Positions 1 to 40,644 of a stretch of DNA of 40,644 bases are shown piece by piece. Source of the stretch: a virus; the IMG/VR virus record IMGVR_UViG_3300009172_002465, positions 1 to 40,644 of that record; one strand, 5' to 3'. Below the pieces are notes generated by a model. That model had not been told where the DNA came from, did no database searches, and saw only the letters and a program-made list of their open reading frames with translations. The position numbers and the translations under genes were made by a program. Within the stretch, counting starts at the first letter, position 1; each line of letters starts with the position of its first letter.

Positions 1-1
1 A

Positions 2-463
2 TGGATTGATATTGACGGTGATAACAATGGAGTAGATGTTGGCCAAGGGTGTAAATTTTATTATGCTTCATCAACGGAATGTTCTAGAGATACTCACGAA
101 GATGCCGGCCATGAAATGGAAATCAATATAACCGGTGATGACAATTGGCTTCGTGGTGGACAGAAAGCAGGAACCGCTAACCCAGATCATAATCTCACAA
201 TAGATATTAATAGTAATAATAATCAGGTATGGTTCACGCAAGCAGGAAGCGGAGAAAAGAATTTAGATTTAACTATTAATAACGATGATAATACTGTAAG
301 TGTACATCAACATTATGGAGCTCATACTGCAACGATTGATCTTGACGGTACAGCTCCTACTAATTTATATATGAATCAAACTGGCGGACCATCCCAAACA
401 TATACTTTAACTCAGTATTGTGTTACTGCAGGTGGTTGCTCTGTATCGGTAGTGCAGCAGTGA
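2..463 (+). CDS. Curlin-repeat-like surface/adhesion protein, 3' part
   Basis: The reading frame is open from the window edge, so the N-terminus lies outside; about 153 residues are visible. The C-terminal 90 residues form about four units of roughly 23 residues, each with a beta-strand-like hydrophobic/polar alternation, an Asn-rich turn and a Gln near the end (NNNQVWFTQAG, DDNTVSVHQHYG, APTNLYMNQTGG, GGCSVSVVQQ). This spacing resembles curlin (CsgA/CsgB) repeats, which stack as a beta-solenoid. A role in a tail fibre or other adhesive virion surface is inference. It precedes the hemE operon on the same strand with a 92 bp gap. The two Cys in the last repeat could form a disulfide. The start at the internal ATG at 116 is unlikely to be the true one. 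Confidence 0.6.
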   Translation, partial: WIDIDGDNNGVDVGQGCKFYYASSTECSRDTHEDAGHEMEINITGDDNWLRGGQKAGTANPDHNLTIDINSNNNQVWFTQAGSGEKNLDLTINNDDNTVSVHQHYGAHTATIDLDGTAPTNLYMNQTGGPSQTYTLTQYCVTAGGCSVSVVQQ

Positions 464-555
464 GTGTTAAAAATTACGGATATTATATATTCAGGAAATA
501 CGGATATAGAAATTCCAGAATAGGAACTAGGGTAGATATAAGAGTATAATTAATT

Positions 556-1500
556 ATGAAAACATTATTACAAAGAACAATTAAAGACAAAGAAACAAAT
601 TTATATCCTGTATGGTTAATGAGACAAGCAGGAAGATATATGCCAGAATATATGGCGATGAAGGAAAAAAGCAAAGGCTTTTTAGATATGGCAATGACCC
701 CTTGGAAGGCTGCAGAAATTACAATGCAACCTATTAAAGATATGGATATGGATTGTGCTATTATCTTTTCTGATATATTGGTTATTAATCATGCACTAGG
801 ACAAGAACTTGACTATGTGCCAGGGCCAGTATTAGGTCCTTATGATAAGAAATTTTTAGAGGTAACTCCACAAGATTTTCTAAAAAACTGCGAACCTGTT
901 TATGACGCGATTTGTAGAGTAAGAGAAGAGCTTGATGAAAGTAAATCACTAATTGGGTTTGCAGCTGCGCCTTGGACACTATGCAAATATATGTGTCACG
1001 GTGATAAGAAATTGGAAGTAGTACAAGGTTTGATACCATATATCATTAGCCATTTGGAAGCTCAAATTGTTGCTGGTTGTGACACTATACAAATCTTTGA
1101 TAGTCATGCAGGAGATATCCCAGAAGAGGATTTCCAGGAATTTGTAATCAGCCCAACAAAAGTGATTGTTGATGTAATCAGAGCCCATCATCCGGATGTT
1201 TGTATTATTGCATTTCCTAGATTAGTAGGGAATAAGATTAATGATTATATTGAACAAGTTAATCCTGATGCAATTAATATCAGTGATGATTTACCAGTTG
1301 ATGAGATAAACGCTGAGGTAATCCAGGGTGGTATCGCTGTTAAGAGATTAATTAAAGGAGAAGATATTACTCCTGTATTAGATAAGATGAAAGATAGACC
1401 TTACATCGTAAATCTTGCCCACGGCATTGATAAGATGACTCCAGTGACCAATGTAAGAAAACTTATTGAAACGGTAAAAAACTACCGGGCCAATGTTTAA
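556..1500 (+). CDS. hemE: Uroporphyrinogen III decarboxylase
   Basis: HemE removes four acetate carboxyl groups from uroporphyrinogen III to give coproporphyrinogen III, at the branch between heme/chlorophyll and siroheme/cobalamin synthesis. The N-terminal signature WLMRQAGRYMPEY is intact (R23, R27). Other family residues are present: the catalytic Asp in FSDIL (D73), Tyr in APWTLCKYM (Y145), Ser in FDSHAG (S183), and His in NLAHG (H289). At 314 aa it is shorter than the usual 340-355. The usual GNLDP loop is replaced by QGGIAV, and the region between IIAFPRLVG and the C-terminal His motif is diverged and short. The stop overlaps the cyclase start by 8 nt, implying translational coupling. 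The ribosome-binding site is weak. Phage origin is inferred from the neighbours. The intact signature argues against a methyltransferase of the same superfamily. Confidence 0.92.
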   Translation: MKTLLQRTIKDKETNLYPVWLMRQAGRYMPEYMAMKEKSKGFLDMAMTPWKAAEITMQPIKDMDMDCAIIFSDILVINHALGQELDYVPGPVLGPYDKKFLEVTPQDFLKNCEPVYDAICRVREELDESKSLIGFAAAPWTLCKYMCHGDKKLEVVQGLIPYIISHLEAQIVAGCDTIQIFDSHAGDIPEEDFQEFVISPTKVIVDVIRAHHPDVCIIAFPRLVGNKINDYIEQVNPDAINISDDLPVDEINAEVIQGGIAVKRLIKGEDITPVLDKMKDRPYIVNLAHGIDKMTPVTNVRKLIETVKNYRANV

Positions 1501-3535
1501 ATACCTAACCAAATGGTGGGCAGTATTATTTACTGTCGCCGGGTTTGTATCATTAAGTATTACGAACCCATCATTTATACAAACATTAGAATATAGTTAC
1601 TATGACTCGTTACAGCAGAATAAAACAAAAGAGATTATTGAAGACGTGGTCCTCGTCAACATCGACGAAGCCGCAATCTCTGCCGAAGGTCAATATCCTT
1701 GGCCTCGTGGTTCTATTGCTAAGTACATTGAGTCTGGCCCTGCTGATTCTTTATATGTATTAAATGTAATCTATTCCGAAAAGGATAGATTTAAAGAAGA
1801 TTATTTACTTGCAGAAGCAATGGCAAACAAAGCTGTTGTATTATCTTCTGCCCCTACTCAACAAACATCATCCGGTACCGGTACCTTTGTAGGTGTTGCA
1901 ACTTTTGGTGAACAAGATGAAAACTGGCTATACGAATTTCCTGGATTATTGTACCCTGTGGAATCTCTTTCTTCTTGGGCTTTTGGTGTTGGTGCCACTG
2001 TTGCTATTCCTGACGAACCAACCGGAGTCGTGCGTAGAGCCCCGCTCGTTGTTAAAGCAGCCGGGAATCCCTATCCATCTCTCGCACTCGATACATTACG
2101 AGTGTTTACCGGAGAGCCAAGTTATCAGATGAAAGTCGGCTCCAATGGAGTCGAATGGGTTCGTATGGGTAAACAAGACCCTATTACAACAAATAGTTTT
2201 GCTGAAGTGCCCATTGCTTTTTGGAACCAATTTAAATCACAGTCAATAACAGAACCTCTACCAAGCGGAAAGGTATTAATATTTGGAATAACAGCAGAAG
2301 GTTATTCTAATCCAGTCGCAACCCCAACGGGTGCAATGTATCCCCACGAAGTTCAAGCTCAGTTAATTCAGACCGTTCTTTCAGGCGTTGAAATAAAGAT
2401 TCCCGACTGGACTGCAGCATTCGAGATTTTATTTCTGGTTTTAGCGAGTCTAGGAATCCTTGTAGCGGTCTATAAATTGCCCATAATTCCTGGGGTGATA
2501 TTGTCTCTGCTTTTTGTCGGTTCTGCATACGGAGTGAGTCACTACCTTTGGACCTCTTCCTTAACATTTGTTGACGCAACTTTGGTTTCATTGTCTTCCT
2601 TAGTGGTGTTTGCCCAATCGAGCTTTAATAAGTATTATATCACATTCCGAGAAAAAAGTCAAATACTAAAACAGTTCGCTGGTTATGCTTCCCCAACAGT
2701 CGTGAGACTTCTGCAAGAGAATCCTGCCCTTATTAAAGAAGGTATGAAGAAGGAAGTTAGTATTGTGTTTTCTGATTTGAGAGGCTTTACTCCCCTCGGC
2801 GAAAGCTTTGGAGACGATGTTAAAGGTTTAACTAAATTAATGAATGGATATATGGATTCAATCACGGCGCCTGTCCTTAAAGCAAATGGAATGGTTATTA
2901 AGTATATAGGCGATGCTAGTATGCACATTCACAATGCGCCGATGGAAGATAAAGACCATCCAAAAACAGCTGTTCAGACTGGTTTGAATATGCTACAATC
3001 CGTAGAAGAATTTAATGAAAAAATCACAAGTGAAGGACGACCAGCCATTGGTATGGGTGCTGGGATCAATACTGGGCTTGGTTATCTTGGGGAGATGGGG
3101 TCTACCGAGCGACACAGCTACGATGTTCTCGGGGATGCTGTTAGCACAGCTGCTCGAATTGAGTCAAAATGTAAGGAATATGGATGTCTACTTTTAGTTG
3201 GTGGAGATACAGTAAAGCATTGTAAAAATGATTTCTTTTTTCTTAAGGTAGATGACCTAGCTGTAAAAGGGAAAACTATAGGTATTGAGATATACACTGT
3301 TCTTAACCTTAATAAAGATAAATATGTTAAACCGTCACAAATGCACAATGACATGCATATGAATTATCAGAAACAAGATTTTGATAAAGCAATTAAAATA
3401 TGTAATGATTTAATGGAATGCTTTGAAGGCAGAATGTCTAATTATTACAACATGTGGATTGAGCGTTGTGAATATATGAAAACACAAAAACTTCCAAAGG
3501 ATTGGAACGGAGTATTCATTGCGACTACCAAGTAA
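1493..3535 (+). CDS. Membrane CHASE2-domain class III adenylate cyclase
   Basis: Order of parts: one N-terminal membrane segment (about 8-24), an extracytoplasmic CHASE2 sensor (about 30-300, with VVLVNIDEAAI, YPWPRGS and GITAEG...ATPTGAMYP), three membrane segments (about 310-376), and a class III cyclase domain (about 415-610). The metal-binding Asps are in FSDLRGFT (D428) and YIGD (D474). Adenine-selecting residues Lys470 and Asp544 (SYDVLGD) are the adenylate-type pair, so ATP to cAMP is predicted. The transition-state Arg is kept (R555), but the usual Asn of VNxAAR is Ser551, which could lower activity. There is no HAMP domain; CHASE2 runs straight into the TM block. It overlaps hemE by 8 nt and the next gene by 17 nt. 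Parts of the sensor region look more GC-rich than hemE, which may reflect bacterial origin. Confidence 0.9.
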   Translation: MFKYLTKWWAVLFTVAGFVSLSITNPSFIQTLEYSYYDSLQQNKTKEIIEDVVLVNIDEAAISAEGQYPWPRGSIAKYIESGPADSLYVLNVIYSEKDRFKEDYLLAEAMANKAVVLSSAPTQQTSSGTGTFVGVATFGEQDENWLYEFPGLLYPVESLSSWAFGVGATVAIPDEPTGVVRRAPLVVKAAGNPYPSLALDTLRVFTGEPSYQMKVGSNGVEWVRMGKQDPITTNSFAEVPIAFWNQFKSQSITEPLPSGKVLIFGITAEGYSNPVATPTGAMYPHEVQAQLIQTVLSGVEIKIPDWTAAFEILFLVLASLGILVAVYKLPIIPGVILSLLFVGSAYGVSHYLWTSSLTFVDATLVSLSSLVVFAQSSFNKYYITFREKSQILKQFAGYASPTVVRLLQENPALIKEGMKKEVSIVFSDLRGFTPLGESFGDDVKGLTKLMNGYMDSITAPVLKANGMVIKYIGDASMHIHNAPMEDKDHPKTAVQTGLNMLQSVEEFNEKITSEGRPAIGMGAGINTGLGYLGEMGSTERHSYDVLGDAVSTAARIESKCKEYGCLLLVGGDTVKHCKNDFFFLKVDDLAVKGKTIGIEIYTVLNLNKDKYVKPSQMHNDMHMNYQKQDFDKAIKICNDLMECFEGRMSNYYNMWIERCEYMKTQKLPKDWNGVFIATTK

Positions 3536-4013
3536 ACTATTAATTCTGATTTGTTTATTATCAGTTCCTATTGAAGCATCACAACATTTTTTCTTTAAAC
3601 AAGGATTCACAGCTCCATACACACAAGAATATGTTAACGGTGTTTTATACGAGCCTATAGATATCACTTCAAAAGAACTTTTCCAACTAACATTCAGAGA
3701 AGACACGCGACTAGTTACGCCAACACGATTTAGTTTTTATCTAATACAATCTCTCGATGTGTATTCGACATACCGTGGGTTAAAATATTCTTGTGTTTAT
3801 GAAAAGAATCCACTTGTCCTTGGAGGCTCAGAACCATCAGCTGCTGAACTTATTCTTTTTAAAGCTGTTGTTATTGGAGTAATGAAAAGTATATATGGTC
3901 AGGATCCTGACGAATGGCAATTCTTTCAGACAGCTGCTAATTACACAACTGGGTATGCTGTTGTTAATAATTTTAATATAATTAGAGAGGCAAAGGATTG
4001 GTGCCCAAAATAA
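3519..4013 (+). CDS. Secreted/membrane protein, DUF5658-like, third gene of the hemE operon
   Basis: The frame starts with TTG inside the 3' end of the cyclase gene. The N-terminus (LLILICLLSVPIEASQ) is a typical signal peptide with likely cleavage after ASQ or EAS, giving a protein of about 140 aa. The middle has a pattern of Asp-x-x-Ser-Thr followed by Glu-x-NP (QSLDVYSTYRG, VYEKNPLVLGG), then a hydrophobic helix (AAELILFKAVVIGVM). This resembles small DUF5658-type membrane proteins, but the match is by eye. Function unknown. The 17-nt overlap and shared orientation make it part of the hemE-cyclase transcript, so a role in the envelope next to the cyclase sensor is possible. Cys occurs at two places after the signal peptide. 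Confidence 0.65.
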   Translation: MRLPSKLLILICLLSVPIEASQHFFFKQGFTAPYTQEYVNGVLYEPIDITSKELFQLTFREDTRLVTPTRFSFYLIQSLDVYSTYRGLKYSCVYEKNPLVLGGSEPSAAELILFKAVVIGVMKSIYGQDPDEWQFFQTAANYTTGYAVVNNFNIIREAKDWCPK

Positions 4014-4040
4014 GAAGGCCTTTTTTTTAAAGAAAAGACC
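4007..4040. terminator. Bidirectional terminator at the convergent junction
   Basis: GGCCTTTT (4017-4024) pairs with AAAAGACC (4033-4040), 8 bp with one G-T wobble and an 8-nt loop. On the minus strand the stem is followed by TTCTTATTTT (4016-4007). It lies just after the plus-strand operon stop and 3' of the last minus-strand small gene, where both transcription units converge. Confidence 0.6.
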
Positions 4041-4058
4041 TGGAAAACTTTTTACTCT

Positions 4059-4178
4059 CTAAACGAGGGTACTTAAGCTATAGACCATCATTCCCATAAA
4101 CAGGGTAAACAGTATGCACTCAATGCAGACCTCGGTAGTATGTAAACCAAGGCCGGTCGGTCGTGGTTTATTTTTCAT
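4059..4178 (-). CDS. 39-aa membrane peptide
   Basis: A strong ribosome-binding site (AAGGAGTG) sits 7 nt before the ATG, the best evidence for expression. The N-terminal half is basic (MKNKPRPTG) and the C-terminal 20 residues are hydrophobic (CILFTLFMGMMVYSLSTLV), so a single-span membrane peptide with Cys at residues 18 and 21 is predicted. It is the last minus-strand gene before the convergent terminator. Family not recognised; holin-like or host-membrane effector roles are only guesses. Confidence 0.55.
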   Translation of the reverse strand: MKNKPRPTGLGLHTTEVCIECILFTLFMGMMVYSLSTLV

Positions 4179-4285
4179 GTTAATCACTCCTTTGTGATGT
4201 GATTGTACTTTCTGTCATGCTCACTCAATGGATGCCATGGTTGAATCCAATATTCCCAAAAGAAACTTAAGATTTTAGACATTAA

Positions 4286-4366
4286 CTATACCGCTAGTAA
4301 GGATAGGCAGAAAATACAAGTCAAGGTTAATACTTCTAATTTATCTCTGACATTAGTTATTTTCAT
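4286..4366 (-). CDS. 26-aa candidate membrane peptide
   Basis: A short polar N-terminus (MKITNVRDKLE) is followed by a hydrophobic stretch (VLTLTCIFCLSLLAV). It starts 5 nt after the stop of the preceding 51-aa frame, consistent with coupling, but the GGA ribosome site is weak. Chance cannot be excluded at this length. The 107 bp from its stop to the next gene hold no other supported feature. Confidence 0.3.
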   Translation of the reverse strand: MKITNVRDKLEVLTLTCIFCLSLLAV

Positions 4367-4371
4367 AATTA

Positions 4372-4527
4372 CTATCCGTTAATGTAAGATGTTATTAACA
4401 GTAATAGAGATATACTTCCTAAGAAGAGTAGCCCTACGCCTGTCGCTGTTATGATAATATTCAACGGTGTTATATTAAAATTTTGTTCTTCCTTTCCCAG
4501 GCCGAACAACAGTTTAAAAATATACAC
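4372..4527 (-). CDS. Small membrane protein, GTG start, overlapping frame
   Basis: The 51-residue frame begins with GTG inside the last codons of the upstream gene and has two parts: a short amphipathic N-terminus ending in FGLGKEEQN, and a long hydrophobic region (NIIITATGVGLLFLGSISLL and beyond) that could make one or two spans. No strong ribosome site precedes the GTG; coupling through the 14-nt overlap is the likely route. Family not recognised. Confidence 0.5.
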   Translation of the reverse strand: MYIFKLLFGLGKEEQNFNITPLNIIITATGVGLLFLGSISLLLLITSYING

Positions 4528-4714
4528 TGTTCATTGCCATCACAGCAAACATCATGGTTAAACACAAGAATTGAATAATAGCTGGCACTGCAACAAAAAG
4601 TTTCATGACATCAAAATCCCCTTTCATAAAAAAGTCATTCTCTGCCCATTCCGCAATCTCTTGTGGAGTTGCTTCTCTCGGTTTGTTAAAGTGTAATTCC
4701 AGCTGGTTGTTCAT
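4514..4714 (-). CDS. Small membrane protein with polar N-terminus
   Basis: 66 aa from the ATG (MNNQLELHFNKPREATP), which is preceded by GAGAAG; a longer TTG start 36 nt upstream is less likely. The first 40 residues are polar and acidic; the C-terminus is hydrophobic (FVAVPAIIQFLCLTMMFAVM), a single span. An AT-rich stretch rich in TATAAT-like words lies upstream (4760-4800) and may hold its promoter. No family recognised. Confidence 0.55.
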   Translation of the reverse strand: MNNQLELHFNKPREATPQEIAEWAENDFFMKGDFDVMKLFVAVPAIIQFLCLTMMFAVMAMNSVYF

Positions 4715-4809
4715 AGTCTTCTCGTAAAATGTGAGCTTCGCTGCCCACAAAGGTATATATACAAATTCCTTATAATATATTATAAATTAAAGAAAAAATG
4801 TAAATTTTT

Positions 4810-4983
4810 TTATGAGTCCTTGTCTGCAAGTTTTCGTGAGTGAAAGTCAGTTAATTCTTTCAGTGATTTGGAAATATCCGATGGCAGAACACCACCGGAA
4901 TTTTCCATTACTCGAACGAGTTGTCTCGATAACCCAAGCTCCGTTGCGGTGCCTTGTGGGTGAACTTCAAATTTGGAATCCAT
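4810..4983 (-). CDS. 57-aa hypothetical protein coupled to DsbA-like gene
   Basis: The ATG shares a base with the stop of the DsbA-like gene (TAATG), the coupling style used all over this genome. The product (begins MDSKFEVHPQGTATELG) is soluble, with an amphipathic middle and a charged C-terminus. Function not recognised; its position suggests co-expression with the DNA-binding protein. Confidence 0.55.
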   Translation of the reverse strand: MDSKFEVHPQGTATELGLSRQLVRVMENSGGVLPSDISKSLKELTDFHSRKLADKDS

Positions 4984-5237
4984 TAAATAGATTCCATTAA
5001 GGCCTCAATATCCTCAACTTCACTTACGACCTGAGCCATATTTTGTTGATAATAAACCCTTGCGGCCTTTGCAAGAATCTTTTTAGGGATATCTACATCC
5101 TCCGAAAGAGATTCAATAGCTTCCTTGATAAAAGACCTTTCAGCTGCCTGGCGAGTATATGAATTACTAATTTCTTCCATACAATCCCTAATACGCTTCT
5201 TGTCTTTGTCATTTGTTGGTAATATAAAACTACTCAT
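4983..5237 (-). CDS. dsbA: DsbA-like double-stranded DNA-binding protein (late transcription)
   Basis: 84 aa. The core pattern IRDCMEEISNSYTR, a conserved lysine/glutamate helix, DIPKKILAKAARVYYQQN and an acidic tail resemble the DsbA-type proteins of T4 and marine T4-like phages. In T4 DsbA binds dsDNA near late promoters and supports late transcription. A role here with the TATAAATA late promoters is inference. A ribosome site (AAAGGAG) lies 10 nt before the ATG. A stable hairpin lies in the upstream region. Confidence 0.6.
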   Translation of the reverse strand: MSSFILPTNDKDKKRIRDCMEEISNSYTRQAAERSFIKEAIESLSEDVDIPKKILAKAARVYYQQNMAQVVSEVEDIEALMESI

Positions 5238-5275
5238 GATATAAATTTCTCCTTTAAAGCTCGGTTATATTTACA

Positions 5276-5311
5276 GTACAAGTGTCGAGCAGCACTTGCA
5301 CCTTTTTAATT
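5276..5311 (+). terminator. Strong hairpin upstream of the DsbA-like gene; plus-sense terminator shape
   Basis: GTACAAGTG (5276-5284) pairs with CACTTGCAC (5293-5301), 9 bp with one wobble and an 8-nt loop, followed on the plus strand by CTTTTTAATT. Both neighbouring genes are on the minus strand, where this would be a leader hairpin without a U-tract. It may stop antisense transcription or act as an RNA processing or stability element for dsbA mRNA. Confidence 0.45.
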
Positions 5312-5516
5312 AATCTTCTAAAAATGATTCAATCGCTTCGCCACCAATTGTGTTGAAAGCCTCTGCACCAGCATAAATCCATTTTATAATATAATATATG
5401 GGAGTCCATATAACAGCTGGTACGATAACCAATAAAACCTTGCCAAAGTGTTTCCAATTTAAATCAATAATATCGTAATACACTGTTGTGATTTTTTGAC
5501 GTATATTATCCAGCAT
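5310..5516 (-). CDS. Small membrane protein
   Basis: 68 aa from the ATG preceded by AGAGGA at 10 nt; this start overlaps the SWIM gene stop by 11 nt. A longer start 72 nt upstream would overlap much more and is less likely. The central segment (FGKVLLVIVPAVIWTPIYYI) is one membrane span, followed by an amphipathic C-terminus ending in acidic residues. Function not recognised. Confidence 0.6.
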   Translation of the reverse strand: MLDNIRQKITTVYYDIIDLNWKHFGKVLLVIVPAVIWTPIYYIIKWIYAGAEAFNTIGGEAIESFLED

Positions 5517-5820
5517 GTTTGCATTTTCCTCTAAAAGTAAATCCTGGGCAACTGCACTTTCCATTAGTGATTGTGTACACATTGCCATTGCTACCCTTGA
5601 CCGTCCTCACATCGTTTGGAAGATCTGAATCAGGGTATTCTGAAATCAGTTCAAATTTGCGCCTTGACTTAGAAAATTGTTTCATAGGCTTTTTGAATTT
5701 TTTGAGGTCTCCACCAGGTGCCTGATACGCTACCAGAAACCCATATGAATTAAGATGGTATTGACCATTTGCGACTGGTTGATCTTTCCAGTCAGTTATT
5801 TCTTGCATAACTTGAATCAT
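5506..5820 (-). CDS. SWIM-type zinc-finger protein
   Basis: 104 aa with a C-terminal CxCxnCxH zinc site (YTITNGKCSCPGFTFRGKCKH), the SWIM signature, at about residues 88-102. SWIM domains bind nucleic acid or protein partners in helicases, transposases and kinases; here the finger stands almost alone after a basic region (KKFKKPMKQFSKSRRKFE). It begins 1 nt after the stop of the preceding small membrane gene. DNA or RNA binding is a reasonable but untested inference. Confidence 0.7.
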   Translation of the reverse strand: MIQVMQEITDWKDQPVANGQYHLNSYGFLVAYQAPGGDLKKFKKPMKQFSKSRRKFELISEYPDSDLPNDVRTVKGSNGNVYTITNGKCSCPGFTFRGKCKHAG

Positions 5821-5821
5821 A

Positions 5822-5998
5822 TTATTTGGAATTCCTATTTAATAATTTATGAATAAGACCACCTTTTTCCCAAATTAAAGGAATGGTTTTCTTTGCATCT
5901 TTCTCAAACACTATGTGTATTCCTATATAACTGAACACTATAAATGCAGTCAGTATAGCGATACCGCCTAAATCACTTAATATTTCTAATGTTTCCAT
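5822..5998 (-). CDS. 58-aa single-span membrane protein
   Basis: The ATG overlaps the upstream stop (TAATG). The N-terminus is a membrane helix (LGGIAILTAFIVFSYIGIHI) followed by a basic, soluble tail. No family recognised. It sits between a conserved hypothetical and the SWIM protein in one transcript. Confidence 0.6.
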   Translation of the reverse strand: METLEILSDLGGIAILTAFIVFSYIGIHIVFEKDAKKTIPLIWEKGGLIHKLLNRNSK

Positions 5999-6486
5999 TA
6001 CGCCACCTCCAATTTAAGGTATTCCTGAAGCTGTGGGGTATCATAGTGAATTCCATTTTCCATTAGGAAAGAACATGTGTAATTCTTCCTCTGAGTATCC
6101 GACTCAGAACAAGCTTCCCAAGTCTCGATCTTCTCGAGAATCTCTTTCCTCATATAACCATCTTCACGGTTATCAGTAACCTTCATAAAGGTAATTTCGT
6201 CACCTATGAAGCTGAACTCGGTCACAGTTTCCCAAGATTCGCAAACCTTTTCTTCCATGTCACCAATAGTGGCGGAGGTAATATATTCCTCAGAACCACC
6301 GTTCGACTTAATCAAGTCAGTAGTGATAAAAGGCTTGACCTTTGCCACAGCAGTGGCAAGTTGGTTTCTATCCATGTAGCCACAGTTTGGCAATACATAG
6401 GTTCCACCACCCTTATACTTCATATAAGGTTCCTTTGAAGAACCATAGTTCTCCAAATATTGTGTTTGTATGATTAATTTATTCAT
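5998..6486 (-). CDS. Conserved marine-phage hypothetical protein
   Basis: 162 aa. The N-terminus (LIIQTQYLENYGS...KYKGGGTYV) matches the beginning of a hypothetical family I recall from T4-like marine and enteric phages, which is otherwise uncharacterised. It is soluble and acidic, without an enzymatic motif. It is coupled at both ends by TAATG overlaps. Probably an early accessory protein. Confidence 0.65.
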   Translation of the reverse strand: MNKLIIQTQYLENYGSSKEPYMKYKGGGTYVLPNCGYMDRNQLATAVAKVKPFITTDLIKSNGGSEEYITSATIGDMEEKVCESWETVTEFSFIGDEITFMKVTDNREDGYMRKEILEKIETWEACSESDTQRKNYTCSFLMENGIHYDTPQLQEYLKLEVA

Positions 6487-6758
6487 TACGCTGCCTCCCT
6501 AGCAAATACATTTGAAATGGCATTATTAACGCCCATGTTAAACATTGATAGCTCAGTCTTGTCAAGCTCAATGTCACCTTTAAAGAAGTTTTCAGCATTT
6601 TCACAGCCGATTGTATCTCTTAAAGCACTTCTGAAAACTGCACCTCTGTCGGATGAACCGAAACCACAGCCTTCTGGCCAATCTGAACAGACGAACTCGG
6701 CTGCATTTTCACAGTTGCCCATTACAAAAGCCGGGCCTTTTTCAAATAAATTTATCAT
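6486..6758 (-). CDS. Hypothetical early protein
   Basis: 90 aa, soluble, with three Cys in the first half (GNCENAAEF, VCSDWPEGCGFG). The gene is the first after a consensus early promoter and has a good ribosome site (AAGGAGACA). No family recognised. Confidence 0.6.
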   Translation of the reverse strand: MINLFEKGPAFVMGNCENAAEFVCSDWPEGCGFGSSDRGAVFRSALRDTIGCENAENFFKGDIELDKTELSMFNMGVNNAISNVFAREAA

Positions 6759-6789
6759 AAATGTCTCCTTTTCCTTAATTTATACAACC

Positions 6790-6818
6790 ATTATAACATG
6801 GTTGCTTGTTAAAGTCAA
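6790..6818 (-). promoter_or_regulatory. Early sigma70 promoter
   Basis: TTGACT (6813-6818), 17-bp spacer, TATAAT (6790-6795). It shares the flank AGCGTGTTGACxTTAACAAG with the promoter at 9504-9532. It serves the operon starting at 6758. Confidence 0.85.
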
Positions 6819-6846
6819 CACGCTAGGGCAAAATAATTGAATTATT

Positions 6847-7269
6847 TTACGCCTCTTTTGAAGGGTCCCATATCGTTAGGTTCTTCGTTTTAAGTCTATT
6901 AGCGACAATATTGTATCGCGATTGTTCCTCTTTCCATTCCTTTAACCACGTATGTCCGTCTCTTTCGGCGTCAACAAATATGGCATTTGTGAATGCTAAG
7001 GGTAATAATACCGCACAGTGAATAACGATACTCACGACCGTGCTATAGTTGAAAAACCCTAGGTAGTTCGCTGCCAGGAACCCAAAGAATACACTCCAAA
7101 TAGTGAATAATACTAACATAAAGTAGGTTTGCAGACTCTGATCTGGGATATATTTTAATGGATTGTATCGCACATCCATCACTCTTCGCCAGCCACTCAC
7201 CAAGGACATTACGGTCCTTCTAAAAAGACTGGGCTTTTTAATACTTGGTTCAATCATCTTTTCCACCAT
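6847..7269 (-). CDS. Two-span membrane protein, conserved in marine T4-like phages
   Basis: 140 aa. A basic N-terminus (residues 1-45) precedes two membrane helices (about 50-70 and 80-100) and a charged C-terminal tail ending in KEA. The stretch LKYIPDQSLQTYFMLVLFT looks like a family seen in marine T4-like phages, with no known function that I can name. It follows a tiny membrane gene with which it overlaps by 20 nt. The ATG has AAGGA at 10 nt. Confidence 0.6.
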   Translation of the reverse strand: MVEKMIEPSIKKPSLFRRTVMSLVSGWRRVMDVRYNPLKYIPDQSLQTYFMLVLFTIWSVFFGFLAANYLGFFNYSTVVSIVIHCAVLLPLAFTNAIFVDAERDGHTWLKEWKEEQSRYNIVANRLKTKNLTIWDPSKEA

Positions 7270-7357
7270 ATCTAATAAATTCCTTAATTACATGCATACC
7301 ATACGTGGCCCATGTAATGACCACAAAACTCCAGAATAGAAGGACCAACTCAGTCAT
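7250..7357 (-). CDS. 35-aa membrane peptide
   Basis: The frame starts inside the end of the preceding 42-aa gene and overlaps the next gene start. The N-terminal 18 residues are hydrophobic (ELVLLFWSFVVITWATYG), then a basic tail follows. Small single-span peptides of this kind are common in this genome. Function unknown. Confidence 0.5.
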   Translation of the reverse strand: MTELVLLFWSFVVITWATYGMHVIKEFIRYGGKDD

Positions 7358-7478
7358 CAAATGAGTTCTCATCGTCATCGGCAACGTTTGCTCTAATTCT
7401 GTCAGCGATATCTATCAAGTCACTGATTTCTTGTGAGTCTCTTTCTGTGTCTAATTCAATTTCAATTTTAATTTTCAC
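7350..7478 (-). CDS. 42-aa acidic hypothetical protein, GTG start
   Basis: GTG start overlapping the previous stop (GTGA), with AGGAGT 6 nt upstream, which decides the start. The product is short, with alternating Lys/Ile at the N-terminus (MKIKIEIELDTERDS) and an acidic C-terminus. No family recognised. Confidence 0.55.
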   Translation of the reverse strand: MKIKIEIELDTERDSQEISDLIDIADRIRANVADDDENSFDD

Positions 7479-7858
7479 GAAGCACTCCTAGTAGATCTTG
7501 TGTAGATATAAGCGTCAATTTCAGCAGCATTGGCAATTCCACCAACGATGTCTCCAAACCCATTGCTGTATTGACATTCGTTACCAGTTCTGGGATTGAT
7601 TCTTTTCTCAACAGGTTTCCTACCTTTACATTCAACTCTATATCTGACCGGGTTACCGAGTCTATTGACAACTCCAGATTCCTTAAGAAGTTTATTCATG
7701 TATTTTACTGTATCTTTGAATTTCTCAAGTTCCAGCATATCACCTGAACAGTTAACGTCAAATCTGCCTACCCAAGCATCAGATCTTTGTTTACCATTCT
7801 CGTCAGTTTTAACCACGACATCGTCTATAGTTAAAAGTCCATTTTTATCATATTTCAT
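7475..7858 (-). CDS. Hypothetical early protein
   Basis: 127 aa, first gene behind an early promoter, with a GGAGATAA ribosome site. It is soluble with an alternating N-terminal pattern (LLTIDDVVVKTDENG) that suggests a small beta domain, and a basic middle (VECKGRKPVEKRINP). No family recognised. Likely an early host-takeover or DNA-metabolism accessory. Confidence 0.6.
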   Translation of the reverse strand: MKYDKNGLLTIDDVVVKTDENGKQRSDAWVGRFDVNCSGDMLELEKFKDTVKYMNKLLKESGVVNRLGNPVRYRVECKGRKPVEKRINPRTGNECQYSNGFGDIVGGIANAAEIDAYIYTRSTRSAS

Positions 7859-7890
7859 AATTTATCTCCATTGCCTCAAAATATAATACC

Positions 7891-7919
7891 ATTATAATAC
7901 TTTAAAAGGCAAAAGTCAA
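7891..7919 (-). promoter_or_regulatory. Early sigma70 promoter embedded in a hairpin
   Basis: TTGACT (7914-7919), 17-bp spacer, TATAAT (7891-7896). The -35 box lies within the 3' arm of the terminator-like hairpin at 7911-7946. Confidence 0.85.
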
Positions 7920-7946
7920 CCCTTTTCTGCAAAAGAGTTGACTTTT
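7911..7946. terminator. Long symmetric hairpin, likely bidirectional terminator
   Basis: AAAAGTCAAC pairs with GTTGACTTTT, and inside it CTTTT with AAAAG, with one mismatch and a CTGC loop: about 15 bp. Both strands end in a T-run. It follows the DUF932 gene stop on the minus strand and includes the -35 box of the next promoter. Confidence 0.75.
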
Positions 7947-7959
7947 TGAAAGAGGTGAC

Positions 7960-8934
7960 TTACGCCACCTCCGCCATTTCAATTGCGAGGTCGAGAGCGT
8001 CTATCTTTCTCTTCGCATTATGACCGAACCAGGCAGCTGCAGCTCTATAATCTGCATTCCTTCCTAATTCATGGTCTGTCATGTATGTCACTGCATTATA
8101 TGCATTCCACCATGAACCTCTGGCAAAATCTGCCCCAGGTTGAGTGTCGACAATTTCCACGGCTCGTTGAGCTGTTGGACTAAGATTTAGGCCAGTAGAA
8201 CTGAGCTGTCTCTTATCGTTGGTAGATGTACCAAATACCTGCGCCATGAATGCCTCAAAGCTTTGAGGTGTATATTTCTTTGAACCAAGAAACTCTGCAG
8301 CTTCCTTGAATTGTCCCATTCTAGTATGTGAAATACCCAACAATTCCTTGACCTTTTCGGCGTCAAACTCATTCCTATGTGATACTCTCACAGCGGGTTG
8401 TCCGTTCTCAGCGAGGGCCATTGTTAATGTATTATTACATACCACTCTAGTCATTACAAACTTAACATCGACAGCTCTACCATATAAGTGAGGATTAGAG
8501 AATAAAAGAAAACCTTTTACTTCATCTCCACCAAATAAAGAGAACCCTTCGTTCACATCAGCTGTTGCAAAGACGATTTGACCGTCCTTCAGCGAACCAG
8601 CTGTATCCATCTTCATATCGCCAGCAGTTACGAAATCATTAAAGAAATCAAACGCCTCCGAGTTTTGGACCGGATTCCATTTTCCACCAACATTGGTAAG
8701 AATTTTACCATCTGTTTCCCTTACTAGGGACTGTTGACCTGTTGGAACCTTTTTTCCGTCAAGTTCTACAAAAGCTTCTACCTTTTTGACTTTCCAGTCA
8801 AGTCCAGCTGCTGTTTGCATTTCCCTTGGCGTCATGTCATCTTCGACCGGAACTCCAAGACCGTGCCAGGGGACCCCAGCAGATAGACGATACGCCATTT
8901 GAGCTTCGCCATTTACCATTTCTAATTCATGCAT
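7960..8934 (-). CDS. DUF932 phage/plasmid-like protein
   Basis: 324 aa, the usual length for the DUF932 (TIGR03299-like) family found on phages and plasmids. The N-terminal pattern (AYRLSAGVPWHGLGVPV) and the later VVCNNTLTMAL and RVSHR segments are typical. Biochemical role unknown in general; plasmid and phage distribution suggests DNA-related or host-interaction work. It is the last gene of a three-gene unit (with the 60- and 119-aa genes), ending at the hairpin terminator. Confidence 0.85.
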   Translation of the reverse strand: MHELEMVNGEAQMAYRLSAGVPWHGLGVPVEDDMTPREMQTAAGLDWKVKKVEAFVELDGKKVPTGQQSLVRETDGKILTNVGGKWNPVQNSEAFDFFNDFVTAGDMKMDTAGSLKDGQIVFATADVNEGFSLFGGDEVKGFLLFSNPHLYGRAVDVKFVMTRVVCNNTLTMALAENGQPAVRVSHRNEFDAEKVKELLGISHTRMGQFKEAAEFLGSKKYTPQSFEAFMAQVFGTSTNDKRQLSSTGLNLSPTAQRAVEIVDTQPGADFARGSWWNAYNAVTYMTDHELGRNADYRAAAAWFGHNAKRKIDALDLAIEMAEVA

Positions 8935-9109
8935 TTCTTTTCTCCATTTCTACATTACTAAAATTGCCAGCCCAAGCTTGAAACGCCTCGACTGACTCAC
9001 TTTTTGTTAACCCAAAAGCTTCTCTCAAAACTTGTGGGGCTCCAAACATATTCATCTGACCACTTTCGCGGAGAGAATCTAAAAATTTAAATATCATTTC
9101 TTTATTCAT
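8927..9109 (-). CDS. 60-aa hypothetical protein
   Basis: It overlaps the DUF932 start by 8 nt. The pattern SGQMNMFGAPQVLREAFGL followed by SVEAFQAW resembles small proteins seen next to DUF932 or in other marine phages. Compact, helical, soluble. Function unknown. Confidence 0.55.
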   Translation of the reverse strand: MNKEMIFKFLDSLRESGQMNMFGAPQVLREAFGLTKSESVEAFQAWAGNFSNVEMEKRNA

Positions 9110-9111
9110 AA

Positions 9112-9471
9112 TTAAGCTACCTTTTTGAAACCGAAGTTTGCGACCATGAACTGATCACCAGTTTCATTGTCCATTACGATGTCACCAACTGATGTTGAGT
9201 GACCAGTTTCATAAGAGTGAACCGCGTCTGGCTCATCCCATAGATTGGTAATTTTGAATACGTGTTCCAGGTCGTTGGCCTGGACCAAATAGGTGTCCTT
9301 GTAGAATTCAAGGGCTGAAGGGTCAATTTCAAAAGAGTCTCTATAATGCATTGTTTGCATTTTAGCTTTCCAAGCTGGTGATTTTTCTTCAGCACCACTC
9401 CAACCATATTGGTTTGGATAATCTTTTTCCGAAGCTGGGATCTTGATTTGTTTGACTGTAAAATATTTCAT
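9112..9471 (-). CDS. Hypothetical early protein
   Basis: 119 aa with a C-terminal VGDIVMDNETGDQFMVANFG segment ending in GFKKV, a pattern common in small phage proteins that I cannot name. It is the first gene of the DUF932 operon, behind an early promoter. The N-terminal half is Trp/Tyr-rich and soluble. Confidence 0.6.
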   Translation of the reverse strand: MKYFTVKQIKIPASEKDYPNQYGWSGAEEKSPAWKAKMQTMHYRDSFEIDPSALEFYKDTYLVQANDLEHVFKITNLWDEPDAVHSYETGHSTSVGDIVMDNETGDQFMVANFGFKKVA

Positions 9472-9503
9472 ATTTTTTTCCTTTTCCTATTTAATATGTG
9501 TAC

Positions 9504-9532
9504 ATTATACCATAATTACTTGTTAATGTCAA
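9504..9532 (-). promoter_or_regulatory. Early sigma70 promoter
   Basis: TTGACA (9527-9532), 17 bp, TATAAT (9504-9509): a perfect consensus. It drives the 119-aa gene, the 60-aa gene and DUF932. Confidence 0.9.
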
Positions 9533-9561
9533 CACGCTAACTGAATTCTTTTTAAAAGTTT

Positions 9562-9777
9562 TTATACTCCGTCCCGAGTCCTGTCGTATGGGGCGGAATC
9601 CATGAAACAATGAGCAGCTTTGGAAGGAGGAACCATCATATAGAGTTCGTCGAATCCATAAAGAACAAATCCGTCCATCGGGTCGGTACCTTTTTCATAT
9701 TCAACGAGGTCCCAGCCATTTGGGCAGTCGCCTTGATAGGTATTGATGTCTTCGATTAGGATTGTCTCTAGAATCAT
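9562..9777 (-). CDS. 71-aa hypothetical early protein
   Basis: Acidic, soluble, single-gene unit between two promoters, preceded by an AAGGTGAC ribosome site. No motif recognised. The stop lies 30 bp from the next promoter -35 box. Confidence 0.55.
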   Translation of the reverse strand: MILETILIEDINTYQGDCPNGWDLVEYEKGTDPMDGFVLYGFDELYMMVPPSKAAHCFMDSAPYDRTRDGV

Positions 9778-9809
9778 TGTTTGTCACCTTTTTCATTAAT
9801 TAAGTGTAT

Positions 9810-9838
9810 ATTATATCCGAATTGCGTGTTAATGTCAA
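9810..9838 (-). promoter_or_regulatory. Early sigma70 promoter
   Basis: TTGACA (9833-9838), 17 bp, TATAAT (9810-9815). It is next to the direct repeat at 9846-9886 and similar in sequence to the promoter at 10467-10495. Confidence 0.9.
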
Positions 9839-9845
9839 CCATTCC

Positions 9846-9886
9846 TTTATAATATTTTGTTATAACGATATAACCTTTTGATATAA
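9846..9886. repeat. 41-bp direct repeat, copy 1
   Basis: Matches 10512-10552 at 39 of 41 positions by direct comparison. It contains GTTATA-TCGT-TATAAC, a small palindrome, plus two TTATATC words (minus sense). It lies between a gene stop and an early promoter. Confidence 0.85.
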
Positions 9887-9889
9887 CCA

Positions 9890-10453
9890 TCATGCAGCTC
9901 GAGCGAAGACAAACATCTCCTTCATCCCATCATATATTTCCTTAATGGGATGCCATATTTCGCGTTCCTCTTCGTCAATACCGACGACATAAGGCTTGCC
10001 ACATCTCGACCTAGTATATACTTCAAGATCATTAAACTGGGCAAGGTCAAACCAAACCTTACGACCGCCTTTCGACTGAGCAGTCCCAGCCTGTAGGGTG
10101 ATTCCCATCTTCTTGGTGATATAACGGTAGGTTTTAGCAGCGATGCCACGACCACCATAGCGATGGTCAAGTTGGGCCATATTGATATGGAAAGCATCTT
10201 TGAAGCGTTCTGTTGATAGGTTGATATTAAGGACGATTTTAACCCGCTGAGGGCTTCTTCCATGAACCACGCTGGTGTCTACAACCGTAACGTCAAGATA
10301 GCCTTCCTCTTGCATTGAGTCATCAACCCAGACCTGTAGCTTGGAGAAAGAACCCAATTTGACCCAGGTATCGTCGTTAGCTTTGGTATCAAAATAGCCT
10401 AATGAGAACCTTTTCTTCATGTCGATTCGATCCAAGATAGTCACCTTTTTCAT
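9890..10453 (-). CDS. GNAT-like hypothetical protein
   Basis: 187 aa. The segment HRYGGRGIAAKTYRYITKK followed by GITLQAGTAQSKGGRKVWF matches the acetyl-CoA loop and following part of GNAT-like phage proteins (RGxG-like plus GG.K.W). The N-terminal half is beta-rich and includes the hydrophobic stretch KLQVWVDDS. Acetylation activity is inference; substrate unknown. It is a single-gene unit bounded by the two copies of the 41-bp repeat and by promoters. Confidence 0.5.
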   Translation of the reverse strand: MKKVTILDRIDMKKRFSLGYFDTKANDDTWVKLGSFSKLQVWVDDSMQEEGYLDVTVVDTSVVHGRSPQRVKIVLNINLSTERFKDAFHINMAQLDHRYGGRGIAAKTYRYITKKMGITLQAGTAQSKGGRKVWFDLAQFNDLEVYTRSRCGKPYVVGIDEEEREIWHPIKEIYDGMKEMFVFARAA

Positions 10454-10466
10454 TAATTAAGTGTCT

Positions 10467-10495
10467 ATTATACGCCATTTGCGTGTTAAAGTCAA
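10467..10495 (-). promoter_or_regulatory. Early sigma70 promoter
   Basis: TTGACT (10490-10495), 17 bp, TATAAT (10467-10472). It drives the GNAT-like gene and is close in sequence to the promoter at 9810. Confidence 0.85.
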
Positions 10496-10511
10496 CAATT
10501 ATTTCGGATCT

Positions 10512-10552
10512 TTTATACTATTTTGTTATAACGTTATAACCTTTTGATATAA
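10512..10552. repeat. 41-bp direct repeat, copy 2
   Basis: Second copy of the 9846-9886 element. It contains a tandem pair of the 8-bp palindrome GTTATAAC. Like copy 1 it lies between a gene stop and the next early promoter. Confidence 0.85.
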
Positions 10553-10558
10553 GGAACG

Positions 10559-11092
10559 TTATCTTTTGTGAGGTTCGACCCAGTTCTCTTCTAGGATCTG
10601 AGAGGCTTGAGTCAATAGCTGGGGGTCAGCTAGAGATAGCACTTCTAAGAGATATTTCTTCTCATGTTTGAATGCTTTGTGGAAGAATTTTTGGTCATGC
10701 TTGACAATAGACTCAGCATTGTGAATTAAGTCAGCTACCTTGATTGTTTGAGACGCGGCTGGTCCCAAAGCAAAATGGTCTGCGTCCATCTTTTTACGAA
10801 ACTCACGGTTCCCATCTCCTTGCTCGGAGACGTTTGTGCAATAATGGACTAGTTCGGCGACCACTGGACCGAATTGTTCTTTGAGCTCTCTAAATGTTAC
10901 ATCTGTGTCTTCTACAACGTCGTGTAGCAGGGCAGCTGCAATCATTTCTGGCGTATGTGAAACGGTTTCGACAATCTTTGAAACGCCGACTGGGTGCAAA
11001 ACATAGGGCTCACCCGTGTACTTACGTCTTTGTTCGCCGTGTGCTTTGACAGCTACCATTAGAGCGTCATTGATTAATTTTGATTTTTCCAT
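10559..11092 (-). CDS. HD-domain small alarmone hydrolase-like protein (SpoT/MESH1-type)
   Basis: 177 aa with the hydrolase half of RelA/SpoT only. Visible motifs are AHGEQRRKYTGEPYVLHP (substrate Arg/Lys/Tyr and metal H33), LLHDVVEDT (H57, D58, E61-D62), and KVADLIHN (D121, N125). The synthetase domain is absent. (p)ppGpp or related nucleotide hydrolysis is the family function; in phage it would relieve the stringent response. It is a single-gene unit with its own promoter, and the 41-bp repeat follows the stop. Confidence 0.85.
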   Translation of the reverse strand: MEKSKLINDALMVAVKAHGEQRRKYTGEPYVLHPVGVSKIVETVSHTPEMIAAALLHDVVEDTDVTFRELKEQFGPVVAELVHYCTNVSEQGDGNREFRKKMDADHFALGPAASQTIKVADLIHNAESIVKHDQKFFHKAFKHEKKYLLEVLSLADPQLLTQASQILEENWVEPHKR

Positions 11093-11099
11093 AGTTTGT

Positions 11100-11128
11100 A
11101 TTATAACAGGTTACTCTTAAAATGTCAA
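11100..11128 (-). promoter_or_regulatory. Early sigma70 promoter
   Basis: TTGACA (11123-11128), 17 bp, TATAAT (11100-11105). Flanks are nearly identical to 22870-22898 (AGTAACCTGTTATAATA). Confidence 0.9.
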
Positions 11129-11133
11129 CCCTT

Positions 11134-11478
11134 TTAATGAATTGTTTGTGGTCCTTCTGCAAACATTGTATCTAACATATCTCCACAATGTTCACTATAC
11201 CCTGCTTTAATTATTTCCACCACCGTTGGGAATTCTGACAGTGTTTCAACCGGTAATGATTCTAATTCTAGATGCTTTTTGTGAGGAAACATGTCTTTAA
11301 TAAAATGATTCGAGGCCCTCAGAGATTTAAATGAACATGCGTTTGTTAATCCAAATGGGTTGTTCTCAGCAAAACATGCATACATACGATCATCTTCCTT
11401 TCCTAGCTGATGACCATCATATGTTCCTAAGAATACGCCCATATTCTTATCAATTATTATGTACCGTTTTTTGTTCAT
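11134..11478 (-). CDS. Hypothetical protein
   Basis: 114 aa, soluble, with His and Cys scattered in the C-terminal half (GYSEHCGDML). It overlaps the end of the nuclease gene by 29 nt. No family recognised beyond a general similarity to T4-like marine-phage small proteins. Confidence 0.55.
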   Translation of the reverse strand: MNKKRYIIIDKNMGVFLGTYDGHQLGKEDDRMYACFAENNPFGLTNACSFKSLRASNHFIKDMFPHKKHLELESLPVETLSEFPTVVEIIKAGYSEHCGDMLDTMFAEGPQTIH

Positions 11479-12139
11479 GAATTTCCTTATACTTTTCTCT
11501 TACTGCTTTAAAGTGTTCTAAATATTCAGAAGTATCGAATTTGAACACTTGTGGTTCACTACCATCGACACCTATTAAAATTACGCCTTGTTCTATTTGT
11601 ACACCAGTTCTTTCTTCAAAGGCCTTGGCGTAGAATGAGCACTGCATAAAATAATTCGTAATCCATTCTACCTTTTTTGGTTTCCTGGAAGTTTTAAAGT
11701 CTATAATAGAAAGTTTCCCTTCGTATTCCCCAATGACATCTACTTGTCCAGCTGTCTCGAGTTCATCACAATAAAGGAAAGCCTCCTGAAACCATATATT
11801 ATTTATATTCTTATCAATTATGGTTCTCATTTCGTCGAACATAAATAAATTTGAAGGTTGCTGACCTTCTCTATAATCTTCTTTGTTATCAAGATAATTT
11901 TCACAAATTTTATGTACAGCAGTACCACGTCGGGCTGCTTGAGATGAAATCTTATTTGCTTCTGCATGACCAATACGGTCTCGCCATTGTTTAATAGATT
12001 CTTTACTGAGGATTCCCAATACTGTGGTTACAGATGGATAGGCTTCGCCGGTAGGAGTGAAATATCTCCTTCCTTCTTCGGTGGTTTTTCTTGTAATTGC
12101 GGGTAGATCTATCCCGTGTTGGTGGTGTTCAAATATCAT
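11450..12139 (-). CDS. PD-(D/E)XK (RecB/Cas4-like) nuclease
   Basis: 229 aa. Motifs: RGTAVHKICE (helix with Glu/His), ETAGQVDVIGEYEGKLSIID then FKTS (metal Asp and D-x-K core). This order fits single-domain RecB-like or Cas4-like exonucleases present in marine T4-like phages. A role in recombination or DNA degradation is likely. The N-terminal part carries YPSVTTVLGIL, typical of the family. It lies in a transcript with the phoH gene upstream and the 114-aa gene downstream. Confidence 0.85.
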   Translation of the reverse strand: MIFEHHQHGIDLPAITRKTTEEGRRYFTPTGEAYPSVTTVLGILSKESIKQWRDRIGHAEANKISSQAARRGTAVHKICENYLDNKEDYREGQQPSNLFMFDEMRTIIDKNINNIWFQEAFLYCDELETAGQVDVIGEYEGKLSIIDFKTSRKPKKVEWITNYFMQCSFYAKAFEERTGVQIEQGVILIGVDGSEPQVFKFDTSEYLEHFKAVREKYKEIHEQKTVHNN

Positions 12140-12157
12140 AATATATCCTTTAATGTC

Positions 12158-12189
12158 AAAAATAAAAAGAGGCCGGATTGCCCGACCTC
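12158..12189 (-). terminator. Rho-independent terminator after phoH
   Basis: Minus-strand stem AGGTCGG/CCGGCCT (7 bp with one wobble), loop GCAAT, then CTTTTTATTTTT. It separates phoH from the downstream nuclease gene. Confidence 0.85.
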
Positions 12190-12206
12190 CTTTCAGTAGT
12201 GTCTCC

Positions 12207-12995
12207 TTATGCCATGGCTGTATTTAAGCCAAATGAATGAGTAACTTTACTCATTGGTTGTTGTTGTTTTTCCTGTTTGTCCTTCGCGATAATGTATTCC
12301 TTTACGAGGCCTGAGCGAACAATGTCCTCGATTCCAAATTTTACAGTTCTGAATGAAGGAATACGATTTAAAACTTTTATAAATGTTTTTAAACCACTTA
12401 TATCATTCCTATTGCGAGAACTTTCCAGGTCATCTTGTCTTGTATCTCCGCAGAATATAATCTTTGAAGATTCTCCCACACGAGTAATAATACTATCCAA
12501 CTCGTGATAAGTCATTGACTGACATTCATCTACAATTATAATAGAATTATCAAAAGTTAATCCTCTTACAAAAGATGATGTCATAAATTTAATTTGTCGT
12601 TTTTGTTTCATGATTTCCCATGCATCTCCACGACTAAATAAATTGTTAACAATGTCGGCGTAAGGTGTTGCATAAACTGCCTCTTTTTGGGCTTGTGAAC
12701 CAGGCATAAAACCTTGTTCCCTTGTTTGTACAGCGGATCGAACAATTATCATTTGTTCATATTCCTCGTCTTGAAGAATATCCATTAAACCCATATATAA
12801 TGCGCACATAGTCTTACCTGTGCCTGCCGTGCCAATCGCGGCGATATTATACCCTGCCTTATAGTTATCGAACATATCTTTCTGAGTGTCGGTAATCGGT
12901 TGGATCTTTTTCATAGTAAATTTGGAATTTTGCGTTCCTGCATTGTCCTGTTTAGATTTCCTCTTCTCTTTTTGTGATATACGACTTCTTGGCAT
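12207..12995 (-). CDS. phoH: PhoH-like ATPase
   Basis: 262 aa from the ATG with AAGGAGAG at 5 nt; a start 30 nt upstream is less likely. Walker A is GTAGTGKT, Walker B is IIIVDECQ, and QSMTYHELDSI plus FCGDTRQDDL are typical of the PhoH family. PhoH is widespread in marine phages, where its role (RNA or phosphate metabolism) is unsettled. The gene stands alone, ending at a strong terminator. Confidence 0.92.
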   Translation of the reverse strand: MPRSRISQKEKRKSKQDNAGTQNSKFTMKKIQPITDTQKDMFDNYKAGYNIAAIGTAGTGKTMCALYMGLMDILQDEEYEQMIIVRSAVQTREQGFMPGSQAQKEAVYATPYADIVNNLFSRGDAWEIMKQKRQIKFMTSSFVRGLTFDNSIIIVDECQSMTYHELDSIITRVGESSKIIFCGDTRQDDLESSRNRNDISGLKTFIKVLNRIPSFRTVKFGIEDIVRSGLVKEYIIAKDKQEKQQQPMSKVTHSFGLNTAMA

Positions 12996-13041
12996 ATTTG
13001 CTCTCCTTATATACGAAACAATCAACGCATGAAGATAAAGG

Positions 13042-13287
13042 TCATTTCCAGTCGTTTATTTTGTTCCCTGTGTATGATTTATTTGCTTTCATCGATGTAA
13101 GTAAATCACGAAAACCTTGGTCGGGCTTCGCCCTTCCTAACCGCGCGCTATCAATCAATGGCGCGGAGCCGGTTATAACTTGTTTTAGATTTGGATTTGC
13201 TTCGAGATAGGATTCTCGTTCGGCAAGTTTGAGCATTTTGTCAAACCGTTCGCCGGTATCAGTATTTTCAAATTCGTAGATAGGCAT
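13042..13287 (-). CDS. FmdB-like small protein without zinc Cys
   Basis: 81 aa. It begins MPIYEFENTDTGERFDKM, as in FmdB-type zinc-ribbon proteins, but has no Cys, so the metal site is lost. T4-like cyanophages carry similar proteins ending, as here, with GRAKPDQGFRDLL. It lies behind a TATAAATA late-type promoter. A regulatory or structural role is unknown. Confidence 0.65.
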   Translation of the reverse strand: MPIYEFENTDTGERFDKMLKLAERESYLEANPNLKQVITGSAPLIDSARLGRAKPDQGFRDLLTSMKANKSYTGNKINDWK

Positions 13288-13318
13288 ACTTTTTATATAG
13301 TCCAATGAATCATATTTT

Positions 13319-13326
13319 TATTTATA
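13319..13326 (-). promoter_or_regulatory. T4-type late promoter (TATAAATA)
   Basis: A perfect TATAAATA box 31 bp before the start of the FmdB-like gene, with no -35 box, as expected for gp55/gp33-type late transcription. Gp55 itself is not in this window. Confidence 0.55.
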
Positions 13327-13343
13327 AGAATTTAAACGGGAAT

Positions 13344-13928
13344 TTAGACGATTTCGTCGTAAATTTCTTTCCACTTGGAGACTCTTATAATGTCAGGATT
13401 GTCGAAATACTGGTTGAAGTTATGGTCAATCAGAATTGATCTGAGTCCCATTCTGTGTCCAGTTAGAGCATTTGAAGGCTTGTCTTCTACCCATATACAG
13501 CCACTGTCTTTATAGGGTAATAATCCTTCGTCTTTATCATCACCGCAATCAAGACAAACAAGTTTTTCAAACACACCCTTTCCAAAGAGTCTTTCGAGGT
13601 TCTGTTCTCTTAATTTGCCGGCATAGTAATCAGTACTGAGACTAGTAATGCAATGAAAAACATAGCCTTCATCATGTAACTTTTTAACATATTTTATAGA
13701 GTCCCTTAATCCAGGTAGGAAACCAATCCTAGCTGATTCATTAAATTGTCTAACCAATTGTCTAGCTAATGTTTTGGGTATGTCAAACGTGGTAGCGACA
13801 TCGTAGACATCTTCCACCTGTACCATATACCCATTTTCGTCCATAAACTTGTAAAAGCTGTATTTCCAGTCCAATAAGACCCCGTCGCAATCGACAAGAA
13901 TCAATTTATCACTTCTAATGTCTTTCAT
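13344..13928 (-). CDS. HAD-superfamily phosphatase
   Basis: 194 aa. Motif I DCDGVLLDW, motif II ITS (in FHCITSLS), and motif IV WVEDKP are visible; a cap domain fits between residues 25 and 85. This fits nucleotidase or phosphatase members of the HAD family (5'-deoxyribonucleotidase-like). Substrate not predictable. First gene after the early promoter at 13954. Confidence 0.8.
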   Translation of the reverse strand: MKDIRSDKLILVDCDGVLLDWKYSFYKFMDENGYMVQVEDVYDVATTFDIPKTLARQLVRQFNESARIGFLPGLRDSIKYVKKLHDEGYVFHCITSLSTDYYAGKLREQNLERLFGKGVFEKLVCLDCGDDKDEGLLPYKDSGCIWVEDKPSNALTGHRMGLRSILIDHNFNQYFDNPDIIRVSKWKEIYDEIV

Positions 13929-13953
13929 ATTATATCCTTTCCTTTAATTGTAT

Positions 13954-13982
13954 ATTATAACACACTTTAAAGGGAATGTCAA
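13954..13982 (-). promoter_or_regulatory. Early sigma70 promoter
   Basis: TTGACA (13977-13982), 17 bp, TATAAT (13954-13959). The -35 box is 4 bp from the stop of the upstream basic peptide. Confidence 0.9.
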
Positions 13983-13986
13983 CACG

Positions 13987-14127
13987 CTATTCGCCGTATT
14001 TTTCTTTTAATCGTCTTTTCCTCTTGGATTTGAATTTTTTGTTACGCTCTTCGCGTTGGCGTTTCTCATCTGTCTTTAGATTTTCCCACTCTTTCGGTTT
14101 GGGTAAATCCCTATAACGTTTGGCCAC
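13987..14127 (-). CDS. 46-aa highly basic protein, GTG start
   Basis: GTG start with AAGGA at 9 nt. More than a third of the residues are Lys/Arg (KFKSKRKRRLKEKYGE at the end), suggesting nucleic-acid binding. No family recognised. The stop is immediately before an early promoter. Confidence 0.6.
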   Translation of the reverse strand: MAKRYRDLPKPKEWENLKTDEKRQREERNKKFKSKRKRRLKEKYGE

Positions 14128-14139
14128 GTCATAATTTCC

Positions 14140-14580
14140 TTATCGCATATCCATTGGACTAGTAAGAATGCCTTCATAGGCCTCTTCTAGTGTTTTGAGT
14201 GTAAGTCCTTTAACCGGAGTGTGTGATATCATATGATTAGCAAGTAAATCTGCATCTGCATTTTCGATATCTTCCAGTAGACTAATGAAAAGACTTTCAC
14301 GCTTTATTTGATTGAGGTTATCGTACCCACCACCTTTAATAAAGATTTTGAGTCTACGAGCTTCTCTATAAAGCATAGTCTGTGCATCGGTATGTTTGTT
14401 ATAATTCCACGGAGGCGCGGAATCTGGTATTAAAAGCTCTATATCTTTATCATAGATACATCTTAATACTGTTCGGAAAGCTGGGTTATCATGTTCTTTT
14501 AAGAACTCAATTTTACCCGGTTTCGTTTTTATTTTTGAGATTTCGTTAAGAATCTCTGCCATTGATAGTTTAATAGCCAT
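14140..14580 (-). CDS. DUF6433-like T4-type phage protein
   Basis: 146 aa. A helical N-terminus (SMAEILNEISKIKTK), PDSAPPWNYNKHTDAQTML and YREARRLKIFIKGGG are the pattern I recall for DUF6433 in T4-like marine phages, next to RNase H. Function unknown; conserved synteny with the replication nuclease suggests a DNA-metabolism role. Match is by eye. Confidence 0.65.
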   Translation of the reverse strand: MAIKLSMAEILNEISKIKTKPGKIEFLKEHDNPAFRTVLRCIYDKDIELLIPDSAPPWNYNKHTDAQTMLYREARRLKIFIKGGGYDNLNQIKRESLFISLLEDIENADADLLANHMISHTPVKGLTLKTLEEAYEGILTSPMDMR

Positions 14581-14582
14581 AA

Positions 14583-15440
14583 TTAAAAATCCTGTATATC
14601 TGTAATCAAATTTTTCAATTTCATTTTAACAAAGAAGTTAAATAGTTTTTCACGACCAACTTCTTTCTCTTTATTATATTCGTTGAGAATTTGTGTTGTA
14701 TATTTCTCTGGAATCATTGTTAGGTCAATCATTTGTTTATTACGATTAAATCTAAGTTTTGTTTCCTCATCCATTGTTTCAGGTGTTTCTGTTAAGACCT
14801 GTAATCTTTTCTTAGTCATTGGACTTTGTCTCGTCCCGACTGCCAAACAATTATCAGGGCTCAATACATTGGGAACTCCGTCACCAACATCACCTTTTAA
14901 AATATGTTCCTGAATATATTTATCCGGAGCTGCATGTCTTACCCATTTCTTTAGAACTGGATTATATTGAGAAACATTTGCGTATGTATGTAATTGGATA
15001 AAGTCTTTATCACCAGAAAGAATAAGAATCTTTTCAGACCCAGTATTCATTACAGTTCCATGTTCATGACAAACAGTCGCAATGATATCATCAGCCTCAC
15101 AACGATCTACCTGCACAACCTTATATGGGAAGTTTTCATGAATCTCTTCTCTAATTTGTCCAATCACTTCAAAAAGTTTTGGCCAATCCAAATCAGAATC
15201 ATCACGATTCTTTTTACGATTAGCTTTGTAATAAGGGAAGTAATCTCTGCGCCATACATCTCTCGTATCTACACAAAGAACAATTTCACCAAATTCCTCG
15301 GTAAACTTTTTTCTGTTAAAACGAATGCTGTTTAAGAACATGTGGCGAAGTAGGTTTTCGTCTAATTCTACATTGTGGTGGTTGCCTATACTCGCGAAGA
15401 GTGAGGCCAGCATCACCTGGTTGTAATCAACTAATATCAT
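14583..15440 (-). CDS. rnh: T4-type RNase H (FEN-1-like 5'-3' exonuclease)
   Basis: 285 aa, close to T4 RNase H (305). Acidic active-site motifs: MILVDYNQVML near the start, CVDTRDVWRRDYFPYYKANR, CEADDIIAT, and LSGDKDFIQ, in the order of the FEN-1 family. It removes RNA primers and flaps at the replication fork. It sits with the DUF6433-like gene; a weaker promoter overlaps the stop of the upstream gene. Confidence 0.9.
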   Translation of the reverse strand: MILVDYNQVMLASLFASIGNHHNVELDENLLRHMFLNSIRFNRKKFTEEFGEIVLCVDTRDVWRRDYFPYYKANRKKNRDDSDLDWPKLFEVIGQIREEIHENFPYKVVQVDRCEADDIIATVCHEHGTVMNTGSEKILILSGDKDFIQLHTYANVSQYNPVLKKWVRHAAPDKYIQEHILKGDVGDGVPNVLSPDNCLAVGTRQSPMTKKRLQVLTETPETMDEETKLRFNRNKQMIDLTMIPEKYTTQILNEYNKEKEVGREKLFNFFVKMKLKNLITDIQDF

Positions 15441-15471
15441 AATTTAATCCATTTTTTATTTAGTAGTGTCT

Positions 15472-15500
15472 ATTTTAATCCATTTCTGGATCAAAGTCAA
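15472..15500 (-). promoter_or_regulatory. Candidate sigma70 promoter upstream of RNase H
   Basis: TTGACT (15495-15500), 17 bp, TAAAAT (15472-15477). It overlaps the last codons and stop of the upstream gene; the -10 box contains the stop codon TAA. Confidence 0.5.
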
Positions 15501-15867
15501 CCCCTAAGTCAAAATCTTTTTTAAAGCCGCCTTCCATTAGGCCTGGCTCTGGGGAAGAAGTCATTACATTTTCATCTGCAAATTCATGTAGGGGGTGAGC
15601 TACGTCCAATGACAAGAGGTGTAGCGCTTTAATAGCTTCAAATACTAATACCATACTCGCAAAGTATTTTTCTATGTCCTCGTCAAAATCACAGCCTGCT
15701 CTATCCATTTCACCTAAAACATTCTGCCAAATAATTTCAGCCAGTTCTGATGAATAGCTTTCCTTATAGGCTAATAATTTGTCTTGGATTTCTTGAGCGT
15801 CCATTGGCGGTTTTGACATGCCATAATTAGGAAACTGTATTACGTTATCCTTCTCTTTTTTGGGCAT
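15475..15867 (-). CDS. Conserved T4-like hypothetical protein
   Basis: 130 aa, acidic, starting MPKKEKDNVIQFPNYGMS. It resembles small conserved proteins next to RNase H in T4-like marine phages. Overlaps the end of the glycosyltransferase gene by 23 nt, with AAGGAG upstream. No known function. Confidence 0.6.
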   Translation of the reverse strand: MPKKEKDNVIQFPNYGMSKPPMDAQEIQDKLLAYKESYSSELAEIIWQNVLGEMDRAGCDFDEDIEKYFASMVLVFEAIKALHLLSLDVAHPLHEFADENVMTSSPEPGLMEGGFKKDFDLGVDFDPEMD

Positions 15868-16816
15868 TTTCTACTACACTCCTTAGGGCGGCATTCCACA
15901 TATTTGTAAATGATGGAATATTATTTCTTGCCAAGTTAAATCTGTCTGAATATGTGAACCCATTAAAATAGTTCTGGTCCTTTTGCATATTCTGTAGTAT
16001 TTGTCTTGTTACAACAAATGCATAGTTAGCATGTTTTGATGGGTCTTCGATGTAATCATACATAATCGTTGCATTGGCAGCTGTTTCCGGTAGCGCTGCA
16101 AAGTTCGGATGAATACAAATACATTGGCTTTTAATAGCTTCGATAAGTGCAATACATGAAGTTTCAGGCCATACATTCGGGTATAGAAAAATATGTGATT
16201 CTTGCAATGCGGATAATACTTCCTCATTACTTTTTACACCGTGATATGTCATCTGAGGATGTGCTTCAATAGTTGAATATAATCCTTTATACGCTTCATC
16301 ACGTTGAGGCCAGCCATAAATGTCAAACCCTGAATATACATCTAAATGAATATTATCGAATTCTTTTGAAAGTGCATCAAATACTGGAACCAATAATTCC
16401 AAACCTCTGTGAGGTGTTGTGTGGTAAATGAATCTAATTTTATCTGTAGACATTGTCACAGGATCATATTGCTTTTCAATAGCGTTATGAATAACTGAAC
16501 ATTTTGAATACGGCATGCCAAATCGTACTATATACTGGTCTCTCTGCCATGCGGTTACAAAAATAAAATGGTCGAATTTTTCCCAACCACCATCATTCAG
16601 TACTCTATTTTCTGGGTCAACCGCTAGGTCGTGACACCATAGAATATTTGGAACATCTTCATATAGTTCTCTAGGTCTTGATAAGTGTACAGCAACTTGT
16701 GATAGCAATTCTGTATCGCAATTATCGACAAGGCGCTGCCTCATCATTTCTGTTCCACCATTTGAATTTTTTGACAAATCAGTGTCAATTATTTTGCCTT
16801 TATATACGACGCTCAT
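15845..16816 (-). CDS. Glycosyltransferase, GT-B fold (GT4-like)
   Basis: 323 aa. The C-terminal domain has FLYPNVWPETSCIALIEAI, the E-x7-E motif of GT4, and DKIRFIYHTTPHRGLELLV typical of family members; the N-terminal domain has WCHDLAV and VTAWQRDQY. The donor is unknown. Modification of virion glycans, host surface or phage DNA are all possible. It is followed by a second, unrelated glycosyltransferase gene upstream. GGAG precedes the ATG. Confidence 0.85.
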   Translation of the reverse strand: MSVVYKGKIIDTDLSKNSNGGTEMMRQRLVDNCDTELLSQVAVHLSRPRELYEDVPNILWCHDLAVDPENRVLNDGGWEKFDHFIFVTAWQRDQYIVRFGMPYSKCSVIHNAIEKQYDPVTMSTDKIRFIYHTTPHRGLELLVPVFDALSKEFDNIHLDVYSGFDIYGWPQRDEAYKGLYSTIEAHPQMTYHGVKSNEEVLSALQESHIFLYPNVWPETSCIALIEAIKSQCICIHPNFAALPETAANATIMYDYIEDPSKHANYAFVVTRQILQNMQKDQNYFNGFTYSDRFNLARNNIPSFTNMWNAALRSVVENAQKREG

Positions 16817-16831
16817 CTTTTTTCTCCATTA

Positions 16832-17653
16832 TTAATCATAGTTTAATTCTCCATAAATCTTAGTTGGTTCTCTACCATTATCAAATATTTGATCCAATGA
16901 TAGCCATGCCCCTTTTGTTTCCCACCACTCCTTTAGTAATTCATAGGAATAAAAGGCAGATTTTGCTTGTTCATTATAATAATATATATTCTTTGAACGA
17001 AAATCTTGCACGTTGTGGTTAAACAGTGGGAATGTGATAACCAAGCCAAACCCATGTAGTAAATTGTTTTCTGTTGTGACTGGGCTACCTAATGGCATAC
17101 GATAGTTAATATTGCCTTGCCCAAAATCGTCAAAATAATAATCAATTATTTTCTTTGCATATTCTCTTTTCATGATATACGCCTGTAAACCATGGTCCCA
17201 CATTTGTCTAATGCGAGGTACCATTGGAATATATTCATTATTGACATCGTAAGGATACTCGAAAACATTACATAAATGCAATGCGCCCCAGTCCCATTTA
17301 TTACACTTTTCAATAAATTCTTGTAGTGTAAAATTCCAATGTCTCACTGTGGCGTAATCCAAATCATCTTCAAAGAATATGCCATATTCCTCATCTGTGT
17401 TTTCATACCACCATTTAATAGTAAGCATGTGTGATGAAGTGACACCTTTTGTAGTGGTAGCACAAGCATGTGCATCACCGACAAAACCTATTGATTTACC
17501 TTCTTCGTATCTATCGTATTCATGTATATTAATATCATGTACATCGAGTAGTGCAAATTCTTCTCTTGTGTAGTCCCTACGGTCTCTACATTCTTTGAGA
17601 TTAATTATATTCGGCTTTGAAATGTTCTTTAGCTTATCAGCTAATCCTATCAT
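16832..17653 (-). CDS. GT25-like glycosyltransferase
   Basis: 273 aa with an N-terminal NLKECRDRRDYT segment, TSSHMLTIKWW, and FFEDDLDY (DxD-like), which matches LPS-type family 25 glycosyltransferases. GLQAYIMKREYAKKII follows as in the family. Together with the neighbouring GT-B enzyme it could build a glycan on phage or host envelope. Target is inference. Confidence 0.7.
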   Translation of the reverse strand: MIGLADKLKNISKPNIINLKECRDRRDYTREEFALLDVHDINIHEYDRYEEGKSIGFVGDAHACATTTKGVTSSHMLTIKWWYENTDEEYGIFFEDDLDYATVRHWNFTLQEFIEKCNKWDWGALHLCNVFEYPYDVNNEYIPMVPRIRQMWDHGLQAYIMKREYAKKIIDYYFDDFGQGNINYRMPLGSPVTTENNLLHGFGLVITFPLFNHNVQDFRSKNIYYYNEQAKSAFYSYELLKEWWETKGAWLSLDQIFDNGREPTKIYGELNYD

Positions 17654-17667
17654 AATAAAAAATTACC

Positions 17668-18288
17668 TTATTCTGAAACTAGTTCATTATGAATTGCTTC
17701 TAGTGTATTATGGAAAGCCCTAACTGAGCCATTATTATGAACTCTATAGGTTTTAATATTTAATTCTTCTTTTAACATGTAAGCTTTGTCAATTTTTGTG
17801 GCTTCACCAATTGTAAACTCTTTATATAAATTGCCATTAAAGTATCTACGTGAATCAGAAGAGTAATCATGTCCTTCTCTTGTTAATTGAACGATGACAA
17901 TATTCTCTGCACCAACCTTTTCAATTAATGGTTCAAGTTCTTCTACAAATCCACCATCAGCAACTGCATAATCTTTGTCTTCTTCAATCTCTTTGGATAC
18001 CTTCCAACCAAAGAACGATTTACCGTTTCTAGGTTTAATAATGTCCTCTGATACATGAATCATTGCTTCACGCCTTGAGCGATCGCCTAAAGCGTATTCT
18101 TTTGTTTCCTTTTTGGTTCTGTCTTCATAGCCTTCCATGAACCACTCTTTGTCTACACCGAAATGTGCAATTGTTTCTTTAAAGAGCTGATGTTTAAACG
18201 AAAGATTCCCATAGCCATATTTTTCTTTATATAAACTCGCTGCCTCATCTTTTCCTGAAGCCGGTGGGCCGTTAAATATTACTATCAT
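17668..18288 (-). CDS. P-loop nucleotide kinase, dNMP kinase-like
   Basis: 206 aa from the ATG with GAGGA at 6 nt, which lies inside the previous gene (17-nt overlap). P-loop: FNGPPASGKDEAA. Later ADGGFVEELEPLI and IVQLTREGHDY fit T4 gp1-type deoxynucleoside monophosphate kinases. It would help convert dNMPs from host DNA to dNDPs, feeding the ribonucleotide reductase products. Assignment is by eye. Confidence 0.65.
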   Translation of the reverse strand: MIVIFNGPPASGKDEAASLYKEKYGYGNLSFKHQLFKETIAHFGVDKEWFMEGYEDRTKKETKEYALGDRSRREAMIHVSEDIIKPRNGKSFFGWKVSKEIEEDKDYAVADGGFVEELEPLIEKVGAENIVIVQLTREGHDYSSDSRRYFNGNLYKEFTIGEATKIDKAYMLKEELNIKTYRVHNNGSVRAFHNTLEAIHNELVSE

Positions 18289-18841
18289 CTTTTTCCTCGT
18301 TATATTGTGTGAAACCGTATTTACAAATATAGTAGGCATCTACGATATCAGTAATAGGATTCCACGATTTGTTTATTATACCACATCTAGCGCGAATGTC
18401 AACCCCTGTTTCTGCTTCGAAGGCTTCTATCATCATTTCCTTATTCGCGTTACCTTTACCACAACCAAATTTTTTAATCATGGTTGGTGCATATACATCG
18501 TAGGGTATGTTCTTTTCCCAGAGCTTGTGTTTAAATAATCCACAATTCTCTGCGATTTGGAATACTCTACCTACTGCGCCAAATGCGTATCCTTCAATTC
18601 CAACAAAGTCACATTCAAAACATTTAGCTTGTGACCATGAACCAATAATATCATATCTCTCTTGGTCGTTAAACCAATTGTCTGGATACATGGTCGCTTG
18701 ATACTGTCCTTTCTCTCCAATTAATAATTTCTTTTGTTTTACATAATAGTAAAAAGTACAGTTATCGTAACTCCATTCTTCACCTTCGTGTACACAAATT
18801 GCAGGACTACTTAAACTGTAGTCAACACCAGCAACTCTCAT
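18272..18841 (-). CDS. RuvC-like Holliday junction resolvase
   Basis: 189 aa from the ATG with GGAG at 6 nt. Active-site acids: VAGVDYSLSSPAI (D), FVGIEGYAFG (E), and NPITDIVDAYYICKY (D). This is the RNase H-fold resolvase family common in T4-like marine phages. It contains an internal sigma70-like promoter sequence. Confidence 0.75.
   Translation of the reverse strand: MRVAGVDYSLSSPAICVHEGEEWSYDNCTFYYYVKQKKLLIGEKGQYQATMYPDNWFNDQERYDIIGSWSQAKCFECDFVGIEGYAFGAVGRVFQIAENCGLFKHKLWEKNIPYDVYAPTMIKKFGCGKGNANKEMMIEAFEAETGVDIRARCGIINKSWNPITDIVDAYYICKYGFTQYNEEKDDSNI
18375..18402 (-). promoter_or_regulatory. Internal sigma70 promoter inside the resolvase gene
   Basis: TTGACA (18397-18402), 16 bp, TATAAT (18375-18380). 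It could drive the downstream kinase and glycosyltransferases independently. Confidence 0.65.
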
Positions 18842-18876
18842 AATAAACTCCATATTTAATATATGGTATTATTTAT

Positions 18877-19413
18877 TTAGTCTGCACGATAGAAAATATG
18901 AGAACCAATTGTTCCTACTTGATGTAAAGTTGGAGCCCAAAAAGGTGTAATATAATCTGCATGATAATGGGTGGAACCTTCAGTCAGTCCTGTATATAAT
19001 CCTTGTCTTAAAATCTGTGTGGCGATAAGCAGTGAATTTGACCAAGCGTCTCCGTCCATCGGATCATCTTTTTTACCATCACAATACCAACTGAACTGAC
19101 ATCTATCTCTTACTGGTACTTCACGTCCTTGGGTTAACCACCATTCTGAAAGTTCTGCTTGTCGTACGACACCACAAACAGAGCTCGGATAATCCCTATG
19201 ATTTACTCTATTTAAAACTACATCAGCAACAGCAAATTGTCCAGCCATATTTTCTGACCTTGCTTCGTGATATATGTTGAGTGCCATACAATATTCATCT
19301 TCTGATATTACTGTATCAAAATTAAATGCTTTAGTTTCACTAGCAAATAACATTAAAAAAGCAACACCAGCTGCAAACCACAACGGCAAAAAGTTTTTGT
19401 TAAAATTACTCAT
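18877..19413 (-). CDS. SleB/CwlJ-type cell wall hydrolase with signal anchor
   Basis: 178 aa from the ATG at 19413 (MSNFNKN). An N-terminal hydrophobic segment (FLPLWFAAGVAFLMLFAS, ending in ETKA) is a signal peptide or anchor. The hydrolase_2 domain follows: MALNIYHEARSENMAGQFAV (catalytic Glu), ADVVLNRV, CQFSWYCDG and GSTHYHADY. It likely cleaves peptidoglycan. It is separate from the GH24 endolysin and placed among early genes. Confidence 0.85.
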   Translation of the reverse strand: MSNFNKNFLPLWFAAGVAFLMLFASETKAFNFDTVISEDEYCMALNIYHEARSENMAGQFAVADVVLNRVNHRDYPSSVCGVVRQAELSEWWLTQGREVPVRDRCQFSWYCDGKKDDPMDGDAWSNSLLIATQILRQGLYTGLTEGSTHYHADYITPFWAPTLHQVGTIGSHIFYRAD

Positions 19414-19417
19414 GCGA

Positions 19418-19690
19418 TTATGCGCCTTTTCTTGTGTATGCGTCCAATAATTCTGCACGATTCATTCTCTTTCCAAAGGTATGAATAAGCTTCCCGGCCT
19501 GGTATCTCTCAATAACGCCATCATTAAACTCGTGGTCAGTAACTGATTTACCATCTTTAGTGTCCTCAGGTCTGTCATCATAATACATTGAATTCATTGA
19601 ATGCATATGTATGCCTCTAAGTTCTTTTGCCCATTTCTCAGCTTCAATTATAAGTCTTTGGGTTTCGACTGTTTCGTCATATTGTGTCAT
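19418..19690 (-). CDS. Hypothetical protein
   Basis: 90 aa, soluble and charged. The start overlaps the previous stop (ATGA). No motif recognised; the neighbouring SleB-like gene begins 5 nt after its stop. Confidence 0.55.
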   Translation of the reverse strand: MTQYDETVETQRLIIEAEKWAKELRGIHMHSMNSMYYDDRPEDTKDGKSVTDHEFNDGVIERYQAGKLIHTFGKRMNRAELLDAYTRKGA

Positions 19691-19866
19691 AGTTTCTCTC
19701 CAGCATCTAGCTCATTAATTTGGTCGAGTACCATGTTTGCTTCTTCGGTCACAGTAGAGTAACTCATGATATCGCCTGACCGTTGTAGTAACATTGCGTC
19801 ATGCAATAACTTTTCGTATTGTGTCTGCAGTTTCTTTCTCGGGTCTTTTTTAAATAATCCAAACAT
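19687..19866 (-). CDS. DUF6435-like small protein
   Basis: 59 aa. MFGLFKKDPRKKLQ followed by YEKLLHDAMLLQRSGDI matches the DUF6435 pattern, a short helical family of unknown function seen in bacteria. The ATG overlaps the ligase stop (TAATG). Assignment by eye. Confidence 0.6.
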   Translation of the reverse strand: MFGLFKKDPRKKLQTQYEKLLHDAMLLQRSGDIMSYSTVTEEANMVLDQINELDAGEKL

Positions 19867-21158
19867 TATAGTTTCTCTCCTGGCTCAAAGCCTCTGAACG
19901 TTTTAAACCTTGGGAACCTTAAACTGTATGTGTCGGAATCATCTGCCAATGATACAGAGTCAGCTCTAATTTCTACCAACTGACCTAACACTTGTTCTTT
20001 ATTTGCCCAAATGTCTTTTCTGTTATCATCAGTCAAACCACTGCCGACCTTAACATTAAAGTTCTTACCCTCGTCTGTGCCTTCACATACAAGAGCCCCT
20101 AATAAACCTTCATTCTTTCCTGTGCCCTCTTCCAAATCGACTACAGTAAGTGTAACCTCGATATAAGGTTTCATTTTCAACCAGGCATATGTTCTTTTAC
20201 ATTCGTAAATGCCATCAATAGGTTTAATCATTACACCTTCGTAGCCTTTTTCAATTGCCTGTTTATTTAAATCTGCAAAGAGTTCTTTACCTTCGTCTGT
20301 CTCAAAGTCTAACTGCCAGTAATCAACAACTTTTATTGCTGGATCAACATTTGCATATTCTTGTAAAGCCAATTTTCTGTCAACCTGAGATACAGTACCA
20401 ACACCAGCCTCAAATTCGTCTAATGGAATCACGTCAAATAAGGCAAGGAAAGCATCTTCTGTCTGTGCGCCTTCTTTACGATTGACTTGTTTCATAAGTG
20501 TTTGGAAATCTTCTGACATAATTTCACCATCAAATACCATACCTTCATTTTGGCGTCTGATTAATGCAGTTTCAATATGTGGAAAATTACTTAGGACCTT
20601 ACCGTTACGTGAATATATTGTACAGGCTTGGTTTTTAACAATGGCAATACATCTGACGCCATCATATTTGTATTCAATAATACATTTACCTTTAATTCTT
20701 TTTGGATTTTTATCGCCACTATTTGCTAGCATACAACCGAATACATGAACGACCGGGTCATGCCCAGCCTTTTTGGCCATCTTATTTACTGTATTTTCAC
20801 TAAACCCAGCTCTCATATCCTTAATTAGGATTCTGCGATACCAATCATTCCATTCTTCCATCGTGGCTTTATTCATTACATTTTTAATTGCATCTTTAGC
20901 TGCATTACCTGAAAGCACTCTGCCAGCCAAATCAGCAGCAAGAGATTCAAATTCAGATAGAGTAAGACCTGGGCCATCCTCAGTTGAAATTGGAATGTCT
21001 TTTACTCCAAATGTTATCATGGCATCTAGTCCTACACTCAATCCCCATAGGAATTCTCTGTTGGTTAAATGTTCCGATATCACTTGTTCTTTAAATAAAC
21101 GACTATTATCAGATTCTAATTGTTGGATTATATTCCAAGGTTTTGTGTCTGTCATCAT
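19866..21158 (-). CDS. lig: ATP-dependent DNA ligase
   Basis: 430 aa, T4 gp30-like. The nucleotidyltransferase motif is EYKYDGVRCIAIV (KYDG, the AMP lysine), with IYSRNGK, FDGEIMSE, GYEGVMIKP and WLKMKP completing the series. It seals nicks between Okazaki fragments. A GGGAGA site precedes an ATG-ATG start pair. It overlaps its neighbours on both sides by 1-4 nt. Confidence 0.95.
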   Translation of the reverse strand: MMTDTKPWNIIQQLESDNSRLFKEQVISEHLTNREFLWGLSVGLDAMITFGVKDIPISTEDGPGLTLSEFESLAADLAGRVLSGNAAKDAIKNVMNKATMEEWNDWYRRILIKDMRAGFSENTVNKMAKKAGHDPVVHVFGCMLANSGDKNPKRIKGKCIIEYKYDGVRCIAIVKNQACTIYSRNGKVLSNFPHIETALIRRQNEGMVFDGEIMSEDFQTLMKQVNRKEGAQTEDAFLALFDVIPLDEFEAGVGTVSQVDRKLALQEYANVDPAIKVVDYWQLDFETDEGKELFADLNKQAIEKGYEGVMIKPIDGIYECKRTYAWLKMKPYIEVTLTVVDLEEGTGKNEGLLGALVCEGTDEGKNFNVKVGSGLTDDNRKDIWANKEQVLGQLVEIRADSVSLADDSDTYSLRFPRFKTFRGFEPGEKL

Positions 21159-21391
21159 ACAAATCTCCCTTCGTCATTAACGATGTCTTCTAACGTCTGT
21201 GGAACTTCAAATTTGTTTGCGAATAACATTAACTCTTGAGCCAACGACTTGGCTTGAGATCGAGTTAGTTGGATATGACCTTTTGTTTTCCATGGTGGTG
21301 TTAATTGTAAACACGTACCACGTTTAGTTCCACCAAAGAACCTAGTTTGCATTATATCAGTATTTGGGACAGATCTCAATTCAGTACTCAT
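21155..21391 (-). CDS. Conserved T4-like hypothetical
   Basis: 78 aa. RSVPNTDIMQTRFFGGTKRG followed by TCLQLT is a pattern I recall from T4-like marine-phage proteins of unknown function. It has an AAGGAA site and lies just before ligase under the promoter at 21422. Confidence 0.6.
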   Translation of the reverse strand: MSTELRSVPNTDIMQTRFFGGTKRGTCLQLTPPWKTKGHIQLTRSQAKSLAQELMLFANKFEVPQTLEDIVNDEGRFV

Positions 21392-21421
21392 AATGTATTC
21401 CTTAATTCAATTTATGGTACC

Positions 21422-21450
21422 ATTATAACACAATAAGCTATCAATGTCAA
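21422..21450 (-). promoter_or_regulatory. Early sigma70 promoter with embedded stop codon
   Basis: TTGACA (21445-21450), 17 bp, TATAAT (21422-21427). The stop TGA of the zinc-finger peptide is inside the -35 box. Confidence 0.9.
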
Positions 21451-21578
21451 CCATTATTTTGTTTAATATGCCAAAAATGACTGCATTCAGCGCCACAAAA
21501 CACGTGTTTCTTATCTGCCGTGTGGTATATAATCGTTGCTGGGTGCAGACTTTTACTACACTCACTACATTTATTCAT
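21447..21578 (-). CDS. 43-aa CxxC/CxxxC zinc-finger-like peptide
   Basis: Four Cys (C4, C7, C28, C32) as CxxC and CxxxC with His nearby, fitting a single Zn site (MNKCSECSKSL, HVFCGAECSHFWH). It overlaps the previous gene by 8 nt and its stop lies inside a -35 box. No strong ribosome site is seen; coupling is likely. A nucleic-acid or protein adaptor role is inference. Confidence 0.6.
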   Translation of the reverse strand: MNKCSECSKSLHPATIIYHTADKKHVFCGAECSHFWHIKQNNG

Positions 21579-21858
21579 CAGCAAGATTTTCGAAGTCATC
21601 CTTTACTTCGTCTAAGGCTTTTTCGATTTCTTTTAAATGAGGATAACGTTGATATGCTTGATGTGAAAATTTTTCTCTTTCATCCTCTCCATATCGGCCT
21701 CGATCTCTATTGCCATCTCCATTCAGTTCAGTCATGTCCTGCTGTTTGACTTTCTGGTCCTTCTTGCCAAAAATAGCATCCCATCCGTCGGCATACTTTT
21801 TCTGGTCACCAGTTTTACTTTTTATGGAATCACCTGTAATATCATTCTTCGATGCCAT
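21571..21858 (-). CDS. Acidic hypothetical protein
   Basis: 95 aa, highly charged and probably helical in the C-terminal half (HLKEIEKALDEVKDDFENL). The N-terminus carries KYADGWDAIFGKK. No enzymatic motif. It shares a transcript with the csp/bS21 genes and is preceded by GGGGAAA. Confidence 0.55.
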   Translation of the reverse strand: MASKNDITGDSIKSKTGDQKKYADGWDAIFGKKDQKVKQQDMTELNGDGNRDRGRYGEDEREKFSHQAYQRYPHLKEIEKALDEVKDDFENLADE

Positions 21859-21860
21859 TT

Positions 21861-22289
21861 TTATTTCCCCATTTTCGATATGTCTTCAGCCTCTTGTTGA
21901 CTGATTACTGGTACCGCATTAGATTTATGCATGGTTGCGATTCCTTTTATTAGTGTTCCCGTGTATATCGGTCTCTCTTTACGCGGAGTTGGATTGGAGA
22001 GTGCCTTATTCGCTGGTTGCGTCCATGATGGATAATAAGGCACTTCTCTCTGATAGGTTTTGTTTTCTTGTTTAAAAGGTTCAAACTCTCGTTTTAACTT
22101 CTTTCTTCCAAAAACATAATCTATATATTCGTCCAAGGTATTATAACGCATATTATGCATACCTTTTCTTTTCATTGTTTTATTATGTACTCGCCATTCG
22201 ACCTCTAATTCCAGAAGTCTCCTTTTAGTAATTTTTGAATTTTTTGTCTTACCCAGGACTTGAACGCCCTGGATTAGGTGCATTGTCAT
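21861..22289 (-). CDS. Conserved T4-like marine-phage protein
   Basis: 142 aa, basic. TLDEYIDYVFGRKKLKREFE and YQREVPYYPSW resemble a common hypothetical in T4-like marine phages. No function known to me. It follows bS21 in the same transcript. Confidence 0.6.
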   Translation of the reverse strand: MTMHLIQGVQVLGKTKNSKITKRRLLELEVEWRVHNKTMKRKGMHNMRYNTLDEYIDYVFGRKKLKREFEPFKQENKTYQREVPYYPSWTQPANKALSNPTPRKERPIYTGTLIKGIATMHKSNAVPVISQQEAEDISKMGK

Positions 22290-22314
22290 AATATAAAACC
22301 TCTATAGAGAAGAG

Positions 22315-22602
22315 TTATCTTCTTCTTGATCTAGGGGCGAAACCACCTCTCAATGATTCCAATGTTTTCTTTTTAGCTCTTTTTGTAGCCTCTGCCTTGA
22401 GTCTTTTTCTCTTAGATGTTGGCTTTTCGTAAAATTCTCTTTTACGTATCTCCTGAACGATACCGGCCTTTTCGCACTGTTTTTTCCACTTTCTGAGTGC
22501 AATGTCAAATGGCATTGCCGTAGGTGGCCTTTTATCTTTAGGGTGTTTTTTTCTCGGTGACAGATCTACTGATCTGCCACTGAATTCGTTATTGTATACC
22601 AT
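22315..22602 (-). CDS. rpsU: Ribosomal protein bS21
   Basis: 95 aa; the core [37 protein letters not shown] and a basic tail are typical bS21. The N-terminal 30 residues are an extension relative to the 71-aa bacterial form. bS21 helps ribosomes recognise mRNA near the anti-Shine-Dalgarno, so a phage copy may favour phage mRNAs. Translationally coupled to the cold-shock gene (TAATG). Confidence 0.93.
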
Positions 22603-22799
22603 TAAACAATATTTGTTGCTTGTGGACCCTTTTCGCTTTCTTCAATATCAAACGTCACTTGTTGATCTTCTTCTAGTGATGCATATCCATCTGCTTTAAT
22701 TGCTGAAAAGTGTGCAAACACATCCTTTCCGCCTTCATCTGGTGTGATAAATCCAAATCCTTTTGTTCCATCAAACCATTTTACTTTTCCTGTTGCCAT
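22602..22799 (-). CDS. Cold-shock (CspA-type) RNA-binding protein
   Basis: 65 aa, full-length CSD. RNP1-like KGFGFITPD and RNP2-like VFAHFSAI are present. It binds single-stranded RNA and melts structure. It is the first gene of its unit (promoter at 22870) and is coupled to bS21, so the pair probably acts on translation of phage mRNA. Confidence 0.95.
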
Positions 22800-22869
22800 T
22801 TCTTTCTCTCTGTTATGAAGTCTTACCTTCGTTATTAAATCTAAAGGTAAATCCCTTCAATATGAGCAT

Positions 22870-22898
22870 ATTATAACAGGTTACTATTAAAATGTCAA
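22870..22898 (-). promoter_or_regulatory. Early sigma70 promoter for csp-rpsU
   Basis: TTGACA (22893-22898), 17 bp, TATAAT (22870-22875), flank almost identical to the promoter at 11100. Confidence 0.9.
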
Positions 22899-22903
22899 CA
22901 CTT

Positions 22904-23203
22904 TTATGAAACTATTTTTAAAAGTTTTCGGATGAGCATGGGAAGATATACAGTTGAGACGACTATGCCCCAAAATAGCCCTAATGCTAGGGCATACTGT
23001 TTCCAATTTGAAATGTCTATTGCGATACCTAAGGTCACTCCACCTATCCACATCCAATCTAATGTTCCGTGAATACGCTTCCAACGAGTTCCCAATCGGT
23101 CAATGAGCTCTTGTCTTTTATTGGCAAACCAAGGGTGTACGTGTCTCATTATGACAAAGCCCTCGTTGAGGACCATTAATGTAAAGCCGAACCAAAATAA
23201 CAT
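22904..23203 (-). CDS. Membrane protein, about three spans
   Basis: 99 aa with hydrophobic helices near residues 1-17, 50-64 and 72-92 and positive loops (FANKRQELIDRLGTRWKR). Three nt after the thermonuclease stop. Function not recognised. Confidence 0.6.
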   Translation of the reverse strand: MLFWFGFTLMVLNEGFVIMRHVHPWFANKRQELIDRLGTRWKRIHGTLDWMWIGGVTLGIAIDISNWKQYALALGLFWGIVVSTVYLPMLIRKLLKIVS

Positions 23204-23206
23204 AGA

Positions 23207-23671
23207 TTAAGAATATTTCCCTGTTTTCCATAGCTTGTCATAAGCTTTTTGGTCAACAAGTCCTTCTTTTAATATGCGTTTTCTGTTCTTCAGATGAGCT
23301 GCGTCTACATCAGCCTTTGCACCACCATGATATTCTACAGCATGACCTTCGTCAATTAGATATGATGTAACAAGTTTATCATCGACAATAAAATCACCAA
23401 GGATTCTGCCGAATTTACCTTTCATATCTTCACCATCTCTAGCTGCGAATGTTTTGAGAGTTGGTTTTCCTGTAAGGATTTCTTTGAGTCTTTTTGAAGC
23501 TGCCTTTCCAAATAATTTTTCTACTTTATTACTTGTTCTTGATTCTGGGGTATCAATGCCCATAATACGCACTCGTTCTTTTTTAAGCCAAATGCCGAAC
23601 CCGAGATCGATGTCTACATCAACAGTATCACCATCAACGACTCTAATTAGTTTACATTTATATTCATACAT
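23207..23671 (-). CDS. Thermonuclease-family (SNase-like) nuclease
   Basis: 154 aa. VVDGDTVDVDIDLGF (Asp ligands), RVRIMGIDTPES, and KFGRILGDF (catalytic Arg) are the staphylococcal nuclease signature. No signal peptide, so it acts in the cytoplasm, possibly on host DNA or RNA. AAAGGG precedes the ATG. Confidence 0.9.
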   Translation of the reverse strand: MYEYKCKLIRVVDGDTVDVDIDLGFGIWLKKERVRIMGIDTPESRTSNKVEKLFGKAASKRLKEILTGKPTLKTFAARDGEDMKGKFGRILGDFIVDDKLVTSYLIDEGHAVEYHGGAKADVDAAHLKNRKRILKEGLVDQKAYDKLWKTGKYS

Positions 23672-23673
23672 TG

Positions 23674-24120
23674 TTATACCCTTTGTTTAGTGTTTCGCTC
23701 AATCCATGTTGTATTTCTACCAGCTTTTTTCTCTTCCCAATCTTCAATTGCCTTCTTAATACTGTCTTCTGCTAAAACTGAACAATGTATTTTAATTGCG
23801 GGTAATTCTAAAGCTTCTGCGATTTCGCTATCTTTAATTAGTTTTGCTTCTTCTATTGTTTTACCGACTAACATTTCAATGAACATTGATGAACTTGCAA
23901 TTGCTGAACCGCAACCATAAGTTTTAAATTTAACATCAATGATTTCTTCGGTCTCAGGATTTAACTTAAGATCGAGTTTCATTACATCACCACAAGCAGG
24001 TGCGCCAGTCATTCCTGTTGCTACATTAGGGTCGTCAGGATCAAACCTTCCAACTCCGTGTGCTGCAGGATTATTGGTTACTGCTTCAAATCTGTCGAGT
24101 ACTTTTTTAGAATAGGCCAT
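23674..24120 (-). CDS. iscU: IscU/NifU-N-type Fe-S cluster scaffold
   Basis: 148 aa with all cluster ligands: Cys43 and Asp45 (GAPACGDVMKL), Cys70 (YGCGSAIASSS), His112 and Cys113 (KIHCSVLAED). The core N-terminal LDRFEAVTNNP fits family members. IscU receives S from IscS and assembles 2Fe-2S clusters, using host partners here. The end (GRNTTWIERNTKQRV) is extended. It sits with a thermonuclease and a glutaredoxin-like gene. Confidence 0.93.
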   Translation of the reverse strand: MAYSKKVLDRFEAVTNNPAAHGVGRFDPDDPNVATGMTGAPACGDVMKLDLKLNPETEEIIDVKFKTYGCGSAIASSSMFIEMLVGKTIEEAKLIKDSEIAEALELPAIKIHCSVLAEDSIKKAIEDWEEKKAGRNTTWIERNTKQRV

Positions 24121-24130
24121 AGTGTTCTAT

Positions 24131-24220
24131 TTATATCTTTTGACCGGTAAATTTTAGCCACCATTTAAAGTATCGGCGTCCTTCGCCATAGGCTGCTGAT
24201 CGTAGTTTATCGTATTTCAT
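24131..24220 (-). CDS. 29-aa basic peptide
   Basis: The ATG overlaps the glutaredoxin stop (ATGA). MKYDKLRSAAYGEGRRYFKW then a basic tail; not hydrophobic. No family. The stop lies 10 nt before the IscU ATG. Its last codons contain the TATAAATA word discussed under rejected items. Confidence 0.45.
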   Translation of the reverse strand: MKYDKLRSAAYGEGRRYFKWWLKFTGQKI

Positions 24221-24495
24221 TTATCTATTATTAAGTTAATAAGGAAACTTTTAAAATCTGCATATGTTCCAATGTATCGTGCTTCTTCTCGTTTTAAATG
24301 AATCCAAATATGAGGTTGGATAGTCATGTTGACTTTATACCCTAATAATTCCTCATAGTTTTCTGTGAAGGTAATATCTTTATATTCCACTTCTGTATAA
24401 TTATTTTCGGCCAATATTCTGGCCTTTGTACAGTTTGGGCAATTAGCAGTTCCGAAAATTACTACCTTTTGCACTGTAACGCGCATTTCGTTCAT
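24217..24495 (-). CDS. Glutaredoxin-like protein
   Basis: 92 aa with a CPNC active site near the N-terminus (VVIFGTANCPNCTKAR) and a cis-Pro segment (MTIQPHIWIH). It is likely a thiol reductant; placement next to IscU fits redox or Fe-S work. A GGTGAT site precedes the ATG. Confidence 0.8.
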   Translation of the reverse strand: MNEMRVTVQKVVIFGTANCPNCTKARILAENNYTEVEYKDITFTENYEELLGYKVNMTIQPHIWIHLKREEARYIGTYADFKSFLINLIIDK

Positions 24496-24499
24496 ACTA

Positions 24500-24658
24500 T
24501 CACCAGTTATGTATGTTTCCGGCTATAATGACAAAACATGTAATAAAGTTAACACCAACGATAACAGTTCTAATCATAGCGATTTTGTCTGCTTCAGCAT
24601 CAGTTGTGCCTTCCTTTTCCCCTATGGCTTTTGCCCATAGTCTCCACATGTTTTTCAT
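24500..24658 (-). CDS. 52-aa membrane protein of marine T4-like phages
   Basis: MKNMWRLWAKAIGEKEG, then ADKIAMIRTVIVGVNFIT and a hydrophobic C-terminus, is a pattern known to me from T4-like cyanophages. One membrane span. TAATG start overlap. Function unknown. Confidence 0.65.
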   Translation of the reverse strand: MKNMWRLWAKAIGEKEGTTDAEADKIAMIRTVIVGVNFITCFVIIAGNIHNW

Positions 24659-24750
24659 TAGTCTTTGTTCTTTTTTACTCGGTTATCAAACCAAACTCCA
24701 ACCACGAACATTAATATCCACGGCCATGCGTTGTAAAATAGTATTTCCAT
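24658..24750 (-). CDS. 30-aa membrane peptide
   Basis: Both ends are joined to neighbours by TAATG. Short hydrophobic body (WPWILMFVVGVWF) and a charged tail (DNRVKKNKD). Coupling on both sides is the evidence that it is real. Confidence 0.55.
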   Translation of the reverse strand: MEILFYNAWPWILMFVVGVWFDNRVKKNKD

Positions 24751-25076
24751 TATCTTTTATCTGCTTTCCAATTACGGATAGTAGAAAGTCGACGAGACAT
24801 TGGCATATCGGTTTCAGTCATATTTGGATTATCTTTTGCCCATAATGCCAATACTTCTTCCTCTTCCACAATATTAATGTCGTACACTTCTTCACCAATC
24901 CATTTTTGAGAGAATTCATTTAATTCTTCTGCCTCTACAGATTCCTGGGCCCACTGCTGTGCTAGTGTATCAGTTAGTTTCATTTCCTCGTTCCATTTTG
25001 CAACTTCGGAAACAGGCACAACGTATCTTTGTCTAAAGCTACTGACCGCTGTTAAAACAACATATCTATCTTTCAT
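24750..25076 (-). CDS. Conserved T4-like hypothetical
   Basis: 108 aa, acidic, soluble. No motif I can name beyond general similarity to small cyanophage proteins (MKDRYVVLTAVSSFRQRY). Overlaps the previous small gene by 11 nt. Confidence 0.55.
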   Translation of the reverse strand: MKDRYVVLTAVSSFRQRYVVPVSEVAKWNEEMKLTDTLAQQWAQESVEAEELNEFSQKWIGEEVYDINIVEEEEVLALWAKDNPNMTETDMPMSRRLSTIRNWKADKR

Positions 25077-25182
25077 TTTTCACCTTCGTTTTCTTTACTA
25101 ATTTTCTTGTGGAAATTGGAGCTCCAATTTCTCTTTCGTAAACTGTTTTGCCTTTATCAGGACTTTCAAAAATCTTTGTCAT
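25066..25182 (-). CDS. 38-aa basic peptide
   Basis: Start at the ATG with AAGGAG at 8 nt; an upstream start in the same frame would extend into an unrelated hydrophobic stretch and is rejected. The C-terminus is strongly basic (STRKLVKKTKVKNER). No family. Confidence 0.5.
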   Translation of the reverse strand: MTKIFESPDKGKTVYEREIGAPISTRKLVKKTKVKNER

Positions 25183-25408
25183 TAAGATTTCTCCTTTGTA
25201 TCTTTTTAATAATATATTCAGCATCAGGATATTCATCCATGTGATCAACCACTTCATCGATGATCATTAAGTTCTGCATCATATTATCAACAATAGCTTT
25301 ATGCTGATTCATATAATGCATTCTGTTTAGATAATTAGCGAAGTCGTTAATCTTTCTCCACTTTTCGTAATCAAAGTTTTCGTGTGGCTGCTCTGGCTTT
25401 TCACTCAT
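25166..25408 (-). CDS. Hypothetical protein
   Basis: 80 aa, helical and acidic, with an ATGA overlap on the YbaN-like stop. MHYMNQHKAIVDNMMQNLMI hints at a long amphipathic helix. No family recognised. Confidence 0.55.
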   Translation of the reverse strand: MSEKPEQPHENFDYEKWRKINDFANYLNRMHYMNQHKAIVDNMMQNLMIIDEVVDHMDEYPDAEYIIKKIQRRNLNDKDF

Positions 25409-25821
25409 TTGAATAGTCCGATTCGTTCTCCTGCTGCTTTGCGACGGTCATACTCTTCTGGTGTTGAAGGATATCTCCATCCCCATAGTGCGCCTAGAGC
25501 CATAAAGGATCCAGAGTACGCGACTGCTTTCCAATTGCCTGTTGTTACAATCATTAGGATTAAAGCAAAAGCCATAAAACCTAACATCATATATTTTGCT
25601 TTCTGTGGAAAGACTTTCTTTGTTTCCCAATTAGTAAGGAATGGACCAAACAGTTTATGTCCATATAACCAATTGTGCATTCTTTTTGAACTCTTTGCAA
25701 AACAATAAGCTGCAAATACTGCTGGAATACTAAATGGTATTCCTGGTAGAATAACACCAATATAGGCTACCCCTAAACTTAGAAATCCGAGGCCGCCCCA
25801 TGCTATTTGTTTCATATTCAT
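25405..25821 (-). CDS. YbaN-family (DUF454) inner membrane protein
   Basis: 138 aa with the family pattern LGVAYIGVILPGIPFSIPAV, FAKSSKRMHNWLYGHKLFG, and a second hydrophobic block (MMLGFMAFALILMIVTTG). YbaN proteins are small inner-membrane proteins of unclear function. It is coupled to a GroES-like gene (ATGA) in the hemA operon, which is unusual for a phage. Confidence 0.8.
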   Translation of the reverse strand: MNMKQIAWGGLGFLSLGVAYIGVILPGIPFSIPAVFAAYCFAKSSKRMHNWLYGHKLFGPFLTNWETKKVFPQKAKYMMLGFMAFALILMIVTTGNWKAVAYSGSFMALGALWGWRYPSTPEEYDRRKAAGERIGLFK

Positions 25822-26087
25822 GCTATTACTGCCTTAATGAATTCTTGATGAATAATCACTGCATCGTTACCAGCAACTCTAACTGCCATTGCTTTACTCC
25901 AATCTAAATAAACGGTAACACCCTTTATAATTGGTTCTGTTACATCAGGTCCGTGGGCCAATACTACGCCAGGCTCCGATGCTGTTTTCTTTACGTCTGC
26001 AGATAGAATAATTCCACCTTCAGTTGTTTGTTCTTTAGGAGCTGCGGCAATTAATACTTGCCCTCCAATCATTGTTAATGTACTCAT
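25818..26087 (-). CDS. GroES/gp31-like cochaperonin
   Basis: 89 aa. GGQVLIAAAPKEQTTEGGIIL is the start and mobile loop; later GVVLAHGP, GVTVYLDWSKAMAVRVAG and HQEFIKAVIA match GroES order. It would pair with host GroEL to fold phage proteins such as capsid. AGAAGG precedes the ATG. Confidence 0.85.
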   Translation of the reverse strand: MSTLTMIGGQVLIAAAPKEQTTEGGIILSADVKKTASEPGVVLAHGPDVTEPIIKGVTVYLDWSKAMAVRVAGNDAVIIHQEFIKAVIA

Positions 26088-26908
26088 ATTATCCTTCTAT
26101 TAATTGTAGAGGTTAACCCACTACGTTTTTCTTCGACCTCCATATTCATTATTTGACTATTATCAATTAATGGTTTAGAAGGAGTTTCACGTTCACGTTT
26201 AAAAGCTGCAGTACTCACGATTAAAAGCATTATGGCCAATGGGTCGAATACAAATATAATAATTAATATTACCCATCGCACTGCCTCGTCATAAAATGAG
26301 GCTGCTTCATCACCGTAAATCATATCAGCGATATATTTAATTGGACCTAATTCTGCTTCTTGGTCCAACTGTAATTTTTGTATTGGCATTTTCTGTTCAC
26401 TTAGAGCTACGATTTCATCAACTAATATATCTATATCGGCGTTAATGTTATTGCGTTCTTCTGTCTGAACTCTGTTTACATAATTTCGGTCTTTCGCTTG
26501 ACTTGTTTGTAACACATAATCCAAATTTTCTAACCGACCAGACAAATTATCCAACTGTAATTGCTTACCGCTGAGTCGTTTGTCTATTATGCTTGCTTCA
26601 AGAGAATAAGAATCACCAACCAATGCCGAATCAATATGTGCTTTGGAAAGGAATCCAAATATGCCCATTGAAGTAATAAACATTAACACTACAATAGCTG
26701 TAGTAAAATATGCCCTTACAAAGTTATTTATCCGATCCCATTCATAATGCAACCACGCTGCTGATACCAGTTTGCCAACCTCTAATACTGTAGCCATCAC
26801 AAGAACCCCTACAGCAGCGCCTGAGAAAATGGTCATTAACCCTACAATACTAAAATAAGCAGCTGTAGTGGCGAGGGTGAGCGATGTAGTAAGTGTTAAC
26901 CACTTCAT
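26084..26908 (-). CDS. Multi-span membrane protein with coiled coil
   Basis: 274 aa. Three to four hydrophobic helices in the first 90 residues, a long charged coiled-coil region (about 100-190), and a last hydrophobic span near residues 215-235. Similar proteins are present in marine T4-like phages, role unknown. The start overlaps the hemA stop (ATGA), so it is strictly co-expressed with hemA. Confidence 0.65.
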
Positions 26909-28107
26909 AACAGTTCTTTAAATGTTTGTTTGATTGCTGTAACTAAATCTTCCATCATACCATTAGTATGAAGTGGTGTCGGTGTAATTCTAAGTCGCTC
27001 TTTACCCACATCGACTGTTGGGTAATTAATTGGCTGAATATATATTCCATGTTCGTTTAATAACCTATCTGACATTATTTTTGTTTTCTGTGCGTCTCTT
27101 ACCATTACTGGCAGAATATGTGTACATGCGTCTTTGTGTACTTCTATACCATTATCAATTAATAGATTTTTAAGTGTCAGAGCTCGTTCTTGATGTCGAT
27201 CTCTTAATTCATTATGTTCCATTAAATAACGAATTGAGGCAATTGAACCTGCACACATTACTGGACTTAATGATGTTGTAAAAATGAATCCACTAGCGAC
27301 TGAACGTATAGCATCGAGAATAATGTTATCGCCAACAATATAACCACCGTGACCACCAAAAGCTTTTCCCAATGTACCATTTAGAATATCCACCCTATCT
27401 TGTAAACCCAATTTTTCACAATAACCTGCACCAGTTTCACCATATAAGCCAACGCCGTGTACTTCATCAATATAAGTCATTGCATTATATTTGTCTCCTA
27501 AATCACAAATCTTTTCAATAGGAGCAACATCGCCGTCCATACTATAAACACTTTCAAAAACAATACAGGGAACTTTGCCTTCCAACTCACATTTTTGTAA
27601 TGCAGCTTCAAGCTGTTCCATGTTATTATGTTCCCAGATAATTTTATCAGCTCGACTATGTTTAATGCCCATAATCAATGAAGCATGATTTTTATTATCG
27701 GATACGAAACAGATGTTGGGAACAATTCTTTTGAGTGCGATTAAAGTCCATTCGTTTGCAACATAGGCAGATGTATATAATAAACCACGTTCCTTTTTAT
27801 GTAATTGTGCCAATACATTTTCCAGAGTTACATGGTAATGAGATGTGCCTCCAATGTTACGGGTTCCTCCACTACCTGAACCGGTTTTATCCAACGCGGT
27901 TTGCATTGCGTCAATAACATATTTGTTCTGACCCATGCACAGATAATCATTTGAACACCAATTAACAATGCTCTTTGGAGAATATGGGGAATACCAAGTC
28001 GCCTTTGGAAATTTCCCACGTTCTCTTACGATATCATTAAATACCCTATAATTGCCGTGTTCTTTTAATTCGTCAACGACTTCTTGGAATAACTTTTTAT
28101 CAATCAT
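26905..28107 (-). CDS. hemA: 5-aminolevulinate synthase (Shemin pathway)
   Basis: 400 aa, full length. PLP lysine K248 in [12 protein letters not shown]; other family motifs: [30 protein letters not shown], and INYPTV...[12 protein letters not shown], which separate ALAS from other alpha-oxoamine synthases. Arg21 (NYRVFND) is also placed as in alphaproteobacterial enzymes. It condenses glycine and succinyl-CoA to ALA. No Cys-Pro heme-regulatory motif is present. It lies 14 nt after the nrdB gene, with GAAGG before the ATG. Phage-borne ALAS is known from aquatic viromes. Confidence 0.95.
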
Positions 28108-28121
28108 GTACCTTCGCCTAT

Positions 28122-29330
28122 TTAGTTTGCGTAAGCGTTGTCCCAGCTACCTGATAAACCTGCAACTTCATATTCGGTCACACGATTCTCAAAGAAGTTT
28201 GTATGGTCTGCACCATTTAAAACCCATTCTAACCAAGGTAAAGGATTTTCCTTCACTTTGAAGTTTGGTTTCATGCCTAGCTGAAGCAATCTTCTGTCTG
28301 TAATATATCTTATATATTCTTTTACTTCAGATTTTTCCAAGCCTTCGATGTTTCCCATTTCATATGCAAGGTCTACAAATTTATCTTCGAGGTCTACAAT
28401 GTTTCTACTGATCTGATAAATGTCCTTTTTAAATTCTTCATCAACGATACGGGAATGTTCTTTACAGAATGATTTAAATAGTTTTGAGTTACCTTCAACG
28501 TGAATACTTTCATCACGGATTGACCACTCAACTACCTTACCCATACCTTTCATTTTACCATAACGTTGGAAGTTTAAAAGCATTACGAAGGATGCAAATA
28601 GAGCAACGCCTTCATTAAAGACTGATTTGGCTAGAGCCAGGCCTGTGCCACGTAATGTGCCCGTGTCTGATTCCATCATATAATCAATTTTATCTGCCAT
28701 TTCAGAATATTCTAAGAACGCGTGATATTCAGAATCAGGTAAGCCTAATGTCTCATTTAATAGTGCATAAGCTCTTTGATGAATACCTTCTCTTGCTGCG
28801 AATGAACCTAACATATTACGAATTTCATTATTCTTAAACTTAGGAATAAATTGGTCATAATAGTTTTGGCCAACGGCAACATCGGACTGAGTAAATAATC
28901 TTAAAATGTTTGTGATATAATCTTTTTCTACTTGAGTAACCTTGCCACCTTTCCAATCAGATACATCATCTGACAAGTCTAGTTCATCTTCAATCCAATG
29001 CATCTTTTCATGTCTTGTTGTAATTTCAACAGCCCACGGATAATGGAATGGCTTATATGTTTCAGAAAATTCCATCAGACCACCTGCTTTTTTAATAAGT
29101 GTATCTGCAATTGCCATTAGGTCGTTATATGTCCCAATATGTTTGTCATCAATAAAGATTTGTGGTACGGATCTTACTTCCTTACCATTACTATGTTTCT
29201 GATAAAAGGCAAGTCTTTGCTCTTCGTCGTCTAGTACTATTTGGGTAAAATCATACCCGTGTTGTGTGAACCAGGCTTTTGCCTTTTCACAGAAAGGACA
29301 ATTCGATTTTGTGTATATTGTTATTTGCAT
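28122..29330 (-). CDS. nrdB: Glutaredoxin-ribonucleotide reductase beta fusion (class I NrdB)
   Basis: 402 aa from the ATG with AAGGA upstream. The N-terminal 80 residues are a glutaredoxin ([22 protein letters not shown]), joined to NrdB. NrdB keeps the metal ligands ([16 protein letters not shown] with the radical Tyr; FNEGVAL; RDESIH) and therefore looks like a Tyr-radical class I enzyme. The fusion brings the electron donor to the reductase. The C-terminal tail binds NrdA. Fusions of this order are known in a few bacteria. Confidence 0.93.
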
Positions 29331-29349
29331 TTTTATTCCTTGTTTTTTA

Positions 29350-31143
29350 CTAGCCTTCGCAAGCAACGCACTCATCTTGACTATCCTCTTGGTTAGGTGA
29401 ACTGAATGAGACCGCTTGTGGATTAATATGGTCGTCTAATTTTTCTCTTTTAATTTTTAACGCAACATTTTCTGCTTTGTTACTTGTTTCTGTTCTCAGA
29501 TAATAAAGTCCTTTACAACCTTGGGCCCATGCTTCATAGTGTACTTTATGTAAAACTGCTTTATCTGCTCCAGCTGGGAAAAAGACATTCAGTGATTGTC
29601 CCTGGCACAGATATTTTTGTCTGTCACCGGCGAGACGAATCAACGAGAGTTGATCTAGTTCTATTGCTGTTTTAAATACCTCTTTAATATGCGGGTCGAG
29701 AAAGTCCAAATGTTGAACTGACCCACCATTAGTAATTATCATACTCCAAACTTCGTCGGTATTTTTCCCGACTTTTTCTAGTTCGGCTTCAAGGTATGGA
29801 TTTTTATTTAGGTGACTACCGACTCTGGTCCTAGAAGTAAATGCATTTGCTTTCCAAGGTTCAATACTTGGGGATGTATTTACAATCATGGAACTATTTG
29901 CGTTTGGTGCAATTGCTAGCATATGCGCGTTACGTCTACCAGTTCCTTCCATATCTGGGCATTCGCCTCTTTGTTTACCCATTGTCAATGTAGCTGCTAC
30001 TGCCTCTTCTTTGACAAACTTAAAAATTTCTTCATTTAGTCTTGTTGCTTCTTCACTATCGAAAGGTACAAGATGTTTTTGTAAATATGCATGGAAGCCC
30101 ATAGCCCCAAGTCCTAATGACCTTTCCTGCTGAGCAGAATATTTCGCTCTAGCTATTGCGTCGGGAGCACTGTCTATAAAACATTGAAGAACATTATCCA
30201 AAAATACAATCAGATCTTTAATCATTGATGTATTTTTCCATTCGTCATATTGCTCAACATTAACTGATGATAAACAACAAACTGCAGTACGTTCCTCGTT
30301 CGTTACAAGGTGTATCTCATTACAAAGATTGGAACCCTTAATAGACATGCCCTTTGCTTTTTGCGATTCTGGTAACGCTCTATTTGCTGTGTCAATGAAG
30401 TTTAAGTAAGGTTCACCAGTACGATATCGGGTTTCAAGAATTGTTTCCCATAAAGTACGAGCCTTAATAGTGTCACGAATTGTACCGTCACTTGGGTCAA
30501 GTAAATTCCAATTAAGTCCCAAGCCTACTGCTTCCATAAATTTATCTGTAATATTTACAGCATGGTGTAGATTAAGACATTTACGATTTACGTCACCAGT
30601 TGGAATTCTCATATTCAGGAATTCAATAATATCAGGATGCGAAACGTCCATATATGCAGCGTATGAACCTTTTCTTGTTCTGCCTTGTCTATAAGCCACC
30701 ATATCAGCATCTACTGTATGGAGAAATGGCATAGGTCCTGGGGCTTTTTTGGATACAGCTCTTACGTCCGACCAATGACCTCCGACTCCACCACCCTTAA
30801 CTGACAGCCATCTAAGTTCTGCTGAATGGTCTATAAGTCCTTCTAATGTGTCTGGCACATAGGTAAGAAAACATGATATTGGTAACGCCTTTACCTTCTC
30901 TCCCTTTAAAGGAGCGTTGGATAGAACGGGGCTAGAATACATAAACCAACCTTTGGAGACATAATCATAAATTCGTTGTGCCAATTTTAAATTTCCATTA
31001 CAATACGCAACAGCTGACCTGGCAAAGGCCATTTGAGGACTCTTTTCGTCCTCCCGACAATAATAATCTTTTAACAATTTAAATGATTGTTCACCTAAAA
31101 TCTTGTCTCTTGTTTTATCTATTTCTATACCCAAATGCTGCAT
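29350..31143 (-). CDS. nrdA: Ribonucleoside-diphosphate reductase alpha subunit
   Basis: 597 aa from the ATG with AGGAG at 7 nt. Catalytic residues: PISCFL and AVCCLSS (redox Cys pair), NLCNEI (Asn/Cys/Glu), PNANSSMIVNTSPSIEPWK, GLYYLRTE (the two Tyr), and C-terminal CVACEG for re-reduction. It lacks the N-terminal ATP-cone, so overall dATP feedback is probably missing. Together with the fused NrdB it makes dNDPs. It is followed 19 nt later by nrdB. Confidence 0.95.
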   Translation of the reverse strand: MQHLGIEIDKTRDKILGEQSFKLLKDYYCREDEKSPQMAFARSAVAYCNGNLKLAQRIYDYVSKGWFMYSSPVLSNAPLKGEKVKALPISCFLTYVPDTLEGLIDHSAELRWLSVKGGGVGGHWSDVRAVSKKAPGPMPFLHTVDADMVAYRQGRTRKGSYAAYMDVSHPDIIEFLNMRIPTGDVNRKCLNLHHAVNITDKFMEAVGLGLNWNLLDPSDGTIRDTIKARTLWETILETRYRTGEPYLNFIDTANRALPESQKAKGMSIKGSNLCNEIHLVTNEERTAVCCLSSVNVEQYDEWKNTSMIKDLIVFLDNVLQCFIDSAPDAIARAKYSAQQERSLGLGAMGFHAYLQKHLVPFDSEEATRLNEEIFKFVKEEAVAATLTMGKQRGECPDMEGTGRRNAHMLAIAPNANSSMIVNTSPSIEPWKANAFTSRTRVGSHLNKNPYLEAELEKVGKNTDEVWSMIITNGGSVQHLDFLDPHIKEVFKTAIELDQLSLIRLAGDRQKYLCQGQSLNVFFPAGADKAVLHKVHYEAWAQGCKGLYYLRTETSNKAENVALKIKREKLDDHINPQAVSFSSPNQEDSQDECVACEG

Positions 31144-31153
31144 AATGTTTCTC

Positions 31154-31825
31154 CTATTCCTTTGCAATATATTGTTCTGATAAAGGGAAAATCTTCGCAA
31201 TGACTTCTGCAACAGCTAGGGCCAGTTCGGCATGTTCTTGTTGTGTACCATTACCACTACGGAGTTCAATATAATGAATCCAGCTACGTAATGTTCCGTT
31301 GACATACAACCTTGAGATTGTATTACCTTCGGGTAAGATTGCTCGGGCTTGTTCTTTTGCGATACCTTTATCAAGTGCCCAATTATATAATTTTTTAATT
31401 TCACGAATCAATTCAAGTTGTTTCATTCTCCACTCTTCATTAATTCGTCTGTGTTTTTCGTCGTTTCGATCAACAGGTATACTATTTTGCCTGTTTTTCG
31501 GGTCTTGTAATCTTGCTTCTCTGGCTTCAAATTCCAAATCCTTTGTCGGATCTGCATATCTTTGACTAAATTCTTGGAATGAGAAACTACGATGTCTTAA
31601 CAGTTGACGTGCTATGTCTCTGGTTGTTTCTACCTCTAAACAGACTGATACCATTTCAAATGGTGACCAGTGTTTATATCTGGCTAGATAATTTAAAAGT
31701 TTTTCTGAGGTTTCTTTATTGTTTTGATTTTCCGGGTTACTTACTCTTGCACAATAAGCAATTAGATCCTGTGCCGATTCATTATGATCGGGCGATTGAC
31801 TGTGACTAATTAACTTAACCTTCAT
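31154..31825 (-). CDS. thyX: Flavin-dependent thymidylate synthase
   Basis: 223 aa with the ThyX motif RHRSFSFQEFSQRY (RHRxxSxxxxSxR) and LRSWIHYIELR at the C-terminal half. It methylates dUMP to dTMP using FAD and methylenetetrahydrofolate. Located directly upstream of nrdA in the nucleotide operon. ThyX is common in marine T4-like phages. Confidence 0.95.
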   Translation of the reverse strand: MKVKLISHSQSPDHNESAQDLIAYCARVSNPENQNNKETSEKLLNYLARYKHWSPFEMVSVCLEVETTRDIARQLLRHRSFSFQEFSQRYADPTKDLEFEAREARLQDPKNRQNSIPVDRNDEKHRRINEEWRMKQLELIREIKKLYNWALDKGIAKEQARAILPEGNTISRLYVNGTLRSWIHYIELRSGNGTQQEHAELALAVAEVIAKIFPLSEQYIAKE

Positions 31826-31828
31826 AAT

Positions 31829-32845
31829 CTACACTTTTCTCCACTCTGTTAATTTAAGTTCAGCCTCAAGACCTTTAAATGTGTTTTGGCGAAGGATTGT
31901 TCCTTCCACATCTTTAGTACCATTGAGGACCATTTCGTTTATATCTTTTCCATTCATATTATCTGGCCAGATTACAATTCGGTAACCGGACTTGATAATT
32001 TTTTCCATTCGTTTATGAATCTCTTTATTCCGAGGTTCAGCATCGAATACAAAAATGGAGTTTTCAGGGCGTCTTAATCCCTTAACACTACCATCTGCAC
32101 CAGCCATGGCTACTGCGTTTGATAAAAACATGCTGTCCAATGCACCTTCGCAGACATAATAGTCACGATTAAAATCTACTTTGTCTAAACCAAAGACTTT
32201 AGGTTTATCATCAAACATGATTGTGACGTATCGCAAATTAGAATCTGGTTTGAAACTTCTAGCCGATACACCGAACAAATTTTTATTTTCATCTAGAAAG
32301 GGTATTAATAACCTTGGCTCATCTTTATCCAGATGATCAAATTTATCTGGAATATATTCATTTACCCAAGCCTTAAATTTTCTTACCAAATAAAGCCGAT
32401 AATGATGTGCCGGAGGAATGGCCCTTTTATCTATATATGCCTTCACGGGATGATTCCAATCAAGTTGACTGATTTTTTTTAATTTTTTTAACGGCTCGTT
32501 GGAAGCAAAGGATGGAGCATCCTGTTTGAATTGTTCCATTGGTTTGACCTTTGCTTTATCATTTTTCTTTATGAATTTTTCAGCAATATAGTCGTTGTAT
32601 GCTAGGGGGTCGAGTATTTTGAGAAAGTTGGAAAAGGAATGACTCTCACTACAATTGTGACAATAGAAGTAAAAGTTATTTTCTTTCTCAAGTAGCCAAC
32701 CCCGTGACTTGGTTCGAGTCTTCTGTGAGTCTCCACAGAGAGGGCATCGAAAGTTAATCTTGTAAGGGTTTGTATTGCGAATGCGGTAATTTTCAAGTCT
32801 GCCAGCAAGGTGCTGTGCGTATTGTATGTCAACAAAATCAATCAT
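31829..32845 (-). CDS. DNA primase (T4 gp61-type)
   Basis: 338 aa. N-terminal zinc site C34, C37, C62, C65 (FRCPLCGDS, YCHNCSES); TOPRIM-like YVCEGALDSMFL and FVFDAEPRN follow, with acidic metal residues. Makes primers for lagging-strand synthesis. First gene of the thyX-nrdAB-hemA transcript, under the promoter at 32874. Confidence 0.9.
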   Translation of the reverse strand: MIDFVDIQYAQHLAGRLENYRIRNTNPYKINFRCPLCGDSQKTRTKSRGWLLEKENNFYFYCHNCSESHSFSNFLKILDPLAYNDYIAEKFIKKNDKAKVKPMEQFKQDAPSFASNEPLKKLKKISQLDWNHPVKAYIDKRAIPPAHHYRLYLVRKFKAWVNEYIPDKFDHLDKDEPRLLIPFLDENKNLFGVSARSFKPDSNLRYVTIMFDDKPKVFGLDKVDFNRDYYVCEGALDSMFLSNAVAMAGADGSVKGLRRPENSIFVFDAEPRNKEIHKRMEKIIKSGYRIVIWPDNMNGKDINEMVLNGTKDVEGTILRQNTFKGLEAELKLTEWRKV

Positions 32846-32873
32846 AATAAAAATCCGTGGTATATATTAGGCT

Positions 32874-32902
32874 ATTATAACCTATCTAAGGTCAAATGTC
32901 AA
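32874..32902 (-). promoter_or_regulatory. Early sigma70 promoter for the primase-nrd-hemA operon
   Basis: TTGACA (32897-32902), 17 bp, TATAAT (32874-32879): perfect consensus. The stop of the upstream gene (TGA, 32899-32901) lies in the -35 box. Confidence 0.9.
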
Positions 32903-33432
32903 CCCATAATATAGGATAAGTCAAAATTATGTGCAATAAATGAGCCTATTGCTATAGCGCCTAATAGCCACCATTTTAAATTCTCTATATTGCGCAACCT
33001 TCCTTCTTGGTCTGCAATTTTATCACCAACATCCTTGGCGATGTTCTCAATAGCGGTACGGAGTCTTGCATGTCGTTCGTCATTTTCCTTCCGTGTTTGA
33101 ATAGCAATACTTATATGTTGTTCTTTTGCTACTTCCATACTTGCCAGCATGGTTTCTTTAAATGTTTCTTTATGTTCGTCTAGTTCTTCTTTCAATGCTA
33201 GTCTTCCTTCCAGCCCATGTCTAGCTGATGATTCTAATTTCTCATCAAAGAAACCAAGTTTCTCCTGAAAGTTTTTAACGATTTGGTGCTGTACAGCAAG
33301 GCTCTGAGTAATATCAGCCATGCCATCCACAGCATTATCAACTTTTCCGAAGAATCGTTCGATTTGCTTTATGTCTTTCTTAATAAGTGCGACGTCTATG
33401 TTTAAATCTGAGATTTCTTCTTGATTTGACAA
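32899..33432 (-). CDS. Coiled-coil protein with C-terminal membrane anchor
   Basis: 177 aa with TTG start (GAGGAGGAA upstream). The first 145 residues are long, charged helices (coiled coil) and the last 25 hold one span (LKWWLLGAIAIGSFIAHNF). Function unknown; a lysis or membrane-associated role is possible because spanins and endolysin are close. It is preceded by overlapping early and late promoter elements. Confidence 0.55.
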   Translation of the reverse strand: MSNQEEISDLNIDVALIKKDIKQIERFFGKVDNAVDGMADITQSLAVQHQIVKNFQEKLGFFDEKLESSARHGLEGRLALKEELDEHKETFKETMLASMEVAKEQHISIAIQTRKENDERHARLRTAIENIAKDVGDKIADQEGRLRNIENLKWWLLGAIAIGSFIAHNFDLSYIMG

Positions 33433-33456
33433 GTGAAATTCCTCCTCGTATGAGTT

Positions 33457-33485
33457 ATTATATCACCAAATACATAATTTGTCAA
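33457..33485 (-). promoter_or_regulatory. Early sigma70 promoter
   Basis: TTGACA (33480-33485), 17 bp, TATAAT (33457-33462), shared core TTGGTGATATAATA with the internal promoter at 36257. Drives the coiled-coil anchor gene. Confidence 0.9.
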
Positions 33486-33489
33486 CCAA

Positions 33490-33497
33490 TATTTATA
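33490..33497 (-). promoter_or_regulatory. T4-type late promoter
   Basis: TATAAATA just upstream of the early promoter -35 box for the same gene, which may allow both early and late expression. Confidence 0.5.
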
Positions 33498-33530
33498 GGG
33501 CATTTTCCTCAGAACGAGGTTGATATGAAC

Positions 33531-34046
33531 TTATTTTAATTCTTTTTGTTTCGGGCCAGTGACTTCTCTATAATAGATTACCACCTCACCAAGTTCCCTG
33601 ATGTACCTGCGTAGCTCTTGAAAGTTCGCAGTCATCAATTCATAATCTTTTACTGTCGAAGCTACATATACGATGTCGCCACTATTGAGTGCTTTCATAT
33701 CATCTTCAAACCTATCCAGGTAAGTATAACCGACCGGCCATTCTGGGTTTTCTCTTTCTGATAATTCACATGTTTTAGGTCGAGTTGTTTGATGTGTTCC
33801 ATCTTCCTTTACAATATGATTACCATCAGCATCAAGTTTCATAACTTTCTGACATGGGTTTGTAATAATTGCTTCTGATACTACATAGAATTGAGGCTGT
33901 TGTAGATTTAAAGGACGCGGTAATATAGGTTGAATAATCTCAATCTCTATAGGTTTCGCATCTATTTCAATAACTTTAGTTGGTAATAATGAGCAACCAC
34001 TAATCGCTAGGATTGTCGTTAAGAGCATTAAGCTTCTTGCTATCAT
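33531..34046 (-). CDS. Outer-membrane spanin (Rz1-like lipoprotein)
   Basis: 171 aa. A lipobox (LAISGC) follows a hydrophobic N-terminal segment, with Cys18 as the lipidated residue. Proline-rich region and C-terminal amphipathic part then fit o-spanins. It overlaps the preceding inner-membrane spanin gene by 47 nt, the typical Rz/Rz1 arrangement. It would span the periplasm with its partner to disrupt the outer membrane. Longer than lambda Rz1. Confidence 0.7.
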   Translation of the reverse strand: MIARSLMLLTTILAISGCSLLPTKVIEIDAKPIEIEIIQPILPRPLNLQQPQFYVVSEAIITNPCQKVMKLDADGNHIVKEDGTHQTTRPKTCELSERENPEWPVGYTYLDRFEDDMKALNSGDIVYVASTVKDYELMTANFQELRRYIRELGEVVIYYREVTGPKQKELK

Positions 34047-34380
34047 TCTCTATCTCCTCAAATACGGCCTTGGTACCATTATTAATTCTGGTCTCGATTA
34101 GGCCTGGTTTCAGTAGTGCCAACTTATTTAGATTATGTCTATTAAAAATATCCAAATATCTATCTTTTTCAGCTTCAATTTGAGCGTTTGCCCTTTGCAT
34201 ATTGCTCAGGGCAGCGCCTTGTCTTTCAAACGATTCTTTAATTGCGGCAGTTGCAGCTTTTTGTTCTGCTACTGCACCTTCCAATTTAAAATTGTTTTCT
34301 TTGAGAGTTTGATTATCATTATAGAGATACAAGGAACTTGCACCTAAAACTAAAATGATCGTTCCGAAAACCTGATACAT
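34000..34380 (-). CDS. Inner-membrane spanin (Rz-like)
   Basis: 126 aa. One N-terminal span (FGTIILVLGASSLYLYNDN) is followed by a long coiled-coil (EGAVAEQKAATAAIKESF) and a C-terminal periplasmic region. Together with the overlapping lipoprotein this fits a T4-like spanin pair. Adjacent to endolysin, it supports a lysis cassette. Confidence 0.7.
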   Translation of the reverse strand: MYQVFGTIILVLGASSLYLYNDNQTLKENNFKLEGAVAEQKAATAAIKESFERQGAALSNMQRANAQIEAEKDRYLDIFNRHNLNKLALLKPGLIETRINNGTKAVFEEIENDSKKLNALNDNPSD

Positions 34381-34584
34381 TTAGTCTTCTACTTGCTCTA
34401 CAGTTTGACCTGAGTGAACATCAATTTCTTCAACATCATGTTCAGGTTGAGTTTCACTTGTCATACTTTGGTATTTTGTGTTTAAAGCTGTACGAACTCG
34501 ATTTTTCATTTCATCTTCAAATGCACCTTGCACTTTTAATGGGTTGTTATCAATCGCATGCTTAATAATGTCATTTACTGGCAT
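34381..34584 (-). CDS. Prohead core-like small protein
   Basis: 67 aa, helical and acidic, starting MPVNDIIKHAIDNNPLKVQG. It resembles short prohead core/scaffold-type proteins in T4-like marine phages, but the match is weak and by eye. GGAG precedes the ATG. Confidence 0.4.
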   Translation of the reverse strand: MPVNDIIKHAIDNNPLKVQGAFEDEMKNRVRTALNTKYQSMTSETQPEHDVEEIDVHSGQTVEQVED

Positions 34585-34618
34585 TTTATATTCTCCATTG
34601 TTTATAATATAGTATTAT

Positions 34619-34834
34619 TTATTCTTGTTCTAATCTATAATGTAAGCCATTATTAGAACGTATTGTCACTGTTTTATTATCCTTATCAATAAAAGATAAT
34701 TCTTTCCAATTCTGTTTCTTTACAGATTTTACGCCTTTATATGTTTTGTCGTCTTTATTGCCAAATTTAGAATCATATGAAACTGTTATTCTATATGTTG
34801 GACTGGTAAACCAAGAAACAATTAATGACCACAT
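34619..34834 (-). CDS. Small hypothetical protein
   Basis: 71 aa from the ATG with AGGGA at 6 nt; an ATG 15 nt upstream is also possible. N-terminal hydrophobic stretch (MWSLIVSWF) then a beta-rich lysine-rich body (TYKGVKSVKKQNWKEL). No family. Confidence 0.45.
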   Translation of the reverse strand: MWSLIVSWFTSPTYRITVSYDSKFGNKDDKTYKGVKSVKKQNWKELSFIDKDNKTVTIRSNNGLHYRLEQE

Positions 34835-34854
34835 CTCATATCCCTGCATATCTG

Positions 34855-35211
34855 TTAAGCTGGTATCGTACTGATATCGGCTGTTGCTACTCCCGCGAAT
34901 TGTAGTTGGTCTGCCAACATTACATCGACTGCAGGTTTAATTTTTTCATTATAATATGTATCGCCACCGACATTGTTCCAAGCCCAGTTGATGATATCTG
35001 TTTGTGTTAATCCTACGTCTGCAGTTGTGATGTAATTTGCTGCCGTAAGATCTGCATCACTTAAAACTGACTGAACCGGCCAACTGATAAAGGTACCTTC
35101 ACCAACCGAATCATCATATGTTTTAATATCTAATGTGACCTTTTTAATCGCATTGTTCGTACTAGGCAATGTAAGCACTTCACCTAGCGACTTTGTAAAT
35201 ACATTCGCCAT
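34855..35211 (-). CDS. Hypothetical, possibly virion protein
   Basis: 118 aa, acidic, with Thr/Ala/Asp-rich regions (SVLSDADLTAANYITTADVG). The neighbourhood (endolysin, prohead and structural genes) suggests a virion-associated role. No family recognised. Confidence 0.5.
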   Translation of the reverse strand: MANVFTKSLGEVLTLPSTNNAIKKVTLDIKTYDDSVGEGTFISWPVQSVLSDADLTAANYITTADVGLTQTDIINWAWNNVGGDTYYNEKIKPAVDVMLADQLQFAGVATADISTIPA

Positions 35212-35215
35212 AGTA

Positions 35216-35671
35216 TTAAACTTCTTCCATGCGTACCATGAGACGTTCTGCCCTATTGGTTACTTGTTTGTGCCATCTGGAATCTCTTCCTTCGACAGCT
35301 GCGCGTTTCCAATCGTGGTCTAGTAAAGCAGCAGTAAAGTTTTTAAATTTACTAAGTCTTGTACGACCCATATTGAACATCATATTAACCAAGATCTCCT
35401 GGACCTCTCCTGGGAAGTTTCCGAATTCCCCTTCGCCGTATAAAGCGTGACACTCGGATGTGGATATATCAAGGTCTCTGTCAAAACAGTCCCTGACACG
35501 TTCTTCACTAATCGGTGTTCCAAGTTCCCCTCCGAATTCACTGTCCGACTCGAGGATAAGATGACCGACACCAAAGGTTGGGTACCCAAGATGGTCGTGA
35601 TAGATTTCATAGACTACTCCTTCGTCCACTTTCAATTGTTCAAATACGTTGTCTTTATTTTCCTGTTTCAT
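35216..35671 (-). CDS. GH24 endolysin (T4 lysozyme-type)
   Basis: 151 aa. The catalytic triad E17, D26, T32 (KVDEGVVYEIYHDHLGYPTF) matches T4 Glu11-Asp20-Thr26 in order and spacing. GVGHLI and NMMFNMGRTRLSKFKNF also fit. It cleaves peptidoglycan glycosidic bonds. No signal peptide, so a holin is required for release. Stop-start overlap (1 nt) with the upstream gene. Confidence 0.93.
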   Translation of the reverse strand: MKQENKDNVFEQLKVDEGVVYEIYHDHLGYPTFGVGHLILESDSEFGGELGTPISEERVRDCFDRDLDISTSECHALYGEGEFGNFPGEVQEILVNMMFNMGRTRLSKFKNFTAALLDHDWKRAAVEGRDSRWHKQVTNRAERLMVRMEEV

Positions 35672-36594
35672 TATTTTTCCTGTACATCTTTTAAAAATTG
35701 AGAGAATACTTTTTTAACACTTGTATTCTTCTTTTTATGTTTTTTACGAGCTCCCATTGGAACTCCTGGTTCACCATCAGGTCCTACACCAAGTCCTGCA
35801 ATTTGACCTCCACCAACATTTACAGCCGGTGCGTCCTCATTTCTTGCCTGCCAATCTAAACTTGTAGTGTCGTTATCAATCGGTCCACCTTTTGCCCAAG
35901 TCATGCATGTTCTGGCACTATGGCATTTAAAATTGTGCATCCAACAGTAGCCTAATTGACCATCATCATCTGATGTTTCACCTGGCATACAATCTTCCAT
36001 ACGAGGAGAGATATCAAAAGCAACACAGTTCGAACAATTACTCTTCTTGGCTGCCTCTGTTGTTGTCTCCCAATGGTCTGCTATTTTATCCCAATAAGCA
36101 CCAGGAACACCTACATTTAAAGGACCATAACTATGATTCTTAATTGTTGCATCTCTGTTTTTAGTATTGAGTTTAATATCACCTGTTGCAGCAGGACAAG
36201 CTGCCTCATTTAGTATGTCTGCATTCTGCTCTAAAAATTCATTTAAAGACATGCCTATTATATCACCAATATGCGACTCTGTCAACACGCCTTCTGATAA
36301 TAATTTATCTGTTTTATCAAATCGTTCATTCTCTTTAATAAGCCATAGAGCTGCAGCATAAGATGCGATACGTGTAGTACCACCTGGCAGTTTTTCTAAT
36401 AATTTCTTAAGATTAAGAATGAGTTGGTCAAAAAGACCAAATGCCTTTTTCTGATTGTTCTTATTAAATTCCTTACGGCTAATCAGTATATTGCCTTTTT
36501 CATCAATGATACCTTCCTTATATGCAGCCCACTTTCTAAATGGCGTTACCAGCCTTTTGATAAAGCTAAATACTAAGAATAAATCTACTACCAT
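35671..36594 (-). CDS. Conserved marine-phage protein with Cys-cluster domain
   Basis: 307 aa. N-terminal helical part (FRKWAAYKEGIIDEKGNIL, KKLLEKLPGGTTRIASYAA) is widespread in T4-like marine phages. The middle contains a Cys cluster (SNCSNCVAFD, EDCMPG, LGYCWMHNFKC, ARTCMTWA), with six to seven Cys in spacing like an Fe-S or zinc domain (HiPIP-like resemblance by eye). The C-terminus is Gly-rich, then basic. Probably virion-associated. An early-type promoter lies inside the gene. Confidence 0.6.
   Translation of the reverse strand: MVVDLFLVFSFIKRLVTPFRKWAAYKEGIIDEKGNILISRKEFNKNNQKKAFGLFDQLILNLKKLLEKLPGGTTRIASYAAALWLIKENERFDKTDKLLSEGVLTESHIGDIIGMSLNEFLEQNADILNEAACPAATGDIKLNTKNRDATIKNHSYGPLNVGVPGAYWDKIADHWETTTEAAKKSNCSNCVAFDISPRMEDCMPGETSDDDGQLGYCWMHNFKCHSARTCMTWAKGGPIDNDTTSLDWQARNEDAPAVNVGGGQIAGLGVGPDGEPGVPMGARKKHKKKNTSVKKVFSQFLKDVQEK
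36257..36285 (-). promoter_or_regulatory. Internal sigma70 promoter inside a late gene
   Basis: TTGACA (36280-36285), 17 bp, TATAAT (36257-36262). It matches the 33457 promoter core. It could drive the Cys-cluster gene's 3' part or the endolysin early. Confidence 0.75.
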
Positions 36595-36595
36595 T

Positions 36596-36970
36596 TCAGA
36601 TTTCCTTTAATGTGTCTTTAATGTAACTGTCTGATATAATACTTCTACTGTTAATTACATAGTCGTCGTATACCAATATGGCTGGCATAAAGTTTAAATA
36701 TTCCACGAATGGTCTTAAATATTCGTGATACTCATGCAATCGCATGAATAACATATTCGTGGCCTCTACACCAAACACATTGTACAGCACAATTAAATGA
36801 TTCAGAATCAACCTTTCCTTCAAATCCTGGTCCTGTCGGTACCTGCTAAATAGCTTTCGAAGATACTGAAATCTCTTCATGTCTTCGTCGAACTCTGACA
36901 TCTCAGTACACTGAGGATTATCATAGTGCTTCATTGCGTATAGCAGAAAAGTTGACTCTGTCAATATCAT
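36596..36970 (-). CDS. Conserved T4-like protein
   Basis: 124 aa. YAMKHYDNPQC, FQYLRKLFSRYRQDQDLKER and LILNHLIVLYNVFGVEATNM are a pattern common to T4-like phages, near head or virion genes. Function unknown. Directly upstream of the Cys-cluster gene. Confidence 0.65.
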   Translation of the reverse strand: MILTESTFLLYAMKHYDNPQCTEMSEFDEDMKRFQYLRKLFSRYRQDQDLKERLILNHLIVLYNVFGVEATNMLFMRLHEYHEYLRPFVEYLNFMPAILVYDDYVINSRSIISDSYIKDTLKEI

Positions 36971-36993
36971 AATATAATAATGATTTAGTTAAT

Positions 36994-37311
36994 TTATGCG
37001 TCAGCTACAATTGCGTCTTCATCGGCAGTATCACCAGTAATACCTAAGTCACCAGCAGCAACAGCAGTAACCTTCATAGGTACTAACGATTCTGCTTTAT
37101 GGCGAGTTGCGCCATTCTGATCAGTATAAGTGTGATACAAGTTCCAACCAGGTGTTTTAAGACCCTTCGCTCTGTTCGCTGCAATACCTGCTTCTGTCAT
37201 ATCGACAAAAACTGCTAAATCTTCATCATTAGATTTATTAGTATTGTTTGCGTCAGTTTCTAGCCACTTCGGTACGTCAGCCGCGACGTCTGTTTTTCCC
37301 CATTGTGCCAT
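36994..37311 (-). CDS. Small virion-associated protein candidate
   Basis: 105 aa starting MAQWGKTDVAADVPKWL, with Asp/Ala-rich ends. The pattern and position resemble small decoration or structural proteins in marine T4-like phages. Not assigned. Confidence 0.45.
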   Translation of the reverse strand: MAQWGKTDVAADVPKWLETDANNTNKSNDEDLAVFVDMTEAGIAANRAKGLKTPGWNLYHTYTDQNGATRHKAESLVPMKVTAVAAGDLGITGDTADEDAIVADA

Positions 37312-37349
37312 TGTTATCTCCTTGTTTTAAGTTATATTATATAACAAAA

Positions 37350-37607
37350 TTATTTTATTTCAGCTTTGAACAATTCATCAACAAGGGCAGATTTTTTCTG
37401 TCTCTTGTCTAGTTCAATGCCTAGTTCGCGACCTTTAACTTCAAGCTGTGCTTTAGTTAATTTGTTTAAAGAAGCCTTAGTAGCTTTCTTTGGTCCTTTT
37501 GCAACAACTTTCTTTGCTACAGGCTCTTTGCGAACAGTTTTCTTTTCAACTGGTTTTTCTTCCAAAATACCAAAAAACTCTTTTAGCCATTCAATTAATA
37601 CTCTCAT
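37350..37607 (-). CDS. SAP/Rho-N-like small DNA-binding protein
   Basis: 85 aa. A Lys/Val/Pro-rich linker (EKKTVRKEPVAKKVVAK) is followed by a SAP-like helix pair (LTKAQLEVKGRELGIELDKR, then KSALVDELF). A role in binding or packaging DNA is inference. GGAGA precedes the ATG. Confidence 0.6.
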   Translation of the reverse strand: MRVLIEWLKEFFGILEEKPVEKKTVRKEPVAKKVVAKGPKKATKASLNKLTKAQLEVKGRELGIELDKRQKKSALVDELFKAEIK

Positions 37608-37658
37608 ATTATCTCCTATAATATATTAATTATATAAATTTAAGAAAAAGATTTTAGT

Positions 37659-38273
37659 CTAGTAGCCTTTTGAAGCTTCTAGATCTTTTTTCTTCTTCTC
37701 ACCGTTTGGCACTAAAGAGTCCTGAGCTTCAGTATCTTCGGCCTTTTCACTTTCACCTTCCCAATTGGCGTCAATGTATTCAAAAAATTCTTTTTTCTTA
37801 TCATCAGACAAGTCATCAGGAGACTCAACATTAAATTTAGCTAATACACTTTTAAAAAATTCTTGGTAGTCACTATCTTCGTTGTAAGTTGCGTGAAGTT
37901 TTTTGCCGTTTTTTGATGAAGCATGAACCGAACCACATGAACCTTCTTCTAGATAGGTTGCAATGTTTTCTTCCAGTTTAGAACTTAAGTCAAAATCTGT
38001 TTTGTATGAATCTTGTAGAGATGAAGCAACTTGAGCCAAGGTATCACCCTCACCACCAAGATGTCTTTTTGCATATGACATAAGATCTTCTTCTGTACCT
38101 GTCATAGAAACTTTATCACCACCGTATCTGCCTGGGCCGATAACTTTAATTTTAATTCGGCCTCTTAGACCTTTCTTTTTAGGCTCATTTGGCGAATCAG
38201 CATTGCTGCCGTCATCAGTTTTACCAGTAAAACTACCTACTGTTAATGTTGCCTCGTTTTGTAATTCTGACAT
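37659..38273 (-). CDS. Virion/structural-type protein
   Basis: 204 aa from the ATG with AGGAG; a start 21 nt upstream is less likely. Rich in Asp/Glu/Lys. The segment LSDDKKKEFFEYIDANWEG is a recurring motif in marine T4-like phage structural proteins. A TATAAATA late promoter lies 30 bp upstream. Exact role unknown. Confidence 0.5.
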   Translation of the reverse strand: MSELQNEATLTVGSFTGKTDDGSNADSPNEPKKKGLRGRIKIKVIGPGRYGGDKVSMTGTEEDLMSYAKRHLGGEGDTLAQVASSLQDSYKTDFDLSSKLEENIATYLEEGSCGSVHASSKNGKKLHATYNEDSDYQEFFKSVLAKFNVESPDDLSDDKKKEFFEYIDANWEGESEKAEDTEAQDSLVPNGEKKKKDLEASKGY

Positions 38274-38302
38274 AATTGTCTCCTCTATTATCATGTTTTA
38301 TA

Positions 38303-38310
38303 TATTTATA
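38303..38310 (-). promoter_or_regulatory. T4-type late promoter
   Basis: TATAAATA 30 bp before the ATG of the structural-type gene at 38273; AT-rich -10 region, no -35 box. Confidence 0.65.
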
Positions 38311-38590
38311 AAACTTTAGTTATTTTTATCTTTAAATTGTTAATGCCTTTAATCAGACGGTGATACTCGTTTTTAAGTATCTTTAACCGTATTCCAGGTT
38401 TTAACAAATAAGGTAGAGAATTTTCAGGTTGAAATTGCCAACCATCACCTTCCAATATCTCAATTAATCTATCTTCTTTATCTCTATGCCAAACATATTC
38501 TTTTGAATCATCTGCGACATTAAAAAGTCTAATATCACCTGAATCAATATATGGCTTACCAGAAATAGGAACCTCCTCCAGTAAGGCCAA
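38306..38590 (-). CDS. Cupin-like small protein, unusual start
   Basis: 94 aa from TTG. KEYVWHRDKEDRLIEILEG, LLKPGIRLKILKNEYHRLIKG and NLKIKI fit a small cupin-type fold of marine T4-like phages. No ATG or GTG is available. An AGGAGG site lies 5 nt before an in-frame ATT (38566), so that rare start may be the real one. It overlaps the upstream gene by 35 nt from TTG or 11 nt from ATT. Confidence 0.6.
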   Translation of the reverse strand: MALLEEVPISGKPYIDSGDIRLFNVADDSKEYVWHRDKEDRLIEILEGDGWQFQPENSLPYLLKPGIRLKILKNEYHRLIKGINNLKIKITKVL

Positions 38591-38942
38591 GTTCTTTGGC
38601 GTATTTTGGTAATCTACATGCCCAATATCCAGGCGTCAATTTGTCTGTTTTTGTATCACAGTTATGTCTTGCTGCAAAGGAAGCAGCTGCCCCTTTATCA
38701 TTAATCTTTGAAGTCAAGCCACCCTTTTCGTCACCAAATTCTATTTTCTTAGTGTTCCCAGTTTTTGGGTTTCGTACATATACAACATACTTTTTATTAC
38801 CACTAGATCTTTTTGGACTATTTAATTCTGGTTCTTTTGCTGCTGCCAATAAACCCATAGAATTATCAAATTCTACCATAGGAGTTTCAAGCGGGACAAC
38901 AGTACCTTCATATAATCCAAATGATTCTGATAAGAGTTTCAA
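38556..38942 (-). CDS. DUF5872-like phage protein
   Basis: 128 aa from TTG (38942) right after the upstream stop. KKYVVYVRNPKTGNTKKIEF, AASFAARHNCDTKTDKLTPG and YWACRLPKYAKELG match the family recalled from T4-like phages. The N-terminal SESFGLYEGTVVPLETPMVE is also typical of this locus. Longer starts would overlap more. Function unknown. Confidence 0.6.
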   Translation of the reverse strand: MKLLSESFGLYEGTVVPLETPMVEFDNSMGLLAAAKEPELNSPKRSSGNKKYVVYVRNPKTGNTKKIEFGDEKGGLTSKINDKGAAASFAARHNCDTKTDKLTPGYWACRLPKYAKELGLTGGGSYFW

Positions 38943-38946
38943 TATT

Positions 38947-39372
38947 CTATCCAAATCTCTTCGCAAATGTTTTGAGATCAATTGTTTCAAAAGCACCAAA
39001 CTCATCGGTTACTCTGAATCCAACTTTACCTTTAACGTCTACAGGTTTTGCTACATAGTACTTATTACCTTGTCTTAAACCACCGATTTCAGATCCGTAG
39101 AAACCAAGCTTCTTCATTTGAGCCGGCTTAGGAGCTTCCTCTATACTTTCGACATCGACATCCATATCTTCTTTAACACCAAGCTTTTTCTTTAAAGCTG
39201 ATATCTGTTGTGTTAACTCTTTAACATCTTTGCTTTTTCGTAGTTGGTCTACATAAGCTATAGATAAAGTTTCTAAATCTTTAAGATCTTTACTTCTGCC
39301 TTCAGCAACAATTGAATTGCCTTCTCTTATGGTCTGTAGTGCATCTCTTATGGAACCTTTTGAATCTTTCAT
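38947..39372 (-). CDS. Conserved marine-phage hypothetical, virion locus
   Basis: 141 aa: helical N-terminus (SKDVKELTQQISALKKKLGV) and a beta-rich C-terminus (GFYGSEIGGLRQGNKYYVAK). It lies between two structural-type genes and ends 4 nt before the next gene. Not recognised. Confidence 0.5.
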   Translation of the reverse strand: MKDSKGSIRDALQTIREGNSIVAEGRSKDLKDLETLSIAYVDQLRKSKDVKELTQQISALKKKLGVKEDMDVDVESIEEAPKPAQMKKLGFYGSEIGGLRQGNKYYVAKPVDVKGKVGFRVTDEFGAFETIDLKTFAKRFG

Positions 39373-39381
39373 AATAATTCC

Positions 39382-40635
39382 TTACTTGTTTACAATTTTT
39401 AAGATATGCTTTAGACCAGCAGAATCTTTACTTATCATTGTTTGATATTTTTCTTTATCTTGTGGCTTTTTCATAGCATCGAAACCACGTAAAAGAGCAT
39501 CAGCCTCTTTTTTGGTTAGTTTTAATTTTTTATTATTTAAGAATTCCATTTGGCCTTTGCCATAGTCAGAAATTTTTCTTAATTGTTGAATAGGATTCTT
39601 TTTAGCAAGTTTCATATCAGCTGTTGTTGCTCTTATATCAGCATCTTTAACCTGTTTAAAATCACGGTCATTTTTAATAGCTCTTAGTGCGTCTTCTTTA
39701 GCACCTTCAGTATATGATTTGAATGATTCTTTCTTTGCACTCATTCGTTTATCCATATTCTGGTCTACATAATTGGCTTGAGAATTTTTAGCACCAGTCT
39801 CACCACCTCTTTCATATCCAACAAGATATGCATGAGCATGAGCCTTTGCAGCAGCTGGAGTTTTCCAAGACATACCACCAAGATACATTACTGTACCTTT
39901 TTCCTTATGTACAACCTTACCTCTATGACCATCATTAAACTGTGATTTCTCTGAGTCTATTTTATAGTCTCCGGTTTCGATAGCTTCATTAACGCCTGAG
40001 ACCTTCTCTCTATCTTTTTTGACCTGGTCATATTTCTTAATGGAATCACGAGCTGATTTATTCATACGTTTTGCATGAGCGTCATGTTGGCTTTTTGTTT
40101 TATCTTTTTGTTGTTGAGCAAGAGTTGTTTCGTCAACGGCCTTGTCATCATCTTTCTTCTTCTTGCCGTGCTTTTTGTCTAGATAGGCTTGAAGAGCAGC
40201 TGGTAAAGTACCTTCACCAACAGACTCTTTTTTATATTCGCCCATTTTCATGCCTTTAGCATAATCTTCTGCATCTGCATTCTTATCAAAGCCTGGTGTA
40301 GAGCGTATTGCATCTATTACCCTTTTTGATATTCTTCTGTCATCAGTTTGCCAAGCAATTATTTCTTTAGCATATTTCTTTTTGACATCATCTAAAGTTA
40401 TTCCTGTTTCAGCACCACCTTTGTCAGCCCCAGCACCACCAAGAACTTTATCTGCTTGTTTATCATCATACCCAAATCCAATATCACCTTTTGAAGTTAA
40501 CCATTTCTTTATTTGCGATCTAGAGCCAGTTACAGATATTGTTCCCTCATCTTCATCATAATCATCCACGGTGACATCAAACTCATCTTGGGCGTCGCCT
40601 TCAAGACTGTTGTCGGGTTGACCATCAAACGGCAT
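39382..40635 (-). CDS. Large lysine-rich virion/core-type protein, possibly partial at its 5' end
   Basis: 417 aa from the ATG at 40635; the frame remains open to the window edge, so the true start may be further upstream. Highly charged with Lys/Asp-rich linkers and repeated ESFKSYTEGA- and ESVGEGT-like segments, typical of internal or structural proteins of marine T4-like phages. No enzyme motif is visible. Confidence 0.5.
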   Translation of the reverse strand: MPFDGQPDNSLEGDAQDEFDVTVDDYDEDEGTISVTGSRSQIKKWLTSKGDIGFGYDDKQADKVLGGAGADKGGAETGITLDDVKKKYAKEIIAWQTDDRRISKRVIDAIRSTPGFDKNADAEDYAKGMKMGEYKKESVGEGTLPAALQAYLDKKHGKKKKDDDKAVDETTLAQQQKDKTKSQHDAHAKRMNKSARDSIKKYDQVKKDREKVSGVNEAIETGDYKIDSEKSQFNDGHRGKVVHKEKGTVMYLGGMSWKTPAAAKAHAHAYLVGYERGGETGAKNSQANYVDQNMDKRMSAKKESFKSYTEGAKEDALRAIKNDRDFKQVKDADIRATTADMKLAKKNPIQQLRKISDYGKGQMEFLNNKKLKLTKKEADALLRGFDAMKKPQDKEKYQTMISKDSAGLKHILKIVNK

Positions 40636-40644
40636 GGTAATGGA

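Follow-up and report, generated by a model that had tools for sequence, protein, structure and literature searches.

A CHASE2 class III cyclase gene with an altered active site in a phage curli cassette

Introduction

Curli gene clusters of pelagiphages were reported in 2022 to include an adenylate cyclase, to which that paper assigns an alphaproteobacterial origin (PMC9599517). The cultured phages HTVC008M (I899_gp019) and Melnitz (gp104, present in four strains) encode relatives that combine a CHASE2 domain with a cyclase domain, and in both phages the gene closes a cassette with the order csgF-csgG-curlin-fecR-curlin. Bacterial sensor cyclases are likewise found near genes for FecR-domain proteins, as in the S. 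meliloti CyaD1/SMc02177 neighbourhood and in Campylobacterota clusters that hold a CHASE2 cyclase, FecR, a phosphodiesterase and a TPR protein (PMC5498481, PMC9239204). Alongside these bacterial clusters the two papers describe Clr, a regulator of the CRP type, or a phosphodiesterase, and the portions consulted name no curli genes. CyaD1 without its CHASE2 domain gives constitutive cAMP, and the S. meliloti FecR gene is reported to be dispensable for plant-signal perception, which argues against a simple FecR-CHASE2 ligand model (PMC5498481).

Here we analyse a CHASE2 cyclase gene in the IMG/VR virus record IMGVR_UViG_3300009172_002465, of which the whole stretch of 40,644 nucleotides is referred to as the window. 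A preliminary description of the window knew of no well-described phage with such an enzyme; a first phage CHASE2 cyclase it is not, as HTVC008M, the Melnitz strains and the 2022 report demonstrate, and a phage CHASE2 cyclase within a curli cassette is already known from these related marine phages. What seems to be new is a less common form of the cyclase, carrying Ser in place of a catalytic Asn and, within the data searched, found in phages only; an exchange of sensor and cyclase halves between phages; and a phage gene resembling uroporphyrinogen decarboxylase (hemE) ahead of the cyclase. In literature searches that covered subscription journals thinly, the papers listed included no other on phage-borne CHASE2 cyclases and none on a phage hemE; for the Ser site and the exchange of halves we make no claim of priority.

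Results and Discussion

The cyclase gene (1493-3535) is an intact reading frame for 680 amino acids with an ATG start and zero internal stops; like all the features described below, it lies on the plus strand. Its product exceeds the cut-offs of two Pfam models, CHASE2 with 102.4 bits against 26.3 (E = 4e-29) and Guanylate_cyc with 63 bits against 21.9 (E = 3.6e-17), and matches PHROG 35576 over its full length (E = 3.3e-147), confirming a real and intact CHASE2 and class III cyclase gene. Pfam places CHASE2 at residues 18-319 (1544-2449), a match that runs into the ends of the flanking helices, and the predicted model places the folded domain at residues 47-297. Three predicted helices follow (residues 307-328, 331-356 and 363-395; 2411-2677), which we read as a membrane block and linker. 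The cyclase domain, residues 419-601 (2747-3295), is delimited by Pfam and by sequence and fold matches in the PDB to CyaB, CyaC, Cya2 and OaPAC; Foldseek aligned the predicted fold to CyaB and CyaC chains with TMt values of 0.73-0.77. The order of elements in the Pfam matches and the model (N-terminal helix, CHASE2, several helices, cyclase) is that of a CHASE2 sensor cyclase. A C-terminal helical tail at residues 608-663 (3314-3481), present in the model and the alignment, is missing in HTVC008M, and cellular relatives do align there. The model is weak at an active-site stretch (residues 531-547, pLDDT < 50), and a sequence search with the sensor half found no protein of known structure at E 0.1.

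The window opens inside an open reading frame, and so is a fragment, which might raise the suspicion of a chimeric assembly, or of a contig wrongly called viral and a gene that belongs to the host. We consider the chance of this close to negligible, and reject a chimera or misassembly, because the same junctions recur in other contigs and cultured phages share the cassette end. The junction between hemE and the cyclase is found in five other contigs (L005, L006, L007, L014 and L040). One of these, L007, is collinear with the window at its hemE-cyclase end and, as several separate segments, between 13.4 and 39.1 kb, and L038 matches the window from 2694, inside the cyclase gene, to 6844 in a single piece with 88% nucleotide identity. 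Moreover, phage replication and nucleotide-metabolism genes lie on the same contig. The two outcomes that the preliminary description named as refuting it, a chimeric junction and a lack of synteny in other phage genomes, are contradicted at the level of assembled sequences.

The order of the cassette is csgF, csgG, curlin, fecR, curlin, hemE where present, and CHASE2-cyclase. Judged from sequence similarity, the window begins within the last curlin gene of such a cassette: the reading frame at 2-463 is the 3' part of a second gene of the curlin type, with amyloid repeats, which the end of the contig truncates. Its product is 29% identical to a curlin of Melnitz (E = 1e-15, a single comparison). 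A Pfam search with this fragment gave no match; a longer relative (L007:4451-5266) exceeds the Curlin_rpt cut-off. The window itself holds the curlin end, and csgF, csgG and fecR lie outside it; the whole cassette is present in the close relatives L007, L008, L010, L014 and L040. Of the 160 phage loci in a second, separate set, 76 extend 4.5 kb or more upstream from the cyclase gene, and csgF, csgG and fecR were all within 8 kb of it in 75 of these 76 among the matches listed; the sole exception among them (L203) had none of the three. As these loci were found through the cyclase, the proportion measures linkage and not retention. The preliminary description overlooked the surrounding curli cassette, which offers the best hint of what the gene does.

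Between the curlin and cyclase genes lies the hemE-like gene (556-1500), whose product matches Pfam URO-D (E = 3.7e-70), aligns to solved URO-D enzymes and scores 247 bits against the NCBIfam hemE model, below the 303-bit cut-off. It overlaps the start of the cyclase gene by 8 nt, as had been noted before. Of the 10 close relatives that span this site, 6 carry a hemE-like gene ahead of the cyclase; Melnitz and HTVC008M have none in that place.

By fold and metal site the window cyclase belongs to class III; we do not claim a canonical active site for it. The residues concerned were located in alignments of the relatives. D428 (2774-2776), which we take to be the first metal Asp, is Asp in all 47 covering rows of a first set of relatives, in 54 + 29 rows from genomes and, among the matches listed, in 159 of 160 rows of the second phage set, the remaining one having Tyr. 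K470 and D474 (2900-2914), presumably the adenine Lys and the second metal Asp, are unchanged in all covering rows of both phage sets, the genome rows and the cellular rows. R555 (3155-3157), presumably the transition-state Arg, is also present, and both metal Asp, the Lys and the Arg are retained in all covering first-set and cellular rows. Adenylyl and guanylyl cyclases of solved structure, namely P. aeruginosa CyaB (3r5g), Spirulina CyaC (1wc0), Cya2 (2w01) and OaPAC, share the fold and metal-site residues of the window cyclase, which differs from them in its CHASE2 membrane sensor and in several active-site positions.

One of these differences is S551 (3143-3145), which replaces the transition-state Asn, a residue that matters for catalysis in class III cyclases. 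All 43 rows of the window's type have Ser at this position, which is Asn in each of the 82 cellular rows (a set without CyaD1 and the named Campylobacterota proteins), in all four PDB alignments shown and in all 159 second-set phage rows that cover it among the matches listed. Three further changes, D469I, A478H and W480H, are fixed in the window's type relative to the 82 cellular rows, and at D544 (3122-3124), presumably the second base-specifying position, cellular relatives carry Ser or Thr. The preliminary description was right that catalytic metal and adenine-selecting residues are in place (here D428 and D474, and K470 and D544), but it overlooked S551, I469, H478 and H480; its label of adenylate cyclase, consistent with K470 and D544, is insecure because Ser stands at the transition-state position and the other changes are fixed.

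As the change from Asn to Ser strikes a catalytic residue and the other three are fixed, activity or product may differ from those of the cellular enzymes. One extreme is a cyclase half that is dead or nearly so and serves the sensor as a dimerising output or scaffold, a reading that could appeal to the loss of the transition-state Asn in every row of the type. We regard it as quite improbable, since dead enzymes often lose metal residues and here both metal Asp, the Lys and the Arg persist in all covering rows; in addition, the cyclase half is conserved far above the sensor half (mean pairwise identities of 83.9% and 45.4% among Ser-type rows). The Ser is encoded by TCN in 23 rows and by AGY in 20, and its maintenance across two codon families argues for selection on function. 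Alternatively, the enzyme may be slow or may make another product, such as cGMP or a pyrimidine cyclic nucleotide, and be used against host signalling or a cyclic-nucleotide-based defence rather than via cAMP. The fixed changes in the base and transition-state region would fit this, as would the long branch between the Ser and Asn types (2.16 changes per column to one side of its midpoint and 3.55 to the other) and the failure to see a cellular source (at most 41% identity among the matches listed apart from one phage-bearing genome bin, G001, below). Against it stand K470 and D544, a Lys and Asp pair that is typical of adenylate cyclases, and we hold a changed product or rate to be unlikely.

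A first count gave 43 Ser-type and 3 Asn-type phage rows, but this ratio is biased because the scan patterns were derived from the window protein. The second set came from two scans with patterns from Asn-type proteins, takes in HTVC008M (L192) and the L027 record (L272), and among the matches listed kept 160 rows, of which the 159 covering position 551 were all Asn-type. The Ser type appears to be the less common. HTVC008M, matched over 83% of the query, has the other cyclase type, in contrast to the window with its Ser551, Asp544 and extra tail; Melnitz, matched over the whole query, has the same cyclase type (83%) on a distant sensor (33%). When near-identical and incomplete rows were removed first, leaving 48 of 192, the cyclase tree needed one change of type and the sensor tree three, which points to an exchange of halves between phages; identity profiles and alignments put the exchange point at about residues 385-400. 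The tree behind the branch lengths given above retained 47 rows after the same removal.

These observations allow a bolder and distinctly doubtful idea, in which phages evolved a class III subfamily of their own (Ser551/Asp544/Ile469/His478/His480) with a product other than ordinary cAMP, and passed this half between sensors by recombination in the linker helix. If so, one phage-made second messenger would be coupled to many envelope signals during infection. The two catalytic types on related sensors, and almost identical cyclase halves joined to widely divergent sensors, provide natural pairs for testing the role of the cyclase in infection.

No bacterial source of the Ser type emerged. A scan of genome contigs with 63 pattern matches yielded three loci, L050-L052; each carries genes of the phage cassette, their GC content is 0.36-0.37, and we read them as phage contigs binned into MAGs. 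The phage contigs of G001, a Rhodobacteraceae MAG, have 69-71% identity to the window cyclase. Apart from G001, the best matches listed reach 39% among 190 genomes taken as Alphaproteobacteria and 41% among 299 taken as Pseudomonadota, so no cellular source was seen; in both searches, residue-by-residue reading covered the fetched loci. We gave no weight as evidence from phages to the matches in Acinetobacter phage MD-2021a, whose neighbours are bacterial housekeeping genes; the row (L004) remains in the first-set residue counts. Of 385 genomes searched for CsgF, 7 gave a hit, 6 of them above the cut-off, with G001 among these 6. Neither FecR nor a cyclase was detected with phage-trained profiles near cellular curli genes at the five loci examined (19 kb fetched), so the link between curli and cyclase is seen here only in phages. 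FecR-like frames were found beside cellular CHASE2 cyclases in at least 4 of 29 short and 5 of 20 longer loci, lower bounds given the phage-trained profiles, with two genes common to both counts. What we observe of a putative FecR-CHASE2 signalling pair is a shared gene neighbourhood.

The alphaproteobacterial origin stated for the cassette cyclase (PMC9599517) could mean that the gene came with the curli genes from a bacterium and is a passenger with no infection role of its own. Constraint on the active-site residues across divergent phages and the cassette linkage in 75 of 76 loci among the matches listed, taken as linkage and not as retention, speak against this, and we judge it very improbable.

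We favour instead a cyclic-nucleotide switch that senses the envelope and goes with the curli made by the phage; to this reading, taken as a whole, we give a probability of roughly 60%. In its favour are the domains, the cassette in cultured phages and close relatives, the bacterial FecR and CHASE2-cyclase neighbourhoods, the unchanged metal Asp, Lys and Arg, the constancy of S551 over two codon families and the fold matches. On the other side are the altered active site, its weak stretch in the model, the S. meliloti FecR result, the cellular curli loci without FecR or cyclase, the one row with Tyr at 428 and locus L203. The gene closes a curli (type VIII secretion) cassette carried by the phage, and its product most likely sits in the inner membrane. 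There the N-terminal helix would be followed by CHASE2 in the periplasm, three more helices and, in the cytoplasm, the class III cyclase, presumably active as a dimer. In speaking of a phage-encoded membrane cyclase with a CHASE2 sensor, the preliminary description was right. CHASE2 most likely reads a state of the envelope tied to the cassette products FecR, curlin and the CsgFG pore, and would gate the production of a 3',5'-cyclic nucleotide, for which cAMP is the likeliest candidate. This nucleotide would act via a receptor that is more likely the host's, because a search of nine phage records, seven of them partial contigs, revealed no domain binding cyclic nucleotides. The cyclase may reset host cAMP signalling, as the preliminary description proposed. 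In one IMG/VR scan, 585 of the first 600 pattern matches listed encode a relative at a tblastn E value of 1e-3 or less (the best 80 were fetched). The gene would therefore belong to a large family in phages, in which a sensor of the envelope and an enzyme for cyclic nucleotides are joined within the curli cassette.

A search for tRNAs in the window gave none. Downstream of the cyclase, a small reading frame (3519-4013) goes with it in close relatives and diverges fast: across 11 loci with cyclases of 81-94% identity it is 29-41% identical, and the values for L038 and L027 are 78% and 25%. A relative of this frame, L007:8581-9240, has a sub-threshold match to DUF5658.

Results

The preliminary description had reported a CHASE2 adenylate cyclase gene overlapping hemE by 8 nt, and this was confirmed: the ORF at 1493-3535 (+ strand) is intact (680 codons), shares 8 nt with the hemE-like ORF at 556-1500 and encodes a protein that matches the Pfam CHASE2 (E 4e-29) and Guanylate_cyc (E 3.6e-17) models, each above its curated cut-off, and PHROG 35576 over its full length (E 3.3e-147). 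The window is a fragment, because the record (40,644 bases) starts within an open reading frame. Phage-like genes in the window encode NrdA, DNA ligase, NrdB, thymidylate synthase, primase, exonuclease and PhoH; PHROG scans of 20 window proteins recognised no structural genes. The primase shares 47% identity with those of Sinorhizobium phages phiM7, phiM12 and phiM19, and the thymidylate synthase is 59% identical to the flavin-dependent enzyme of Melnitz; the source is therefore likely to be a large tailed phage of the wider group containing Melnitz and the Sinorhizobium phages.

The further claim, that no well-described phage carries such a cyclase, does not hold. A tblastn search of 50,697 phage records found relatives in nine: four Melnitz strains (51% identity, 100% of the query), two HTVC008M records (32%, 83% of the query), two Acinetobacter records resembling bacterial contigs and one faecal phage record. 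The record named Acinetobacter phage MD-2021a (CAKLQF020000009.1) has the bacterial housekeeping genes mfd, isc and hsc aboard. In Melnitz and HTVC008M the cyclase is the final gene in the order csgF, csgG, curlin, fecR, curlin, cyclase; Pfam identifies CsgF, CsgG, curlin repeats, FecR and both cyclase-protein domains in the Melnitz cassette, and FecR, curlin repeats and both domains in that of HTVC008M. Pelagiphage curli clusters have been described as holding AC, FecR and HK, as being of alphaproteobacterial origin and as having moved between phage families (PMC9599517, in whose main text the words CHASE2, active site, catalytic and chimer- do not occur). The Melnitz curli genes are discussed in PMC9004378, whose main text does not use the word cyclase. 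That text states that csgA and csgB are lacking; Melnitz ORFs at 5191-5910 and 6969-7985 are both above the Pfam Curlin_rpt cut-off.

A curlin-like ORF, so named by comparison with curlin, lies at 2-463 (+ strand), and the window holds the terminal part of such a phage curli cassette. With the window protein as query, 45 IMG/VR loci were retrieved, and in L007, L008, L010, L014 and L040 the whole cassette lies 5' of a cyclase 81-88% identical to that of the window. The L007 record is collinear with the window at the hemE-cyclase end and then, piecewise, between 13.4 and 39.1 kb, and L038 gives one unbroken match that starts within the cyclase and extends to 6.8 kb. Scans with cyclases having Asn at position 551 (Asn type, as opposed to Ser type) supplied a second set of 160 loci; among the matches listed, csgF, csgG and fecR were found within 8 kb of the cyclase in 75 of the 76 loci with at least 4.5 kb upstream, L203 alone having none of them.

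Several minor features of these loci were observed. In L020 and L024 the curli genes are divergent from the cyclase, on opposite strands. The slot between the last curlin and the cyclase is filled by ORFs that differ between phages (L032/L045:4819-6726; also L016-L019, L021, L025, L029), one of them with 636 codons. The small ORF 3' of the window cyclase (3519-4013) diverges much faster than the cyclase, and its relative at L007:8581-9240 has a sub-threshold DUF5658 match. The PHROG for ribosomal protein S6 glutaminyl transferase is matched by proteins of related phage contigs (L153:9206-10654, L154:7684-9129). Three contigs bearing genes of the phage curli cassette (L050, L051, L052) occur in one Rhodobacteraceae and one Pirellulales MAG, probably through mis-binning.

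The hemE-like gene directly precedes the cyclase in 6 of 10 window-like entries covering the site (the window, L005, L006, L007, L014 and L040) and is missing there in four (L008, L009, L010 and L011); it was found in none of the 76 second-set loci with at least 4.5 kb upstream, among the matches listed. Relatives of its URO-D-like protein in the phage collection are weak (12 records, 27-33% identity, several resembling bacterial DNA), and against 190 genomes identity reached at most 43% over nearly full length, or 53% over residues 17-150. The protein scores below the NCBIfam hemE cut-off, yet can be aligned to solved URO-D enzymes. From these comparisons it looks like the product of a diverged viral gene and not of a recent host fragment; a literature search found no paper on phage hemE. 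A second URO-D-like ORF (L023:2177-3190, + strand), 28% identical to that of the window, lies immediately 3' of a phage cyclase.

The window cyclase belongs to a variant with a changed active site, found only in phages within the data searched and moved between sensors. We take D428 and D474 to be the metal residues, K470 the adenine lysine, 544 the base position, 551 the transition-state Asn position and R555 the transition-state Arg. Position 551 was aligned opposite the Asn of solved cyclases in four of four PDB alignments among the matches listed. It is covered by 47 of 49 rows, a set that includes several near-copies, and 43 of these have Ser551 with Asp544; Asn occurs in HTVC008M, L027, L028 and the MD-2021a record. 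Class-level genome searches gave Asn in 53 of 54 rows, the lone Ser being a phage contig (L120) in a MAG, and the phylum-level search gave Asn in 29 of 29 further rows; the 82 cellular rows are not all distinct genes because a few entered through both searches. Compared with the cellular rows, the Ser type carries fixed changes, among them D469I, A478H, W480H, N534E, N551S and L552T, while D428, K470, D474 and R555 are retained. Ser551 is encoded by TCN in 23 rows and by AGY in 20. The Asn type is the commoner form among phages, with Asn in all 159 covering second-set rows among the matches listed; one of the 160 rows, among the same matches, has Tyr at 428.

Pairwise identities differ between the sensor and cyclase halves of the protein. 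The window is 33% identical to Melnitz in the sensor and 83% in the cyclase, as against 61% and 42% with L027, and 63% and 38% with L284; L284 and HTVC008M share 30% and 67%. Two cultured genomes, Melnitz and HTVC008M, show the same kind of contrast (54% sensor, 37% cyclase), which can therefore be explained without misassembly. Identity drops at approximately residues 385-400, within the helix linking sensor to cyclase. Trees of the two halves were first built from 47 rows, of which 14 are cellular; in these the three Asn-type phage proteins form one cyclase group (99/94) but two sensor clades. A sensor tree constrained to unite them was rejected (p-AU 0.0042), as was a cyclase tree constrained to unite the members of the window's sensor clade (p-AU 1.5e-7); the constrained groups were named post hoc from the trees. 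In a second pair of trees (48 of 192 rows, picked to be diverse), a single change of type suffices for the cyclase (100/100; bootstrap not fully converged), whereas the sensor requires three, which starred branches make unavoidable; a sensor tree uniting every Ser-type row was rejected (p-AU 3.4e-78). Both tree sets carry long-branch warnings. The window's sensor clade (8 Ser-type rows) is nested within Asn-type sensors, and replacement of the cyclase half in the window's lineage would be the simplest reading. Fourfold-site identities of some close pairs differ between halves, in opposite directions for Melnitz and L031 (80% sensor, 48% cyclase) and for the window and L005 (65% and 76%), a pattern suggestive of additional exchange between genes of the Ser type.

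In an AlphaFold2 model of the window cyclase (30 sequences, mean pLDDT 80.1, pTM 0.57), helices 9-24 and 26-43 precede a folded domain (47-297), which is followed by helices 307-328, 331-356 and 363-395, the cyclase (420-604) and a helical tail (608-663); which predicted helices cross the membrane is our own reading. Class III cyclases were the top PDB matches with Foldseek. Prediction is poor over residues 531-547, a stretch of the active site.

Discussion

By analogy, the protein is most likely an envelope-sensing cyclic-nucleotide switch, which would respond to the envelope state created by the phage's own curli apparatus. No cNMP-binding domain was found in nine phage records, two being complete genomes; hence the product would act through a receptor of the host, or on another target. 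Bacterial FecR/CHASE2-cyclase clusters, in Campylobacterota (PMC9239204) and S. meliloti, serve as the model for this mechanism. According to PMC5498481, S. meliloti CyaD1 without CHASE2 gives constitutive cAMP; CHASE2 may therefore restrain the enzyme. The same paper reports the S. meliloti FecR gene to be dispensable for plant-signal perception, which argues against a simple role for FecR as ligand. FecR-like ORFs were found near CHASE2 cyclases in 4 of 29 short cellular loci and 5 of 20 longer loci; two of these five hold genes already included in the 29-locus count.
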